A DNA stretch of 64,000 bases, taken from Marinospirillum perlucidum (GTDB taxonomy: Bacteria; Pseudomonadota; Gammaproteobacteria; Pseudomonadales; Halomonadaceae). Every line of letters starts with the position of its first letter. Positions within the stretch are counted from its first letter, which is position 1. Positions 1 through 64,000 of this stretch are shown piece by piece. Both the position numbers and the translations under genes were made by a program. The notes under the pieces were generated by a model, which ran no database searches, was not told the origin of the DNA, and worked only from the letters and a program-made list of their open reading frames with translations. The stretch lies in contig NZ_QFWJ01000003.1 in NCBI RefSeq assembly GCF_003336805.1, positions 186,001 through 250,000 of the forward strand, given 5' to 3'.

Positions 1-1825
1 CATCCAGGACCAGATCACGGCCTTCCTGCTGGGCAGCCACGAGCTCCTGGAGGGCTTGCAGGGCCAGACGCTGTCCAGCATCCCAGCGATTAAAACCATC
101 AGGGTCTTGTTGCAGAAGGAAAGCCAGATCCTGGCGGCTGTAGTCATAGTCCAGCTTGACCGGAGCCGAGAAGCCTCTGAGCAATGAAGGCAGGGGTTCG
201 TCTTCCAGGTGATGGAAGGTCCAGCTTTGTTCCGCTTCTTTTAAATGCAGAACCGTTTCAACCCCCAGGTGCTGGCCATCCACTTCCAAAGGCAGAGGCT
301 GTCCACCTGGGCCGACCAGCCCCATCTTGATAGGAATTAACAGGGGTTGCTTGTCAGCCTGACCCGGTGTCGGAGGCGTTTCCTGTTTGAGGGTCAGTGT
401 CCAGGTCTTCTCGGCAGCATTGTAATCACCTTTTGCCGTAACTCTGGGGGTTCCGGCCTGACTGTACCAGAGCAGAAATTGGTCCAGGTTCAGGCCGGAA
501 ACCTCAGCCATGCACTGGACAAAATCCTCGACCGTGACGGCTTGACCATCAAAGCGTTCAAAATAGAGGTCACTGCCCTTGCGGAAGGCATCCCAGCCGA
601 GCAGTTCAGACAGCATGCGTACAATTTCCGAGCCCTTTTCGTAGACGGTTAGGGTGTAAAAATTATTGATTTCGATGTAGCTGTCAGGTCTTACCGGATG
701 CGCGGTAGGGCTGGCATCCTCGGCAAATTGAGCAGTGCGCAGCAGGCCGACATTTTGAATGCGCTCCACTGCGGGGGAGTGCTGATCGGCACTGAACTGC
801 TGATCACGGAAAACGGTAAACCCTTCTTTCAAGGAGAGCTGAAACCAGTCCCTGCAGGTCACACGATTGCCCGACCAGTTATGAAAATACTCGTGCGCGA
901 CCACGCTTTCTACCCGATGAAAGGCGGCATCCGTTTCACTTTTGGGGTCAGCTAGCACACAGGCTGAATTAAAAATGTTGAGCCCCTTGTTTTCCATCGC
1001 CCCCATATTAAAGTCGTTGACCGCCACGATCATGTAGATATCCAGGTCGTATTCACGACCATAGGTGGCTTCATCCCAACGCATGGCGTTTTTAAGCGAG
1101 GCCAGGGCATGATCGCACTTATGCAGGTTTTCCTTTTCCACCCAGATTTCCAGTGCGACTTGACGACCGGATGCCGTGTTGAAGGTGTCTTTAACTGCGT
1201 GGAGATCCCCTGCGACCAAAGCAAAGAGGTAGCTGGGTTTGGGAAAGGGGTCTTCCCAGGTGACATAATGCCTGCCCTGGTCCAAATCCCCTTTTTCGGT
1301 AGGATTGCCATTGGAGAGTAGAACCGGGAATTGAGTTTTGTCCGCTTCGATGCGGGTCGTGAAAGGTGCCAACACATCAGGACGATCCGGATACCAGGTG
1401 ATGCGACGGAAACCCTCGGCTTCGCATTGGGTGCAGAAGTTACCACTGGATAGATAGAGACCTTCCAGGGCCGTGTTGTTTTCCGGATTGATTTCAACCT
1501 GGGTTTCCAGAACAAAGTTATCCGGCACCCCGGCCAGTTTCAGGGTGTCAGCCTGGATGGCATAGCCTTCTTCTCCCAGAGGTTGGTCATCGAGTTTAAT
1601 GGATAGCAGCTTCAGCTCCTGGCCTTTGAGTTCCAACGGTGCCTGGGGATCCGGGTAAACCGGATTACGGCTCAGGTATAAACGGCTTGTAACCACGGTG
1701 TTCTGTGGTTCTAGGCGAAAATCGAGTTCGACCTTTTTGACCAAAAAGGCCGGGGGTAAATAATCCTTCAGGTAAATAGTCTGGGGGGAAGCGTTCGGAG
1801 ACGTGTTGGAAACTGCCTGATTCAT
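1..1825 (-). CDS. pepN: Aminopeptidase N (partial, C-terminus outside window)
   Basis: M1-family zinc metallopeptidase that removes N-terminal residues from peptides in the cytoplasm. About 608 codons are present; E. coli PepN is about 870 residues, so roughly the last third lies before base 1. Reading the minus strand from the ATG at 1825 gives MNQAVSNT, then the substrate-binding exopeptidase motif GAMEN near residue 271 and the zinc site HEYFHNW (HExxH) near residue 305, followed by a downstream NRVTCRDW block typical of this subfamily. The frame is open throughout. It is transcribed away from the DHH gene, with which it shares a short intergenic promoter region. The identification is secure; only the truncation by the window limits it. 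Confidence 0.95.
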   Translation of the reverse strand, partial: MNQAVSNTSPNASPQTIYLKDYLPPAFLVKKVELDFRLEPQNTVVTSRLYLSRNPVYPDPQAPLELKGQELKLLSIKLDDQPLGEEGYAIQADTLKLAGVPDNFVLETQVEINPENNTALEGLYLSSGNFCTQCEAEGFRRITWYPDRPDVLAPFTTRIEADKTQFPVLLSNGNPTEKGDLDQGRHYVTWEDPFPKPSYLFALVAGDLHAVKDTFNTASGRQVALEIWVEKENLHKCDHALASLKNAMRWDEATYGREYDLDIYMIVAVNDFNMGAMENKGLNIFNSACVLADPKSETDAAFHRVESVVAHEYFHNWSGNRVTCRDWFQLSLKEGFTVFRDQQFSADQHSPAVERIQNVGLLRTAQFAEDASPTAHPVRPDSYIEINNFYTLTVYEKGSEIVRMLSELLGWDAFRKGSDLYFERFDGQAVTVEDFVQCMAEVSGLNLDQFLLWYSQAGTPRVTAKGDYNAAEKTWTLTLKQETPPTPGQADKQPLLIPIKMGLVGPGGQPLPLEVDGQHLGVETVLHLKEAEQSWTFHHLEDEPLPSLLRGFSAPVKLDYDYSRQDLAFLLQQDPDGFNRWDAGQRLALQALQELVAAQQEGRDLVLD

Positions 1826-1895
1826 CCTGATAAGCCTCGAAAAGGTAAAAAAAGGGTGTTATTTTTAACTCAGTGTAACTTAACAGGAGAATTCC

Positions 1896-2825
1896 ATGTC
1901 AGAAAAGTACCGTTTGGTGACCCGCAGCGATTTTGATGGTTTGGTTTGCGCGGCTCTCTTGAAGCACCTGGATCTAATTGACGATATCCAGTTTGTGCAT
2001 CCCAAGGACATGCAGGACGGTAAAATTGAAATTGGTGCCGGGGATATCACCACCAACCTGCCCTACGTACCTGGCTGCCATCTGGCATTTGACCATCACC
2101 TGAGTGAAACCCTGCGCAATGAAGATCGGGCGGATAACCATATTATTGATCCTGATGCACCTTCGGCGGCTCGTGTGGTTTGGGATTATTACGGTGGCCA
2201 TGATGCCTTCCCGGCGCGCTGGGATGACATGATGGAAGCTGTGGACAAGGGGGATTCGGCGCAGTTTACCGAAGATGAGGTTTTGAATCCCGAAGGCTGG
2301 GTACTGCTCAACTTTATTATGGATGCGCGTACTGGCCTGGGGCGCTTCCGTGAATTCCGCATTTCCAACTATCAATTGATGATGCAGTTGATTGATTACT
2401 GCCGTAATCACTCGATCGAGGAAATTCTGGAGTTACCCGACGTCAAGGAGCGTACCCAGCTGTATTTTGAACATGACAGCAAGGCTCGCCAACAGATTCA
2501 GAAGTGTGCCCAGGTGCACGGTAATCTGGTGGTTCTGGATCTGCGCGAGCAGGACACCATCTATGCCACCAACCGTTTCACCCTCTATGCGCTCTACCCC
2601 AACTGCAATATCTCCATCCATGTGATGTGGGGCCTGAAAAAGCAGAATACGGTTTTTGCAGTGGGCAAATCCATCCTCAACCGTAGCTCCAACACCAATG
2701 TGGGCGAGCTGTGTCTAAAATACAATGGCGGCGGCCACCTGAATGCAGGCACCTGTCAGGTTGATAATGATCAGGCAGAAAAAGTTCTGAATGAACTCAT
2801 TACCAAAATCAACCAGGATGGTTAA
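1896..2825 (+). CDS. DHH/DHHA1 family phosphoesterase
   Basis: A 309-residue cytoplasmic protein of the DHH phosphoesterase superfamily (relatives include exopolyphosphatases, NrnA-type nanoRNases and RecJ). The metal-binding signature is visible: SDFDG with Asp12 and Asp14, the DHH triplet at residues 65-67, and the C-terminal DHHA1 motif GGGH at about 278-281, the latter usually contacting substrate. An AGGAG ribosome site lies about eight bases before the ATG. It is monocistronic and followed by a hairpin terminator. Substrate cannot be told from the sequence: short RNA, cyclic dinucleotide breakdown products or polyphosphate are all possible for the family. Confidence 0.85.
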   Translation: MSEKYRLVTRSDFDGLVCAALLKHLDLIDDIQFVHPKDMQDGKIEIGAGDITTNLPYVPGCHLAFDHHLSETLRNEDRADNHIIDPDAPSAARVVWDYYGGHDAFPARWDDMMEAVDKGDSAQFTEDEVLNPEGWVLLNFIMDARTGLGRFREFRISNYQLMMQLIDYCRNHSIEEILELPDVKERTQLYFEHDSKARQQIQKCAQVHGNLVVLDLREQDTIYATNRFTLYALYPNCNISIHVMWGLKKQNTVFAVGKSILNRSSNTNVGELCLKYNGGGHLNAGTCQVDNDQAEKVLNELITKINQDG

Positions 2826-2848
2826 TCTGAGGTTTCTTAAAGGATCCG

Positions 2849-2879
2849 GGCAGGGTTCTTCGCAACCCTGCCGTTTTAA
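2849..2879 (+). terminator. Rho-independent terminator after DHH gene
   Basis: Inverted repeat GGCAGGGTT / AACCCTGCC (2849-2857 and 2864-2872) with a six-base loop, followed by GTTTTAA. It lies 24 bases after the stop of the DHH gene and just touches the 3' end of the convergent lipoprotein gene. Confidence 0.75.
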
Positions 2880-3994
2880 TCGAGAGCTTCAACCAAAACA
2901 AAAACTTCAGGGTCGGCTGCACGGCCCATAAACCTGACCCCTCGAACCCTCACTTGGCGCGTCAGCGTCATTTCTTCTGTGACCAGTTGCATGGAATAAT
3001 GGCCACCATCCAGCTGATCCAGCTGTACCTGATCACTGCGAATGGCAACGGCCTGGCTGCGAGCCAGTTGCAGGAGCGCGTTGCGCAGAGCATATTCAAT
3101 TCTGAGTGATATCAGGTTGTGGGACAGAATGCCGGAAAAGTGGCCGATGGCCAGCTTCTCACCCGGGCTGGCCAGGTTCTCATGCCAACGGCTGTTGACC
3201 GGCTCAAGTCCCAAATCCGGGTTGGTAACGCCGAGAAGTTCAACTCGCCCGTAGAGGGTGTCTTCCAGGCGGCAGGCATTGGTGAGCACTAGGGCTTGTT
3301 GATCATTGGTTTCGGCAAATTCGATTTGGGTGTTCTGGCGTTCCCGCAAATAGACTTGCAGGTTGGTCGCACTACCGGAGCGAGTTGTGAGCTGGGTTCT
3401 TTCTGAAGCCAAGCGCACCCCGTGAGTGGTTTTTAGCTGTTTCAGTGCATTTTCAAACAGGTAACGATACTGTTCGCTGGCATTAGCCGCCAATTGACTG
3501 ACGGTGACAGCTGCCAGATATTCGCCCTGATTATCTTCACACAGCCAGGCTGGCGAACAATTTTGGGGTTCACAGCTGGCCGGAGAACAACCCGATTTTA
3601 CCCAGCGATCTGCTTGTGGATTGGCTAGATAGGCATAGCTGTAATGGCGGCCCTGGTGAGTCCAGGTTGGAGCTAGACCCAGATTTCTGCCTCCCAGAGT
3701 GACCCGGCTTTGACTGAAATCCAGTTGATCGAGATTGTTGGTCGGCAGGTTCAAGGCTTCGGCCAAAGAAGTGACGGCCTGACGGCGACTTAGCACTAGT
3801 GTATCGCTGCTACCGAACTCGCTGGTGATGGCAAAGACACCCTGAGCATTTTCGCCATAGGGTGTCGATAGCCAACAGGGTTCCAGGGCGTAATGGCCTT
3901 GTAGCGAGGGTGTATCCTTGACCTTGGCATTAATACAGCCGGTCAGCAGGCTGGCCGTCAGTAACAAGGCCAATCCCTGAACTAAGTTCCGCAT
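2876..3994 (-). CDS. Lipoprotein of unknown function, Cys-rich middle
   Basis: Not recognised with confidence. The 372-residue product starts with a lipoprotein signal peptide whose lipobox LTGC puts the lipidated Cys at residue 20; Asn at +3 and Ile at +2 do not suggest inner-membrane retention. The body appears to contain two or three loosely similar alpha/beta segments (around residues 47-125, 165-240 and 280-372), with an Ala/Leu-rich helix followed by strands, a pattern that reminds me of LPP20-type lipoproteins; this is a weak resemblance. Between them lies an unusual Cys cluster, C-x4-C-x4-C-x5-C at residues 136-152, which could form disulfides in the periplasm. Convergent with the DHH gene. 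Confidence 0.75.
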   Translation of the reverse strand: MRNLVQGLALLLTASLLTGCINAKVKDTPSLQGHYALEPCWLSTPYGENAQGVFAITSEFGSSDTLVLSRRQAVTSLAEALNLPTNNLDQLDFSQSRVTLGGRNLGLAPTWTHQGRHYSYAYLANPQADRWVKSGCSPASCEPQNCSPAWLCEDNQGEYLAAVTVSQLAANASEQYRYLFENALKQLKTTHGVRLASERTQLTTRSGSATNLQVYLRERQNTQIEFAETNDQQALVLTNACRLEDTLYGRVELLGVTNPDLGLEPVNSRWHENLASPGEKLAIGHFSGILSHNLISLRIEYALRNALLQLARSQAVAIRSDQVQLDQLDGGHYSMQLVTEEMTLTRQVRVRGVRFMGRAADPEVFVLVEALD

Positions 3995-4162
3995 GGTTTT
4001 TCCTTTCTTGTGCTGGCCTCCTGGGCCCAGTAAGCCGTAATTTTACCTGCAAAAAAGGCTAAAACCATGCTTCTTTGGGGGAAATACCAAAACTATGACT
4101 GGGAGCTTAATAGTTGAGGGGAACTCAAAAAGCCCGGAGGCTTGTGGTGAGTTTGTAGCAAT

Positions 4163-4193
4163 AAAAAACCGGGAGTCAGGCTCCCGGTTTTTT
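4163..4193 (-). terminator. Terminator of the His-rich protein gene
   Basis: Perfect 13-base inverted repeat: arms AAAAAACCGGGAG (4163-4175) and CTCCCGGTTTTTT (4181-4193) with a five-base loop. It is about 15 bases past the stop codon of the His-rich gene on the minus strand. Because both flanks are A/T runs it could work in either direction, but no plus-strand gene reads into it. Confidence 0.85.
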
Positions 4194-4207
4194 GCAGAGG
4201 CAGGGGG

Positions 4208-4645
4208 TCATTCGTTTTCTTCTTCGTATTCACTGTCGTCATAATGATGGTGGCGTCCCTGAGGAAAGCCTTGAGCATTCAACTCATGGCTGCCTTTTAC
4301 CTCACCTTCGGCATTCATGATTTCTACCTGGTAACCACCTTCTTCCAATTCGGTCACCTGTGCGCTGGAACCGGAGCCGTACATCATCAAAGCACGAGCT
4401 TCAGCCAGGGTAGTGATTTCTTCCGCTGTCAGGGGATCAGAATTTCTCTGGGTTGGTTGGCCTTCTCGCCCAGGCCCCCGGTGATGACGGTATTCACCTT
4501 CACCATGATGATGGCCGCCTTGCTGATGGTGACCACCTCGACGATCACAATCGCCATCAACAAAATGTGGGCCAGCCCAAGCCAGAGTAAGAGCAGTGTG
4601 GCCAACCAGTAGAGCTGCAACTAAAGCCAGTAGTAGCTTCTTCAT
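4208..4645 (-). CDS. Small His-rich secreted protein, possibly metal-binding
   Basis: A 145-residue product with a clear Sec signal peptide (MKKLLLALVAALLVGH..., likely cleavage after AWA at residue 24). The mature part has 12 histidines, concentrated in GGHHQQGGHHH near residues 37-46, RHH near 52-54, and HHH near 132-134, with an acidic C-terminal tail. The segment around residues 69-129 (TAEEI...GGYQVEIMNAEGEV...) has the helix plus strand layout of a small PepSY-like unit, which is my inference. The His clusters point to binding of divalent metal in the periplasm, but no metal can be named. Divergent from, and probably controlled by, the adjacent two-component system, whose sensor also has a His/acidic periplasmic loop. 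Confidence 0.8.
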   Translation of the reverse strand: MKKLLLALVAALLVGHTALTLAWAGPHFVDGDCDRRGGHHQQGGHHHGEGEYRHHRGPGREGQPTQRNSDPLTAEEITTLAEARALMMYGSGSSAQVTELEEGGYQVEIMNAEGEVKGSHELNAQGFPQGRHHHYDDSEYEEENE

Positions 4646-4866
4646 AGGACTTCTCCGTTAGATCAGATTACATCGAACCCGTTATTGCGATTGCTCACCG
4701 CCTTTTTACGGGACTGTTTAGCATTAAAACGCCTGGATGTCGCTGGACTATGTCAGCCAATAAAAAAATTGTCGCAAAAGGTAGCAGCCGAGAATCTAGT
4801 GACATTTTGTGAAACTTTTACTGGCTTCAGGTTTTATACTGGGCAAAAGTTGTCAGGAAAGTCGTT
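4646..4866. promoter_or_regulatory. Divergent promoter region, His-rich gene / response regulator
   Basis: 221 bases, A/T-rich, between two diverging genes. On the plus strand a good -10 box TATACT lies at 4835-4840, 26 bases before the response-regulator ATG, with no clear -35, as expected for an activator-dependent promoter. The words TTGTCGCAAAAGG (near 4770) and GGCAAAAGTTGTCAGG (near 4841) share TTGTC/CAAAAG blocks and may be operator half-sites. A CAGGAAAG ribosome site precedes the ATG at 4867. Confidence 0.4.
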
Positions 4867-5607
4867 ATGTCTCTAAGTGCACATATTTTAGTTGTTGACG
4901 ATCATCAGGACATTCGTGAACTTCTGGCCAGATATCTGCAAAAACAGGGTATGCAGGTGAGCCTGGCTTCTTCCAGCGAAGAAGTACGTCAACGTATTTC
5001 TACCTTGGCACCTGATCTGGTATTGCTGGATATCATGATGCCGGGTGAAGACGGTTTGAGCTGTTGCCGTTTTTTGCGTGAACACTTCCCCCAGATTCCC
5101 ATTATTCTTTTGACGGCGCTAGGTGAAGATATGGATCGGGTGGTGGGATTGGAAATGGGGGCCGATGATTATGTCACCAAACCTTTCAATCCCAGGGAGT
5201 TACTCGCAAGAATCAAGGCAGTACTCAGACGTAGCCAGACACTGCCGCCTTTAGGTGAACTTCAGTCTGAGCAACGACTGGCTTTTGGCGAATGGGTGCT
5301 AGATAGTGATCGCCGTGCGCTCTTGACCAATGAAGGCGTAGAACTGCCCTTATCTACCGCTGAGTTTCGGCTTCTTCAGGTGTTTTTAAAGCATCCCCGC
5401 CGGGTCCTGAGTCGTGATCAGCTGCTGGATTTAACGGCAGGACGTGAAGCTCAGGCATATGATCGTGCGATCGATAATCAGGTCAGTCGTCTGAGACGTA
5501 AAATTGAAAAGGATTCCCGTCACCCCCAGTTGATCAAAACCGTTTGGGGTGGTGGTTATCAGTTTAATGCCGATGTCGAGGCGTTATCTCCCGGTAGTCG
5601 CCTATGA
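4867..5607 (+). CDS. OmpR-family response regulator
   Basis: A 246-residue DNA-binding response regulator. Residues 1-120 form a receiver domain: acidic pair in VVDDH near the N-terminus, phospho-acceptor Asp in LVLLDIMMPGEDG (about residue 58), the LLTA switch threonine and the KPF lysine. Residues 140-240 form a winged-helix domain with the usual STAEFRLL and DNQVSRLRRKIE recognition-helix segment and the C-terminal KTVWGGGYQF hairpin. It overlaps the sensor kinase gene by four bases (ATGA), so the two are translationally coupled. The exact regulon is unknown; the divergent His-rich protein is the most obvious candidate target. Confidence 0.92.
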   Translation: MSLSAHILVVDDHQDIRELLARYLQKQGMQVSLASSSEEVRQRISTLAPDLVLLDIMMPGEDGLSCCRFLREHFPQIPIILLTALGEDMDRVVGLEMGADDYVTKPFNPRELLARIKAVLRRSQTLPPLGELQSEQRLAFGEWVLDSDRRALLTNEGVELPLSTAEFRLLQVFLKHPRRVLSRDQLLDLTAGREAQAYDRAIDNQVSRLRRKIEKDSRHPQLIKTVWGGGYQFNADVEALSPGSRL

Positions 5608-7028
5608 GAAAACTGAATCTCTTACCTCAAAGGCTGCTGGGGCGCCTGCTGCTCTGGGTTCTTCTGGCCGTTTTTCTGGGCCAGGTGATCAGTTTCTGGA
5701 TTCTTGCGGATGAGCGTCGTCAGCGTTTGCATGAAGCCGGTCAGGAGTTGCTGATGCAGCGTCTGGTAACGATCTGGGAACTGGTCGAAGAGTTGCCAGC
5801 AAGCAGTCATGGCAATCTTCTTGAAGCCATGGCTGCACCCGGACAGAAATTTACTTTGACGCAGGAGCCAGTGGTTCTCCCCGGCCAATCAGCTACCGGT
5901 TGGGAGCTGGCACTGCGCCAGGCTCTGCCTCAGCCTGTGCCCCCCTCTGGGTTTCAACTGGTTTATCCGGATCATCCCCGATGTGAACGCGATCAGGATG
6001 AATATCGGCGGGAAGAGGAGGAGCATCGTTGGGAAAAAGAGGAGTATGACCACCACGAGCGACATCGGCGGCGTTTTTGTCTTCCAAGACTGAAAGCCAG
6101 TTTGCAGACCCCTTCCGGCCCTTGGTTGAATTTGGAATTGGTTGCCCCTCCTCAGGGTCCGCCCTGGTCATCAAGAGTCTGGTTGAGCCTGGTGGTTACG
6201 GCAGTTCTGGTTGCGTTGGCGGTTATTATCTCTGTCGGTCGCCTGATTCAGCCGCTTAAAAAACTCAGTGAGGCTGCGCGTAGCTTTGCTCGGGGACAGC
6301 CCCGCCCAATCAAGCCCAGTGGTCCTCGTGATCTGCAGGAGGTGATCCAAGCTTTTAACAGTATGCAGGAACAGGTCGGTCAACAGTTGGAAGAAAGAGC
6401 GCGGCTGCTGGCTGCTCTTTCTCATGACCTGCGTACGCCGATTACCCATATGCGTTTACGCGTTGAGCTGCTGCCGGATGGCCAGGATCGAGACAAATTG
6501 CTGGCCAGCTTGGAGGCCATGCAGCAATTGAGTGAGACAACCCTGGATTTTGTTCGGGGTAGTAATCATGAAGCCAAGAAACCGGTGGATATCCAGGCTC
6601 TCCTGCAAAGTCTTTGTGATGATTATGCTGACCAGGGACAGGCTGTTGACTACCGGGGTGGGCCAGGCCTGATTATTCCTATACGTACTCAGGCTTTGCG
6701 TCGTGCTCTGCAGAATTTAATTGATAATGCCTTGAAGTATGGTCAGCGAGCCAAAGTGATGCTGGAAGTGGATAAGCTGGAGGTGAAAATTACTATCACC
6801 GATGAGGGCCCGGGGATTCCAGAGAAAGAACGGGAAAAGGTCTTTCAACCCTTTTACCGCCTGGAAGCTTCACGTTCTGAAACGACCGGAGGTTCGGGAT
6901 TAGGTCTGGCGATCGCCCGCAGTCTGATTCAGCAACAGGGCGGGCAATTGACGCTGGATTCCAGGCCAGATGGAAATACAGGCCTGGTTGCTAGCATTCA
7001 GTTACCGCGAAAACCCGATCAGTCCTAA
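5604..7028 (+). CDS. Sensor histidine kinase with charged Cys-bounded periplasmic loop
   Basis: A 474-residue EnvZ-like inner-membrane kinase. TM1 lies at about residues 10-33 and TM2 at 190-212, with a periplasmic domain of about 155 residues between. A HAMP segment follows, then the H-box LSHDLRTP (His about 273), N-box LQNLIDNALKYG, G1 DEGPGIPE, F-box FQPFYRLEAS and G2 GGSGLGLAIA. The periplasmic domain contains a remarkable 31-residue stretch between Cys127 and Cys159 with 10 Glu, 3 Asp and 4 His, followed by the start of a new folded segment. Such a loop suggests direct sensing of a cation or of pH. Cotranscribed with the response regulator. The stimulus is inference. Confidence 0.92.
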   Translation: MRKLNLLPQRLLGRLLLWVLLAVFLGQVISFWILADERRQRLHEAGQELLMQRLVTIWELVEELPASSHGNLLEAMAAPGQKFTLTQEPVVLPGQSATGWELALRQALPQPVPPSGFQLVYPDHPRCERDQDEYRREEEEHRWEKEEYDHHERHRRRFCLPRLKASLQTPSGPWLNLELVAPPQGPPWSSRVWLSLVVTAVLVALAVIISVGRLIQPLKKLSEAARSFARGQPRPIKPSGPRDLQEVIQAFNSMQEQVGQQLEERARLLAALSHDLRTPITHMRLRVELLPDGQDRDKLLASLEAMQQLSETTLDFVRGSNHEAKKPVDIQALLQSLCDDYADQGQAVDYRGGPGLIIPIRTQALRRALQNLIDNALKYGQRAKVMLEVDKLEVKITITDEGPGIPEKEREKVFQPFYRLEASRSETTGGSGLGLAIARSLIQQQGGQLTLDSRPDGNTGLVASIQLPRKPDQS

Positions 7029-7043
7029 TACGGCAAGCAGGGA

Positions 7044-7460
7044 TTAGCGGTAAAGATCTCCTGCAGCTTCAGGTTGATAAAGCAGCTCCTCAACCTTGAG
7101 CGCTGCATCCTTGCCGTTGGGCAGCTGCCAGTGTACTTCCTGGCCGACCCTTGCGCCTAGCAGGGCTGCTCCCAGAGGAGCCAGCACCGAGAGTTGATCG
7201 GTGGCCTGGGGATTAAGGTTGTGCGGGTACACCAACTCTTTTTCCAGCAGGATGTCAGCCTTCAGATCGCGAAACCTGACTCGGCTGTGCATGCTGACCA
7301 GGTCAGCAGGAATCTCGGCCGGGTCGGCTACATCCGCTGCATCCAGGCGCTCACTCAATGCCTGGGCAACAGCCTGTTTGGCATACTCAGGGCGATCCAG
7401 AAGTTTTTCCAGACGCGCGTGATCCAGTTCGTTCAGCAGCAAGTGAAGTTGTGCAATCAT
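7044..7460 (-). CDS. rnk: Rnk, regulator of nucleoside diphosphate kinase
   Basis: A 138-residue GreA/GreB-family protein that in E. coli binds RNA polymerase near the secondary channel. The alignment with Rnk is clear by eye: an N-terminal short helical region (LNELDHARLEKLLDRPEYA), then the FKBP-like domain with MHSRVRFRDL, QLSVLAPLGAALLG, VHWQLPNG and the ending YQPEAAGD. It is convergent with the histidine kinase gene (15 bases apart). A strong terminator hairpin ends only 17 bases upstream of its start codon, leaving just room for the GGAAGG ribosome site, so transcription must begin inside or pass through that hairpin. Confidence 0.92.
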   Translation of the reverse strand: MIAQLHLLLNELDHARLEKLLDRPEYAKQAVAQALSERLDAADVADPAEIPADLVSMHSRVRFRDLKADILLEKELVYPHNLNPQATDQLSVLAPLGAALLGARVGQEVHWQLPNGKDAALKVEELLYQPEAAGDLYR

Positions 7461-7477
7461 AATTTCTACCTTCCATT

Positions 7478-7520
7478 AAAAAAAACACACCCCCGCAGCC
7501 GTAACTGCGGGGGTGTGTTT
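7478..7520 (-). terminator. Strong terminator between lipoprotein gene and rnk
   Basis: Perfect 16-base inverted repeat (AAACACACCCCCGCAG at 7483-7498, CTGCGGGGGTGTGTTT at 7505-7520) with a six-base loop and a run of eight T on the minus strand (A run at 7478-7485). It ends transcription of the lipoprotein gene and sits directly before the ribosome site of rnk, so it could also act as an attenuator for rnk. Confidence 0.88.
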
Positions 7521-7550
7521 CATTGATCATATTTAACGGCAGATTAACGA

Positions 7551-8243
7551 TTAATAGCTTTGTCCGCAACCCTTATAAGTCTGGCCCTGAAAACTGATTT
7601 CCACCCGGTGCTGGAAGGGTTCGCCAGAGTTCACATCGATACAGATACGATTATCGACTTGGTAGGTAACTGTCTCGTTTTCAGGTGTCTGGGCCTGGTA
7701 GCGGCGGGTGATTAAATCCTGGTGGGTTTGTTCGATATTGGTCAACTGGTGTTTTTCAGTACCGTAATTAAACGTTAATTGACCGCTGCCTGCCTGGCGC
7801 ACTTCCAGCGACCAGCCTGGATAGGCTCCTCTTGCCCTGAGGGTAATGGCTTCAGGTGAGGCATTGCCGGGTAGCGAGTCGGGTTTATCCAGCTCACCGG
7901 CCTGACCGGATTCCTTTAGTTGGCATTGCATCCAGGTTTTTTCCGGGGTTTCTACCCGGGCACGTTCGCCCTGAGTCCAGAAGCTGGTTTGCTGCTCGGC
8001 GTTGCGAAACAGTTGACCCGAGGCCGCCCGGCTGCGACCCAGTTGCAGCCAGGAATCACTAGCGGGCAGTTGCAACCAGAGATAGGAATCGACCTGGCGG
8101 GTTTCCATCAGTTCCTGATCTTCACACTGCCACAGGTGAGCTTGAGTGGCATCGTTCAGTTGCGGTGTCAGGAAACTGCAACCGGTCAGTCCCAGGACCG
8201 GTTGCAGCAGGATCAAGCCTTTAATCCAGTTTCGACAGGTCAC
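7551..8243 (-). CDS. Lipoprotein with MliC-like lysozyme-inhibitor domain
   Basis: About 230 residues, anchored by a lipobox LTGC. The N-terminal half resembles MliC/PliC inhibitors of C-type lysozyme: [11 protein letters not shown]... ...WMQCQL with two Cys that normally form a disulfide. The C-terminal half ends with [10 protein letters not shown]...GCGQSY, the pattern of the conserved COG3650-type domain (C-x-D-x-x-SG ... GCG). The start is uncertain: the frame is open to 8282 inside ilvD, but a GTG at 8243 gives a compact signal peptide and only a 23-base overlap with the end of ilvD. Likely the last gene of an ilvD operon, ended by the terminator at 7478-7520. Role in resisting host or phage lysozyme is inferred. 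Confidence 0.72.
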
Positions 8244-10053
8244 GCACGGCACCCTTGTCAGCAGAGGTGGCGAGAAGGGCATAGGCTTTCAGGGCAGCAG
8301 AAACACGGCGCTCACGTTTCTTGGCCGGTTTCCAGCCCTTGGCATCCTGTTCGCTACGGCGCTGAGCCAGCTCTTCATCGCTAAGCTCTACCTGGATGCG
8401 ACGGTTGGGGATGTCGATCAGTATGGGATCGCCGTCCTGAACCAGACCGATGGTGCCGCCAGCTGCTGCTTCCGGTGAGGCATGGCCGATGGAAAGGCCG
8501 GAGGTGCCACCAGAAAAGCGGCCGTCGGTTAGCAGTGCACAGGCTTTGCCCAGACCCTTGGATTTCAGGTAGCTGGTGGGGTAGAGCATTTCCTGCATGC
8601 CGGGGCCACCCTTGGGGCCTTCATAGCGAACGATCACGACATCGCCTTCCTTGACCTTGCCTTCCAGAATATTGGCTACGGCTTCATCTTGGGATTCAGT
8701 GACATGGGCCTTGCCACGGAAAACCAGAAGTTCATCTTCGACGCCAGCCGTTTTAACAACACAGCCATCTTCAGCCAGGTTGCCATAAAGAACGGCGAGG
8801 CCACCTTCCTGGGAAAAAGCATGGTCGAGACTACGGATACAACCGTTTTCACGATCGGCATCTAGATTATTCCAGCGCGTGGACTGGCTGAAAGCCTGTT
8901 GAGTGGGTATGCCTGCTGGCCCGGCACGATAAAACTTGATGACTTCCTCAGAGGGGTTGCGCAGGATATCCCACTCTTCCAGGGCCGCAGCCAGGGTATC
9001 GGAATGCACCGTGGCCAGTTGGTTGTTGAGTACCCCGGCTCGGTCCAGTTCACCCAGGAGCCCAAAGATGCCGCCAGCTCGATGGACATCTTCGATATGG
9101 TATTTTTGGGTATTGGGGGCCACCTTGCAAAGCTGGGGGACCTGTTTGGAAAGACGATCAATATCACTGAGATCGAAATCCACTTCGGCTTCCTGGGCCA
9201 GGGCCAGAAGGTGAAGAATGGTATTGGTTGACCCCCCCATAGCAATATCCAGGGCCATAGCATTGGTGAAAGCGCCCTGGTTGGCAATGGAGCGGGGCAG
9301 AACCGAGTAATCATCTTCTTCGTAGTGGCGCTTGGCCAAGGCGACAATGCGCTCACCCGCTTCTTCAAAGAGCCTGCGGCGATCAGCATGGGTGGCCAGC
9401 AGAGTGCCGTTACCCGGCAGAGAAAGACCCAGAGCCTCAGTCAGGCAGTTCATGGAGTTAGCCGTGAACATGCCGGAACAGGAACCGCAGGTGGGACAAG
9501 CTGAGCGTTCGTATTCAGCCACCGTATCATCACTGGCGTCGGAAGCAGCAATGACCATGGCGTCCACCAGGTCCAGACCATGCTCGGATAGCTTGGTTTT
9601 GCCAGCTTCCATGGGGCCGCCGGAGACAAAAATGACCGGAATGTTCAGACGCATGGCGGCCATCAGCATGCCCGGAGTAATCTTGTCGCAATTGGAGATA
9701 CAAACCAGGGCATCAGCACAGTGGGCGTTGACCATGTACTCAACCGAGTCAGCAATCAGGTCGCGACTGGGCAGGGAATAGAGCATGCCGTCATGGCCCA
9801 TGGCAATACCATCATCAACCGCGATGGTGTTGAATTCCTTAGCCACACCACCTGCCTTTTCGATTTCCCGGGCGACCAATTGTCCCATATCCTTCAGGTG
9901 AACATGGCCGGGGACAAACTGGGTAAATGAATTGGCTACCGCGATGATAGGTTTCTGAAAATCATCATCCTTCATACCAGTGGCACGCCAGAGGGCGCGT
10001 GCACCAGCCATGTTACGACCTGCGGTGGTAGTACGGGAACGATACGTGGGCAT
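8221..10053 (-). CDS. ilvD: Dihydroxy-acid dehydratase
   Basis: 610-residue Fe-S enzyme that converts 2,3-dihydroxy-3-methyl(iso)valerate to the 2-keto acid in valine and isoleucine synthesis, and so also feeds leucine and pantothenate. Visible signatures are the cluster motif [12 protein letters not shown], the second Cys block [19 protein letters not shown], and SLPGNG. The start is placed at [12 protein letters not shown] (10053), matching the family N-terminus and preceded by AGAGGTCAGG; an upstream in-frame ATG at 10092 would add 13 residues without support. It may be cotranscribed with the MliC-like lipoprotein gene that overlaps its 3' end. Confidence 0.96.
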
Positions 10054-10229
10054 GACCTGACCTCTTGTGTATTTCTTGTCGATAGGCTTCATTCTACAGG
10101 GATGTGGGGCGCAGGATAAGAGGTTGCGAGTGTCGATTGAATAAATACTGTTTCGTTAATAAAAATTACATATTGCTTTTGAATCCAAAAAAACAATTTT
10201 TTTACTTGTTTTGATTGTGTAATTAAAAC

Positions 10230-10261
10230 TTGAAAAAACAATAACTCCTGTGTTCTATTAT
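10230..10261 (+). promoter_or_regulatory. Candidate promoter for the DUF3015 gene
   Basis: In a very A/T-rich 260-base gap: TTGAAA at 10230-10235 and TATTAT at 10256-10261. The 20-base spacer is long, so the -35 assignment is doubtful; the -10 is reasonable. An UP-like A/T tract precedes it, in keeping with a highly expressed gene. Confidence 0.35.
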
Positions 10262-10314
10262 CATATGACTTGTTAGGAAGTCATTTTGGAAAAAACTTCA
10301 TGAGGATAGTGACA

Positions 10315-10794
10315 ATGAAAAAGATTCTTGCTGCAGGTGCTCTGGCCCTGACCATGCCTTTTGCTGCTCAGGCAGCTCCTACTGACGCTGGTTGTGGTCT
10401 GGGTAGTGTTCTTCTGGCTGACCAGGACGACACCCTGGTAATGAACGTTCTGGCCGTTACCCTGAACTCCACTTCTGGTAACCAGACTTTCGGTATGACC
10501 ACTGGTACCCTGAACTGCAGCCAGAGCAATTCTCTGTTGGCTGTTCAGACTTACATCGACGACAACATGGACTCTCTGGCGATGGACGCTGCCCGTGGTG
10601 AAGGTGAGTCTCTGGAAACCCTGGCTAGCGTTTGGGGTGTTGAAGAAGCTGACAAGGCTGACTTCATCCAGGCCACTCAGGCTAACTTCGCTGAAATCTT
10701 CTCTTCTGAAGATGTAACTTCCGATGAGGTTCTGAGCAACCTGAATCGTGTAGTTTCCGAAGACGAACAACTGGCTGCCTACACTCTGGGCTAA
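10315..10794 (+). CDS. DUF3015 family exported protein
   Basis: 159 residues from the ATG at 10315, with a Sec signal peptide (MKKILAAGALALTMPFAAQA, cleavage near residue 20). The mature protein begins with APTDAGCGLGSV and has a second Cys in TLNCSQSN; this is the DUF3015 pattern, whose function is unknown. Codon choice is strongly biased (CTG, GGT, GCT, GAC, TCT, CGT), unlike the neighbours, which suggests high expression. GAGGAT about eight bases before the ATG is the ribosome site; an in-frame upstream ATG at 10270 lacks a signal-peptide context. It has its own terminator and sits just upstream of the DUF4105 gene. Confidence 0.85.
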   Translation: MKKILAAGALALTMPFAAQAAPTDAGCGLGSVLLADQDDTLVMNVLAVTLNSTSGNQTFGMTTGTLNCSQSNSLLAVQTYIDDNMDSLAMDAARGEGESLETLASVWGVEEADKADFIQATQANFAEIFSSEDVTSDEVLSNLNRVVSEDEQLAAYTLG

Positions 10795-10813
10795 GCTTTT
10801 GTTGTTTTAATTC

Positions 10814-10849
10814 AATGCTGCTGGCATTTTTGCTGGCAGCATTTTTTTT
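10814..10849 (+). terminator. Terminator after the DUF3015 gene
   Basis: Stem AATGCTGC / GCAGCATT (10814-10821 and 10836-10843) with a 14-base loop, followed by T8. It sits between the DUF3015 and DUF4105 genes and probably allows some read-through into the latter. Confidence 0.8.
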
Positions 10850-10866
10850 GCTGACAGGTTTATTTG

Positions 10867-12762
10867 GTGCGCTCCTTCCCTCGATTTATCTTTCTTCTTT
10901 TCTTGTTTGTTTCCAGTAAAAGTCTGGCTGTCACGGAGGAATCCCTGGCTGAACTGAGCCAGACCAATGGCTGGCTACGTCTTTTGCATTACTCTTCTTC
11001 TTACGGTTTCAGCAGCAGCCAAATTGATCAGCCCGACTTTTTCTTGAGTCCAGCGGGAAATGCAGATCCTCTCGAAGAAATGCAAGCAACCTGGCAGGCT
11101 TTGCAAGTAGCCTTGGCAGCTGAGCCTCTTCTTCCTGAAGATGAAGATGTGCGCTGTACCTACCCTGCCCGTATTGCTTATCTAAGCAGAAAACTGCAAC
11201 TGAACCTTCCGGCTCGTTCCTGTCCTGAGCTGGATGAATGGATGCAGCAGTTGGATGCGGGCAGTCTGTCAATGATTTTTCCTGCTGCCTACATGAACAA
11301 TGCTTCTTCCATGTTTGGGCATACGCTCTTGCGAATTGATGCCCAAGACCGGGAAAGAAATCCTGATTTAGTCGCCTGGGCGGTCAATTTTGCTGCCGAA
11401 GTGGATGCTGAGGATGGCGGTGCAGCCTATGCCATCAAGGGCATGCTGGGTTTTTATCCGGGCTACTTTAACCTTATTCCCTATTATGAAAAGGTCAATG
11501 AATACAGTCAGCTGGAAAGTAGGGATATGTGGGAATACCCCTTACAGCTGAATGATCGGGAACTGCAGCGAGTTATCTGGCACCTCTGGGAGTTGGATCA
11601 TGTGCGTTTCGATTACTGGTTTTTTGATGAAAACTGCTCTTACCAGCTATTAGCATTACTGTCGGTTTCCCGTGATGACCTTCACTTGACCCGTGGTTTT
11701 GATATCAAGGCGTTACCTGTAGACACTCTGAGAGCCTTGGATGAAGTCGGCCTTTTAAGTGACGAGGGGAATTATCGTCCATCTTTTGCGACTCGCCTAG
11801 AAAACCAGAGCAGCCAATTGAATGACCAAGAGGTGGCCCTTGCCCGTGAGTTGGTGTTTGCTCAGGTAGACCCTCAGCAGCTCGATCTGGAGCCGGGACT
11901 CAACGCTGCTGGTATTTATGAATTTGCAGCAGAATGGCTCAACTTTCGTTTTCGTCACCAGGGGCTTTCCCGGGACCAGGCCGCGCCCCAGATTCATCGT
12001 TTATTGTTAGCCAGGGCTCGTTTACAAGCCCGTGCTGATTTTCAGCCACCTAGCGTGCCCGAAACGCCGCCGCATAAGGGGCACGCAACGGCTCGTTGGG
12101 GTTTAGGCGGCGGCCAGCATGAAGGAGAAAACTTCCTGACGCTGGAAGCTCGACCATCCTACCATTCGCGGTTTGACGATCTGGGCGGTTACCTGCCCAA
12201 TGCTGAAATCAACCTGCTTGATCTGCAGCTGCGTTACTACCAGGAGCAGGGAAAGCTGGAACCCTGGCGACTGACGATTTTGGAAATTGGCAACTATTTG
12301 CCCTCTTCCCCGGTTTTTGATCTTGCTGCCTGGAAAGTTAAAACAGAAGTGGAGCGGGTTGAACCTCTAGCTTCCAGTCGTGATGCCTGGCGGTCGCGAC
12401 TGGAGGGGGGATACGGGCGAGCCTGGGGCGATGGCCGGGATCTGATGATCTTCGCTTTTGCCCGAGCAGAACTGGAAGCGGGTCCTGCCGCTGCTTATCT
12501 GGCTGAAGAGATAGAAGAAGACTGGAATTTGGGCGTGGGTGCCCACTCGGGTTTGGTGTGGTCGCCCTGGTCACCTTTGCGTCTGGGGCTGGATGTCAGT
12601 GCAACCCAGCTGGTTGCGGGTAATCCTGGAACCCGCATTGAAGGCGAGATAACCGGTCAGTGGAACCTGGATTCAAAGCATTCGCTGAGACTGGGGCTCA
12701 GCGGTGAGCAACGCGATGACGAGACCTGGGAAGCCAGTTTGACATGGTTAAGATTTTTCTAA
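10867..12762 (+). CDS. DUF4105 (Lnb N-terminal-like) envelope protein
   Basis: About 631 residues. A signal peptide (RSFPRFIFLLFLFVSSKSLA) is followed by a DUF4105 domain, the domain also named for Lnb, the lipoprotein intramolecular transacylase of some Gram-positives. Key blocks: MIFPAAYMNNASSMFGHTLLRID (conserved Ser and His), YAIKGMLGFYPGYF, and FDYWFFDENCSYQLL with an invariant-looking Cys. The last 250 residues (from about 380) alternate aromatic and charged residues and end in aromatic Phe, like an outer-membrane beta-barrel. No ATG is available; GTG at 10867 with ACAGGT upstream was chosen, TTG at 10864 being the alternative. The 3' end overlaps the next gene by 19 bases. The catalytic role in this organism is unknown. 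Confidence 0.82.
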   Translation: MRSFPRFIFLLFLFVSSKSLAVTEESLAELSQTNGWLRLLHYSSSYGFSSSQIDQPDFFLSPAGNADPLEEMQATWQALQVALAAEPLLPEDEDVRCTYPARIAYLSRKLQLNLPARSCPELDEWMQQLDAGSLSMIFPAAYMNNASSMFGHTLLRIDAQDRERNPDLVAWAVNFAAEVDAEDGGAAYAIKGMLGFYPGYFNLIPYYEKVNEYSQLESRDMWEYPLQLNDRELQRVIWHLWELDHVRFDYWFFDENCSYQLLALLSVSRDDLHLTRGFDIKALPVDTLRALDEVGLLSDEGNYRPSFATRLENQSSQLNDQEVALARELVFAQVDPQQLDLEPGLNAAGIYEFAAEWLNFRFRHQGLSRDQAAPQIHRLLLARARLQARADFQPPSVPETPPHKGHATARWGLGGGQHEGENFLTLEARPSYHSRFDDLGGYLPNAEINLLDLQLRYYQEQGKLEPWRLTILEIGNYLPSSPVFDLAAWKVKTEVERVEPLASSRDAWRSRLEGGYGRAWGDGRDLMIFAFARAELEAGPAAAYLAEEIEEDWNLGVGAHSGLVWSPWSPLRLGLDVSATQLVAGNPGTRIEGEITGQWNLDSKHSLRLGLSGEQRDDETWEASLTWLRFF

Positions 12763-13598
12763 GAAGCACTCTCGTTGTATTTCTGGGTCTAAGTCTGACC
12801 GCTTGCGGGCATCTGTTTTATTGGCCCGAAAAAGGCCTGCGAGGGACTCCGGACGAGCTAAATCTGCCCTATCAGGATGTTTATTTGCAAACCGATCGAG
12901 GCTTGCAACTGCATGGTTGGTGGTTGGAGGCCCGACTGGAATCCGGTCAGCAAGAAGAAGGCATTATCTATTTCCTGCACGGAAATGCAGAAAATATCAG
13001 TACCCATTTTTTTGCACTCAACTGGATGACCAAACAGGGGTGGCATCTTTTTGTACTGGATTATCGCGGTTATGGGCTATCTGAAGGTACGCCAGATATC
13101 CAAGGGGTCCACCAGGACGCGTATCAGGGTTTGAAATGGGCTGTTCAGGAATCACAGCGTCGGGAATTGCCGCTAGTCGTCGTGGGGCAAAGTATTGGTG
13201 GCGTCACAGCGCTTACCTTGATGTCTTTAGCCGAAGAGGCCAAGCAAGTTGATGCCTTGGTAGTGGATAGTGCTTTTTCCGGCTACCAGCGGATTGCCCG
13301 TGAAAAAATGTCGGAAAGTTGGCTGCTCTGGGCTTTTCAATACCCCTTTTCCTGGCTGGTGACCGATGATTACAGCCCTGAACGTCACTTGGGGCAGTTG
13401 CCGGAGGGTTTGCCAGTGCTCTACCTCCATAGCTGTGCCGATCAGATCATTCCCTGCTCTAACAGTCAGCGTCTCTATCAACAAACTCGAGACCCCAGCT
13501 ACTATTGGCAAGACGAAGAGGCTCGGCATATTCAAATGCTCAGACACAGAAACTGGCGCAGTCGTCTGCTGGAATGGCTGGATTTACAGCTTCAATGA
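12744..13598 (+). CDS. Alpha/beta-hydrolase lipoprotein
   Basis: 284 residues with a lipoprotein signal peptide (lipobox LTAC, Cys about residue 21) and an alpha/beta-hydrolase fold of the YfhR/BEM46-like type. The nucleophile elbow is GQSIGG; the oxyanion strand YFLHGNAEN carries the HGN motif; the Asp of CADQIIP and the His of EARHIQM complete a plausible Ser-Asp-His triad. LDYRGYGLSEG is the usual preceding loop. Overlap of 19 bases with the DUF4105 gene implies translational coupling. It should act in the periplasm or at the outer membrane on an ester or thioester whose identity is unknown. Confidence 0.88.
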   Translation: MVKIFLRSTLVVFLGLSLTACGHLFYWPEKGLRGTPDELNLPYQDVYLQTDRGLQLHGWWLEARLESGQQEEGIIYFLHGNAENISTHFFALNWMTKQGWHLFVLDYRGYGLSEGTPDIQGVHQDAYQGLKWAVQESQRRELPLVVVGQSIGGVTALTLMSLAEEAKQVDALVVDSAFSGYQRIAREKMSESWLLWAFQYPFSWLVTDDYSPERHLGQLPEGLPVLYLHSCADQIIPCSNSQRLYQQTRDPSYYWQDEEARHIQMLRHRNWRSRLLEWLDLQLQ

Positions 13599-13721
13599 AT
13601 TGATATCTAATATTTTGAGTTCTTGATGTGGATCATGGACTTTAAAGACGCATCTTGAAGGAGTTTTCTTGCAAGGTATTCTAGTTGGCCAGTTTTGACA
13701 ATAAATATTAAAGGAGATGTG

Positions 13722-14138
13722 ATGAAAACTATCAAGTTCACTAGTTTGCTGTTTCTTGTAGGTCTGCTTTCTGCATGTGCAACTATCCTGGGAGGTAGCC
13801 AGGAGAAAGTAACCTTTAACTCCACGCCGACAGGTGCTGAGATTTATATTAATGGTGAATACCGAGGCGCTACTCCCTTGACCATCAATCTGGAAAAGAA
13901 AGTTTACACGGTCGAAGTTAAAAAAGAAGGTTATATTACTCAAGAAATACGAACCACTACCGGATTGAACCCGGTTATTACTGGTAATGTCGTAACCGGC
14001 GGTGTGCCGGGAACCGTCACCGATGTAGTCACAACTGCTGCATTTAAATTCGATCAGAATCAATGGATCATCAATCTACAGGAAGAAGGTTCTGCAGCCG
14101 AAAATGAAGTGGCTCTGAGTGATGAACAGGTAAAGTAA
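13722..14138 (+). CDS. PEGA-domain lipoprotein
   Basis: 138 residues from the ATG at 13722, supported by AAGGAGATGTG immediately upstream (an upstream in-frame start at 13695 has none). The lipobox LSAC places the lipidated Cys near residue 19. Residues 30-70 form a PEGA domain (STPTGAEIYINGEYRGATPLTI ... YTVEVKKEGY), a small beta-sandwich found in surface proteins. A Gly/Val/Thr-rich stretch follows (GNVVTGGVPGTVTDVVTTA), which may cross or sit in a membrane. Downstream of the hydrolase by 120 bases; the function is unknown. Confidence 0.82.
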   Translation: MKTIKFTSLLFLVGLLSACATILGGSQEKVTFNSTPTGAEIYINGEYRGATPLTINLEKKVYTVEVKKEGYITQEIRTTTGLNPVITGNVVTGGVPGTVTDVVTTAAFKFDQNQWIINLQEEGSAAENEVALSDEQVK

Positions 14139-14149
14139 TTTACTACATA

Positions 14150-14323
14150 TTGCAGAACTCTTTTTTAATAAAGCAGCAAGCGCTTAGTGGGGAAGGTGAA
14201 TATCTGGATGCTCTGGCTGTTGTCTTGGGGCGAAGGCTGTCAGTAGAAACTCTTGTTGAGCTTTTAAAAAGCCATCCTGATAATTTCAACTTTGCCCTAA
14301 GTTTTCTGGAATATGTAGATTGA
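14150..14323 (+). CDS. Possible small protein, TTG start, 57 residues
   Basis: Tentative. Between the PEGA and beta-barrel genes a plus-strand frame is open from a TGA near 14121 to a TGA at 14321-14323. With a TTG start at 14150, twelve bases past the PEGA stop, it encodes LQNSFLIKQQ...FLEYVD, a soluble Leu/Glu-rich helical sequence (SVETLVELLKSHPDN). Codon use looks natural for this genome. There is no obvious ribosome site, so it would depend on coupling to the upstream gene. It could equally be the remnant of a longer gene. I do not recognise a family. Confidence 0.3.
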   Translation: MQNSFLIKQQALSGEGEYLDALAVVLGRRLSVETLVELLKSHPDNFNFALSFLEYVD

Positions 14324-14344
14324 TCATTAATTAAGGACGTCAAG

Positions 14345-14950
14345 ATGTCTAAAAGGATTAAACTAAAGGTGTCATTGATTGGAATGATGCTTTTTACCGC
14401 TTCTTTTTTAGTTCCTGCAATGGCGAATGCTGCCAATGAACGCACCAGTTATGCAGGCCTAACCTTTCATCAAATCGATTATTCTGAAGATAATGGGCTT
14501 TGGGATAGTTTGAACAGAAAAGAAGATTCAACCAGCAGTTGGGGGGTTATTTTTGGTAGTCGTCGCGGGAAGTTTTTGGGCACCGAACTGGCCTACCATG
14601 ATCTGGGTAGCTATGATGCAGGTTCTTCCGGTGAAATCTCAGCAGCCAATTTTTCCTATGCCCTGACTCTTAGCTTACCCTTGGATGTGGTTGAGCCCTA
14701 TCTGCTGGGTGGTTTTGGCTTCGGTATGGTGAGCTATGATGTTGGTAGCTGGAATGATTCCGGCTCCGGCTTTAGCACCCGTCTGGGTTTGGGTCTGAGA
14801 ATTCCCCTGGGTGAACGTTTCAATTTGTCCTTGTTCACTGAGAAGGTCAGATTTGATATTGAACTAGAGAGCAGTAGCTGGAGCAGTACGACAACTACCC
14901 ATGAGCAGGAGTTCAGCTTAACGGGCCTAGCCCTTGAGTATCGTTACTAG
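14345..14950 (+). CDS. Small outer-membrane beta-barrel protein
   Basis: 201 residues with a signal peptide cleaved near AMANA|ANER (about residue 29). The mature part alternates hydrophobic and polar residues in about eight predicted strands and ends in ALEYRY with a C-terminal aromatic, the signature recognised by the BAM machinery. Segments such as VEPYLLGGFGFGMVSYDVG and STRLGLGLRIPLGERFNLSLF are typical of OmpA-like/OmpX-like eight-stranded barrels. AAGGACG precedes the ATG. It ends the plus-strand envelope run with a terminator. The role is not known. Confidence 0.82.
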   Translation: MSKRIKLKVSLIGMMLFTASFLVPAMANAANERTSYAGLTFHQIDYSEDNGLWDSLNRKEDSTSSWGVIFGSRRGKFLGTELAYHDLGSYDAGSSGEISAANFSYALTLSLPLDVVEPYLLGGFGFGMVSYDVGSWNDSGSGFSTRLGLGLRIPLGERFNLSLFTEKVRFDIELESSSWSSTTTTHEQEFSLTGLALEYRY

Positions 14951-14969
14951 TCGTTGAGCTGTGGCACTG

Positions 14970-15007
14970 AAAACCGCCTTCTCTTTATGAGCTTGGCGGT
15001 TTTTTTA
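14970..15007 (+). terminator. Terminator after the beta-barrel gene
   Basis: Stem AAAACCGCC / GGCGGTTTT (14970-14978 and 14995-15003), 16-base loop, T run to 15007. It separates the plus-strand envelope run from the convergent argA gene. Confidence 0.82.
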
Positions 15008-15022
15008 TGTGTTCAATGATGT

Positions 15023-16354
15023 CTAACCCAGTTTTTTGTAGAAAACCCTGGAGTTTCTCTGCCAGTTATAGAGGTTACGCCGGGCAGCGGGGAGGTGTTC
15101 TACATCGGCTGGCAGGAAGCCTCTTTCCAGAAACCAGTGAGCAGTATGCGTGGTGAGTACAAAGAGTTCGTGAATCCCTTGACTCAAGGCCTGCTTCTGC
15201 AAGCTTTCCAACAGGCGATCACCTCTTTGTCCCTGACGGTAGGCGGGATCAACCACCACACAAGCCAGTTCACCTTGCTGTTGTTCGGGGTAGGGGTAGA
15301 GGGCGGCACAGCCGATAATGCTGCCATCCAGGTCAATGACCGTAAAACGCTCGATTTCCGCTTCCAAGAGTTCGCGCGAACGGCGAACAAGAATCCCATT
15401 TTCTTCCAATGGCTGGAGTAGCGCCAGAAGACCACCAACATCTTCAATTCTTGCCTGGCGCAGGTTTTCGTAGCGCTGTTGGGTGATCAGGGTGCCATCA
15501 CCGTCGCGGGTAAAGAGTTCCTGTAACAGGGCACCACTACGCTCATAACTCAGTAGGTGGGCACGAGGAACACCTTTGCGGCAGGCGCTACAGGCGGCCT
15601 GAAGATGGCGCTGCAGCATTGAGCTGGGCTGCATCTCATCCAGCCAGCTGCGCGCTTCTTCCGGACTCAGATCACGAATCAGCTCACCTTGAGGATTCTT
15701 CAGGCCTTCGCTGTCACCAAAAAGGATCAGCTTGTCTGCTCTTAATTGTATGGCCGCTTCTCTGGCGACCTCTTCAGCATCCAGATCAAAGGTTTCACCG
15801 GTAGCGGAGTAGCCCAGAGGAGGCAGCAAAACCAGTGCACCCTGGTCGAGCAGGCTGGTTATGCTCTTGCTATGAATGCGACGAACCTGCCCGGAATACT
15901 GGAAGTCTACACCTTCCCTGATTCCCAGGGGTCTGGCCGTGACCAGGTTGCCACTGAGCACTTTGAGCCCGGCACCCTGCATGGGTGAATTGGCCAAACC
16001 CATGGAAAGGCGAGCTTCGAGCTCACAGCGTAGAGCCCCTGCTGAGGTAAGCAAGACTTGCAGGCGCTTGTTGTCAACCAGCAAGCGGCCCTGATGTTCC
16101 TGCCAGTCGAGCTGCAGGCGTTCAAAGCCTTCTTTTAACTGGGGGCGAATTCCATAGGTGATGACCAGGCGGATACCCAGGGAGCTGAGCAGTGCCAGAT
16201 CAGCAATGAGTTCGTTTAACTGCTTGCAGCGCAGGGCTTCGCCATCCAGATGGATGACGAAGGTACGCCCGCGGTGGGCATTGATGTAGGGCGAGGCATG
16301 GCGGAACCAGTATACGGACTGGTCAAAACTGGTCGCTGACAAGGCTTTGCTCAC
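15023..16354 (-). CDS. argA: N-acetylglutamate synthase
   Basis: 443-residue enzyme catalysing acetyl-CoA + glutamate to N-acetylglutamate, the first step of arginine synthesis. The N-terminal two thirds is an amino-acid-kinase-like domain (VIHLDGEAL, LVITYGIRPQL, LLPPLGYSATGETF, KLILFGDSEG) used for arginine feedback; the C-terminal part is a GNAT acetyltransferase (LACVVVDPAYRQGQRGDRLL, HWFLERGF). The start codon is GTG at 16354 with only a weak upstream ribosome site, so the start is slightly uncertain. Convergent with the beta-barrel gene and 25 bases downstream of the phosphate transporter gene. Confidence 0.94.
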   Translation of the reverse strand: MSKALSATSFDQSVYWFRHASPYINAHRGRTFVIHLDGEALRCKQLNELIADLALLSSLGIRLVITYGIRPQLKEGFERLQLDWQEHQGRLLVDNKRLQVLLTSAGALRCELEARLSMGLANSPMQGAGLKVLSGNLVTARPLGIREGVDFQYSGQVRRIHSKSITSLLDQGALVLLPPLGYSATGETFDLDAEEVAREAAIQLRADKLILFGDSEGLKNPQGELIRDLSPEEARSWLDEMQPSSMLQRHLQAACSACRKGVPRAHLLSYERSGALLQELFTRDGDGTLITQQRYENLRQARIEDVGGLLALLQPLEENGILVRRSRELLEAEIERFTVIDLDGSIIGCAALYPYPEQQQGELACVVVDPAYRQGQRGDRLLESLQKQALSQGIHELFVLTTHTAHWFLERGFLPADVEHLPAARRNLYNWQRNSRVFYKKLG

Positions 16355-16379
16355 TTAATCATTAGGCAAAGCAGTCAGT

Positions 16380-17642
16380 TTAACCAAAGCTGGCCTTGAG
16401 AATAAAGAAAATGATGATGGAGAGGATCGCCCCTGCAGGTAGAGTCACCAGCCAGGATGCAAAAATGCTACCCACCACCCTCAGATTCAGCGCAGCCAGG
16501 CCACGTGCCAAGCCAACCCCCAGGACACCACCCACCAGTGTATGGGTCGTGGAAATGGGCATGCCGATGCCCGAAGCCAGAACCACAGTGGTAGCTGTTG
16601 CCAGGGTGGCGGCAAAACCGCGACTGGGAGTGAGTTCAGTGATATGGCTGCCCACGGTTGCGATAACCTTGTGACCATACATGACCAGACCGGCTACGAT
16701 ACCGCCGGCACCGATCAGCAGCACCCAGCTGGGCGTGGCTACCTTGGAAGTCACTTCACCGGCTGCATTGATGACGCCCAGAATGGCGGCCAGAGGACCG
16801 ATGGCATTGGCAACATCGTTAGAGCCGTGAGCAAAGGCCATGGCGCAAGCAGTGAAAATCATCAGCAGGGCAAAAACCTTTTCTACATTGGCGATCTGCA
16901 GTTTGCCGGGGGTCTGCTCACGCTTGATACTTTTTTCCAGCCAGAAGCCCAAGAGCGCCAAGGCCAGGCCGGAGAGGACAGCATAACCAATGGACTCAAG
17001 GGTGGTGATTTCCAGACCCAGGTGCTTAAGCCCCTTGGTAAAGGTAACCAGGGCAACAATAAAGCCGACCAGGAAAATATAAACAGGTACATAACGCTTG
17101 GCGGCAGCAAAAGGGTCTGCCGCATCAAAAATCAATTTTTGCACACTGCGAAAGAGCAGGAAGCCCAGTGTACCCGAGAGCAGTGGCGAGGTGACCCAGC
17201 TCATGGCGATCTTGCCGACACCATCCCAATGCACTGAATCCATGGAAATACCCACCGCAGCAAAACCCACGATGGCGCCGACAATGGAATGGGTGGTGGA
17301 TACCGGCCAGCCAAAGTAGCTGGCAATCAAGAGCCAGGTGCCTGCAGCCAAAAGGGCTGCCAGCATGCCATAAACCAGTAGTTCCGGATTACCGACAAAA
17401 ACCTCGGCGTCGACTATGCCTTTGCGGATGGTGGAGGTGACTTCACCCCCGGCCAGCCAGGCCCCGGCAAATTCGAAAATAATGGCGATGATGATGGCTT
17501 GCTTGATGGTGATGGCTTTGGAGCCAACAGATGTGCCCATGGCATTGGCGACATCGTTGGCACCGATGCCCCAGGCCATGAAGAAGCCAAACAAACAGGC
17601 CATTAGAATAAAAGTGTTACCGTGTTCGAGGATAATAGACAT
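16380..17642 (-). CDS. PiT-family inorganic phosphate transporter
   Basis: 420-residue inner-membrane permease with about ten transmembrane segments. The duplicated PiT signature is present near each end: GANDVANAMGTSVGSKAIT near residue 27 and HGSNDVANAIGPLAAI near 270, with the matching GWPVSTTHSIVGAIVG and GMPISTTHTLVGGVLG motifs. The family takes up phosphate, usually as a metal-phosphate complex, driven by the proton gradient. It lies 30 bases downstream of its usual partner, a PhoU-like protein, and the two should be cotranscribed. Confidence 0.93.
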   Translation of the reverse strand: MSIILEHGNTFILMACLFGFFMAWGIGANDVANAMGTSVGSKAITIKQAIIIAIIFEFAGAWLAGGEVTSTIRKGIVDAEVFVGNPELLVYGMLAALLAAGTWLLIASYFGWPVSTTHSIVGAIVGFAAVGISMDSVHWDGVGKIAMSWVTSPLLSGTLGFLLFRSVQKLIFDAADPFAAAKRYVPVYIFLVGFIVALVTFTKGLKHLGLEITTLESIGYAVLSGLALALLGFWLEKSIKREQTPGKLQIANVEKVFALLMIFTACAMAFAHGSNDVANAIGPLAAILGVINAAGEVTSKVATPSWVLLIGAGGIVAGLVMYGHKVIATVGSHITELTPSRGFAATLATATTVVLASGIGMPISTTHTLVGGVLGVGLARGLAALNLRVVGSIFASWLVTLPAGAILSIIIFFILKASFG

Positions 17643-17672
17643 AAACAGGCGGTTCCGTTTTTAATACTGTAA

Positions 17673-18353
17673 TTAGCGAGCCATAAGAATCTGCAGGCGA
17701 CCGCCTACACGCTGTGCCCGGTCGGAGAGTTCACCGATCCACTCAATGATGCGGTAGAGAAACATCACATCCACAGGAGGCAGGTCTTTTTCCAGTTCGA
17801 AAAGCTGGCCACGGATTTCAATTTCCAATTGGTCCGCTTCGTGTTCCAGAGAATCCAGTTTTTCGATCATACGGGTTAAAAGATCAGTGACCTGACGCCC
17901 AAAACCGGATTCAAGTAGTTCGTCAATTTCATTGATGGTTTGCTGGGCCTGCTCTACGGCATCAATCCCACTGCGGATGAAAGCCTGCATGGGCTCCGCA
18001 ATTGGCTGGGGAATTTGCATCTTGCGCCCGAGCATCAAACCGGAGATATCCTTGGCCCGATTAGCGATCTTGTCCTGAAGACTGACGAGTTCCAGAAGAT
18101 CGCTTCTGGAAACGGGCATAAACAGACTGTTGGGTAGACTAAGGCGGATTTCCCTTTTGAGGTCATCGGCCTGGTGCTCGAGATTATTGATGGTATCGCG
18201 AATCTCACTGGCCTTATCCCAGTCCCCTTCCAGCGTTGCACTGATGAAATGCTGAAGCTGTTCACTGGCAGCATAGGTTTTGCCAATATGTTCTTGCAGG
18301 GGGCCAAAGGGAGAGCGACCAAAGAGTCTGGAAAGCGGATTGCTTGAGGGCAT
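17673..18353 (-). CDS. PhoU-like DUF47/TIGR00153 protein
   Basis: 226 residues, all helical, of the DUF47 family that is related to PhoU and commonly encoded next to PiT permeases, where it is thought to control phosphate transport. Visible family blocks: NPLSRLFGRSPFGPLQEH at the N-terminus, SLPNSLFMPVSRSDLLELV and QDKIANRAKDISGLM in the middle, and IGELSDRAQRVGGRL at the end; the repeated E/D-x-x-x-D/H positions are the metal-binding type seen in PhoU. The start ATG at 18353 follows AAGGTGATC. A GTG nine bases earlier is an alternative. Divergent from the CYTH-CHAD gene. Confidence 0.9.
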   Translation of the reverse strand: MPSSNPLSRLFGRSPFGPLQEHIGKTYAASEQLQHFISATLEGDWDKASEIRDTINNLEHQADDLKREIRLSLPNSLFMPVSRSDLLELVSLQDKIANRAKDISGLMLGRKMQIPQPIAEPMQAFIRSGIDAVEQAQQTINEIDELLESGFGRQVTDLLTRMIEKLDSLEHEADQLEIEIRGQLFELEKDLPPVDVMFLYRIIEWIGELSDRAQRVGGRLQILMAR

Positions 18354-18480
18354 ACTGATCACCTTGTGGGGTGGGTACAGGTCGATATAATGACTAGCCG
18401 GTTTTGGCTGGGCGCATTATAAAAGCACGTCCGACATCTTGTCACAAATTTTTAACAAAAAAGTCGCTTTGGAGAAACCT

Positions 18481-19884
18481 ATGGCCGAGGAAATCGAACT
18501 GAAACTCTTGATGCAGCCCCAGGATTTGCCTCGGCTGGATGCATTAATGCAGCAGTTGGAGGTTACCGGACCTCAAGTCAATCGCCTAGAAAACACCTAT
18601 TATGATACGCCCGAGCTGCATCTCAACCAGGCCAAGGCTGCTCTTCGCTTACGCCATACGGGCAAGGGCTGGGTGCAAACCTTGAAAACCAGCGGCCAGT
18701 CAAGAGGGGCGTTAAGCCAGAGAGGGGAGTGGGAAGCCAATATCGACCAACCACGCTTGCACCCAGAGTTGCTGCCTGAGGGTATTCTTCAAGCTGACTG
18801 GCTGGATAAGCTGCAGCCTATTTTTACCACTCACTTTACCCGTAAGACCTGGTTGCAGGAAAAAACCAGCGGCCAAGGATTAACCTGCATCGAAGTTGCG
18901 GCTGATTCGGGAGAAGTCGCACTGCCTTCCGGTCAGAGTGACCGTATTAGTGAACTGGAGCTGGAACTGAAAAGCGGTAAACCTGAAGCGCTGTTTACTC
19001 TTGCTGAACGCCTGGCTGAATCCATCTGCCTGCATCCGGGTCTGGCCAGTAAAGCGGAACGGGGGCTAAGACTGCTGGATCCAGAGCGCCCAGCTTTCCG
19101 TCTTGCACAAGACAGTCTCCAGCAGGCCGATATGAAGGCTTTGAACCAGCTGGCAGAAAATCAACTGAATCGCTGGATTCAGGGACACGAAAACTGGACC
19201 TTCAATGCCAAGGAAGCGGAAATTCATGCAGCCCAGCGCGCTCTTCTGGCTCTGCAGGGATTATTGGTCATTATGCAGCGTCTTTGTCCTGAGGCACCTC
19301 TGCACCAGGCCAGAATAGACGTCAAAAAGCTTCTGGCTCTTTTGCAGCCATGGGTCAAGCAAAGTCATGCCGATCGGGTGCTCCAGCAGCTTTATCTGGA
19401 AGAGGCTCCCTCGGCAAATTGGCGGCAGCAGCAATTGGGCTACGCAACAAGACGCCAGGAGTACCGCAGCCTCTGGCAGCAACTCTGGGTTGGACAGGCC
19501 AGCTTGCAGCTGGTTTCCAGTCTCTATGCCTGCCATAGCTTCAGTGACAGTTTTCACAGCGAACAACCCCAGCGACTCTTGCAGGCTGCCTGTGCCCACC
19601 TGCGTTTACCGCGTCAGCCCATGGAAGCAGAAATCTGGCTACAGCGTTATCCGGCCGTCGTACGTCTGGAGTACCTGCTCAGAGTCTTGCCCACTGCTGC
19701 TGAGGCAGACAGACAGTTGGCCAGGGACCTGGTCAAGGGTATCGAGGATTTGCAGGGATATAGCTACTGGCTGGTGCAAAAAGAGCTGCCTAGCGAGGTG
19801 CAGCAGCAGCTGACGGATAAACGCAAAGAGCTGCTCTTCAATCTGGGACGCTGGGCTCAGGCGTTATGGACTAGCGACCAATAA
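18481..19884 (+). CDS. ygiF: CYTH-CHAD inorganic triphosphatase
   Basis: 467 residues from the ATG at 18481, chosen because GGAG lies six bases upstream and because [10 protein letters not shown] places the CYTH signature ExExK right at the N-terminus. Residues 1-200 form the CYTH tunnel domain ([38 protein letters not shown]), which hydrolyses inorganic triphosphate in the E. coli homologue YgiF. Residues 230-460 form an all-helical CHAD domain rich in basic residues, a polyphosphate-binding module. A neighbouring PhoU-like/PiT pair fits a phosphate-metabolism context. Its 3' end overlaps the convergent rnhB gene by 14 bases. Confidence 0.9.
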
Positions 19885-20494
19885 GCTTCTGAACCGGCTT
19901 GAAGCTGCGCCGGTGCTCAGGCAAAGGACCCAGTTTTAGAAGTGCTTCCTGATGCACTGCTGTCGGGTAGCCCTTGTGGCGGTCAAAACCATAGTCTGGG
20001 TGCTGTTGATGCAATTCCAGCATCTGGGCATCGCGCTCCACCTTGGCCAGGATGGAGGCAGCCGAGATGGCAGGATGGCGGGCATCGCCCTGAATCACTG
20101 CTAGGGCAGGTTGTTGCAGCTGGGGTGGTAGCTGTTTGCCATCGACCAGCACAAATTCAGCTGCTGGCTGGAGTTGATCCAGTGCGCGCTGCATAGCCAA
20201 GAGGCTGGCCTGGAGAATATTCAGGTGATCAATTTCTACAGCTGTGGCTTCTGCAAGGGCCCAGGCCAGGCTCTGATGACGTATCTCTTCCGCCAGTCGT
20301 TGGCGCTTTTTATCACTCAGCTTTTTGGAATCCATCAGTCCTGCAATGGGGCGCTCAGGATCAAGAATAACGGCTGCAGCAACGACACTACCTACCAGCG
20401 GACCTCGACCGACTTCGTCAATACCTGCTAGCAGTTGGCCGGAGTAAGGAATTTCACTTGATTCCAGAGGAGGGAGGGGGGCTTGCTTACTCAT
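19871..20494 (-). CDS. rnhB: Ribonuclease HII
   Basis: 207-residue enzyme that cuts RNA in RNA-DNA hybrids and starts removal of single ribonucleotides from DNA. Catalytic residues are visible in [15 protein letters not shown] (Asp-Glu pair) and in VLVDGKQ and [26 protein letters not shown] and SILAKVERD are the other family blocks. It overlaps lpxB by eight bases, the conserved end of the lipid A operon. In many relatives dnaE follows; here a convergent ygiF gene does. Confidence 0.95.
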
Positions 20495-21626
20495 GCTGAC
20501 CGGTCATCAGTTTTTGAATGGCTTGGGCGGCAGTGTGGCTGGCATCAGCTTGTAGCTGCTGATGCAGTTCATAAAAAGCCTGACGCTGCAGCTCAGCCGC
20601 TTCGTTTGAACTCAGCAATTGGTCAAGATCAGTACTTAGCTGTTCTGGGCTTGCTGCCTCTTGTAAGCGCTCAGGCACCAGTTCTTTTTGAGCCAGCAAA
20701 TTGGGTAAGCTGACCCAGGGAGTTTTGACCAGTTTTTGGCCCAGCCACCAGGTAAAAGGAGCCAGCTTGTAACTGACCACCATGGGCGTCTTACAGAAAA
20801 GAGCTTCTAAGGCAACGGTGCCGGAAGCCAGAAGCGCTGCATCAGCCGCCTGCAGGGCTTCATGGGCTTGGCCATCAAGTAGTTGAAGGTGCTCCAGAGG
20901 CTGCTCTTCAAGTAGAGCTTCCAGCTGTTGGCGGCGCGCTGGCGTGGCAGCCGGTAGCAGGAACTTCAGGTGTGGATGTTTTTGTTGAAGCAGGCGGGCA
21001 CTTGCCAGAAAAACCGGGGCCAGGCGCTCCACCTCACTACCGCGGGAGCCGGGCAAAAGAGCAAGAACCTGGTCTGCATTGCTGATGCCCAGGCTTTTTT
21101 TAGCCGCTTGTTTATCCGGCTCCAGAGGCAGGCGGTCAGCAGTGGGGTGACCTACGAAAGTGACCGGCATCTGGTGCCGCTGGTAGAAATCAGCTTCAAA
21201 GGGCAGGAGAGTCAGCATGAGATCACAGCTTTTCTTGATCCCTTTTATACGCCCTTGGCGCCAGGCCCAAACCGAGGGGCTGACATAATGCACGGTTTTT
21301 AAGCCTTGCTGGCGCAGTTTCTTTTCCAGACCCAGATTGAAGTCGGGTGCATCGATACCGATCATTAGATCCGCTTGCCAATCCAGCGCATCCTGATACA
21401 GGTGTTTGCGAACTTTCACCAAGCGAGGCAGGTGCTTGATCACTTCCACCAGTCCCATGACTGACAGGGTTTCCAAAGGATAGAGGCTGGTTAATCCTTC
21501 AGCCTCCATTCTTTCTCCACCCAGGCCGCGAAATTCCGCATTCGGGTAGATGGCTCGCAAGGCGGGTATCAGGCTGGCTCCAAGTAGATCGCCAGATACC
21601 TCACCGGCTACCAGATAGATTTTCAC
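20487..21626 (-). CDS. lpxB: Lipid-A-disaccharide synthase
   Basis: 379-residue peripheral membrane glycosyltransferase (GT19) that joins UDP-2,3-diacylglucosamine and lipid X to make the lipid A disaccharide. Family blocks: [14 protein letters not shown] at the N-terminus, [68 protein letters not shown] and [13 protein letters not shown]. The start is GTG, overlapping the lpxA stop as GTGA, which signals translational coupling. Length matches the family (about 380). Confidence 0.96.
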
Positions 21627-22396
21627 CGGGTGATGCCGCGTTGCGAGTTCTTGATGGAATCGATAAAGACCTGGAGTTCAGGCAGAGCTTCCTGCGCTTC
21701 CAGTTCGGCAATAGCATCCTGAAGATTCAGGCCTTTACGGAAAACCGTTTTATAGGCATTGCGTAGCGCCTGCATGGCTTCCTTGGAAAAACCGCGGCGT
21801 TTCAGGCCTTCATAGTTGATGCCGTGGGATTCTGCCGGGTGACCACTGATCATGGTGTAAGCAGGCACGTCCTTGAGGATGATGGAGCCGCCACCACACA
21901 TGGCATGGGAGCCGATACGACTGAACTGGTGTACTGCAGACAGCCCGCCGAGAATGACAAAATCGCCGAGGGTGACGTGACCAGCCAGAGTGGCCTGATT
22001 AGCCAGAATACAGTCGTTGCCAACAATGCAGTCATGGGCAACATGGGAATAAGCCATGAATAGATTACGGCTTCCCACCTGGGTTAATTGACTATCCTGG
22101 ACTGTACCCCGGTGCAGGGTCACCCCTTCACGAATCACATTGTCATCGCCCATTTCCAGGCGGGTGGGTTCACCCTTGTATTTCTTGTCCTGGCAGGCTT
22201 CGCCGACACTGGCAAACTGAAAAATCTGGTTGCGTTTGCCCAGCTTGGTCGGGCCTTGAATGACGACATGAGGGCCAATTTTGGTGCCTTCGCCGATAAC
22301 AACATCAGCCCCGATAATACTGTAGGGGCCTACCTCGACATCTTCAGCCAGTTGGGCACTGGGATCTATCAGCGCCGTTGGATGGATCAGGCTCAA
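21623..22396 (-). CDS. lpxA: UDP-N-acetylglucosamine acyltransferase
   Basis: 257-residue left-handed beta-helix enzyme that transfers a 3-hydroxyacyl chain from acyl-ACP to UDP-GlcNAc, the first step of lipid A synthesis. The hexapeptide repeats run from [13 protein letters not shown] through about residue 185; the catalytic His is in [10 protein letters not shown] (about 123-126). A helical C-terminal domain follows ([16 protein letters not shown]). It overlaps fabZ and lpxB by four bases on each side. Confidence 0.96.
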
Positions 22397-22833
22397 ACTT
22401 TTTTCTCCGCACAGGTGATTTCGGTTTCACAGACGGTTTCCCCATCAACATGGGAGCGACAGGCAAAAACCCAAATGCCGCGTTTTTCACGCAGAACCCT
22501 GGCTTCCAGAGTCAGGCGATCACCGGGAACCACCGGACGCTTGAAACGGGTTTTCTCACTACCTACAAAATAGTAGAGGTGACCATCTTTGGGTAGTTTG
22601 TTGACGGTTTTGAACCCCAGAACACCAGCAGCCTGAGCCATGGCCTCAATGATGAGAACGCCCGGGAAGATGGGATGCTCGGGAAAATGTCCCAGGAAGT
22701 AGGGTTCGTTAACAGTAATATTCTTGTAGGCAACGATCGACTCACCCAGTTTCATCTCGGTGACCCTGTCGACCAGCAGGAAAGGATAACGGTGGGGTAG
22801 GTATTCTTTGATTTCGTTTACATCCATGATCAT
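22393..22833 (-). CDS. fabZ: 3-hydroxyacyl-ACP dehydratase
   Basis: 146-residue hot-dog-fold enzyme that dehydrates 3-hydroxyacyl-ACP in fatty acid elongation and thus competes with LpxA and LpxD for the same substrate. Motifs: [15 protein letters not shown], the active-site helix [23 protein letters not shown] (His and Glu), and the [14 protein letters not shown] block. The start is set at [13 protein letters not shown] (22833), the normal N-terminus; an upstream ATG at 22869 would add 12 residues unlike the family. Confidence 0.95.
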
Positions 22834-22921
22834 GGACTTTCTGCCTCTGCAAAGACGCGCGGTGTTCAAACCCGTGAAATACGGCGCGTGTACTGGTTAA
22901 ATGCCTGGTGTCAGGCTGTTT

Positions 22922-23959
22922 TCAGGAATCGGATGGATCCAGCTTGGCCAGCTGCTTTTCCAGACGTCTGATTTTCTGGTGAAGTTCGTCCAGCTGTCGA
23001 AAGCGGACAGCACTTTTGCGCCACTCATTGCTGGGCTGTAGCCCGGTACCTGATGAGTAGACGCCGCCTTTATTCAGGCTACCGGTAATCATGCTCATGC
23101 CCGTTGCCTGAACGCCATCAGCAACCTTGATGTGGCCAGCGATACCCGTCTGCCCGCCAAACATGCAGTTGGCTCCAATTTCAGTGGAGCCAGCGACACC
23201 GACCTGGGCGGTGATGGCTGTATGCTCGCCCACTTTGACGTTGTGAGCCAGATGAACCAAGTTATCGATTTTAACATCCCGGCTGATATGGGTGTTACCT
23301 AAAGCACCTCGGTCAATCGCGGCATTGGCACCAATTTCAACCTGGTCCTCGATAACGACACTGCCGAGCTGGGCGATCTTTTCCCAACCCTGGCGGGTTG
23401 GAGCAAAACCATAGCCATCGGAACCGATAACGCTACCTGAGTGGATAATACAATTTTTACCCACCTGAACTCGACGATAAAGCGTGACCCGAGGGTAAAG
23501 TTGTGTGTTTTCATTTATCCGGCAGTCTTTGCCCAGATAGCACTGGGCACCAATGATGACGCCGGCAGCTAGTTGGCACCCGGCCTCGATCACTGCGCCC
23601 GGACCAACATGCACGCTGGGATCCAACTGAGCAGAAGCGTCAATGACGGCTGTAGGGTGACGAAAACCTGCTTCAGGCTTGGGGTCATCAAACAGATGGC
23701 TAAGTCGAGCAAAACCCCGATAGGGGTCTTGCAGCAAAAGGGCATTGCCGGAAAAGCTATCGGCCTGTTCCGGCTTCAGCAGTACAGCTCCTGCCTGACT
23801 GGTCTGCAGATAGGCTGCAAATTTAGGATTGCTTAAAAAGCTGATCTGCTCACTGGTTGCGTTCTCCAGTGAACCCAGGCCACTAATGATCTGCTCGGGT
23901 TCTCCACGCAGTTCGGCATCCAGATAATCAGCCAGATAGGCCAGAGTAAAGGTTTCCAT
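22922..23959 (-). CDS. lpxD: UDP-3-O-acylglucosamine N-acyltransferase
   Basis: 345-residue left-handed beta-helix enzyme adding the second 3-hydroxyacyl chain to UDP-3-O-acyl-glucosamine. The N-terminal uridine-binding domain (residues 1-100, with EQISFLSNPKFAAYL) is followed by hexapeptide repeats, the catalytic-His segment DNLVHLAHNVKVGEH, the QVGVAGSTEIG block, and a C-terminal helix (LDELHQKIRRLEKQL) used for trimer packing and ACP binding. Part of the bamA-skp-lpxD-fabZ-lpxA-lpxB run; a gap of 88 bases to fabZ. Confidence 0.96.
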   Translation of the reverse strand: METFTLAYLADYLDAELRGEPEQIISGLGSLENATSEQISFLSNPKFAAYLQTSQAGAVLLKPEQADSFSGNALLLQDPYRGFARLSHLFDDPKPEAGFRHPTAVIDASAQLDPSVHVGPGAVIEAGCQLAAGVIIGAQCYLGKDCRINENTQLYPRVTLYRRVQVGKNCIIHSGSVIGSDGYGFAPTRQGWEKIAQLGSVVIEDQVEIGANAAIDRGALGNTHISRDVKIDNLVHLAHNVKVGEHTAITAQVGVAGSTEIGANCMFGGQTGIAGHIKVADGVQATGMSMITGSLNKGGVYSSGTGLQPSNEWRKSAVRFRQLDELHQKIRRLEKQLAKLDPSDS

Positions 23960-23967
23960 GGCCAGTC

Positions 23968-24495
23968 CTATTCCTGTGACGGGGCATCGGCATTGAGCTT
24001 TTCAGCCACGGCTGCAGTCAAGTTGAACTCGGGTTTGACAAAGTGAACGGCCTGGCTATTGATAAGAATATCAATATTGTGCTCTTCCAGGAGTTCATTG
24101 ATGGCTGCTTCCAGTTGAGGCCGGTTGTCATTGATAACCTGCTGCTGCATCTGTTGTTGGCGCTGTTGTAATTGAGCGCGTCTGGCCTGGAATTCCTGCA
24201 TTTTGCCTTGCATCTGCTGAGCTAATTGGTTGCGCTCAGTTTCACCCATGATGTCGCCATCGCGTTGCAGACGCTGTTGCAGGCTGCGCGCTTCTTCAGC
24301 CAATTGGCGGATGCTCGCCTCTTCGTTACTGAGCTGTTCTTCGATTTCAGAGAAGGCCTGACTGATGCGGTCGGTTTGCATCATGGCCTGTTGCAAGTCC
24401 AGAACAGCAATGCGCTGACTTTCTTCGGCCTGGCTGCTCAGGCTAAAAAAAAGGCCGATGAGTAGCGTCAGGATCAGTGAAGGTTGTTTAAGCAC
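23968..24495 (-). CDS. skp: Periplasmic chaperone Skp/OmpH
   Basis: 175 residues with a signal peptide (LKQPSLILTLLIGLFFSLSSQA). The mature protein begins AVLDLQQAMMQTDRISQAF, then has a long Gln/Arg/Glu-rich coiled coil (residues 55-130, including RRAQLQQRQQQMQQQV) that forms the tentacles of the trimer, and ends with the beta-rich body (DILINSQAVHFV). It carries unfolded outer-membrane proteins to BamA, encoded 14 bases upstream. GTG start with CAGGAGACTCGAC ahead. Confidence 0.92.
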   Translation of the reverse strand: MLKQPSLILTLLIGLFFSLSSQAEESQRIAVLDLQQAMMQTDRISQAFSEIEEQLSNEEASIRQLAEEARSLQQRLQRDGDIMGETERNQLAQQMQGKMQEFQARRAQLQQRQQQMQQQVINDNRPQLEAAINELLEEHNIDILINSQAVHFVKPEFNLTAAVAEKLNADAPSQE

Positions 24496-24509
24496 GTCGA
24501 GTCTCCTGG

Positions 24510-26867
24510 TTAAAAGGTTTGTCCAATGGAAAACTGGAAGAATTCGGTGTCATCCCCATCCTTGGCATTCAGGGGTTCTGCCATACTGAACGCCAGAGGG
24601 CCTATGGCTGTCAACCAGGTCAGGCTGATTCCGGCCGAGAATCTCAGTTCATTTTCATCAAAACCCGTGTTGCAACCACTGGTGTAGCAACGGGTGGTAA
24701 AGACGTTACCGCCATCCACAAACAGACTGGTTTGCATAGAGCGTCGGTCTTCAATAAAGAACAAGGGGAAAATCAGTTCAGCTGAACCTTCGGTCAAGAG
24801 GTTACCACCAAAAGCGTTGCCGCTGGAATTTTCAGGGCCCAGACGACTGCTTCGGTAACCTCGAACGGAGTTCAGGCCCCCTGCATAATAGTGCTCGTAA
24901 AAGGGTAGCCGGTCAAAATCACTGCCCAGACCATCACCATAGCCCAGCTCTGTACGGAACTTCAGCGACCACTCATCAGCCAGGGGGAAATAGATTTGCC
25001 CCCGGTATTCGGCCTTGTAAAATTCGTAATCAGAGCCGGGTGCTGCCAGTTCCAGAGATAAGCGCTGATAGCTGCCATCGGTAGGGAGTACCCCACGATT
25101 GAGTTTGTTCTGTATCCAGCGACCGGTTAGCTTGTAATTTAAAAACTCCAAGCCGTAGAGATTATCAAAAGTTTCCACTTCATCAATGAGGTAATCACCG
25201 TTGCTGTCGCGACTGGATTTGATGTCGGTATTATCCAGCCCCAGGGATAAACTCAGACGGCTATCGCTACTGATGGGGTAGCCATAGCTGACATTACCGC
25301 CGTAGGCATCGGAAGCAAAATTGGAGACCCCCAGGGCATCATAATCAGTTTCGCGGTAAAAGAAATTGAAGCCGCGGGAGACGCCATCAATGGTGTAATA
25401 GGGGTTCTGGTAGGAGAAGCTGTAGTTGGTGCGGTAATCACTGCGATTGGCGCTTAAGCTCACCGTATTACCCGTACCCAGAAAGTTGCTCTGCGAGACA
25501 GATGCACCGAAGACCACACCGCTGGACTGGGAGTAACCCACGTTGGCCGATATCGAGCCGGAGGGTTGTTCTTCTACTGTATAGGTGACATCGATGAGAT
25601 CCTCGCTACCAGCTACCGGAGAAGTCTCGACGCTGACCTGGCTGAAAAAGCCGAGTCTTTCCATTCGTGCCTTGGAGGCCTGAATGAGATCAGTGTTGGC
25701 TGACGCTCCTTCAAGCTGGAGAAGTTCACGGCGCAGGACTTCATCCTGAGTGGCCGTATTACCGCGAAAGTTGACGCGGCGAACATACATGCGGTTGCCT
25801 GGTTCGACCAGGAAAGTCAGTTTGACCTCGCGGGTCTCTTCATTGATTTCCGGACGGCCGCTGACTTCGGCGAAGGTATAGCCTTCACTACCCAGGCGTC
25901 TGCGCATGGCTTCACTGGTGCCAGTCATGGCACTGCGCGAGAAGATATCTCCGGCCTGGAGCTGCTGCAGCAGTTGCATTTCGGCAGCAGGAATAATCAG
26001 GTCACCCGCCAGCTCTACATCACTGACACGGTACTGTTCGCCTTCATGCAGGTTGATGGTGATGTAGATATCCTGCTTGTCAGGGCTGATGGAAACCTGG
26101 GTGGATTCGATATTGAACCTCAGATAACCGCGATCCAGATACCAGGATCTCAGGCGTTCCAGATCGCCACCCAATTTTTCGCGGGAGTACTGGTCGGCTG
26201 AAGAAAAGAGGGTCCAGGCCTGGTCTTCCTGAAGTTCGAAATTGTTGATCAAAGTGGCCTTGTCAAAAGCCTGGTTACCCACCAGATTGATGCGGCGAAG
26301 CGTAGCGACACTGCCCTCAGAGATATCCAGGCTGACTTTGACCTGGTTGCGGGGTAATTCCTCGACCTGGCTTTCGATTCGCGCTGTATAGCGGCCCTGG
26401 GCGTGGTACATCCGCTGTAATTCCAGTTTGATCTGGTCCAGGGTCGAGCGCTGGAATATCTGTCCTTCCTGGAGTCCGGCCTGGCTCAAGCCACCCATCA
26501 AGTCTTCAGTGGTTACCTTCTTATTCCCATCGATAGCCAGTTCATGCAGGGTCGGCCTTTCCTGAAGATCAAAAATAAGTACGCCCTGATCAGCATACAC
26601 GCTCAAGTCATCAAAGAGGCCGCTGGCGTACAGCTCCTTGGCGGCCGTCGTGATTTCGCTGCTGCTCACCCTGTCACCGGTTTGCAGGGGGAGGGCACTG
26701 AAAACACTGCCTGGTGACACCCTTTGCAGGCCCTGAAGACGAATATCTTCAATCAGCAGCATTTCTTCCCGGGCAAAAAGAGAACAACTTAATGTCAGTA
26801 AAACGAGGGCAAGCAAACCTCTAACGGCTAGGCTGGAAGCGCCGGGATTGGAATTGAAAAGTTTCAC
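24510..26867 (-). CDS. bamA: Outer-membrane protein assembly factor BamA
   Basis: 785-residue Omp85 protein, the core of the beta-barrel assembly machine. After a signal peptide ending near SLFA, five POTRA domains extend to about residue 420 (first: LLIEDIRLQGLQRVSPG; fifth: MYVRRVNFRGNTATQDEVLRRELLQLEG). The 16-stranded barrel follows, with the lid-loop motif as VRGY (GGLNSVRGYRSSRLGP) and a C-terminal FSIGQTF ending in Phe. FYEHYYAGG before the VRGY motif is typical. It lies between rseP and skp as in most gammaproteobacteria. Confidence 0.97.
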   Translation of the reverse strand: MKLFNSNPGASSLAVRGLLALVLLTLSCSLFAREEMLLIEDIRLQGLQRVSPGSVFSALPLQTGDRVSSSEITTAAKELYASGLFDDLSVYADQGVLIFDLQERPTLHELAIDGNKKVTTEDLMGGLSQAGLQEGQIFQRSTLDQIKLELQRMYHAQGRYTARIESQVEELPRNQVKVSLDISEGSVATLRRINLVGNQAFDKATLINNFELQEDQAWTLFSSADQYSREKLGGDLERLRSWYLDRGYLRFNIESTQVSISPDKQDIYITINLHEGEQYRVSDVELAGDLIIPAAEMQLLQQLQAGDIFSRSAMTGTSEAMRRRLGSEGYTFAEVSGRPEINEETREVKLTFLVEPGNRMYVRRVNFRGNTATQDEVLRRELLQLEGASANTDLIQASKARMERLGFFSQVSVETSPVAGSEDLIDVTYTVEEQPSGSISANVGYSQSSGVVFGASVSQSNFLGTGNTVSLSANRSDYRTNYSFSYQNPYYTIDGVSRGFNFFYRETDYDALGVSNFASDAYGGNVSYGYPISSDSRLSLSLGLDNTDIKSSRDSNGDYLIDEVETFDNLYGLEFLNYKLTGRWIQNKLNRGVLPTDGSYQRLSLELAAPGSDYEFYKAEYRGQIYFPLADEWSLKFRTELGYGDGLGSDFDRLPFYEHYYAGGLNSVRGYRSSRLGPENSSGNAFGGNLLTEGSAELIFPLFFIEDRRSMQTSLFVDGGNVFTTRCYTSGCNTGFDENELRFSAGISLTWLTAIGPLAFSMAEPLNAKDGDDTEFFQFSIGQTF

Positions 26868-26955
26868 GCTGCTAGTGATCCGTTATCAAGTGACTGGAAA
26901 CCGGTAATAACTCAAGGGCGCAACCTTAGCGGATATGCCCCTGAGGGAACAAGTA

Positions 26956-28311
26956 CTAAAGGCGAAGCAGATCAAAGTAAAAGGCCATGAGCATCAGGCT
27001 GCCCAAGAGCAAAATACCGAGCCTGGCAGCCTTTTCCTGAATATTTTCCGATACTGGCTTGCCGGTGATGGCTTCAATCGCATAGTAAAGCAAGTGTCCG
27101 CCATCAAGAATAGGGATGGGCAAGAGGTTGAGTACCCCCAGACTAATGCTGACATAGGCCAGGAAGGTAATAAAACTATCCCAGCCGGACTTGGCGGAAT
27201 CACTGGCTACCCGGGCGATGGTAATCGGACCGGACAGATTGGTCGGGCTGATCAGGCCAGCCAGCATCTTGCCAATGGAATGAACGGTCAGCCAGCTCAT
27301 TTCGGCTGTTTTCTCTGTGGCCTTCCAGATGGATTCCAGAGGGCCGAAACGCTGTTCCCTCAAGAGTTCGGCTGGCCACTCAGGCATTTGTACGCCCGCA
27401 CCGATAAAACCAACTTCACGGCCATCATCCAGTTGCCGAGTTGCCGGGGTCACCCGGGTGGTTAACTCCTGCCCCTGTCTTTGCACAGTCAGGGTTAGTT
27501 GAATGCCAGGGTTAGCTTGTAAGCGATCAACCAGGGATTGCCAGCTATCGATGGGTTCGCCATTGACGGCCAGAATTCGATCATCCGGTTTGAGTCCGGC
27601 CGCTTGTGCAGGACTGGCGTCCTGAATGCTGCCCAAAAGGGGTTCGATTTGCGGCCGCCAGGGCTGGATACCCAGACTTTGCAGGGGGTTGGGTTCATCC
27701 TGCCCAGCCAGAAAATTTGTGACCTGCACTTGCAGGTCACGAGTCACACTGGTGTCTTCACCGCGGACCTGCAGGCCGATCTGGGTGGTTTCGCCCATGT
27801 GGCTGAGAAAGCCCATGCCTACTTCCTGCCAGCTGGGAGTCTCCCGACGATCGACACTGATCACTTCATCACCGGCCTGAAGACCCGCTTCGGCAGCTGG
27901 AGACTGATCGGCTACCTGACCGACAATAGGAGCGGGAACACTGGTACCCAGGACAAACAAAAGCCAGTAGGCAGCGATGGCGAGAATAAAGTTGGCCAGA
28001 GGGCCGGCTGCCACGATCGCAAAACGCTGACCGACGGGTTTGCGGTTAAAGGCCTGGGGCAGCAGTTCTTCGGGAACCTCTGCTTCGCGTTCATCCAGCA
28101 TCTTGACGTAGCCACCCAAGGGCAGAAGTGCAAGCACATACTCGGTGCCCTGGCGGTCATACCAGCGAAACAGTGGCTTGCCAAAGCCGACAGAAAAGCG
28201 CAGCACCTTGACCCCGCAGCGGCGGGCGACCCAGAAGTGCCCGAACTCGTGAAAGGTGATGAGGACACCTAGGGTAATAATCAGTGCAAAAACGCTATGC
28301 AAAAAATCCAT
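26956..28311 (-). CDS. rseP: Site-2 protease RseP
   Basis: 451-residue inner-membrane zinc metalloprotease that makes the intramembrane cut in the anti-sigma factor RseA and also clears signal peptides. Zinc site: HEFGH at about residues 21-25 in the first membrane helix, with the third ligand in PIPILDGGHL near the C-terminus. Two PDZ domains lie between (AGLQAGDEVISVD and AGLKPDDRILAVNGEPI). GFGKPLFRW and LPLGGYVKMLDERE are the membrane-associated family blocks. Fifteen bases downstream of dxr. Confidence 0.96.
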   Translation of the reverse strand: MDFLHSVFALIITLGVLITFHEFGHFWVARRCGVKVLRFSVGFGKPLFRWYDRQGTEYVLALLPLGGYVKMLDEREAEVPEELLPQAFNRKPVGQRFAIVAAGPLANFILAIAAYWLLFVLGTSVPAPIVGQVADQSPAAEAGLQAGDEVISVDRRETPSWQEVGMGFLSHMGETTQIGLQVRGEDTSVTRDLQVQVTNFLAGQDEPNPLQSLGIQPWRPQIEPLLGSIQDASPAQAAGLKPDDRILAVNGEPIDSWQSLVDRLQANPGIQLTLTVQRQGQELTTRVTPATRQLDDGREVGFIGAGVQMPEWPAELLREQRFGPLESIWKATEKTAEMSWLTVHSIGKMLAGLISPTNLSGPITIARVASDSAKSGWDSFITFLAYVSISLGVLNLLPIPILDGGHLLYYAIEAITGKPVSENIQEKAARLGILLLGSLMLMAFYFDLLRL

Positions 28312-28326
28312 GGTCAGGCCCGGAAA

Positions 28327-29511
28327 TTAGTTGGTGATAAAGTCTTTCAAGGTCTGTTGAGCCAAGTCTCTGGCGCGACCATCTTCTGACAAGAGAATTT
28401 CCAGATCGTTTGCTGGACGAGGTTCACTGGCCTGAAGAACCCGGTCGATAACTTCCGGAATCTGGGTGAATCCCAGTTGGCCTTGCAAGAAACTGTCCAC
28501 AGCCACTTCATTGGCGGCATTCAGCTGGGCTGGATAGCAGCCGCCAGCTTTGAAGGCTTGGCGGGCCAAATCCAAACAGGGGAAGGCGTCATCATCAGCC
28601 GCTTCAAAGGTCAGCGCACCTGATGCAATCAAGTCCAGGGGGGCAACACCGGCATCAATACGTTCCGGCCAGGCCAGTGCATGCGCCAGGGGAGTACGCA
28701 TATCCGGGTTACCCATCTGGGCCAGTACCGAGCCGTCTTTATAACTGACCAGTGAGTGAATAATACTCTGGGGATGGACCACCACCTGGATGGCCTCCGG
28801 CTGAAGGGAAAAAAGCCAGCAGGCTTCGATCAGTTCCAGTCCCTTGTTCATCAGGGTGGCTGAATCCACCGAGATTTTTTGGCCCATGGACCAGTTGGGG
28901 TGAGCTACGGCCTGGGCAGGGGTTACCGTCTTGAGCTGCTCTTTTTTCCAGCCGCGGAAGGGGCCGCCGGATGCGGTTAGCAAGAGTTTTTCAATGCCCT
29001 GGTCGGCCAAGGGCTTGTCAGCAAATTGTTGGGGCAGGCATTGGAAAATAGCGTTGTGTTCGGAATCTACCGGCAGAAGAGTAGCCTGGTGTTCCTGCAC
29101 GGCATCCATAAACAGGGCACCGGACATTACCAGGGCTTCCTTGTTGGCCAACAGGATACGTTTGCCAGCCTTGACGGCAGCCAGGGTGGGCAGCAAGCCT
29201 GCAGCACCGACAATGGCAGCAACCACGACCTGGGTGTCGGTGTGTTGTGAAACCCAGACGAGCCCTTCTTCGCCTTCCGCAACTTGTGTGGTCAAACCCG
29301 AGGATTTAAGCCTCTGTTGAAAGCTAGCGGCGGCCTCCTTGGGAACAACAGCATATTCGGGCTGAAAGTGCTGGCAAATTTGCAGAAGTTCATCCAGACG
29401 CCGGTAACCGGAAACAGCAAAAAGGCGATAGAGGTCCGGGTTGCGGGCCAGCACATCCAGGGTGGATTCGCCAATGGAACCGGTTCCGCCCAGCAGGGTA
29501 ACAGCGATCAC
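28327..29511 (-). CDS. dxr: 1-deoxy-D-xylulose-5-phosphate reductoisomerase
   Basis: 394-residue NADPH enzyme converting DXP to methylerythritol phosphate, the committed step of isoprenoid synthesis; products feed UppS. Motifs: [15 protein letters not shown] (nucleotide binding), [25 protein letters not shown] with the metal-binding Asp-Ser-Glu, [11 protein letters not shown] (flexible loop), [23 protein letters not shown], and [10 protein letters not shown]. The start is GTG and overlaps the cdsA stop as GTGA. Confidence 0.97.
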
Positions 29512-30314
29512 AGCAGGCTTCCTCCCCAGGAGAGCAGAAGCAGTGCAAAGAGAGGTGCCGCAGAAGTCAGGCTGTCAATACGATCCATAATTCCGCCGTG
29601 CCCTGGTAAAAGCTGGCTGGAATCCTTCATACCCGCTTCCCGTTTGACCAGGCTTTCGGTCAGATCACCCAGAACCGAAACAGCAGTAATAATCAGCGTG
29701 ATGGTTAGTAAAAGCAGCAGGTCGGTAACGGCCAGTTGCAGATACAGGCCGGTTACCAGGCTCAAGAGGGCTGTTCCCACTAATCCACCGGCAACCCCTT
29801 CCCAGGATTTACCAGGGCTTACTGCCGGAGCCAGCTTGTGCTTGCCCAGAGCGCGACCGGCAAAATAGGCAAAAATGTCAGCCACCCAGGCAATCAGCAA
29901 GAGATAGAGTAGCCAGAAGGTGCCTTCTTCACGTAGCAGTACCAGGCCCGCCCAGGCTGGCAAGAGAATAAACAGGCCCATAAAGGCGCGTCGGGAAGGA
30001 CAGCGCCACCAGCCCACTGTTTTCGGGTAGGAGATCACCAAAATCAAGGCGAGCACCCAGAAAATCGCTGACGCCCAGAGGGCTTGTGTCAGCAGATGGG
30101 GCTGGCCCCAGGCACTCCAGAGGGCCAGGGCAATGGCCAAAGGATAGAGGAGCTGGCCAAGCTGGGGCAGCTGTGACAGGCGTGCCCATTCCCAGGCGCC
30201 CAGACAGATGACAGCGCCGATAAAAATGGCAAAAGCCGTTCCTTCAAGAGCAAAAAGTCCGGCAAGGGCAGCAGGAACCAGAAAGAGGGCGGTTATTATT
30301 CTTTGTTTGAGCAT
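29508..30314 (-). CDS. cdsA: Phosphatidate cytidylyltransferase
   Basis: 268-residue inner-membrane enzyme making CDP-diacylglycerol from phosphatidic acid and CTP. About eight membrane helices; the signature is in the C-terminal half, with [17 protein letters not shown] followed by [37 protein letters not shown] carrying the conserved Asp residues that bind Mg. Four-base overlap with dxr and three bases from uppS, so tightly coupled within the operon. Confidence 0.95.
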
Positions 30315-30317
30315 GGC

Positions 30318-31070
30318 TCAGGCGTCTCCTGAAGTCTCGGTGCGGCCACCAAAACGTCTTTGACGGCGCGAGTAATCGACCAGCGTGGCATAAAAGGCAT
30401 CCTGACGAAAATCCGGCCAGTGTTCTTCGGCAAAAACCAGTTCGGCATAAGCCAGCTGCCAGAGCAAAAAGTTACTCAGGCGCTGTTCGCCACTGGTGCG
30501 GATGCAAAGATCGGGATCAGGGAAGTCACTCAAAGCCAGCGCTTGAGAGAGATCTTCTTCAGTTAGCTTGGCCGGATCTTTTTTGCCTTCGACTGCGGCA
30601 GAGGCCAATTGCCTGGTAGCCTGCAGCAGATCCCAGCGTCCACCGTAATTGGCAGCAATGATCAACGTCATGCGTTGATTGTCTGCAGTGGCGGCTTCGG
30701 CCTTGGCCATGAGTTCTTGCAAATCGTCACTGAACGCCGAGCGGTCGCCTACGATCCGTAGCCGCACTTGATACTTGTTCAGGCGTTTGGTTTCGCGCTT
30801 CAAGACCCATTTGAAGAGTTCCATCAGGTGACTGACTTCTTCCGGCGGGCGTTTCCAGTTCTCACTGGAAAAAGCAAACAGCGTCAGGGCTTGAATGCCC
30901 TGACGCAAGGCCACTTCAATGACTGCACGAACTGAGTCAACGCCTGCTTTGTGCCCGGCTACACCCGGTAGCTTTTTTGCTTTGGCCCAGCGGTTGTTGC
31001 CATCCATGATGATGGCCACATGCCGGGGCAGCTTGTCCAGTTGTGGATGGGCTTCAGCAGCATTTTTCAT
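30318..31070 (-). CDS. uppS: Undecaprenyl diphosphate synthase
   Basis: 250-residue cis-prenyltransferase that extends farnesyl diphosphate to the C55 carrier used for peptidoglycan and O-antigen. Motifs: HVAIIMDGNNRWAK (catalytic Asp), GHKAGVDSVR, LTLFAFSSENWKRP, and the C-terminal DLCIRTSGEQRLSNFLLWQLAYAEL with the RxSGE-type substrate site. The ATG overlaps the frr stop (TGATG). Confidence 0.97.
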   Translation of the reverse strand: MKNAAEAHPQLDKLPRHVAIIMDGNNRWAKAKKLPGVAGHKAGVDSVRAVIEVALRQGIQALTLFAFSSENWKRPPEEVSHLMELFKWVLKRETKRLNKYQVRLRIVGDRSAFSDDLQELMAKAEAATADNQRMTLIIAANYGGRWDLLQATRQLASAAVEGKKDPAKLTEEDLSQALALSDFPDPDLCIRTSGEQRLSNFLLWQLAYAELVFAEEHWPDFRQDAFYATLVDYSRRQRRFGGRTETSGDA

Positions 31071-31627
31071 CAGATTTGCATCAGGTCTTCTTCCTTGGAG
31101 CCCAGCAGCTTATCGATCTCAGCAGTATGCTTGTCGGTCAGCTTCTGGATTTCATCCTGAGCGCGGCGCTCATCATCTTCCGTGATTTCCTTGTCTTTCA
31201 GCAGAGCTTTCAGGTGATTGTTGGCATCGCGACGAATATTGCGAATGGCAACGCGTGCATTTTCAGCCTCGCCGCGTGCCTGCTTGATGTAACCCTTACG
31301 GGTTTCTTCGGTCAGCGCAGGCATGGGTACGCGGATGTTGGAACCGGCTGTGCTGGGGTTGAGGCCCAGATCCGATTTCATGATCGCCTTCTCTACGACA
31401 GGGACCATGGTTTTTTCCCAGGGTACGACGACCAGGGTACGGTTGTCTTCGACGTTGACATTGGCCACCTGGCCGATGGGGACGTCACTGCCATAGTACT
31501 CAACCTTGATGGCATCCAGGATGCTGGGATGGGCACGACCGGTGCGAATTTTATTGAAGGCGCCATGCAGGGACTCGATGCTCTTGTCCATGCGCTCTTG
31601 TGCATCTTTCTTGATTTCGTTAATCAC
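31070..31627 (-). CDS. frr: Ribosome recycling factor
   Basis: 185-residue tRNA-shaped factor that with EF-G splits terminated ribosomes. The three-helix bundle is clear: [37 protein letters not shown] at the N-terminus, the beta domain [28 protein letters not shown], and the C-terminal helix [19 protein letters not shown]. Length is that of E. coli RRF (185). Forty-three bases downstream of pyrH. Confidence 0.97.
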
Positions 31628-31670
31628 GGTATTTGCCTCTTGATTTACAGACGGAGGAAAACTCTGATGG

Positions 31671-32411
31671 TTATTCGTTTTTGCCCTGGTCGATCAGGGT
31701 TCCTTCCTGGCCGCCAACGACCAGATTCAGCAGGGCACCGGGTTTATTCATGTTGAAGACGCGAACAGGCATGCACTGGTCACGAACCAGACAGATGGCC
31801 GTCAGATCCATGACTTCCAGTTTTTGCTCCAGGGCAGCATCATAGGTCAGGTGTTCGTACTTGACCGCTTCTGGATGCTTGACCGGGTCCATGTCATAAA
31901 CGCCATCCACCTTGGTAGCTTTGACAATAACATCTGCGTCCACTTCTATGCCACGCAGGCAAGCTGCAGAATCGGTGGTAAAGAAAGGATTACCGGTACC
32001 GGCCGAGAAGATGACGACATCGCCGGAAGTCAGGTAACGTATGGCGGAGCGCCGGTCATAGTGCTCTACCACGCCACTCATGGGAATGGCAGACATGACA
32101 CGGGTGCGGATGTTGCTGCGTTCCAGGGCATCGCGCATGGCCAGACCGTTCATGACGGTGGCCAGCATACCCATATGATCACCGGTTACTCTTTCCATGC
32201 CAGCGGCATTCAGGGCAGCACCACGGAAGAGATTACCACCACCAATGACCAGACCAACCTGTACCCCGATACCGACCAGTTGACCGATTTCCAGGGCCAT
32301 GCGATCCAGAACCTTGGGATCAATGCCAAAATCCTGTTCGCCCATCAGGGCTTCGCCACTGAGTTTCAGAAGGATACGTTTGTATTTGGCGTTGCGTTCA
32401 TTGGTGCCCAT
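31671..32411 (-). CDS. pyrH: Uridylate kinase
   Basis: 246-residue hexameric UMP kinase of the amino-acid-kinase fold. Motifs: [64 protein letters not shown] and [14 protein letters not shown]. It makes UDP for RNA and, via UTP, sugar nucleotides for the envelope; it is allosterically controlled by GTP and UTP in relatives. It begins a new transcription unit after the tsf terminator. Confidence 0.97.
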
Positions 32412-32456
32412 AACCGGTCTCCGTAGCAGGGTGATTTTTCAGGTGTTCATTTGCAC

Positions 32457-32488
32457 AAAAACGTGCTGGGTTAACCCAGCACGTTTTT
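32457..32488 (-). terminator. Terminator of the rpsB-tsf operon
   Basis: Perfect 32-base palindrome: AAAAACGTGCTGGGTT followed by its reverse complement, giving a 14-bp stem with a small loop and T5 flanks in both directions. It lies 44 bases past the tsf stop and 46 bases before the pyrH start, separating the two units. Confidence 0.9.
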
Positions 32489-32531
32489 ATAAAAGCCACG
32501 CCAGCAACTGCTGGGTGGTTGGCAACCAGGA

Positions 32532-33404
32532 TTACTTGCTGCCAGCAACCTGTGCTGCAACTTCTGCAGCAAAGTCTTCTTCTTTCTTCTCGATGCCTTC
32601 ACCAACTTCAAAACGCTGGAAGCTCAGAACTTCAGCACCGCCTTCTTTGGCGTACTGGCCAACGCTCTGGTCAGGGTTCTTGATGAAAGCCTGCTCGGTC
32701 AGGCTGTTTTCAGCCAAGAACTTCTTCAGGCGGCCACCAACCATTTTTTCAGCGATTTCGGCAGGCTTGCCAGCCATGTCAGGCTGCGCCAGGATGATGT
32801 CTTTTTCCTTGTCCAGGTCTTCCTGAGGCATGTCGTCTGGACGGCAAACCTTGGGGTTAACCGCTGCTACGTGCATGGCGACATCTTTAGCGATTTCTTC
32901 GTTGCCACCCTTGAGGACGCTCAGTACACCGATACGGCCGCCATGGACATAGTGACCAACCAGGCCGCCATCAGCAGCTTCAACCAGCGCAGCACGGCGT
33001 ACAGTGATGTTTTCGCCGATTTTCTGAACCAGCGCTTCGCGGTCAGATTCCAGGCCGCCTTCAGTCAGCTTGGCGACGTCAGTTTCGCGGGTTTCCAGCA
33101 GCTTGTCGGCTACCTTGTTGACGAAGCCCAGGAAGTTGTCGTCACGTGCAACGAAGTCGGTTTCGGAGTTGACTTCAATCATCACGCCGTAGCTGCCGTT
33201 TTCAGCAACGCGAGTAGCGATAGCGCCTTCAGCGGCAACACGGCCCGCTTTTTTGGCTGCTTTCAGACCGGAAGATTTACGCAGATTCTCGATCGCCTGC
33301 TCGATATCACCGTCAGCTTCCTGAAGTGCTTTTTTACACTCCATCATGGCCAGACCGGTACGTTCACGCAATTCTTTAACCTGGGAGGCAGTAATTGTTG
33401 CCAT
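32532..33404 (-). CDS. tsf: Elongation factor Ts
   Basis: 290-residue guanine-nucleotide exchange factor for EF-Tu. N-terminal UBA-like domain: [34 protein letters not shown]; the core carries the signature [17 protein letters not shown], with the TDFVA motif that inserts into EF-Tu. Cotranscribed with rpsB; a 73-base spacer between them holds a perfect 12-bp hairpin. Confidence 0.97.
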
Positions 33405-33439
33405 AACTTGTTAAACCCCTTGGAAACTTGTAAACAGAA

Positions 33440-33466
33440 CCGGCTGCAAGAGGTTCTTGCAGCCGG
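33440..33466 (-). other. Intercistronic hairpin between rpsB and tsf
   Basis: Perfect inverted repeat CCGGCTGCAAGA / TCTTGCAGCCGG with a three-base loop in the spacer between rpsB and tsf. No T run follows on the minus strand (TTCTGTTT), so it is more likely an RNA processing or mRNA-stability element, or a partial attenuator, than a full terminator. Confidence 0.6.
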
Positions 33467-33477
33467 CATGAAAAGGC

Positions 33478-34209
33478 TTATTCAGCAGCTGGTTCTTCAG
33501 CAACTTCAACCAGTTCGTCAGAAGCAGCGCCTTCTTTGGCTTTGCCACAGGCTGCAGCAATAGCGCCAACGTAGAGTTTGACGGCACGGATGGCATCATC
33601 GTTGCCGGGGATAACATAGTCCACGCCATCGGGATCAGAGTTGGTATCGACAACACCGATTACGGGGATACCCAGCTTGTTGGCTTCATTGATAGCCAGA
33701 CGCTCGTGGTCAACGTCAACCACGAAAAGAGCATCAGGCAGACCGCCCATGTTTTTGATGCCGCCGATGGAGCGTTCCAGTTTTTCCATCTCGCGCTGGT
33801 TCATCAGCACTTCTTTCTTGGTCAGCTTGTCAAAAGTGCCGTCCTGCTGCTGGGCTTCCAGGTCACGCAGGCGACGGATGGACTGACGAATGGTTTTGTA
33901 GTTGGTCAACATGCCGCCCAGCCAGCGGTGGTTGACGTAAGGCATACCAACCTTGTCAGCTTCTTCGCGAACTGTTTTGGCCGCTGCACGCTTGGTGCCA
34001 ACAAACAGAATCTTGTTTTTGCTGCCAGCCAGCTTTTCGACAAAGCTAATGGCTTCGTTCAGGGCAGGAACGGTTTTTTCCAGGTTGATGATGTGAATCT
34101 TGTTGCGAGCACCAAAGATGTATTTGCCCATCTTGGGGTTCCAGTAACGAGTCTGGTGACCAAAGTGAGCGCCGGCTTGCAACAAATCACGCATGGATAC
34201 TTGTGCCAT
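33478..34209 (-). CDS. rpsB: 30S ribosomal protein S2
   Basis: 243-residue ribosomal protein. Motifs: [22 protein letters not shown] at the N-terminus, [63 protein letters not shown] and [26 protein letters not shown]. Preceded by a long structured leader, as in relatives where S2 represses its own mRNA. Confidence 0.98.
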
Positions 34210-34476
34210 GAAAATCTACTCCGAAAGTTACGGGTTAAGCCTCCATATACCCCAGACATCAACTCGGCTGACTTGCAGTTTGCAGCCTGAGCACCCAGAT
34301 GACTGTGCCGGTATATGTGTGACGTTATTAAGCCCTATTAAAGGGCAGGTTTTTGCTCAAATCAGCTTCCCCTAGGGAGCGGTTAGCAGGGTGTTTGCCT
34401 TCGGCTAACCCTTGCCGTATCCTTCGGGGGTTAATTTGAGCGCGCACTTTATAGCATAGTCCCGCGTGAACATAAA
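34210..34476 (-). promoter_or_regulatory. rpsB promoter and about 230-base structured leader
   Basis: On the minus strand a -10 box TATAAA (34448-34453) is followed by a G/C-rich discriminator GTGCGCGC, the mark of stringently controlled ribosomal promoters; a weak -35 TTTATG lies at 34471-34476 with a 17-base spacer. The leader from about 34440 to 34210 is rich in hairpins (for example GGTTAGC / GCTAACC at 34381-34411, and GCCCTTTAATAGGGC near 34335-34349) and ends with TTTCGGAGTAGATTTTC before the ATG. Such leaders bind S2 in E. coli and relatives. It also fills the 309-base gap between rpsB and map. Confidence 0.6.
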
Positions 34477-34518
34477 GCCTGCATTTTAATGTGGGCCCTA
34501 TTCATGAAGAGTTTTGCG

Positions 34519-35298
34519 ATGATGGTCACCATTAAAACCCCTGAAGAAATTGAAAAAATGCGTGTTGCCGGCCGCCTGGCCGCAGAAGTCCTGGAAATGC
34601 TGGAAGAGCATGTCAGGCCAGGAGTCACCACTGGTGAGCTGGATCGCATCAGTCACGAATACATTACCCAGCAGCAGGGCGCTATTCCGGCACCGCTGAA
34701 TTACCATGGCTTTCCCAAGTCTATTTGTACCTCGATCAACCATGTGATCTGTCATGGTATCCCCGATGATAATAAGAAGCTGAAAAAAGGTGATATCGTC
34801 AACATTGATATTACTGTCATCAAGGATGGCTACCATGGTGATACCAGCAAGATGTTCTACGTGGGCGAGCCCACCATCATGGCCCGGCGACTGACAGAAT
34901 TTACCCAGCAGGCGCTTTATGCAGCCATCCGCTGTGTGCGTCCCGGAGCCCGGCTTTCAGAGATCGGTAAAATCATCCAGAAAATGGCCGACCAGGAACG
35001 CTTTTCGGTGGTGCAGGAATACTGCGGCCACGGTATTGGCAAGGTTTTCCATGAAGACCCCCAGGTGCTGCATTATGATGGCTACACCTCCCAGAGTGAT
35101 CTTGAACTCAAGCCGGGCATGTGTTTTACCATCGAGCCGATGATTAATTCAGGCAAGCGCTATTGCAAACTGATGAAGGATGGTTGGACGGTCGTCACCA
35201 AGGACCATTCCCTCTCGGCACAGTGGGAACACACGCTTCTGGTCACGGAAAGTGGAGTGGAAATTCTGACGCTGCGCAAAGACGAAGACTTTTCTTAA
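34519..35298 (+). CDS. map: Methionine aminopeptidase, type I
   Basis: 259-residue two-metal enzyme that removes the initiator Met from nascent proteins. Metal ligands: Asp in NIDITVIKDGYHGDTS (two Asp), His in EYCGHGIGKVFHE, Glu in FTIEPMI and Glu in QWEHTLLV; the substrate His is in NYHGFPKSICTSINHVICHG. The start at 34519 (MMVTIKTPEEIEKMR) follows GAAGAG by seven bases; in-frame starts at 34504 and 34489 are possible but extend beyond the family N-terminus. Divergent from rpsB, an arrangement conserved in the class, and 20 bases upstream of glnD. Confidence 0.96.
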   Translation: MMVTIKTPEEIEKMRVAGRLAAEVLEMLEEHVRPGVTTGELDRISHEYITQQQGAIPAPLNYHGFPKSICTSINHVICHGIPDDNKKLKKGDIVNIDITVIKDGYHGDTSKMFYVGEPTIMARRLTEFTQQALYAAIRCVRPGARLSEIGKIIQKMADQERFSVVQEYCGHGIGKVFHEDPQVLHYDGYTSQSDLELKPGMCFTIEPMINSGKRYCKLMKDGWTVVTKDHSLSAQWEHTLLVTESGVEILTLRKDEDFS

Positions 35299-35318
35299 GG
35301 CAAACAGGAGGCAGGGCA

Positions 35319-38015
35319 ATGAGCGTCAATTATCAATTTACACCTGACCCCACCCTGTTTGACTTTGCCAAGCTCGAAGAGCAGCTGCATTCCCGAGCTG
35401 CTCCTCCCATTCCCTTGCTGAAAAAAGCCCTGGGGCTGATCGACCAGCGACTGAATCAGGCCTTTTATGATGGCGCTGATATCCGTGACCTGATCTATGG
35501 CCGGGCCTGGGCGATGGATCAGATTCTGGCCGCTGCTTGGGGACTTTTTGACTGGCCGGATGATCGTGTCGCGCTTTTGGCGGTCGGTGGTTACGGTCGT
35601 GGCGAACTTCATCCCAAATCCGATATCGATCTGCTGATACTGCTGCGTGATGACGATGACACGCCTTATCGGGAGCTACTGTCCGACTTCATTACTCTGC
35701 TCTGGGATATCAAACTGGATATCGGCCACAGCGTGCGCTCGCTGACCGACTGTGAACGTGAAGCCCGCGGCGATATTACCGTTGCAACCAACCTGCTGGA
35801 GAATCGCACCCTGGTGGGTAATGACTGTCTGCGCGAAGAAATGGTGCAGCGGTTGAGTACCGAGTGCATGTGGCCTTCGGCCAAGTTCTTCGAGGCCAAA
35901 TGGCAGGAGCAGATCGCCCGCCACTATAAGTTCAACAATAGCGAATACAGCCTGGAACCCAACATCAAGAGTTCACCCGGTGGTCTTCGGGATATCCAGA
36001 TGATCGGCTGGGTAGCCAAGCGGCATTTCAATGCCCGTTCGGTCAAGGATCTGTTTGATGAAGGTTTTCTAACCGAAACAGAAATGCGCATCCTTGAGCA
36101 GGGGCAATGCTTCCTCTGGCAGGTGCGCTATGCCCTGCACCTGCTCGCCGGGCGCCCCGAAGATCGCCTCCTGTTTGATTACCAGCGTCAACTGGCTGTG
36201 CTCTTTGGCTATCTGGACAGCGAGAATCGCCTGGCAGTAGAGCAGTTCATGAAGCGCTATTTCCGCGTGGTGACAACCCTGACCGAGTTGAATGATGTGC
36301 TCTTGCAGCACTTCGAGGAAGCGCTACTGCACAGCCAGGAAGAGGAAAGCCTGGAACCGCTTAATAAGCGCTTTCATATTCGTAATGATCTGATTGAGCA
36401 CACGGCCGACGAGGTTTTTGAAAACACGCCCTTTGCCTTGATAGAGGCTTTCCTGCTAATGGCGGAAAACCCCAAGATCAAGGGCGTTCGCGCTTCCACC
36501 ATCCGCGCCTTGCGGGACCATCGCCACCTGGTGGATGAATCCTTCCGCCGTGATTTACGCTGCAGCAGCCTGTTTATGGAGCTGTTACGCTCACCGGGTG
36601 ATGTTGCCCTGCAGCTGACTCGTATGAGTCGCTATGGGCTGCTGGGCCGTTACCTTCCCGAATTCGGCCATGCCGTGGGCCTGACCCAGCATGATCTCTT
36701 TCATATCTACACGGTTGATGCCCATACCCTGCATTTGCTGCGCTTTTTACAAAGCTTTCGGGATGCTGGGAAGGACAACGAACACCCCCTGGCTGCACAA
36801 CTGATTCAGCAGCTGCCCAAGCTGGAGATTATCTGGATTGCAGGTCTTTATCATGATCTGGGTAAGGGGCGCGGTGGTGACCATTCGGAATTGGGCGCCG
36901 AGGATGTACGTGACTTCTGCCAGCGTCACCAGCTTTCACACCGGGATACTCACCTGATCAGCTGGCTGGTGGAAAATCACCTGCTCATGTCCATGACTGC
37001 CCAGAAGCAGGATATTTCCGATCCGGATGTGATTCGCCATTTTGCCGAGAAGGTCAGTGATCAGGTGCGCCTGGACTATCTCTATGTCCTCACGGTTGCC
37101 GATATCAACGCCACCAACCCCAGTCTCTGGAATGGCTGGCGGGCTGCTTTGCTGAACCAGCTTTATGCCGAAACCCAGCGAGCTTTCCGGCGCGGACTGG
37201 AAAACCCCATCGATCCGGCCGAGTGGATTGCTGAAACCCAGGAACAGGCTCTGACTCTGCTGCGCGCTCTGGGCCAGGATGAAACGCGCATCCAGCAGCT
37301 TTGGGCAACCCTGGATGATGACTATTTCCTGCAGGATGCGCCCAGCGAAGTTGCCTGGCACACCCAGGGCATTCTCGAACAGGAAGACCCGACCCAACCC
37401 TTGGTGTTGGTGGCTGCGCCAACCAACGACATGCGTGAAGGGGGGACCAAGGTCTTTATTCACACCCGCGATGCTGCTTTCGGTTTTGCCGCTACAGCCG
37501 CCATTATGGACCGTTTGGGCCTTTCTATTCACGATGCCCGGATTTCCACCAGTGGCCAGGGTTATACCCTCAACACCCTGATCGTGTTGGAGCAGGATGG
37601 TGAGGTGCCCCGCAGTGAAGAGCGTCTGGAAGAAATCCGCCAGGAGCTGATCAAAGAGCTTAACAGTCCCGAGGACTTTCCGGCTCTGGTCCAGCACCAT
37701 ACGCCCCGACAGCTTAAACACTTCACACTGCCGACCCAGGTTTTTATCAGTAATGATCCCAGTAATCTGCGTACACTGGTCGAGGTGATAACCCCCGATC
37801 GACCCGGTCTGCTGGCGCGGATAGGTCGTATCTTCGTGGAATTTGATCTTTGGCTGCAAAATGCCAAGATCGCCACTCTGGGGGAAAGGGTCGAGGATGT
37901 TTTCTTTATTACCCAACAGGATGGCAGTCCTCTGTCGGACCCTGAACTCTGCCTGCGACTCCAGGCCCGCTTGTGCGAAGAGTTGGATCGTCAGGCTCGC
38001 CTGCCCAGTTACTAA
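35319..38015 (+). CDS. glnD: PII uridylyltransferase / uridylyl-removing enzyme
   Basis: 898-residue bifunctional sensor of glutamine that adds UMP to PII proteins when glutamine is low and removes it when high, so setting glutamine synthetase activity and Ntr transcription. Domains in order: nucleotidyltransferase (GGYGRGELHPKSDIDLLIL, about 88-106), helical linker, HD phosphohydrolase (LYHDLGKGRGGDHSELGA, about 508-525), and two C-terminal ACT domains (TKVFIHTRDAAFGF... and TLVEVITPDRPGLLARIGRIF) that bind glutamine. The start at 35319 has CAGGAGGCAGGG; the upstream in-frame start would overlap map by over 130 bases. The two glutamate synthase loci lie close downstream. Confidence 0.97.
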   Translation: MSVNYQFTPDPTLFDFAKLEEQLHSRAAPPIPLLKKALGLIDQRLNQAFYDGADIRDLIYGRAWAMDQILAAAWGLFDWPDDRVALLAVGGYGRGELHPKSDIDLLILLRDDDDTPYRELLSDFITLLWDIKLDIGHSVRSLTDCEREARGDITVATNLLENRTLVGNDCLREEMVQRLSTECMWPSAKFFEAKWQEQIARHYKFNNSEYSLEPNIKSSPGGLRDIQMIGWVAKRHFNARSVKDLFDEGFLTETEMRILEQGQCFLWQVRYALHLLAGRPEDRLLFDYQRQLAVLFGYLDSENRLAVEQFMKRYFRVVTTLTELNDVLLQHFEEALLHSQEEESLEPLNKRFHIRNDLIEHTADEVFENTPFALIEAFLLMAENPKIKGVRASTIRALRDHRHLVDESFRRDLRCSSLFMELLRSPGDVALQLTRMSRYGLLGRYLPEFGHAVGLTQHDLFHIYTVDAHTLHLLRFLQSFRDAGKDNEHPLAAQLIQQLPKLEIIWIAGLYHDLGKGRGGDHSELGAEDVRDFCQRHQLSHRDTHLISWLVENHLLMSMTAQKQDISDPDVIRHFAEKVSDQVRLDYLYVLTVADINATNPSLWNGWRAALLNQLYAETQRAFRRGLENPIDPAEWIAETQEQALTLLRALGQDETRIQQLWATLDDDYFLQDAPSEVAWHTQGILEQEDPTQPLVLVAAPTNDMREGGTKVFIHTRDAAFGFAATAAIMDRLGLSIHDARISTSGQGYTLNTLIVLEQDGEVPRSEERLEEIRQELIKELNSPEDFPALVQHHTPRQLKHFTLPTQVFISNDPSNLRTLVEVITPDRPGLLARIGRIFVEFDLWLQNAKIATLGERVEDVFFITQQDGSPLSDPELCLRLQARLCEELDRQARLPSY

Positions 38016-38036
38016 CCCTCTTTCAGGAGATTTCCA

Positions 38037-39236
38037 GTGAACCCTGCTCTGGATCAGTTGCACCCTTATCCCTTTGAAAAACTGGCTAAGCTGACAGCCG
38101 GTGTTAAGCTTCCCGAAAACCTGAAACGCATTGCTTTTACCATAGGCGAACCCCAGCATCCGGCTCCTGAAGCCGTGCTGAAATGCCTGCACGAATCCCT
38201 GCCACTGGTGAGCAAATACCCGGCAACCAAGGGGATCCCCGAATTGCGTCAAGCCATTGCTGACTGGTGTCAGCGACGCTTTCATCTGGATGCCCAGCCA
38301 CTGGACCCGGAAACCCAGGTATTACCGGTCAATGGTACCCGTGAGGCGCTCTTTGCCCTGGTTCAGGCCGTTGTCGACCGCAGTCGGCCGGCCCGGGTGG
38401 TCATGCCCAACCCCTTCTACCAGATCTACGAAGGGGCCGCTTTGCTGGCTGGTGGCCAACCCCATTACCTGAATGCCACTGAAGAAAACGGGTTTCAGCC
38501 GGATTTTGATCAGGTGCCCGCTGAGGTTTGGCAGGAAACTCAGGTGGTTTTTCTCTGTTCACCGGGCAATCCCACCGGTGCTTTGCTTTCTGCCGAGCAG
38601 CAAAAGAAGCTGATAACCCTGGCTGATGAGCATGATTTTATTATTTGCGCCGATGAATGCTATTCGGAAATCTATTTTGATGAAGACCAACCCCCTCACG
38701 GCCTCTTGCAGGTTTGTGCAGAAACCGGGCGGCAGGATTACCGCCGCTGCCTGGTCTTTCACTCCTTGTCCAAGCGTTCCAACCTGCCGGGCCTGAGATC
38801 GGGTTTTGTCGCCGGGGATGCCGAACTGATCCAGGCGTTTCTGCGTTACCGCACCTACCACGGTTGTGCCATGCCTTTGCATCATCAGCAGGCCTCGATT
38901 CTGGCCTGGGGCGATGAAGCCCATGTCAAAGCCAACCGCGATCTCTATCGGGCCAAATTTGATGCCGTTCTGGAGATACTTCAGCCGGTAATGGATGTGC
39001 AGCGTCCGGATGCTGGTTTTTACCTCTGGCCGGCGACGCCAACGGATGATGAAGATTTTACCCGCCGCCTGTTGGAATCCCAGAATCTGGCGGTTCTACC
39101 GGGGCGCTACCTGTCACGTGAGGTCGGGGGGAGTAATCCTGCCAAGGGGCGTATCCGCATTGCGTTGGTGGCTGAGCTGGAAGAGTGCATTGAAGGGGCA
39201 AAACGCCTGCGGCGTTTTATTGAAACAGGCTGCTAA
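38037..39236 (+). CDS. dapC: Succinyldiaminopimelate transaminase
   Basis: 399-residue PLP aminotransferase (fold type I) that uses glutamate to aminate N-succinyl-2-amino-6-ketopimelate in lysine/diaminopimelate synthesis. The PLP lysine is in FHSLSKRSNLPGLRSGFVAG; ADECYSEIYFDE carries the Asp that contacts the pyridine nitrogen; FLCSPGNPTGALLS and GRIRIALV are other class I/II motifs. GTG start at 38037 with CAGGAGA upstream. The context glnD-dapC-arsC-like-dapD matches Pseudomonas. A dispersed repeat begins at its stop codon. Confidence 0.94.
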   Translation: MNPALDQLHPYPFEKLAKLTAGVKLPENLKRIAFTIGEPQHPAPEAVLKCLHESLPLVSKYPATKGIPELRQAIADWCQRRFHLDAQPLDPETQVLPVNGTREALFALVQAVVDRSRPARVVMPNPFYQIYEGAALLAGGQPHYLNATEENGFQPDFDQVPAEVWQETQVVFLCSPGNPTGALLSAEQQKKLITLADEHDFIICADECYSEIYFDEDQPPHGLLQVCAETGRQDYRRCLVFHSLSKRSNLPGLRSGFVAGDAELIQAFLRYRTYHGCAMPLHHQQASILAWGDEAHVKANRDLYRAKFDAVLEILQPVMDVQRPDAGFYLWPATPTDDEDFTRRLLESQNLAVLPGRYLSREVGGSNPAKGRIRIALVAELEECIEGAKRLRRFIETGC

Positions 39237-39427
39237 GAAACCCCTGATTAACTATTGCGCTTGGTAATGCTGTGTTGAAACTGGCCTCAAAATGCTCATT
39301 TACTTCGTGTAAACTCCGCTTTTTCGTTCAGTTTCGCTGGCGACCTACACGGATGTAGGAAGTGCTGGAATTCATAAGGAATGAATTCAGCCCTGACCTG
39401 CGCTCATGACGTTACTCAGAGGTTTCT
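39236..39427 (+). repeat. Dispersed repeat, copy 1, with two GGA-loop hairpins
   Basis: 192 bases, about 80 percent identical by eye to the copy at 41733-41926. Imperfect terminal inverted repeats AGAAACCCCTGA (39236-39247) and TCAGAGGTTTCT (39416-39427) match at 11 of 12 positions. The first half is a conserved stretch (GATTAACTATTGCG ... AACTCCGCTTTTTCG); the second half holds two hairpins: CCTACA-CGGA-TGTAGG (39344-39359) and GAATTCAT-AAGGA-ATGAATTC (39368-39388). It begins on the last base of the dapC stop codon. No coding capacity. Confidence 0.85.
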
Positions 39428-39445
39428 AATATCCGTGCAGGCGGT

Positions 39446-39590
39446 GCGGGGTGACTTTTGTCAGGCTGTCTACAACAGGATGTTGTAGCCGACCCACATG
39501 GAAGTGGGAAGTGCAGGCATTCATCAGGAATGAATTCTGCCAGAGTTTACAGGGATGTATTCACGCGTCGTGACAAAAGCTTACCCCGTA
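39446..39590 (+). repeat. Inverted-repeat-bounded element with four GGA-loop hairpins
   Basis: 145 bases closed by terminal inverted repeats of about 18-20 bases (CGGGGTGACTTTTGTCA at 39447-39463; TGACAAAAGCTTACCCCG at 39571-39588). Inside are four successive hairpins with GGA in the loop: CTACAACA-GGA-TGTTGTAG (39470-39488); CCCAC-ATGGAA-GTGGG (39493-39508); ATTCAT-CAGGA-ATGAAT (39519-39535, extended by GCAG/CTGC); TACA-GGGA-TGTA (39548-39559). As RNA the last reads UACAGGGAUGU, a full match to the core of the CsrA/RsmA binding consensus. No promoter or T-run terminator is evident, so it may act within the dapC-arsC transcript rather than as a separate RNA. Confidence 0.75.
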
Positions 39591-39628
39591 CTGATCTAGC
39601 CAAGTTTTTTGTGACAAAAAAGGTTAAA

Positions 39629-39976
39629 ATGCTGACCCTTTACGGAATACCCAACTGCAACACCATGAAAAAGGCACGTACCTGGCTGGATGAAAATCAG
39701 TTGGAGTACAGCTTTCATAACTATAAAAAATCCGGGATCGATGCCCCGACCTTACAGAACTGGATCGGTCGGGTGGATTGGGAGCTGCTGGTTAACCGCC
39801 GCGGTACCACCTGGCGCCAACTGCCTGAAGCGGTGCGCCAGGCAATTACTCGGGATTCGGCAGTGCAATTGATGCAGGAAAATCCCAGTCTGATCAAACG
39901 CCCCGTCGTGGATGATGGGCAGCAGTTGCTGGTGGGTTTTGATCCCCAAGTCTGGCAGGCACAGCTCCTGTCTTGA
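39629..39976 (+). CDS. ArsC/Spx-family reductase (YffB-like)
   Basis: 115-residue thioredoxin-fold protein of the ArsC family. The N-terminal YGIPNCNTMKKARTWL contains the single active Cys; the C-terminal half has IKRPVVDDG, the conserved loop, and GFDPQVWQ. It resembles E. coli YffB and the ArsC-like gene found between dapC and dapD in Pseudomonas; true arsenate reductase activity is doubtful because the family usually needs three downstream Arg residues. The start at 39629 is chosen by family N-terminus; upstream in-frame sequence is the repeat element. Confidence 0.9.
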   Translation: MLTLYGIPNCNTMKKARTWLDENQLEYSFHNYKKSGIDAPTLQNWIGRVDWELLVNRRGTTWRQLPEAVRQAITRDSAVQLMQENPSLIKRPVVDDGQQLLVGFDPQVWQAQLLS

Positions 39977-40068
39977 AGACCTGATTATTCAACAAAGGGC
40001 CTGCTGCCAGGATCCAACAGGGCAGTAGTCCAGAATTTCATTTTTTATCATTTCAAGAGGATAGATTG

Positions 40069-41106
40069 ATGAGTAAGAAACTTTTTGCCTGTGGTCTGGG
40101 CGTCGGTACTCAGAATACTCAGGGCGAATGGCTGGAAGTCTATTATCCACAGCCTCTCCTGAACCCTGACGAGGAAGTGGTCAAGGCCCTGGCAGAAGCC
40201 ACCGGTTATGAAGGCGGCAACCAGGTGCTTTCTATTACAGCCGATCGTCTGGAGCCTCTTTCGGAAGCACTGGATGCAGCCCACCGTCTGGATCTGGCCG
40301 TTATTGCCCAGCAACTCAAGCGTAGCCACCGTCCGCTGGTTGTAAGCCTGTTGGAAGAAGACAAGGAGCCGGAAACTGCTCCTGAAGTTTACCTGAAGCT
40401 GCACCTGCTTTCGCACCGTCTGGTGAAACCCCATCAGGTTAATCTGACCGGTGCCTTTGGTCTGCTGAAAAACGTGGCCTGGACCAGTGACGGCGCCATT
40501 GATCTGGAAGAACTGACCCAGCGTCAACTTCAGGCGCGGATGGAAGGCAAGATCCTGACCGTGGAAAGCGTGGATAAATTCCCGCGCATGTGTGATTACG
40601 TGGTTCCTGAAGGTGTGCGTATTGCCGATACGGCCCGCGTTCGTCTGGGTGCCTACCTGGGTTCAGGTACAACGGTCATGCATGAAGGCTTTGTTAACTT
40701 CAATGCCGGTACGGAAGGCCCCAACATGATTGAAGGCCGTATCAGCGCCGGTGTCTTTGTCGGCTCCGGTTCTGACCTGGGTGGTGGCTGCTCGACCATG
40801 GGTACCCTGTCCGGTGGTGGCAATATTGTTATTTCCGTGGGTGAAAAATGCCTGATTGGTGCCAATGCCGGTATCGGTATTCCACTGGGTGATCGCTGCA
40901 CTGTGGAAGCTGGCCTTTATATTACGGCAGGCATGAAGATCACTCTGCTGGATGACAAGGGTGAGGAAGTGAGCCAGGTGGCTGGTCGTGCCCTGGCTAA
41001 CCAGGATGACCTGCTTTTCCGTCGTAACTCCAACACTGGCCGTGTTGAGTGCCTGGGTAACCGTTCAGCTGTTGAGCTCAACGAATCCCTGCACGCCCAT
41101 AACTGA
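40069..41106 (+). CDS. dapD: Tetrahydrodipicolinate N-succinyltransferase
   Basis: 345-residue left-handed beta-helix acyltransferase that succinylates tetrahydrodipicolinate, two steps before DapC in lysine/diaminopimelate synthesis. It is the longer Pseudomonas-type form (E. coli DapD is about 274). The helix region runs from about residue 180 (VPEGVRIADTARVRLGAYLGSGTTVM) with EGFVNFNAGTEGPNMIEGRI and GSGSDLGGGCSTMGTLSGGG, followed by GEKCLIGANAGIGIPLGD. ATG at 40069 is preceded by AAGAGG. Confidence 0.95.
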   Translation: MSKKLFACGLGVGTQNTQGEWLEVYYPQPLLNPDEEVVKALAEATGYEGGNQVLSITADRLEPLSEALDAAHRLDLAVIAQQLKRSHRPLVVSLLEEDKEPETAPEVYLKLHLLSHRLVKPHQVNLTGAFGLLKNVAWTSDGAIDLEELTQRQLQARMEGKILTVESVDKFPRMCDYVVPEGVRIADTARVRLGAYLGSGTTVMHEGFVNFNAGTEGPNMIEGRISAGVFVGSGSDLGGGCSTMGTLSGGGNIVISVGEKCLIGANAGIGIPLGDRCTVEAGLYITAGMKITLLDDKGEEVSQVAGRALANQDDLLFRRNSNTGRVECLGNRSAVELNESLHAHN

Positions 41107-41134
41107 TGGGGAAGGGGTAAAAGGTGAGGGTGAG

Positions 41135-41275
41135 GAAGCTTCTGATCAACGTGATGAGCGAAGTTTAGCCAAGGCGAAATTGAACGAGAAAGCGGAGTTT
41201 ACAAGTAGTAAATGAGCATTTCGAGGCCAATTTCAACGCAGGATAAACAAGCGCAATAGTTAATCAGATGTTTCT
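41135..41275 (-). repeat. Dispersed repeat, copy 2, inverted and internally deleted
   Basis: Same family as 39236-39427 in the opposite orientation. Ends GAAGCTTCTGAT (41135-41146) and ATCAGATGTTTCT (41263-41275) are degraded terminal inverted repeats. The conserved half is clear (GAAAGCGGAGTTTAC, AGTAAATGAGCATTTCGAGG, GCGCAATAGTTAATCAG), but the stretch that carries the two GGA hairpins in the other copies is missing, leaving about 141 bases. Confidence 0.8.
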
Positions 41276-41362
41276 TAGGCCTTTTGCCCCTTGGCTTAGC
41301 TAGATTAAGTGCGCATAATGCACTGCTAATAACTGCAGTCTTTCCCGCTTCGGAGATCCATC

Positions 41363-41734
41363 ATGAAAATGCTCAACCGTTCTGCCATCAGCGTCAAACT
41401 CAGGCAGCCTTTTGTTGACTGGATCAACAGCATAGATGGCGGCGAAGAGGAAATGACTCTGGAAGAGGTCAACCAGGAAGCGACTATCTATCTGGTGCCT
41501 GAGCTTGAAGATGACGAGGAGAGTCTGGAAGCGCTACTGGAAGAGCGTTACCTTGATATTCTCGAGAATGAGCTCTTTTCCTGGGAGGAAGACGAAAACA
41601 ACTGGCCGGAAGAGCTGGATCGTAACCTCTTTGATGATTTCATCCGTATTGAACTGGCCTTTATGGCTTTTGATCTGGACGATCAGGCGCCGCTGATGGG
41701 GCAGGTTTTGGATGAACTGGAAGACCTTGACTGA
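41363..41734 (+). CDS. Small acidic protein of unknown function
   Basis: 123 residues, not recognised as a named family. The sequence is very acidic (more than a third Asp or Glu), with two blocks: KLRQPFVDWINSIDG near the N-terminus and FDDFIRIELAFMAFDLDDQAP near the C-terminus, which look like conserved helices. No signal peptide or membrane helix. CGGAGA lies nine bases before the ATG. It lies between two copies of the dispersed repeat, and its TGA stop overlaps the first bases of the second. Context near dapD is the only functional hint. Confidence 0.8.
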   Translation: MKMLNRSAISVKLRQPFVDWINSIDGGEEEMTLEEVNQEATIYLVPELEDDEESLEALLEERYLDILENELFSWEEDENNWPEELDRNLFDDFIRIELAFMAFDLDDQAPLMGQVLDELEDLD

Positions 41735-41926
41735 AAACCTCTGATTAACTACTGCGTATTGGTAATACTGCGTTGAAATTGACCTCAAACTGCTCATTTA
41801 CTACTTGTAAACTCCGCTTTTTCGGTCAATTTCGCTGGCGACCTACATGGATGTAGGAAGTGCTGGAATTCATCGGGAATGAAATTCAGCTCTAACCTGC
41901 ACTCGTGACGTTCATCAGAGGCTTTC
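41733..41926 (+). repeat. Dispersed repeat, copy 3, with two GGA-loop hairpins
   Basis: 194 bases in the same orientation as copy 1. Terminal inverted repeats GAAAACCTCTGAT (41733-41745) and ATCAGAGGCTTTC (41914-41926) match at 12 of 13 positions. It carries CCTACA-TGGA-TGTAGG (41842-41857) and a slightly decayed GAATTCAT-CGGGA-ATGAAATTC hairpin (about 41867-41888). It starts inside the stop codon of the preceding small gene, like copy 1 after dapC. Confidence 0.85.
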
Positions 41927-41951
41927 TAGACTAAATTCCCTCAAGTTGGCC

Positions 41952-41995
41952 GAGTAAAACCAGGGGTGAGTTTGCTTCCCCCTGGTGTTTTACTC
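41952..41995. terminator. Bidirectional terminator between convergent genes
   Basis: Long hairpin: GAGTAAAACCAGGGG on the left and CCCCTGGTGTTTTACTC on the right, an 11-base loop region, one small bulge. T4 runs are present on both strands next to the G/C core. It separates the small acidic gene (plus) from the small gene at 42007-42282 (minus). Confidence 0.7.
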
Positions 41996-42006
41996 AAACC
42001 CCAGCT

Positions 42007-42282
42007 TTAATCTTCTTCATCCATGCGGTGGTTTTCGATTTCGATATCCACCAGATTGCAGGCACCCGGTTTTAATACCAGAACACCATATTCCTCGATA
42101 TGGTCTTCCTCGTTTTCCAGACTACCCACTTCCAGCGACAGGCTGCGCTCCTTGAGATGTTCAGGATCAATCAGCAGACTTGCAGGTAGACCTTCATCCC
42201 AGCTGATTTGAATTTCGCTCAGGGCGGGCAGTTCTACTTTCTGGCCATCAGGTGTGAGGCCGACGAGACGGGCTTTGGACAT
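42007..42282 (-). CDS. Small acidic protein of unknown function
   Basis: 91 residues from the ATG at 42282, which has CAGGAGTCAGCTC directly upstream (an in-frame start at 42315 lacks this). Not recognised. The sequence is MSKARLVGLTPDGQKVELP..., then a strand-rich body with SLSLEVGSLENEEDHIEEYGVLVL and an acidic tail MDEED; it looks like a small soluble beta-domain. No signal peptide. It follows the two GOGAT gene pairs on the same strand after a 105-base gap with hairpins, so it may be a separate unit. Confidence 0.75.
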   Translation of the reverse strand: MSKARLVGLTPDGQKVELPALSEIQISWDEGLPASLLIDPEHLKERSLSLEVGSLENEEDHIEEYGVLVLKPGACNLVDIEIENHRMDEED

Positions 42283-42357
42283 GAGCTGACTCCTGGTTAG
42301 TGATCTCTTCAGCATACACCCTGGTGGTCAGGCCACCAAGGTGCAGTTTGCCAAGAC

Positions 42358-42378
42358 GGCCTGCTGTAATGACAGGCC
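42358..42378 (-). terminator. Weak hairpin after the second gltD
   Basis: Stem GGCCTG / CAGGCC (42358-42363, 42373-42378) with a nine-base loop, ten bases past the stop of the glutamate synthase small-subunit gene. The following minus-strand sequence has no good T run, so termination is probably inefficient or needs Rho. Confidence 0.35.
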
Positions 42379-42387
42379 GCTACAGAC

Positions 42388-43872
<1,485 letters not shown>

Positions 43873-43881
43873 GGTTATCTC

Positions 43882-46800
43882 CTAGGCTGTCGCTTTGCTG
43901 TCGGCCAGTTTTTTCAGGTGCAGATCGAAGGCTTCAACAGCCACTTCGTATTCATCATCCAGCTGTTTTTCTTCACGAACCTGCTGCATATAGCCCTGCA
44001 TGCGTTCGTAATCGACGGGCATGACGCGGGTGAATTCCTGTAGGGATTTTTCCCAGTTTTCCAGGAGTTCAGCAGCCACCTCTGAGCCAGTCAGCTGATA
44101 GTGTTTCTGAACCAGAGTTTTCAGGCGTTCAGCTTCTGCTTGATCACTAACGGGGCCTAGCTTGACCATTTCCTTGTTGCAACGGGCATCCAGCTGACCG
44201 GAACGGTTGAGCACATAAGCCACGCCGCCAGACATACCGGCTGCAAAGTTGCGTCCGGTTTCGCCAAGAATCACGGCACAACCACCGGTCATGTATTCAC
44301 AACCGTGATCGCCAATGCCTTCAACCACGGCGGTGGCACCGGAGTTACGTACACAGAAACGCTCACCGGCCAGACCGCGAATAAAGGCTTCACCGCTGGT
44401 GGCACCAAACAGGGCCACGTTGCCGATCAGGATGTTGTCACTGGCTTTGAAGCGGGCTTTCTGGTTGGGATAGACCACCAGCTTGCCGCCGGACAGGCCC
44501 TTGCCAAAGTAGTCATTGGCATCGCCTTCCAGATCAAAACGCACCCCGGCAGTGGTGAAGACACCAAAGCTCTGACCCGCAGAACCGGTGAAGTGAACCT
44601 TGAGGGTGTCTTCAGGCAGGCCTTCGGCACCGTAGCGCTTGGAAATCTCGTTGGAGACCATGGCGCCGACACTGCGGTCGGTGTTTTCGATCGGGTAGTC
44701 GAGTTGCAAGGCTGTTTGGTTTTCCAGTGTTGACTGGGCATCTTCCAGCAGGCGACGGTCGATGATCTTGTGGATCAGGTGTTTCTGCTCTACGGATTTG
44801 TAGAGGGTGTCTTCTGGATGGGCTTCCTCTTTATGCAGCAGAGGCGACAGATCCAGGTTCTTCAGTTTCCAGTGATCGCCCAGTGGACGTACCTTGAGGC
44901 ACTGGGACTGACCCACCATCTCGTTGATGCTTCTAAAGCCCAGCTCGGCCATGATCTCGCGCAGGCCTTCCACCATCATCTGGAAGAAGTTGACCACGTG
45001 CTCCACCTGGCCGTTATAACGACCACGCAGTTCACGATCCTGGGTGGCTATGCCCACCGGGCAGGTGTTGGTGTGGCATTTACGCATCATGATACAGCCT
45101 TGAGCCACCAGGGCAGCGGTTGCTACGCCCCATTCCTCGGCACCCAGCAGGGTAGCGATGGCCAGGTCACGAGGCGTTTTCATCTGGCCGTCAGCCTGCA
45201 GGGTGACACGGCTGCGCAGGCGGTTGCGTACCAGCGTCTGGTGGCTTTCAGCCAGACCCAGTTCCCAGGGCAGACCGGCATGCTTGATGGAGCTCAGGGG
45301 AGAGGCCCCGGTACCGCCATCGTGACCGGCAATGAGAACAACATCGGCATAGCCCTTGGTTACACCCGTCGCGATGGTGCCGACCCCGGCCAGGGAGACC
45401 AGTTTGACGTTAACCCGCGCTTCACGGTTGGCATTCTTGAGGTCGTAGATCAGCTGGGCCAGATCTTCGATAGAGTAGATGTCGTGGTGCGGGGGTGGTG
45501 AAATCAGACCCACACCCGGCGTCGCCAGACGTGTTTTACCGATCCAGGCATCCACCTTATGGCCGGGCAGCTGCCCGCCTTCACCCGGCTTGGCACCCTG
45601 CGCCATTTTGATCTGCAGCTCTTCGGCGTGGGTCAGGTAATGACTGGTCACCCCGAAACGGCCGGAGGCCACCTGCTTGATCTTGGACAACATGGAATCG
45701 CCGTTTTCCAGAGGAACAAAACGACGGGGATCTTCACCGCCCTCACCCGAGTTGCTTTTGCCGCCCAGGCGGTTCATGGCAATGGCCAGGCAGGTGTGGG
45801 CTTCCCAGGAGATGGAGCCGAAAGACATGGCACCAGTAGCAAAACGCTTGAAGATGTTTTCCGCAGACTCGACTTCCTCCAGCGGCACCGGCTGGTGCTC
45901 GGGGTTCCAGTCGAGCAGACCGCGCAGGGTGAAGGCAGCTCTGGCCTGATCATCAACTTCGCGCGTGTATTCCTCGAACAGTTGCTTGTCCTTGGTGGCA
46001 CTGGCCTGTTGCAGCAGACGAATCACCTTGGGGCTGAAGAGGTGACGCTCACCGCCTTTGCGCCAGGAATAGTCACCGCCGACACGCAGGGGCAGGCTGG
46101 CCGGTGTATTGGCAGCAGCCGGGTAGCCGACTCTATGGGTCATCAAGCGCTCTTCGGCAATTTCATCCAGTCCCAGGCCACCGATGCGGCTGATGGTTCC
46201 GGCAAAGTAGTTGTCGATAACTTCCTGACTGAGACCCAGGGCTTCGAAAATCTGGGCACCCTGATAGGACTGGAGGGTGGAAATCCCCATCTTGGAGAAG
46301 ATTTTCAGCAGACCGCCGTTGACCGCCTTGATGTAGCGCTCGACCAGCTCGTTATTGGACCAGTCTTCGGCGATAGCACCCTGGTCCCTGAGGCTGTAGA
46401 GGGATTCGAAAGCCATGTAGGGATTGACCGCAGCCGCACCATATCCCAGCAGGGTGGCAAAATGATGGGTTTCGCGGACATCACCGGCTTCCACCAGGAT
46501 ACCGGTGGAAGAGCGCAGGCCTTCACGGATCAGGTAGTGGTGAACCGCCGCTGTTGCCAGCAGGGAGGGAACACCGGCATGGTCGGTATTCACCTTGCGG
46601 TCACTCAGGATGAGGATGGAATAGCCATCTTCCACGGCGTCACGCGCGTGACGGCAGATGCGATCCAGCGCCCGCTTGAGTTCACCGGCTTTGCCCGTGG
46701 AACGGAAAGTAATATCCACAGTGGTGGACTGGAAGTGATTGTGGTCAATGTGCTGCAGCTTGAGCAGTTCTTCATTGGTCAGCACCGGCTGCTTGATTTC

Positions 46801-48495
46801 CACCATCCGGCAGTGCTCGGGGGTTTCATCCAGCAGGTTCAGGGAGCTGCCTACATAAGTCTGCAGCGACATCACCATCTCTTCCCGGATGGGATCGATG
46901 GGCGGATTGGTGACCTGAGCAAAGAACTGCTTGAAGTAGTTAGCCAGATGCTGGGGCTGGTCGGATAGAATCGCCAGGGGATTGTCCGCACCCATGGAAC
47001 CCAGAGGCTCCTTGGCAGTGCCCACCATGTCGGTAAGGATGACATCCAGATCTTCACGGCTGTAGCCAAAGGCCTGTTGACGGCGCAGCAGGCTCTTGGG
47101 GCCATGGGGTCTTTCTTCGATGGGGGCAGCAGGCAGCTCATCGAGAACGATCTTGTTCTTCTTCAGCCAGTCGGCATAGGGCTGGCTGGAGCAGACCTCG
47201 GCCTTGACCTCGTCATCACTGATAATACGGCCCTGCTCCAGATCGGCAATAAAGATACGACCCGGCTGCAGACGGCCTTTTTGAATGACCTTGGATTCAT
47301 CCACCACCAGGGCACCGGTTTCCGAGCCCATCACCAGGGTATCGTCTTCAGTGACTAGATAACGGGAAGGACGCAGACCATTACGGTCCAGGGTGGCACC
47401 AATCACGCGGCCATCAGTAAAAGAGACCGAAGCCGGGCCATCCCAGGGTTCCATGATGCAGGCATAGTATTCATAGAAGGCGCGTTTGACGGCTTCCATG
47501 TCTTCCTGCTTCTGCCAGGCTTCGGGAATCATCATCATCATGACTTTTTCCAGCGGACGCCCGCTCAACAGCAGCAGTTCCACCACCATGTCCATATTGG
47601 CCGAGTCGGACTGCTGGGTGTTGCAAATCGGCTTGAGCAGTTGCAATTCTTCATCGCTGAAATAATCACTGGAAAGCAGCTCGTCGCGAGCCCGCATCCA
47701 GTTGATATTGCCCTTGACCGTGTTGATTTCACCATTGTGAGCCAGGTAGCGGAAAGGCTGGGCCAGACGCCAGGCCGGGAAGGTGTTGGTAGAGAAGCGG
47801 CTGTGGTGCATGGCCAGGGCCGAAACGGTCTTCTCGTTCTGCAGATCCAGGTAGTATTCACGCACCTGGGCAGTGGTCAGCTGCCCCTTGTATACCAGGG
47901 TGCGGGTGGACATGGAGGCGATATAAAAGTTTTCTTCGGCCTTGTCCAGGGATTTTTCCACCAGGTGGGTGGTGTGCTTGCGCAGGACATAGAGCTTGCG
48001 TTCAAAGGCCTGTTGTTCCCAGCCTTCACCGGGGGCAATAAAGACCTGCTGAATTTGCGGTTCATTATCCAGCGAGGCCTGACCCAGACCGGAATTATCG
48101 GTGGGGACTTCACGGTAACCCAGCAGGCGCATACCCAGTTTTTGAATGCTGCTTTCCAGCAGGTTGCGGCAGGTTTGGCGTTCTTCAGCATCCTGGGGCA
48201 GGAAAAGCATGCCCACACCGTAACCGCCTGCTTCAGGCAGTTGGATCGCTTGGGTTTGGAGCGAAGCACGCAGGAGTTCATCGGGAATCTGAATCAGAAT
48301 ACCGGCACCATCACCGCTTTTAACATCAAAGCCGGTACCGCCACGGTGTTCCATGCAGGTGAGCATGGACAGGGCATCTTCAATGATTTGATGGCTTTTC
48401 TTGCCTTTCAGATTGGCAACAAAACCGATACCGCAGCTGTCATGCTCCAGATCAGCACAGTAAAGTCCCTGAGACTTTTTCATTTCTGCGTTCAT
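43882..48495 (-). CDS. gltB: Glutamate synthase large subunit, second type
   Basis: 1537 residues. N-terminal Ntn glutaminase whose Cys21 (HDSCGIGF) becomes the nucleophile after removal of a short propeptide; then the central and FMN-binding synthase domains ([61 protein letters not shown]), the 3Fe-4S motif CIMMRKCHTNTCPVG, and the C-terminal glutamate-synthase beta-helix (GGCAVILGETGRNFAAGMSGG). It converts glutamine and 2-oxoglutarate to two glutamates. Its sequence differs throughout from the copy at 50092-54606 (for example GAMSFGSISWEAH versus [13 protein letters not shown]), so it is a distinct lineage, not a recent duplicate. Paired with the gltD at 42388. Confidence 0.95.
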   Translation of the reverse strand: MNAEMKKSQGLYCADLEHDSCGIGFVANLKGKKSHQIIEDALSMLTCMEHRGGTGFDVKSGDGAGILIQIPDELLRASLQTQAIQLPEAGGYGVGMLFLPQDAEERQTCRNLLESSIQKLGMRLLGYREVPTDNSGLGQASLDNEPQIQQVFIAPGEGWEQQAFERKLYVLRKHTTHLVEKSLDKAEENFYIASMSTRTLVYKGQLTTAQVREYYLDLQNEKTVSALAMHHSRFSTNTFPAWRLAQPFRYLAHNGEINTVKGNINWMRARDELLSSDYFSDEELQLLKPICNTQQSDSANMDMVVELLLLSGRPLEKVMMMMIPEAWQKQEDMEAVKRAFYEYYACIMEPWDGPASVSFTDGRVIGATLDRNGLRPSRYLVTEDDTLVMGSETGALVVDESKVIQKGRLQPGRIFIADLEQGRIISDDEVKAEVCSSQPYADWLKKNKIVLDELPAAPIEERPHGPKSLLRRQQAFGYSREDLDVILTDMVGTAKEPLGSMGADNPLAILSDQPQHLANYFKQFFAQVTNPPIDPIREEMVMSLQTYVGSSLNLLDETPEHCRMVEIKQPVLTNEELLKLQHIDHNHFQSTTVDITFRSTGKAGELKRALDRICRHARDAVEDGYSILILSDRKVNTDHAGVPSLLATAAVHHYLIREGLRSSTGILVEAGDVRETHHFATLLGYGAAAVNPYMAFESLYSLRDQGAIAEDWSNNELVERYIKAVNGGLLKIFSKMGISTLQSYQGAQIFEALGLSQEVIDNYFAGTISRIGGLGLDEIAEERLMTHRVGYPAAANTPASLPLRVGGDYSWRKGGERHLFSPKVIRLLQQASATKDKQLFEEYTREVDDQARAAFTLRGLLDWNPEHQPVPLEEVESAENIFKRFATGAMSFGSISWEAHTCLAIAMNRLGGKSNSGEGGEDPRRFVPLENGDSMLSKIKQVASGRFGVTSHYLTHAEELQIKMAQGAKPGEGGQLPGHKVDAWIGKTRLATPGVGLISPPPHHDIYSIEDLAQLIYDLKNANREARVNVKLVSLAGVGTIATGVTKGYADVVLIAGHDGGTGASPLSSIKHAGLPWELGLAESHQTLVRNRLRSRVTLQADGQMKTPRDLAIATLLGAEEWGVATAALVAQGCIMMRKCHTNTCPVGIATQDRELRGRYNGQVEHVVNFFQMMVEGLREIMAELGFRSINEMVGQSQCLKVRPLGDHWKLKNLDLSPLLHKEEAHPEDTLYKSVEQKHLIHKIIDRRLLEDAQSTLENQTALQLDYPIENTDRSVGAMVSNEISKRYGAEGLPEDTLKVHFTGSAGQSFGVFTTAGVRFDLEGDANDYFGKGLSGGKLVVYPNQKARFKASDNILIGNVALFGATSGEAFIRGLAGERFCVRNSGATAVVEGIGDHGCEYMTGGCAVILGETGRNFAAGMSGGVAYVLNRSGQLDARCNKEMVKLGPVSDQAEAERLKTLVQKHYQLTGSEVAAELLENWEKSLQEFTRVMPVDYERMQGYMQQVREEKQLDDEYEVAVEAFDLHLKKLADSKATA

Positions 48496-48645
48496 GGGTC
48501 TTTCCTATAGTGAGTGAAAATTAAATTCTTATAAGTTATGGGTAAACGCGGGGGGCAACAAAGAGCCGTCCGCAAGCAGATGCGGACAGCTGTGCCGTTT
48601 GTTAAGGGGGTCGGCCCGGCCGGAGTTCCAGCCGGTAGTGACTAA
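48496..48645 (-). other. 150-base gap between the two GOGAT gene pairs
   Basis: Contains a hairpin GTCCGCA / TGCGGAC (48571-48592 region) flanked by AACAAA / TTTGTT, and a second, CCGGC / GCCGG, near 48617-48634. Neither has a strong T run on the minus strand. It may hold a terminator or attenuator for the upstream pair and a promoter for the downstream pair, but I cannot identify a convincing promoter. Confidence 0.35.
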
Positions 48646-50079
<1,434 letters not shown>

Positions 50080-50091
50080 TCATCAATTCGG

Positions 50092-53000
50092 TTACTGGGC
50101 GCTTTGCCGCGTTGTTTTCAGAAGATCGCCCAGGCCGGCAGCCTTGGGTTTGACCAGCCAGAAGTGACGGATAAAGTCGGAAAACTCTTGCAGGATCTTG
50201 CGTCCCCAGGCTGAGTTGGTTTCTTCCACAAAACCCTGGATCATACTGCGCAGATGGTTGCGATGGCCTTCCATCTGTTCGGTATTGATGCGGTGTAGAT
50301 CCACCAGTTCATGGTTGTATTTGTCGACAAAAGTGCGGTCGAGGTCGAGCACGTAGGCAAAGCCGCCGGTCATGCCCGCACCAAAATTGTAGCCAGTCTC
50401 ACCGAGAACACAGACGATACCGCCGGTCATGTATTCGCAGCAGTGATCACCCGCCCCTTCGATAATGGCGGTAGCCCCGGAGTTACGGACAGCAAAGCGC
50501 TCACCGGCACGCCCGGCAGCATAGAGATGACCGCCCGTGGCCCCGTAAAGGCAGGTATTGCCCATGATGGAGGTCTTGTGGCTGGCAAAGCTGCTGCCTG
50601 TGGGGGGAACCAGAACCAGCTTGCCGCCGTTCATGCCTTTACCGACATAGTCGTTGGCATCCCCTTCCAGGTGCATATTCAGGCCCTTGGCATTCCAGAC
50701 ACCAAAGCTCTGACCAGCTACACCCTTGAGTTTCAGGTGGATGGGGGCGGTTGCCAGACCATCATCACCGTAGCGGCTGGCAATCTCACCAGAGATTCTG
50801 GCACCGATAGAGCGGTCACAATTGGTCAGGGTGAATTCAAATTCACCGCCGGTCTGATTATCCAGAGCCTCTTTCAATTCTGCGACCATACGCTCGGCCA
50901 GTTCACCCTTGTCAAAAGGCACGTTGCGATCGATCTGGCAGAAATGCGGCGCATCTGCGGGAACATCATCGTTACCCAGAAGGCGGCTGAAGTCGAGACG
51001 ACCCTGACGCTCTGTCTGGCCTTCCAGAACTTCCAGCAGATCCACCCGGCCAATCAAATCGGTCAGCTTGGCGATTCCCAGGGCGGAAAGGATCTCGCGC
51101 ACTTCTTCAGCGATAAAGCGGAAGTAGTTCTTGACCATCTCCACGGTGCCACGGAAGTGTTCTTCGCGCAGGTACTCGTCCTGGGTAGCAACACCGGTTG
51201 CACAGTTGTTGAGGTGACAGATACGCAGGTATTTACAGCCCAGGGCCACCATGGGGGCAGTACCAAAGCCGAAACTCTCGGCACCAAGAATGGCCGCCTT
51301 GACCACATCCAGGCCGGTTTTCAGACCGCCATCGGTTTGCAGGCGAATCTTGTCACGTAGTTGGTTCATGCGCAGCGCCTGCTGCACTTCGACCAGACCC
51401 AGCTCCCAGGGGGAACCGGCATACTTGATCGAGGTCAGCGGTGAGGCTGCGGTACCGCCATCGTAGCCGGACACGGTAATCAGGTCAGCATAGGCCTTGG
51501 CGACACCAGTTGCGATGGTGCCGATTCCGGGCTCGGAGACCAGCTTGACCGATACTTGAGCACGCGGATTGATTTGCTTGAGATCGAAGATCAGCTGGGC
51601 CAGGTCTTCGATGGAATAGATATCATGGTGCGGTGGTGGTGAAATCAGGGTCACGCCGGGCACGGAATGGCGCAGACGGGCAATCAGAGCATTCACCTTG
51701 CCACCAGGCAGCTGGCCACCTTCACCGGGCTTGGCACCCTGGGCAACCTTGATCTGGAGTACTTCGGCATTGGACAGGTAAGCCGGAGTAACCCCGAAGC
51801 GCCCGGAAGCAATCTGTTTGATCTTGGAAGATTTCAGCGTGCCATAGCGGGCCGGATCTTCGCCGCCCTCACCGGAGTTGGAGCGAGCACCCATCTCATT
51901 CATGGCCTGGGCCAGGGCTTCATGGGCTTCAGGCGACAGGGCACCCAAGGACATGCCGGCGGAATCAAAGCGCGGCAGCAGCTCTTCGACGCTTTCCACT
52001 TCTTCCAGGGGCAGCGCCTGCTCGGCGGTTTTCAGTTTCAAGAGGTCACGCAGGGTAGCGGCTGGGCGTTCATTAACCAGCTTGGCAAAACGTTTCCAGG
52101 CCGGATAGCTGCCGGTTTGAACCGCTTCCTGAAGTGCCTTGACCACATCGGGGTTGTAGGCGTGATATTCGCCACCGTGGACGAACTTCAGCTGGCCGCC
52201 CTGGGTGACGCGGGCGGATTTGCGCCAGGCGGTTTCCGCCAGAAGTTCCTGATCCATCTGCAGGTCGGCAAAACTGGCCCCCTGAATACGGCTGGCTACG
52301 CCTTTAAAGCAGAGATCCACGACCTCATCATCCAGACCCACGGCTTCAAACAGCTGGGAGCCACGGTAGGAGGGTAGAGTGGAAATACCCATTTTCGACA
52401 GGATCTTCATCAGCCCCTTCTGGATGCCCTTGCGATAGGCGCGACGGGTGTCGCCAGGCTCACCCTGAAGTTCACCACTGCGGTGCAGATCGGCAATAAC
52501 CTGGTAGCTGAGCCAGGGGTTGATTGCTGTCGCCCCAAAACCGAAGAGGACAGCCATATGGTGGGAATCCCGTGCCCAGCCGGTATCTACGATGAGGTTA
52601 CTATCACAGCGCAGGCCCTTGGCCATCAGGCGATGGTGAACAGCACCCGTGGCCATAACAGCATTGACAGGCAGTTGACCTTTTTCCACCTCGCGGTCGG
52701 AGAGTACCAACAGAACCTTGCCGGAACATACGGCATCCTCGGCTTCCTGGGCAATCCGCTCGACTGCCTGCTTGAGGCCCTCTTCCTCCGGCTTGAACTG
52801 GAGGTTGATAAACTGGGATTCGAAACCGGGGCGCTTGTCTTCAACCAGGGATTTGAATTTGCGTGGTGACAGTACCGGGGTGGTCAGAATGATGCGGTTG
52901 GCATATTCGGGCTTTTCTTCAAAAACATTCATTTCCCGGCCAATCACTGTTTCCAGCGACATGACGATGGATTCACGCAGCGGGTCGATGGCCGGGTTGG

Positions 53001-54606
53001 TGACCTGGGCAAATTTCTGGCGGAAGAAGTCAGCCAGATGGCGAACTTTTGTGGAGAGAACCGCCATAGGGGTGTCATCGCCCATGGAGCCGACGGCTTC
53101 CTGACCGGAATCAGCCAAGGGCAGAAGCACGGAGTTGCGCTCTTCCTGACTGACATTGAACATCTTCATGGCCGTGGTCAGTTCCTGGCGGTCCATGGCT
53201 TCAAAGCGAGGGCCGGTTTCCGTCAGGGTGGATTCCAGATAGGTGGATTCCTCACGCAACCACTGCTTGTAAGGGTTGGCCGACTTGAGTTTGTCGTCGA
53301 CATCCTTGGTGTGAAGGATGTCGCCGGTCAGGGTGTCCACCGCCAGAATCTGGCCAGGCCCGACACGGCTTTTTTCCAGCACATCTTCCGGCTTGTAATT
53401 CCAGACGCCGATTTCCGAGGCCAGGGTAATGTAGCCGTTTTTGGTAATCACAAAACGGGCCGGGCGCAGGCCATTGCGGTCAAGCATACAGAGAGCATAG
53501 CGGCCGTCGGTCATGACCAGACCGGCCGGGCCGTCCCAGGCTTCCATGTGCATGGAGTTGTATTCATAGAAGGCGCGCAGGTCGCCATCCATGGTCTGAA
53601 CATTCTGCCAAGCGGGCGGAATCATCTTGCGAACGGCCTGGAAGAGATTCATGTCACCGGTCAGCAGCACTTCCAGCATGTTATCCATGCTCGAGGAGTC
53701 GGAACCTTCGGTATTGACCACCTGATCCAGGGTTTCGATATCCGGCAGGTAGTCATTCTTGAAATTCTTTTTACGGGCATTGGCCCAGTTACGGTTGGCC
53801 TCGATGGTGTTGATTTCGCCATTGTGGGCCAGATAACGGAAAGGCTGGGCCAGCGGCCATTTGGGATCGGTATTGGTGGAGAAGCGTTGGTGGAAAACGC
53901 AGATGGCGGTTTCCATGCGCTCGTCACCCAGATCCTTGTAGAAATTAGGCAGATCCACCGGCAGGGTCAGGCCCTTGTAGGACAAGACCTTGCTGGAAAG
54001 AGACGCGACATAAAAGTCTTCATCGTCTTTCATGGCCATTTCTGCACGGCGGCGGGCCATAAAGAGTTTTACGCCCAGCTCTTTTTCTTCCATGCCCTCG
54101 GGCGCATTAACAAAGAGGTGTTCAAACTGGGGCATGCAGGCCAGGGCAATTTCACCACAAACCGAAGGGTCGGTGGGCACGACACGCCAGCCAACCACTT
54201 CCAGACCCTGGGCGTGGATCTGCTGTTCCAGTGCCTGACGGCCCTTCTGAGCACGATCGCTATCCTGGGGCAGGAAAATCATGCCCACGGCATAGCGTTC
54301 GTTCATGTCACGGCCAAAGTTCTCTTGGGCCAGGGTGCGCAGGAAGCTGTCCGGCTTTTTAATCAAGAGCCCACAGCCATCACCGGTTTTGCCGTCGGAC
54401 GCAATGCCGCCACGGTGGGTCATGCAGGTCAGAGATTCAATCGCTGTTTTCAACAGATCGTGACTGGCTTCGCCATGCATCTGGGCGATCAGACCAAAGC
54501 CACAGTTATCTTTAAATTCACCCTTTTTATGAAGCCCGGTGTTTTTCGCTTCAACCTGGTGGGAAGGATTGTCAGCCTTTAAAGGTGGGTTTAGGTGTGA
54601 ATTCAT
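50092..54606 (-). CDS. gltB: Glutamate synthase large subunit, proteobacterial type
   Basis: 1504 residues from the ATG at 54606 (MNSHLNPPL), chosen over the in-frame start at 54690 because GAGAAC precedes it and the extra residues look non-coding. A propeptide of 34 residues ends at [12 protein letters not shown], exposing the nucleophile Cys35 of the glutaminase domain. Downstream are [17 protein letters not shown], the FMN region [16 protein letters not shown], the 3Fe-4S motif [15 protein letters not shown], and the C-terminal beta-helix ([21 protein letters not shown]). Strong similarity by eye to Pseudomonas GltB along the whole length. Head of the four-gene GOGAT run, with a good promoter upstream. 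Confidence 0.96.
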
Positions 54607-54671
54607 AAGCGAGTTCTCTCTTGTTATGCAAATATTGCAATGCCCATGCCGGTTATTTTGGTGAGTGAGGC

Positions 54672-54701
54672 ATATTACACTCAGCTTCATCGAGTAACCA
54701 A
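54672..54701 (-). promoter_or_regulatory. Candidate promoter for the GOGAT genes
   Basis: On the minus strand TTGGTT (54696-54701) and TAATAT (54672-54677) are separated by 18 bases; start of transcription would be near 54664, giving a leader of about 58 bases. The surrounding A/T tracts could hold activator sites, but no specific operator is recognised. Confidence 0.5.
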
Positions 54702-54843
54702 ACGAAAAAAGGGGACAAAAGCGGTTTTTTTTGTTAATCGATAACCTTTAGGAATTGATTCAAGAAAAGCTATTCGGCAAGGTTTTGGAAAGGGAAGAGT
54801 GGTTCTAAAGTGGTGCAAAATCAACTTATGCGCAAATATGGTG

Positions 54844-54879
54844 CACTCCAGCCTGCCATTGATCGGCTGGGCTGGAGTG
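54844..54879 (-). terminator. Hairpin after damX
   Basis: Inverted repeat CACTCCAGCC (54844-54853) and GGCTGGAGTG (54870-54879), 16-base loop with additional internal pairing. It lies 14 bases past the damX stop. The minus-strand flank (CACCATATTTGCG) has only a short T run, so it is a weak terminator or 3'-end stabiliser. The rest of the 286-base gap up to gltB holds the gltB promoter. Confidence 0.5.
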
Positions 54880-54892
54880 TATAAGGAGGGGG

Positions 54893-56638
54893 TTAGCGCG
54901 TGCGTAAATCTTCCTGGATACTGGAAAAGGGACGCAGCCAGGGTTGCTGGTCGCGAAGTGCCGCAGGTAAGGCTGAACGGGCTGCTTCTGCTGCATCCCG
55001 GTTGGCAAAATCACCATAGACAACCACCCAGGGGCTACTGGCCAGGCCACGACGGTAGTAGACAAAGTCATCCGGCGTGTTCTGATTGTCGATAAAATCG
55101 TTGGCAATCGCTTCTTCGGAACTGGCCAGCATCTGTAGGGTAAAGTGGCCGGGATCTCTAGCCATCAGCCAGGCTTCACGCCGGTGGCCCTGATCCTGCC
55201 AGCGAGGTGTCGCGACTTGAGGTTCTGGCTCGGGTTCTGGCTCAGGCTCAACGCTGACTTCAGGTTCGCTGGTTTCTGCTGGTGCCTGCTCTTCAGGAGC
55301 CGCTTCTTCGTTGCCAGCTGTTTCCGGTGGAAGAGCATCCGGGGTATCCAGGGGCTGGGTTTCAGCCTGAGGCTCGGGCTCCGGACTGCTTTCTGTTACA
55401 GCCGGTGGTCGGTCGTCCGGTGAGTCGGGTTGTGCGCCTTCCACCGGTGGTGGCGGAGTGGCATCGGGTGTATCGGCCTGGGCCGCTTCCTGAGTTGGTG
55501 CAGGAGCCTCTTCCCTGGGTTCGGGCGCTTCAGTAGTGCTTGGTTCGGGAGTGGGTTCCAGGCTTTCCGTGTCCGGTGGCGGGAGATCCTGGACGCGGTT
55601 TTCCAGGCGATCAAGTACTTCTTCACTCTGCCCGCGCGGACCGGACTGGCTATCCTGGCGAATCTCCTGGGAGCGGGAAATCAGGCTCATGCCGGTTGTC
55701 GACATGGAGGTATTGCCAACATCGTCAAAATAGAGGAAGCCAACCAGGATACCTGCCAGCAAGACAGCACCACCCAGCAGTGGCCAGAGAGGCGTCTTGT
55801 TGCGTTTTTTCTTTTTATTGGGGGCTGCCTTCTTGGGTTCAGGCGTGACTGGAGCACTGGTATCTTCAGAAGCACCTGTGTTTTCCAGCTCCTGGAGCAG
55901 GGCCTTATTGAGAAGGCCCGGCCAGCCATGAGAGGCCTTGTAGACGCGGTGGAACTGATCATCATTAAGGGGCAGGTGGTCCAGGCCCACACTGTGGCAG
56001 CGGTGTTCCAGGTAGCCTCTGGCTTCTACCTCACCAAAAGCTTCCAGAGGCAGGTGGTGGCCGACAGCTTCAAAACGTGGCTGGTTGGAACGGTCATGCA
56101 GGCGCTTGAGGAGATCCTCCTGACCAAACAGGGCCAGGTGAGGACGGCGGCTATCATTGCTGGTGGTTGCCAGTTCCAGGACTACATCCAGAGCGCCCTG
56201 GTCCAGGGCTTCGGCATTGTCGATCAGGATCAGGCAGCTGCCGCCATCTTCAGTGAGCAATTCGGTGTAATTGCGAATTTCTTCCAGGTACTGACGATTA
56301 TCGGCACGTGGTGGGATTTCCAGGCGCAGGGCAGTTTCCAGGCTGGAAAGCAGTTTAGGGCCCTGGGAAACCTTGTTGGCATCCAGGCTAACAGCCGTCA
56401 CACCGGAATCCAGCTGTTCTTGCAGCCGGTTTTTTAAATGGGATTTACCACTACCGGAAGGGCCGGTAATGGTTAGCAGCAAATTACTGTAGCGACTGAG
56501 GTGCAGCAGCAAATCCAGGTGCTTGCCGTGTTGGCGTCCCGGATAAAAAACCGCTTGGTCGTTGATGCTTTCCAGTCGTTGCAGTATTTCACTGGAATTA
56601 TCTTCTGCACTACTCAGTGACGGTTCCCTGGATGGCAT
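54893..56638 (-). CDS. damX: DamX-like SPOR-domain cell-division protein with ATPase domain
   Basis: 581 residues. Cytoplasmic AAA-type domain with Walker A GPSGSGKS at residues 59-66 and Walker B-like SCLILIDNAE; then a basic stretch, one transmembrane helix at about 285-308 (LWPLLGGAVLLAGILVGFLYF), a long Pro/Glu-rich periplasmic linker (about 320-495), and a C-terminal SPOR domain (HFTLQMLASSEEAIANDF ... PWVVVYGDFANRDAAEAA). SPOR domains bind denuded septal peptidoglycan, so it should gather at the division site. E. coli DamX is shorter (428) and lies in the same aroK-aroB-damX order. E. coli dam is not next to it here. Confidence 0.92.
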   Translation of the reverse strand: MPSREPSLSSAEDNSSEILQRLESINDQAVFYPGRQHGKHLDLLLHLSRYSNLLLTITGPSGSGKSHLKNRLQEQLDSGVTAVSLDANKVSQGPKLLSSLETALRLEIPPRADNRQYLEEIRNYTELLTEDGGSCLILIDNAEALDQGALDVVLELATTSNDSRRPHLALFGQEDLLKRLHDRSNQPRFEAVGHHLPLEAFGEVEARGYLEHRCHSVGLDHLPLNDDQFHRVYKASHGWPGLLNKALLQELENTGASEDTSAPVTPEPKKAAPNKKKKRNKTPLWPLLGGAVLLAGILVGFLYFDDVGNTSMSTTGMSLISRSQEIRQDSQSGPRGQSEEVLDRLENRVQDLPPPDTESLEPTPEPSTTEAPEPREEAPAPTQEAAQADTPDATPPPPVEGAQPDSPDDRPPAVTESSPEPEPQAETQPLDTPDALPPETAGNEEAAPEEQAPAETSEPEVSVEPEPEPEPEPQVATPRWQDQGHRREAWLMARDPGHFTLQMLASSEEAIANDFIDNQNTPDDFVYYRRGLASSPWVVVYGDFANRDAAEAARSALPAALRDQQPWLRPFSSIQEDLRTR

Positions 56639-56684
56639 ACCAGCGACTCCCTAGACTAGTTGGGATGCGAAAATTGCAAATTAA

Positions 56685-56693
56685 ATCATACCA
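56685..56693 (-). promoter_or_regulatory. Candidate extended -10 promoter for damX
   Basis: Minus-strand TGGTATGAT: a TATGAT -10 box with the TGn extension, about 50 bases before the damX start in the 120-base spacer after aroB. No convincing -35 is seen. damX may also be read from the upstream pil-aro transcript. Confidence 0.35.
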
Positions 56694-56758
56694 GAGCCAA
56701 GACTGTAACGCCTGCTCAACAAAAGCAGGTAGTCTTTTGTAATCCTGCTCTCGGGGTT

Positions 56759-57850
56759 TTAGCTGAGGGCGTCGTTCAGACAAGCCTTCAACAGTGCCTC
56801 TTCGGTCAACTGGTGCAGTTGAGCTTCACCCAGGCGGGATAAGAGTATCAGGCGTAGTTGGCCATCAATATTCTTCTTGTCCACAGCCATGTGGCGGAGA
56901 AAATCTTCTGTCTGCATTTCAGCAGGAGGGCGAACAGGCAATTTTGCCGCCTTGAGGATGGCCTCAACACGGTCACAGGCAGCCTGATCCAGCCAGCCCA
57001 GTCGGCGGGACAAGTCAGCAGCCAGCCACATGCCTACAGCAACGGCTTCACCATGCAGCCACTGGCCATAGCCCATCTGGGTTTCTATAGCATGGCCAAA
57101 GGTGTGGCCCAGATTGAGCAGAGCACGCTTGCCGCTTTCGCGTTCATCTTCAGCAACTATGCGGGCCTTGCATTGGCAGGAGCGGGCAATGGCCTCGGTC
57201 AGGGCTTCCTGGTCGCCAGCCATGAGCCGAGTCATGTTTTGTTCCAGCCACTCCAGAAAAGGTAGATCGCCTAAAAGACCGTATTTGATCACTTCCGCCA
57301 TGCCTGCGGCCAGTTCACGATCTGGCAGCGTGGTCAGACTGCGGGTGTCAGCCAGAACCAGACGGGGCTGCCAGAAGGCCCCCAGCATATTCTTGCCCAG
57401 AGGGTGGTTGACCCCGGTTTTGCCTCCCACCGAGGAATCGACCTGTGACAGCAGGGTCGTCGGGATCTGGATGAAGGCGACGCCTCGCTGGTAGCAGGCG
57501 GCTGCAAAACCGGTCATGTCGCCGATAACGCCGCCACCCAGGGCAATAAGGGTGGCCTGGCGATTGAAGCCCGCCTGGAGCAGGCGATCCCAGATTTTTC
57601 CCAGGTGGTCGATGTCCTTGTAGGCTTCGCCATCCGGCAGAATGCAGGTTTCAATTTGCAGGGAAGGCTGGGCCTTTTGCAGGCTTGTCTGGAGTCTCTC
57701 CAGATACAGGGGAGCAACACGGGTGTTGCTGACCAGCATCACCTGTTTTCCGGTGAGCAGGGGGGCGATGAGATCACCACGATCAATCAGGTCGGCGCCG
57801 ATATGGATGTCGTAGCTGCGCTCACCCAGGTCAAGTTGAAGGCTTTGCAT
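56759..57850 (-). CDS. aroB: 3-dehydroquinate synthase
   Basis: 363-residue NAD- and Zn-dependent enzyme of the shikimate pathway, converting DAHP to dehydroquinate. Motifs: [69 protein letters not shown], and the metal ligands in [20 protein letters not shown] and [10 protein letters not shown]. The start is set at [15 protein letters not shown] (57850), four bases after the aroK stop; an in-frame start at 57874 would overlap aroK by 20 bases. Confidence 0.95.
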
Positions 57851-57854
57851 GACT

Positions 57855-58394
57855 TCAGGTATCCAGGTATTCAAGAAGTTTCTGTTTGATATCCAGGACC
57901 ACCTGGCGGGGTGGTCTTTGGTCGGTATCGATAATCAGATGAGCTGTTTCTTGGTAGAGAGGCTCGCGCTCTTCACGCATGGCCTCCAGGCGCTGGCGAG
58001 GATTGGCCGTCTGCAGCAGGGGGCGATGAGTGCTTTTGCGGGTTCGGGCCAGTTGCTGATCCACCGTGGTTCTGAGAAAGATAACCAAGCCACTCTGGCG
58101 CAGTTGCTCGCGGTTTTCCGGACGTAATACCGCGCCGCCTCCTGTGGCCAGAACGATTCCCTGCATCAGCCCAAGTTCGCCCAGAATCTGGGTTTCCCGG
58201 TTACGGAAACCCTCTTCGCCTTCGAGATCAAAAATCCAGGGAATGCCAGCCCCGCAACGCTCTTCAATGACCTGGTCGGAATCATAGAAGGGGCGCTTGA
58301 GAGCCCGGGCTAAAAGACGCCCGAGGGTACTCTTGCCGGCCCCCATGGGACCAACCAGAATGATATTGGTGGTGCAGGTGTCATCACGCTGCAT
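57855..58394 (-). CDS. aroK: Shikimate kinase
   Basis: 179-residue P-loop kinase that phosphorylates shikimate. Walker [16 protein letters not shown] at about 15-29; substrate-binding [11 protein letters not shown], the GEEGFRNRE loop and [14 protein letters not shown]; the lid RKSTHRPLL. Cotranscribed with pilQ upstream and aroB downstream, the conserved gammaproteobacterial order. Confidence 0.96.
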
Positions 58395-58401
58395 CTTGGC
58401 A

Positions 58402-60618
58402 TTACTCCTGACCTGCCCTAATTAAGCGATGGATAACCCGGTAGCTTCTGGGCCAGGGATTGAGTGCCTGCAGATGGGGCGGCAAATCCTCGATGGCTGC
58501 TTCGGCAGCTTCCAGATTGGCATAGTCTCCATAGACTGCCAGATACCAGTCTTTTCCATCCATATAGGCAGGGAAAAAGGTTAATTCTTCGGGTTGCTGT
58601 TGCGCGGCAACAAAGTCTTTTACCCGTTGTTCGTCTGTATCTGCATACACCTGCAGCACAAAGCGGTCTTCCGGTTGTTCCAGAAGGTACTCGATACCCG
58701 AGCCGCTGTCAGCTGCGGTTGCCTGATTGGCTACCGGCTGGGGACCCGTTTCGGTATTTGTGCCTCTGCTGGGTCTTGCCTGGTTTTCAGTCATGACGCT
58801 GTGATCAGAATTCGTGGTCATGGGCTGATTCAGGTTGTTATTCAATACCCTGGGTGTAATAAACACGAGCAATTCTACCTTTTCCTGCTGCTGAAAGGAA
58901 CGCCGGAATAACAGGCCGAGCAGGGGGATGTCTCCCAGAATGGGGGTTTTGGCTTCCGCCTCCAGGGTTTGAGAGGTGAAAATACCGCCGATCACCAGGG
59001 TTTGGCCGTTATCCGCCAGAACCTGGGTAGTTACGGAATTGCTGTTAATGGTATAGCCGTCGGCCGTTTCTTCGCCCTTGGAGTCATTATTGATCTGCAG
59101 TTCCATGAGAATACGACCGTCATTGGTAATCTGCGGCGTTACTTCCAGAGCCAGTTCTGCATTCTGGAATTCCACGGTGACACTGCCATCCTCTACTTTG
59201 CGATAGGGGATCTGTTCGCCCGAGCGGATGGTGGCGGTCACCCGGTCGGAAGTGATGACTTTGGGTTGTGAAATAATTTCACTGCGGTTTTCCGTTTCCA
59301 GTGCGGCCAGCTCCAGATCCAGCAGGAAGTTTTCATTCACAAAACCAAAACCGATACCGTTCTGTGGATTGAATTCCAGCGTCGTGCCCTCGGTGCCTGA
59401 AACTGCACCTTCAAATTCATAGCGCGCATCCGGACCCAAGCGGGCTCTTTCTGCCAGTACGCTGGAAGTGGGTGAGCCGGAGGAGTCACTGGCCCCCCAG
59501 GTGACGCCCAGCTCATCGCTCACCCCGGTGCGGGCTACCACGATGCGGGCCTCGATCATGACCTGGTCCACGGGAATATCCAGAGCTTCGATAATCGAGC
59601 GTACCCGTTCAACATGCTCGGCAGTATCCCGGACATAAACCTGGTTGGTGCGCTGATCCACCATCAGATGGCCGCGCTCGGAGAGAAATCGCCGGTTGTT
59701 GGTATTGCTTTCGGCATCTGAGTTCAGAAGCCCCTGGCCCATCAGGGTTTGGGCCAAAGAGGTAGCCGGGGGTTGGGCAGTCGGTGCTTCCTGCTCCCCG
59801 AGTATAAAATCGCGCAGTTGCGTAGCTGAAGCAAAGTGCACGCGAATGAAATCATCCACCAGGGGTTCGACGGCTTCCTCGGATTGGCGGGCTGCAAACT
59901 GTTGTTGTTCCAGTTCAACCAGGCGATCAGCAGGTGCGACCAGAAGCACATTGCCAACCTGACGGCTGGCCAGATTGTGGGTAGTGAGCACCAGATCCAG
60001 TGCCTGATCAGAAGGTACGTCTTCCAGTTGTAGGGTGATATTGCCGGTGACTTCTTCGCCTGCAATCAAATTGAGATCGAGAAAGTCAGCCATCTCCTTG
60101 AGCAGTTGACGCACAGGGATGTCCTGGTAGCTGAAACTCATCGGCTCACCCGTGTATTGGTAGCCACTCAGGTTGGAGCCACCGGGATTGCGTTCTTGTG
60201 TGGATTGACCTTCTTGGGGTGATATATCCAGACGCAATTGATTTTGCTGGCGGTGCAGGGAATAACTGTAATTGCCTTCGATTTCCAGCTGGACCCGGGC
60301 ACCTGAGCCCTCCTGATCCAGGCTGATCGTCATCACCTGGGTATTAAAATCGGCTGCATCGTAGAGGTGTCTTAGCTGCTCTTCCACCTGAGCGTTGGCA
60401 AAGTAAAGTGCTAGGCCGGTTTCAGTGCGTTGCGTCTGGGGTAGTGAGGGTGCTTGGGAAAATTCTAGAAACAGACGCGCCTGATTGTCGGCTGAGCGCT
60501 GGAAATCCAGGTTACTAAGGGTTTGCTGGGCAGCCACCACCTGGCTGACAGAGAAAAAACAGATCACCAGCAGTAACCGTTTACTGGTGCGATACAGGGT
60601 CTTCAGCAATACAGTCAT
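58402..60618 (-). CDS. pilQ: Type IV pilus secretin PilQ with C-terminal SPOR-like domain
   Basis: 738 residues from the ATG at 60618. After a signal peptide (ending near VAAQ) come one AMIN domain (about 30-135; LSNLDFQRSADNQARLFLEF), the STN/N0 domain (MSFSYQDIPVRQLLKEMADFLDLNLIAGEEV), an N1 domain, and the secretin core (VMIEARIVVARTGVSDELGVTWG ... LVIGGIFTSQ ... ILGDIPLLGLLFRR ... ELLVFITPRVL) ending near residue 595. Instead of stopping there, the protein continues with a Thr/Ser/Gln-rich linker and a SPOR-like domain at about 655-735 (RFVLQVYADTDEQ ... YLAVYGDYANLEAAEAA), similar to the DamX SPOR three genes downstream. It forms the outer-membrane pore for the pilus. Confidence 0.94.
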   Translation of the reverse strand: MTVLLKTLYRTSKRLLLVICFFSVSQVVAAQQTLSNLDFQRSADNQARLFLEFSQAPSLPQTQRTETGLALYFANAQVEEQLRHLYDAADFNTQVMTISLDQEGSGARVQLEIEGNYSYSLHRQQNQLRLDISPQEGQSTQERNPGGSNLSGYQYTGEPMSFSYQDIPVRQLLKEMADFLDLNLIAGEEVTGNITLQLEDVPSDQALDLVLTTHNLASRQVGNVLLVAPADRLVELEQQQFAARQSEEAVEPLVDDFIRVHFASATQLRDFILGEQEAPTAQPPATSLAQTLMGQGLLNSDAESNTNNRRFLSERGHLMVDQRTNQVYVRDTAEHVERVRSIIEALDIPVDQVMIEARIVVARTGVSDELGVTWGASDSSGSPTSSVLAERARLGPDARYEFEGAVSGTEGTTLEFNPQNGIGFGFVNENFLLDLELAALETENRSEIISQPKVITSDRVTATIRSGEQIPYRKVEDGSVTVEFQNAELALEVTPQITNDGRILMELQINNDSKGEETADGYTINSNSVTTQVLADNGQTLVIGGIFTSQTLEAEAKTPILGDIPLLGLLFRRSFQQQEKVELLVFITPRVLNNNLNQPMTTNSDHSVMTENQARPSRGTNTETGPQPVANQATAADSGSGIEYLLEQPEDRFVLQVYADTDEQRVKDFVAAQQQPEELTFFPAYMDGKDWYLAVYGDYANLEAAEAAIEDLPPHLQALNPWPRSYRVIHRLIRAGQE

Positions 60619-60630
60619 GATCGACAAATC

Positions 60631-61149
60631 CTACCTGGATAAAGTGAGCTCTTGCGGGCGTTCCTGCCAGTTTCCCTGGCCATCGTGGATCAGCTCGACA
60701 AGTTGAATACTGTGGGTGTTAATAGCAATAATTTGGCCGTGATTGCGTCCTAAATAATCCCCTTTGCGCACACTGACCAGTTCACGTGTCGGGGTGAGAA
60801 TCAGAGCCCTAGCATGATCTCCACGACGCATGATGCCACGCAGGGATAGCTCTTCGAGACTCCATTGTTCTAGTGGAGAGCGGTCGCGTTCAGGATCAGG
60901 TGCTAGCAAGTCAGTGTCACCCAGAAGTTGGCTCATGCTGCGATCCGCAGTAAAAGGGTCACGCTGATTACCCTGGGTGTAATGGGGTGTTGGTGTTTCA
61001 GGGAAATCTGGCAAGGGCGCGATTTGGCCGCTGGGTCTTTCTTTGAGTTCGCTTAGGCGATCCTGGATATAGCCGCTACGGGGTTCCTGACTACAGGCGT
61101 TCAGAAATAACACCAGTAAGCCGAGAAGAATAAGGTTGCGGACAGACAT
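60631..61149 (-). CDS. pilP: Type IV pilus lipoprotein PilP
   Basis: 172-residue inner-membrane lipoprotein that links PilN/PilO to the secretin PilQ. Lipobox LNAC near residue 19; a flexible linker; then the beta-sandwich HR domain (LEELSLRGIMRRGDHARALILTPTRELVSVRKGDYLGRNHGQIIAI). ATG at 61149 overlaps the pilO stop; a GTG one codon earlier is equally possible. Confidence 0.93.
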   Translation of the reverse strand: MSVRNLILLGLLVLFLNACSQEPRSGYIQDRLSELKERPSGQIAPLPDFPETPTPHYTQGNQRDPFTADRSMSQLLGDTDLLAPDPERDRSPLEQWSLEELSLRGIMRRGDHARALILTPTRELVSVRKGDYLGRNHGQIIAINTHSIQLVELIHDGQGNWQERPQELTLSR

Positions 61150-61820
61150 CACTGATTACCTCCAGACGAGGCTTGTTGATCCTCGTCATAACGATAGGTA
61201 CGTGCCTGCAAAGTCAGATTCATTACGGTTGGCTGGCCGCTTACTGCAGGGGTCAGAATAAAGTCATGCAAGGTGATGATGCGATCCTGGCGCGAGATAC
61301 CACTAATAAATGCAGCCAGGTTGTGATAACTGCCCTGGGCGCGAATTTCAAAAGGTAGCTCGGTATAAAAATCGCGTTTTTCTTCATCACGCAGGTTGAC
61401 TGCCTGCAGGGTGATACCTTGGCGGGCAGCCTGATTCTGAATGTCTTCAATCAGACGCGGGATTTCGCGTTGGATGGGAAGTCGGGATAAAAGCTCTTGA
61501 AAAACACTTTCCATGGCCCGCATCTGTTGTTGATAGGCCGTGAGGTTGGCTGCCTGAAAAGCACGCAGCTGATATTGCTCGAAAAGTTCTTCCTGTTCAC
61601 GGCTCAGTTGATCGACCTGGTCGCGAACCTGGCTGATTAACAGCCAGTTGCTGGCGAACATCACTAAAAGCAGAATTCCCAGTAAAGCCAGCCCTTTGAG
61701 CGCATCCGGCCATTGCCCGGCACGCTGAAGTTCCAGATCATCCTTTTCCAAGCGCCTGATCGCACGGCCTTGACTGGCCAGCCAGCTTTTTAAGGGTTGC
61801 AAGTTATAGGTGAGCTTCAT
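61149..61820 (-). CDS. pilO: Type IV pilus inner-membrane protein PilO
   Basis: 223 residues with one transmembrane helix at about 42-64 (DALKGLALLGILLLVMFASNWLLI), a periplasmic coiled coil and a ferredoxin-like domain (LSRLPIQREIPRLIEDIQNQAARQGI). Forms a heterodimer with PilN in the alignment complex. Four-base overlaps with pilN and pilP. Confidence 0.93.
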   Translation of the reverse strand: MKLTYNLQPLKSWLASQGRAIRRLEKDDLELQRAGQWPDALKGLALLGILLLVMFASNWLLISQVRDQVDQLSREQEELFEQYQLRAFQAANLTAYQQQMRAMESVFQELLSRLPIQREIPRLIEDIQNQAARQGITLQAVNLRDEEKRDFYTELPFEIRAQGSYHNLAAFISGISRQDRIITLHDFILTPAVSGQPTVMNLTLQARTYRYDEDQQASSGGNQ

Positions 61821-62365
61821 GGCGTAGCCTCCACTGCCAGAGGCAAGAGCAAGTCAAAACGGCTGGCATTGCGGCCTTCGTCGGAAGTAACACTGCGAAG
61901 TACAGGCTCATGAAAGCGGGGCTGGGATTGCAGGTTACGCATCCAATCGGATAAAGCCTGGGAAGGTTGTGCCTGCCCTTGGATGACCAGGCGGTTGTTT
62001 TCCCTGCGTAAGTTTGTCAGGTAGATGCCATCATTCAGGCTGGAGGTCAGTTGATTGAGCAGCTGGATGGTCACAGGCCTTTCCTGTTGCAAGCTCTGGA
62101 TCACTTCCATGCGTTGCAGCAGCCGTTCACGCTTGCTACGTAATTCGGTGACTTCACGTATTTCTGCATCCAGTACTTGCAACTCCTCACGGATGAGCTG
62201 GTTTTCCTGTTTTAACGCTTCTGTCGTGTTGCTGTTGGTCCACCACCACAAACTGCTGAGGAGCAATCCTAAAAGCAGGCTTGCTGAGGCCAGATAGTTG
62301 AATTGCTTCTGGCGGAGTTGTCGCCGTTCCTCCCGCCAGGGCCTGAGATTAATCCCTTCACTCAT
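61817..62365 (-). CDS. pilN: Type IV pilus inner-membrane protein PilN
   Basis: 182 residues. The cytoplasmic N-terminus GINLRPWREERRQLRQKQF contains the INLLPWRE-type motif (here INLRPWRE) that binds the groove of PilM; a membrane helix follows (about 26-46), then a coiled coil and ferredoxin-like periplasmic domain. Overlaps pilM and pilO by four bases. Confidence 0.93.
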   Translation of the reverse strand: MSEGINLRPWREERRQLRQKQFNYLASASLLLGLLLSSLWWWTNSNTTEALKQENQLIREELQVLDAEIREVTELRSKRERLLQRMEVIQSLQQERPVTIQLLNQLTSSLNDGIYLTNLRRENNRLVIQGQAQPSQALSDWMRNLQSQPRFHEPVLRSVTSDEGRNASRFDLLLPLAVEATP

Positions 62366-63441
62366 GATTCAATCCTCATCGCCAAGCCGCAGGCAATCAT
62401 CATGGCCGGTGCATCCAGAGCCAAAGCAGAGGCATTGACTTTGCTATTCAGAATCATGCGTGCAAAGGGGTTGGCTAGCAGAGTGGGAACCCCGATATTT
62501 TCCTGAGCCATTTGCGGCAGGCCTTCTATAGCAGAAGAGCCGCCAGCCAGAATCAAATAGTCAATATCATGGTAGGTTGACGAGGAGTAAAACAACTGCA
62601 GTTGGCGCTCGATCTGGTGCACGGTTGCGGTTTTAAAGGGCTCAAGAATTTCGGAGAAATAATCAGAGGGTAGATCGCCGCGTTTTTTGGCAAAACCGGC
62701 TTCTTCACGCGATAGTCCGTAATGGCGCTGGATCTCGTCGGTTAACTGTTTGCCGCCAAACATCTGGTCGCGGCTGTAGATGATTTCACCATCACAAAAA
62801 ACGTTCAGGGTAGTCGTTGTCGCCCCTATGTCGGCAATAGCGATAATCTGACCGGCTTCCTGGTTGGGTAGTTCGCTGACGATCAGGTTGATGGCTCTTT
62901 CCACGGCCAGATTTTCAACATCAATGACCACCGGCTGCAACCCGGCTTCTTCCAGAACGTGATCAAGTTGATCCGTGGTTTCCTTGCGGCAGGCCACCAG
63001 AAGTACGGGTTGAGTGTCGTCATCCGGATTCAGCGGAGGCTGGCGTTCAAAGTCAATGGCAACTTCATTGAGTGGGTAGGGAATGTGCTGGTCCGCTTCC
63101 AGCAAAACCTGGGCTTCCATCTCTTCATCATCCAGATCCCGAGGCAGGCTCAGGGTGCGGGTAATGACAGCTGCTGAAGGTACGGCTACAGCTGTTCGAA
63201 TGGTGCTGGGTTGGGTGCGATCAATGACCCGTTTAATGCTGCGGGCGACCGATTTATAATCCTTGATTCTGCGATCACTGACTGCACCGCTTTCCAGGGG
63301 AGCGACCCCGTAGCTGGCAACCTCTAATTGATTGCCTTGAGGATGGATTTCAAGAAGTTTTACAGCCGAGGAAGTAATGTCGATGCCAATTAGAGGTAAT
63401 TTTTTCGGGCGAAGAAACGGAAATTCAGGCATCCTGAGCAT
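62362..63441 (-). CDS. pilM: Type IV pilus assembly ATPase-like protein PilM
   Basis: 359-residue cytoplasmic protein with the actin/FtsA fold. Nucleotide-binding motifs: LIGIDITSSAVKLLEI at the N-terminus, AIADIGATTTTLNVF in the middle and LILAGGSSAIEGLP near the end. It organises the cytoplasmic face of the pilus machine through PilN. The ATG at 63441 follows AAGGATAAGCTAACC. First gene of the pilMNOPQ-aroK-aroB run, divergent from the PBP1A gene. Confidence 0.95.
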   Translation of the reverse strand: MLRMPEFPFLRPKKLPLIGIDITSSAVKLLEIHPQGNQLEVASYGVAPLESGAVSDRRIKDYKSVARSIKRVIDRTQPSTIRTAVAVPSAAVITRTLSLPRDLDDEEMEAQVLLEADQHIPYPLNEVAIDFERQPPLNPDDDTQPVLLVACRKETTDQLDHVLEEAGLQPVVIDVENLAVERAINLIVSELPNQEAGQIIAIADIGATTTTLNVFCDGEIIYSRDQMFGGKQLTDEIQRHYGLSREEAGFAKKRGDLPSDYFSEILEPFKTATVHQIERQLQLFYSSSTYHDIDYLILAGGSSAIEGLPQMAQENIGVPTLLANPFARMILNSKVNASALALDAPAMMIACGLAMRIES

Positions 63442-63617
63442 GGTTAGCTTATCCTTGGCTGTTTCAAATGAGTAAGCTGTCTATTGAGCTAGTCAGTGGC
63501 CAACTTGAAATTAAGGTAGCAGCTTGCCTCTCAGGCCTTTTGTATCAGATTGTAATGAGTTGTGCAAATATTTGAAGATCATGCTGCTTAGGAGATGAAT
63601 TTAAAGGTATGCCGGTG

Positions 63618-64000
63618 ATGAAAAGAATTTTAAGGAACCTTGTTTGGCTGGGTATCGGAGCTGCAGGTGTAGGTGGTGTTTGGGCATTAGCCATCGTGCT
63701 TTATTTCTGGCCGGGTTTGCACGAAGAAGTCGCTCAGTTACAAGATGTTGAAAATTTGCTGGATGAACAACTGGAAATGCCCTTGCGAGTTGTTTCCGCT
63801 GAGGGCGACTTGATCGCGGAATTTGGTAAGTACCGGCGCACACCGATCGAGTATGAAGCCATTCCTCAAATTTACCTGGATGCGCTTCTGGCTGCTGAAG
63901 ATGCCAGCTACTACCAACATCCGGGTGTGGACATTCGCGGTTTGCTGCGTGCTGCTGTTCAACTGGTGACGACCGGCCAGATACAATCCGGGGGCTCCAC
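63618..64000 (+). CDS. mrcA: Penicillin-binding protein 1A, class A (partial, N-terminus)
   Basis: The first 127 codons of a class A PBP. MKRILRNLVWLG leads a membrane anchor (about residues 8-32), then the glycosyltransferase domain begins: IYLDALLAAEDASYYQHPGVDIRGLLRAA contains the catalytic Glu (EDASYYQHPG) and QSGGST starts the next motif. It should polymerise and cross-link peptidoglycan. ATG 63618 has AAAGG nine bases upstream and is preferred over ATG 63609. The gene runs off the window. Its position opposite pilM is conserved in the class. Confidence 0.93.
   Translation, partial: MKRILRNLVWLGIGAAGVGGVWALAIVLYFWPGLHEEVAQLQDVENLLDEQLEMPLRVVSAEGDLIAEFGKYRRTPIEYEAIPQIYLDALLAAEDASYYQHPGVDIRGLLRAAVQLVTTGQIQSGGS

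Follow-up and report, generated by a model that had tools for sequence, protein, structure and literature searches.

A probable CsrA/RsmA-type hairpin cluster in a Marinospirillum genome, apparently delivered by two families of dispersed elements

The antagonists known for the global regulator CsrA/RsmA are limited to a handful of dedicated small RNAs. Each of these sponge RNAs, CsrB/CsrC and RsmX/RsmY/RsmZ, is the product of one sRNA gene that has a promoter and a terminator of its own, and carries several GGA-loop hairpins at CsrA-dimer spacings. In published work, the high-affinity CsrA/RsmE site is described as a hexaloop ANGGAX placed directly on a stem (PMC4005645), the SELEX consensus is given as RUACARGGAUGU, with ACA and GGA present in all ligands, bridging by CsrA is reported over 10–63 nt, best above 18 (PMC7652899), and the CsrA/RsmA binding motif is catalogued as RMfam RM00005 (PMC4383904). 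Three further systems are close to the subject. The TwoAYGGAY motif is listed for Gammaproteobacteria and Clostridiales by Weinberg 2010 (PMC2864571); CsrR1/CsrR2 of Alcanivorax are two predicted, defined sRNAs (PMC9788540), unlike the dispersed repeat family described here; and the authors of a study of the 5'tnpA sRNA of IS200, likewise a transposon-derived RNA regulator, note copies of GGA in it and suggest testing CsrA, although this sRNA, unlike the present elements, is part of a transposase transcript (PMC12594629). A search of full-text literature, with most subscription journals outside its scope, returned in the text it covered no report of dispersed or MITE-borne arrays of CsrA sites.

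The locus considered here lies in a 64,000-nt stretch of DNA (the window) that comprises positions 186001–250000 of contig 18 of the 3.07-Mb host genome, which is assembled in 24 contigs. It is flanked by a dapC-like aminotransferase gene (38037–39236) and an ArsC-family gene (39629–39976). Folding of the region 39436–39606 yielded exactly four hairpins, all of which present GGA in the loop (loops at 39478–39480, 39498–39503, 39525–39529 and 39552–39555), enclosed by a long outer stem in which 39437–39466 is paired with 39567–39600. A preliminary description of this DNA had reported a compact element with four GGA-loop hairpins, at coordinates correct within about 10 bases, and the shuffling control confirmed it: none of 1000 dinucleotide shuffles contained four such hairpins, while three were found in 3 shuffles, two in 7, one in 160 and none in 830. 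The fold of 39430–39610 has an energy of -70.8 kcal/mol (z = -4.58), and none of 200 shuffles was as low. The distances between successive GGA starts in the array are 22, 27 and 26 nt.

The fold, the shuffles and the comparison of related copies revealed that the focal element (39437–39600, plus strand, as are all features listed here) combines two elements that each occur dispersed, designated B and M, with module M placed between the two hairpins of element B. From left to right, the composite consists of the left arm of the outer stem (39437–39466), which belongs to element B and is specific to the copy, hairpin Ba (39470–39488, CTACAACAGGATGTTGTAG, GGA at 39478–39480), module M (39490–39541), hairpin Bb (39546–39561, TTTACAGGGATGTATT, GGA at 39553–39555) and the right arm (39567–39600). 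Within module M, the fold and the alignment of copies define hairpin 1 (39493–39508, loop ATGGAA, GGA at 39500–39502) and hairpin 2 (39515–39540, loop CAGGA, GGA at 39527–39529). Comparison within the genome showed that this module is 85% identical to another copy (39341–39392, plus strand), which is held by a 190-nt miniature element (MITE), element A, recognised by its sequence and by comparison of elements directly upstream of the focal element (39237–39426, plus strand).

Searches with Rfam sRNA models (CsrB, RsmX/Y/Z) found no match in the window or the region, and the RsmZ model RF00166 had none in the whole host genome, in a search where control genomes matched only below the cut-off; membership in the CsrB and RsmZ families was rejected on these grounds. 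The preliminary description had also pointed to TwoAYGGAY, which resembles the locus in having hairpins with GGA loops; the covariance model RF01731 matched neither the window nor the region, and a whole-genome search gave no match in the host or in its control genomes. Rfam also recorded a t44 RNA at 34234–34339 on the minus strand (69.9 bits). By sequence, the array agrees with CsrA sites, which display GGA in the loop of a hairpin, ideally as ANGGAX seated on a stem, and M hairpin 1 and Bb mostly have the form ACA-n-GGA-n-GU, which is the reported high-affinity form. The host carries one csrA gene, the only match above the Pfam cut-off, encoding an intact protein; lack of a csrA/rsmA gene was among the outcomes that the preliminary description had named as counting against its reading.

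Unlike the Csr/Rsm sponge RNAs, the hairpins here are found in dispersed repeats beside genes, and the focal locus has no promoter-like site. In the region 38900–40150, no promoter-like sites were found against 1.0 expected, and five terminator-like sites were found against 1.5 expected, counts that do not point to a dedicated sponge gene at this position. One of the terminator-like matches (39432–39450, plus strand) lies between element A and the focal element, over the left arm. Together with the excess at the locus, and with the fact that sites between convergent genes are the commonest for module M (58 of 178), this match would suit an interpretation of the hairpins as terminators or insulators with incidental GGA. 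However, none of the focal GGA hairpins is among the terminator-like matches, and such an interpretation, which we regard as very improbable, leaves the conservation of GGA amid drifting stems unexplained.

In its usual form element B has the order GTCAGGCTG, hairpin Ba, GAGC, hairpin Bb and CACGCGTCCTGAC, inside a long outer stem. Matches were obtained in 6 of 58 genomes searched, the host included, all of them Marinospirillum. For the comparison, 38 copies were counted after 7 of 45 rows had been dropped (six reverse-strand reads of true copies and one partial); the focal copy is not among them because module M breaks the search expression. GGA occupies the loop of Ba in all 38 copies and that of Bb in 36, with the proviso that the first BLAST query contained GGA and thus introduced a slight bias; tallies from a looser scan for B consisted largely of noise and do not enter these counts. 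The base that follows GGA varies (C, A, T or G in Ba; T, C or A in Bb), as does the one that precedes it. The outer arms behave differently from the ends of a transposon. The left arms of the 38 copies have a mean identity of only 0.35 (maximum 0.75), while the mean duplex energy of arms is -29.6 when both come from one copy and -13.9 when they come from different copies, and in 36 of 38 cases a left arm pairs best with the right arm of its own copy. Since the arms are copy-specific and still pair within each copy, they are a maintained stem, and transposon ends, as which the preliminary description had taken the enclosing inverted repeat, were rejected as its identity. Template-switch correction of quasi-palindromes is a mechanism that maintains paired arms, and it is possible that the arms of element B have been kept in this way rather than by selection, which would leave the GGA unexplained. 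In one copy (L277), hairpin Bb is interrupted by an inserted hairpin-bearing stretch.

Module M is more widely distributed. A query of the host genome with 39440–39600 gave 32 matches, 28 of which fall inside 39490–39541, and the host copies are 79–90% identical to the focal module. The 52-nt module consists of the hairpin CGACCYACAnGGAnGTRGG, followed after the spacer AAGTGC by a second stem that closes a loop of 5 nt. Further copies were sought with a loop-free pattern, GCGACCNACNNNNNNGTNGGAAGTGC, in which neither loop is fixed and the AC and GT flanking the six free bases of loop 1 are fixed; for the family search, GCC was additionally required further on. This strict match was found in 36 of 275 family genomes, representing 4 of 24 genera and, within the genus Marinospirillum, only the host and one other genome (G004); it was absent from the other 239, and the reversed-pattern control had no match in the same 275 genomes. 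A slightly shorter pattern matched 2 of 369 genomes in a class-wide sample (29 matches in the host and one in the other genome). A scan of a named collection yielded at least 108 stretches; among the matches listed (80), most belong to Billgrantia, Halomonas and Salinicola, with a few each from Shewanella, Paraglaciecola, Pseudomonas, Marinospirillum, a Methylococcaceae MAG, other MAGs and a Solemya symbiont. A match in Mycolicibacterium (L179) lacks the structure and was excluded as a chance hit from the loop, alignment and strand counts. The copy at 39341–39392 had no match in plasmid and phage collections and the loop-free pattern had none in viral contigs, on the basis of which a phage or plasmid origin was rejected. 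For 13 loci at the margin of the main group or beyond it, Rfam at gathering thresholds reported only 5S rRNA and tRNA.

Although the pattern leaves loop 1 free, GGA is in place in hairpin 1 of 112 of 118 copies from outside the host genome (distinct by context). The composition of the six free positions in these 118 copies is A 114; T 51, G 58, A 7, C 2; G 117; G 115; A 116; and T 102, C 8, G 6, A 2. The positions that are free here are those that are free in the published consensus, so module M varies just where CsrA is reported to be indifferent. Inspection of the surroundings of M revealed two other hairpin arrangements. In some Halomonadaceae elements (L163, L195, L196 and similar loci), an extra hairpin, for example AAATCGGC-TTCCCT-GCCGATTT, is seen upstream of M, and since its loop reads as GGA on the opposite strand, GGA loops would be present there on both strands. 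In two Pseudomonas loci (L173 and L181), M hairpin 1 is followed by another string of GGA hairpins (CTCCATGGACGGAG and others), which could be a separate type of array.

Hairpin 2 offers a stronger test, because the search pattern leaves it untouched and its stems are unrelated between lineages. In the Halomonas group the stems are GGCCCGT/ACGGGCC, GGTTCGT/ACGAACC and TTCGTGT/ACACGAA; those in Shewanella are TAAATTGC/GCAATTTA, in the Solemya symbiont GATTTC/GAAATC, and in Marinospirillum GAATTCAT/ATGAATTC. In 70 in-register copies from other genomes, the three loop columns have G in 70, G in 68 and A in 69 copies, and the majority base in the central stem columns reaches only 0.44–0.54. The alignment of M comprised 97 sequences (27 from the host and these 70), after 12 of 109 distinct modules had been dropped as out of register, with fewer than 5 of the 7 hairpin-2 pairs; the figure of 97% paired obtained for this alignment is raised because these modules had been removed beforehand. 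Among the 12 were two without GGA in hairpin 2 (L165, L241), two decayed host copies (L044, L102) and the two Pseudomonas loci with another arrangement (L173, L181). In the alignment, both sides of a pair had changed in 213 cells, compared with 59.6 in shuffles, none of 500 of which had as many, and such double, compensatory changes are present in all seven pairs. An automatic hairpin finder placed GGA in the best hairpin-2 loop of 103 of 118 copies. On visual inspection, register or competing hairpins account for several of the 15 misses, but two copies (L202 and L241) have truly lost GGA. Compensatory stem changes with the loop GGA kept, which the preliminary description had proposed as a check, were seen in copies across genera.

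In both hairpins of the module, the loops are held to the CsrA consensus while the stems and the free loop positions drift. The alternative that the copies are alike merely because they are young, with no function, would agree with the 79–90% identity of host copies to the focal module. However, divergence is seen in the stems, in the free loop positions and in the third hairpin of the MITE described below, and GGA has not diverged, and the hairpin-2 stems are wholly different across genera, making recent copying a most unlikely sole explanation. With GGA held, stems compensating, variation at the consensus-free positions and an intact csrA, the putative CsrA/RsmA-type array of the preliminary description is upheld, and the sequence evidence supports well the identification of the loops as candidate CsrA sites, which very probably act as RNA.

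Most host copies of module M sit within element A, which has terminal repeats GAAACCTCTGATTAAC and GTTAATCAGAGGCTCC. Among 51 elements A, 27 carry no M (mostly 140 nt long), 21 carry one (mostly 190 or 112 nt) and three carry two (239–240 nt). Both features that define a MITE, terminal inverted repeats and target duplication, were found; an exact 4-bp target duplication flanks 17 of the 51 elements. YTAR targets are typical of IS5, and flanks fitting YTAR are present on the left side in 28 of 51 and on the right in 31 of 51. Element A thus shares terminal inverted repeats and 4-bp YTAR-like duplications with IS5-type MITEs, and differs from them in its optional GGA-hairpin modules (none, one or two). 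No match to the transposase domain DDE_Tnp_1 (PF01609) was found in the 24-contig host assembly. The element next to the focal locus starts immediately behind the stop codon (TAA) of the dapC-like gene, and a TAA is also found beyond the element's other end. Another element A in the window (41735–41928, plus strand; G000:C18:227735–227928) adjoins with its start the end of the preceding ORF at 41734, and it contains a module M at 41839–41890 (plus strand), identified by comparison within the genome. An internal control is provided by the hairpin TTTAC-loop-GTAAA in the middle of element A, which has 18 loop forms in 38 host copies; GGA occurs in its loop in none of the 38 on that strand and in three on the other. 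The palindrome GCTCATTTAC-n-GTAAACTCCGC in the middle of element A (e.g., at 39260–39340) is part of a wider repeat family: a query with element A had matches in 19 of 38 genomes from several genera and families, many of them covering the middle part only, with different terminal sequences.

The suggestion of the preliminary description that a mobile element spreads CsrA sites is supported for module M, which travels in a MITE with target duplications, and not for the focal inverted repeat, which is no transposon end. Association with a MITE also raises the question of whether the GGA loops are needed at the DNA level, as single-stranded hairpins read by a transposase or a recombination protein, in which case their conservation would reflect mobility and not CsrA. 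The exact duplications (17 of 51), the lack of a significant strand preference of element B and the two B elements that are inverted relative to the same genes are compatible with this. Against it, exact duplications are found in 10 of 27 elements without M and in 7 of 24 with M; M-less elements have them about as often, so M does not look needed for moving. In addition, loops that fit the CsrA consensus and vary at its free positions occur in two families of different sequence, and module M prefers the sense strand, as detailed below. We consider a DNA-level role improbable.

Altogether, the region is probably a CsrA/RsmA-type hairpin cluster delivered by two dispersed element families, whose transcripts would serve as a CsrA sink and as CsrA-responsive mRNAs. 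These families appear, judging from their sequences, to scatter ready-made CsrA docking sites through the genomes of Marinospirillum, Halomonas and a small number of other bacteria. On transcription of an adjacent gene, the hairpins would fold in the untranslated part of its transcript, and CsrA dimers could bind pairs of loops 22–27 nt apart. Transcripts of the 29 strict M copies in the host and of the B copies might then jointly form a distributed CsrA sink, an outcome to which we assign slightly less than an even chance, and the carrier mRNAs would become responsive to CsrA, in stability or read-through more than by blocking of the start codon. That the arrays act mainly by local control is a more tentative proposal. 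Equally tentative is the broadest version, in which mobile elements spread CsrA sites, build a genome-wide distributed sponge and rewire the set of CsrA-responsive mRNAs, with element B also turning over in place, so that from one species to another its sites would enter or leave the sense strand of a given set of genes. If this is true, mobile DNA would be linked in an unusual way with gene control at the RNA level: repeats seeding high-affinity CsrA sites would offer a direct route from transposition to a changed post-transcriptional network, dispersed sites would constitute a hidden pool of binding sites to be added to models of CsrA titration, and the arrays would provide natural replicates, with dozens of loci, both orientations and inverted orthologous sites.

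The positions of the elements relative to genes bear on these possibilities. Module M was placed with a home-made codon-based gene caller and element B with a cruder home-made one, and since copies are related, the counts are not independent events. Of 178 modules M (28–29 from Marinospirillum, the rest from other genera), 53 lie in sense and 23 in antisense orientation between co-directional genes, 58 between convergent and 27 between divergent genes, 13 inside an ORF and 4 at an edge. After shared neighbourhoods had been merged (161 modules placed, 132 neighbourhoods), sense positions prevailed by 43 to 17 (p = 0.0011), alongside 50 convergent and 22 divergent ones; a cruder caller, with fewer loci, gave 19 and 10 for sense and antisense. 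Such a bias points to a role as RNA. For element B, 19 sense, 14 antisense, 4 convergent and 1 divergent positions were counted and the bias is not significant, so a sense-strand rule for all elements, true of M, was rejected. The strand parity of B suggests a role independent of one particular neighbour, or one outside the neighbour's mRNA altogether. GGA in hairpin 1 of M is about equally frequent on both strands (50 of 53 sense and 21 of 23 antisense copies). In element B, it is present in all 19 sense copies for both loops, and in 14 of 14 (Ba) and 12 of 14 (Bb) antisense copies; both lost Bb loops are thus antisense (2/14 vs 0/19), too few to weigh. Among MITEs compared in the same way, 20 without M, too small a control, include 3 sense, 7 antisense, 2 convergent and 8 edge positions, and 18 with M include 3 sense, 2 antisense, 10 convergent and 3 divergent ones.

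A further possibility is local cis control of the adjacent gene, through translation, mRNA decay or Rho-dependent termination via CsrA, selected site by site. The sense bias of M speaks for it, as does the recurrence of element B between corresponding pairs of genes in several species, where it keeps its orientation at the three sites compared: paaJ–paaK, ppsA–rraA and upstream of sufB (gene names at the compared B sites come from reading of the translations). However, common descent of B is not established at the paa site and for one suf pair, where the similarity of the arms does not exceed background. Moreover, M is most often convergent (58/178), and the distance from sense modules to the next called start is broad, 25–992 nt, which makes start-codon blocking unlikely as a general mode. 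We regard site-by-site local control as rather unlikely, given also that at two other sites element B takes opposite orientations relative to the same genes in two Marinospirillum species, one site with thiamine-transporter genes and the other with a heavy-metal-domain gene and a copper ATPase. The inverted pairs (L276:1476–1586, on contig 6 of the host, with L298:1454–1564, and L270:1469–1579 with L277:1430–1566) have arm identities of 0.71 and 0.75, compared with a background of 0.29 (maximum 0.62), and it is possible that they arose by flipping mediated by the inverted repeats. At four loci (L270, L273, L285 and L299), an element B in sense orientation precedes the next called start by no more than about 75 nt.
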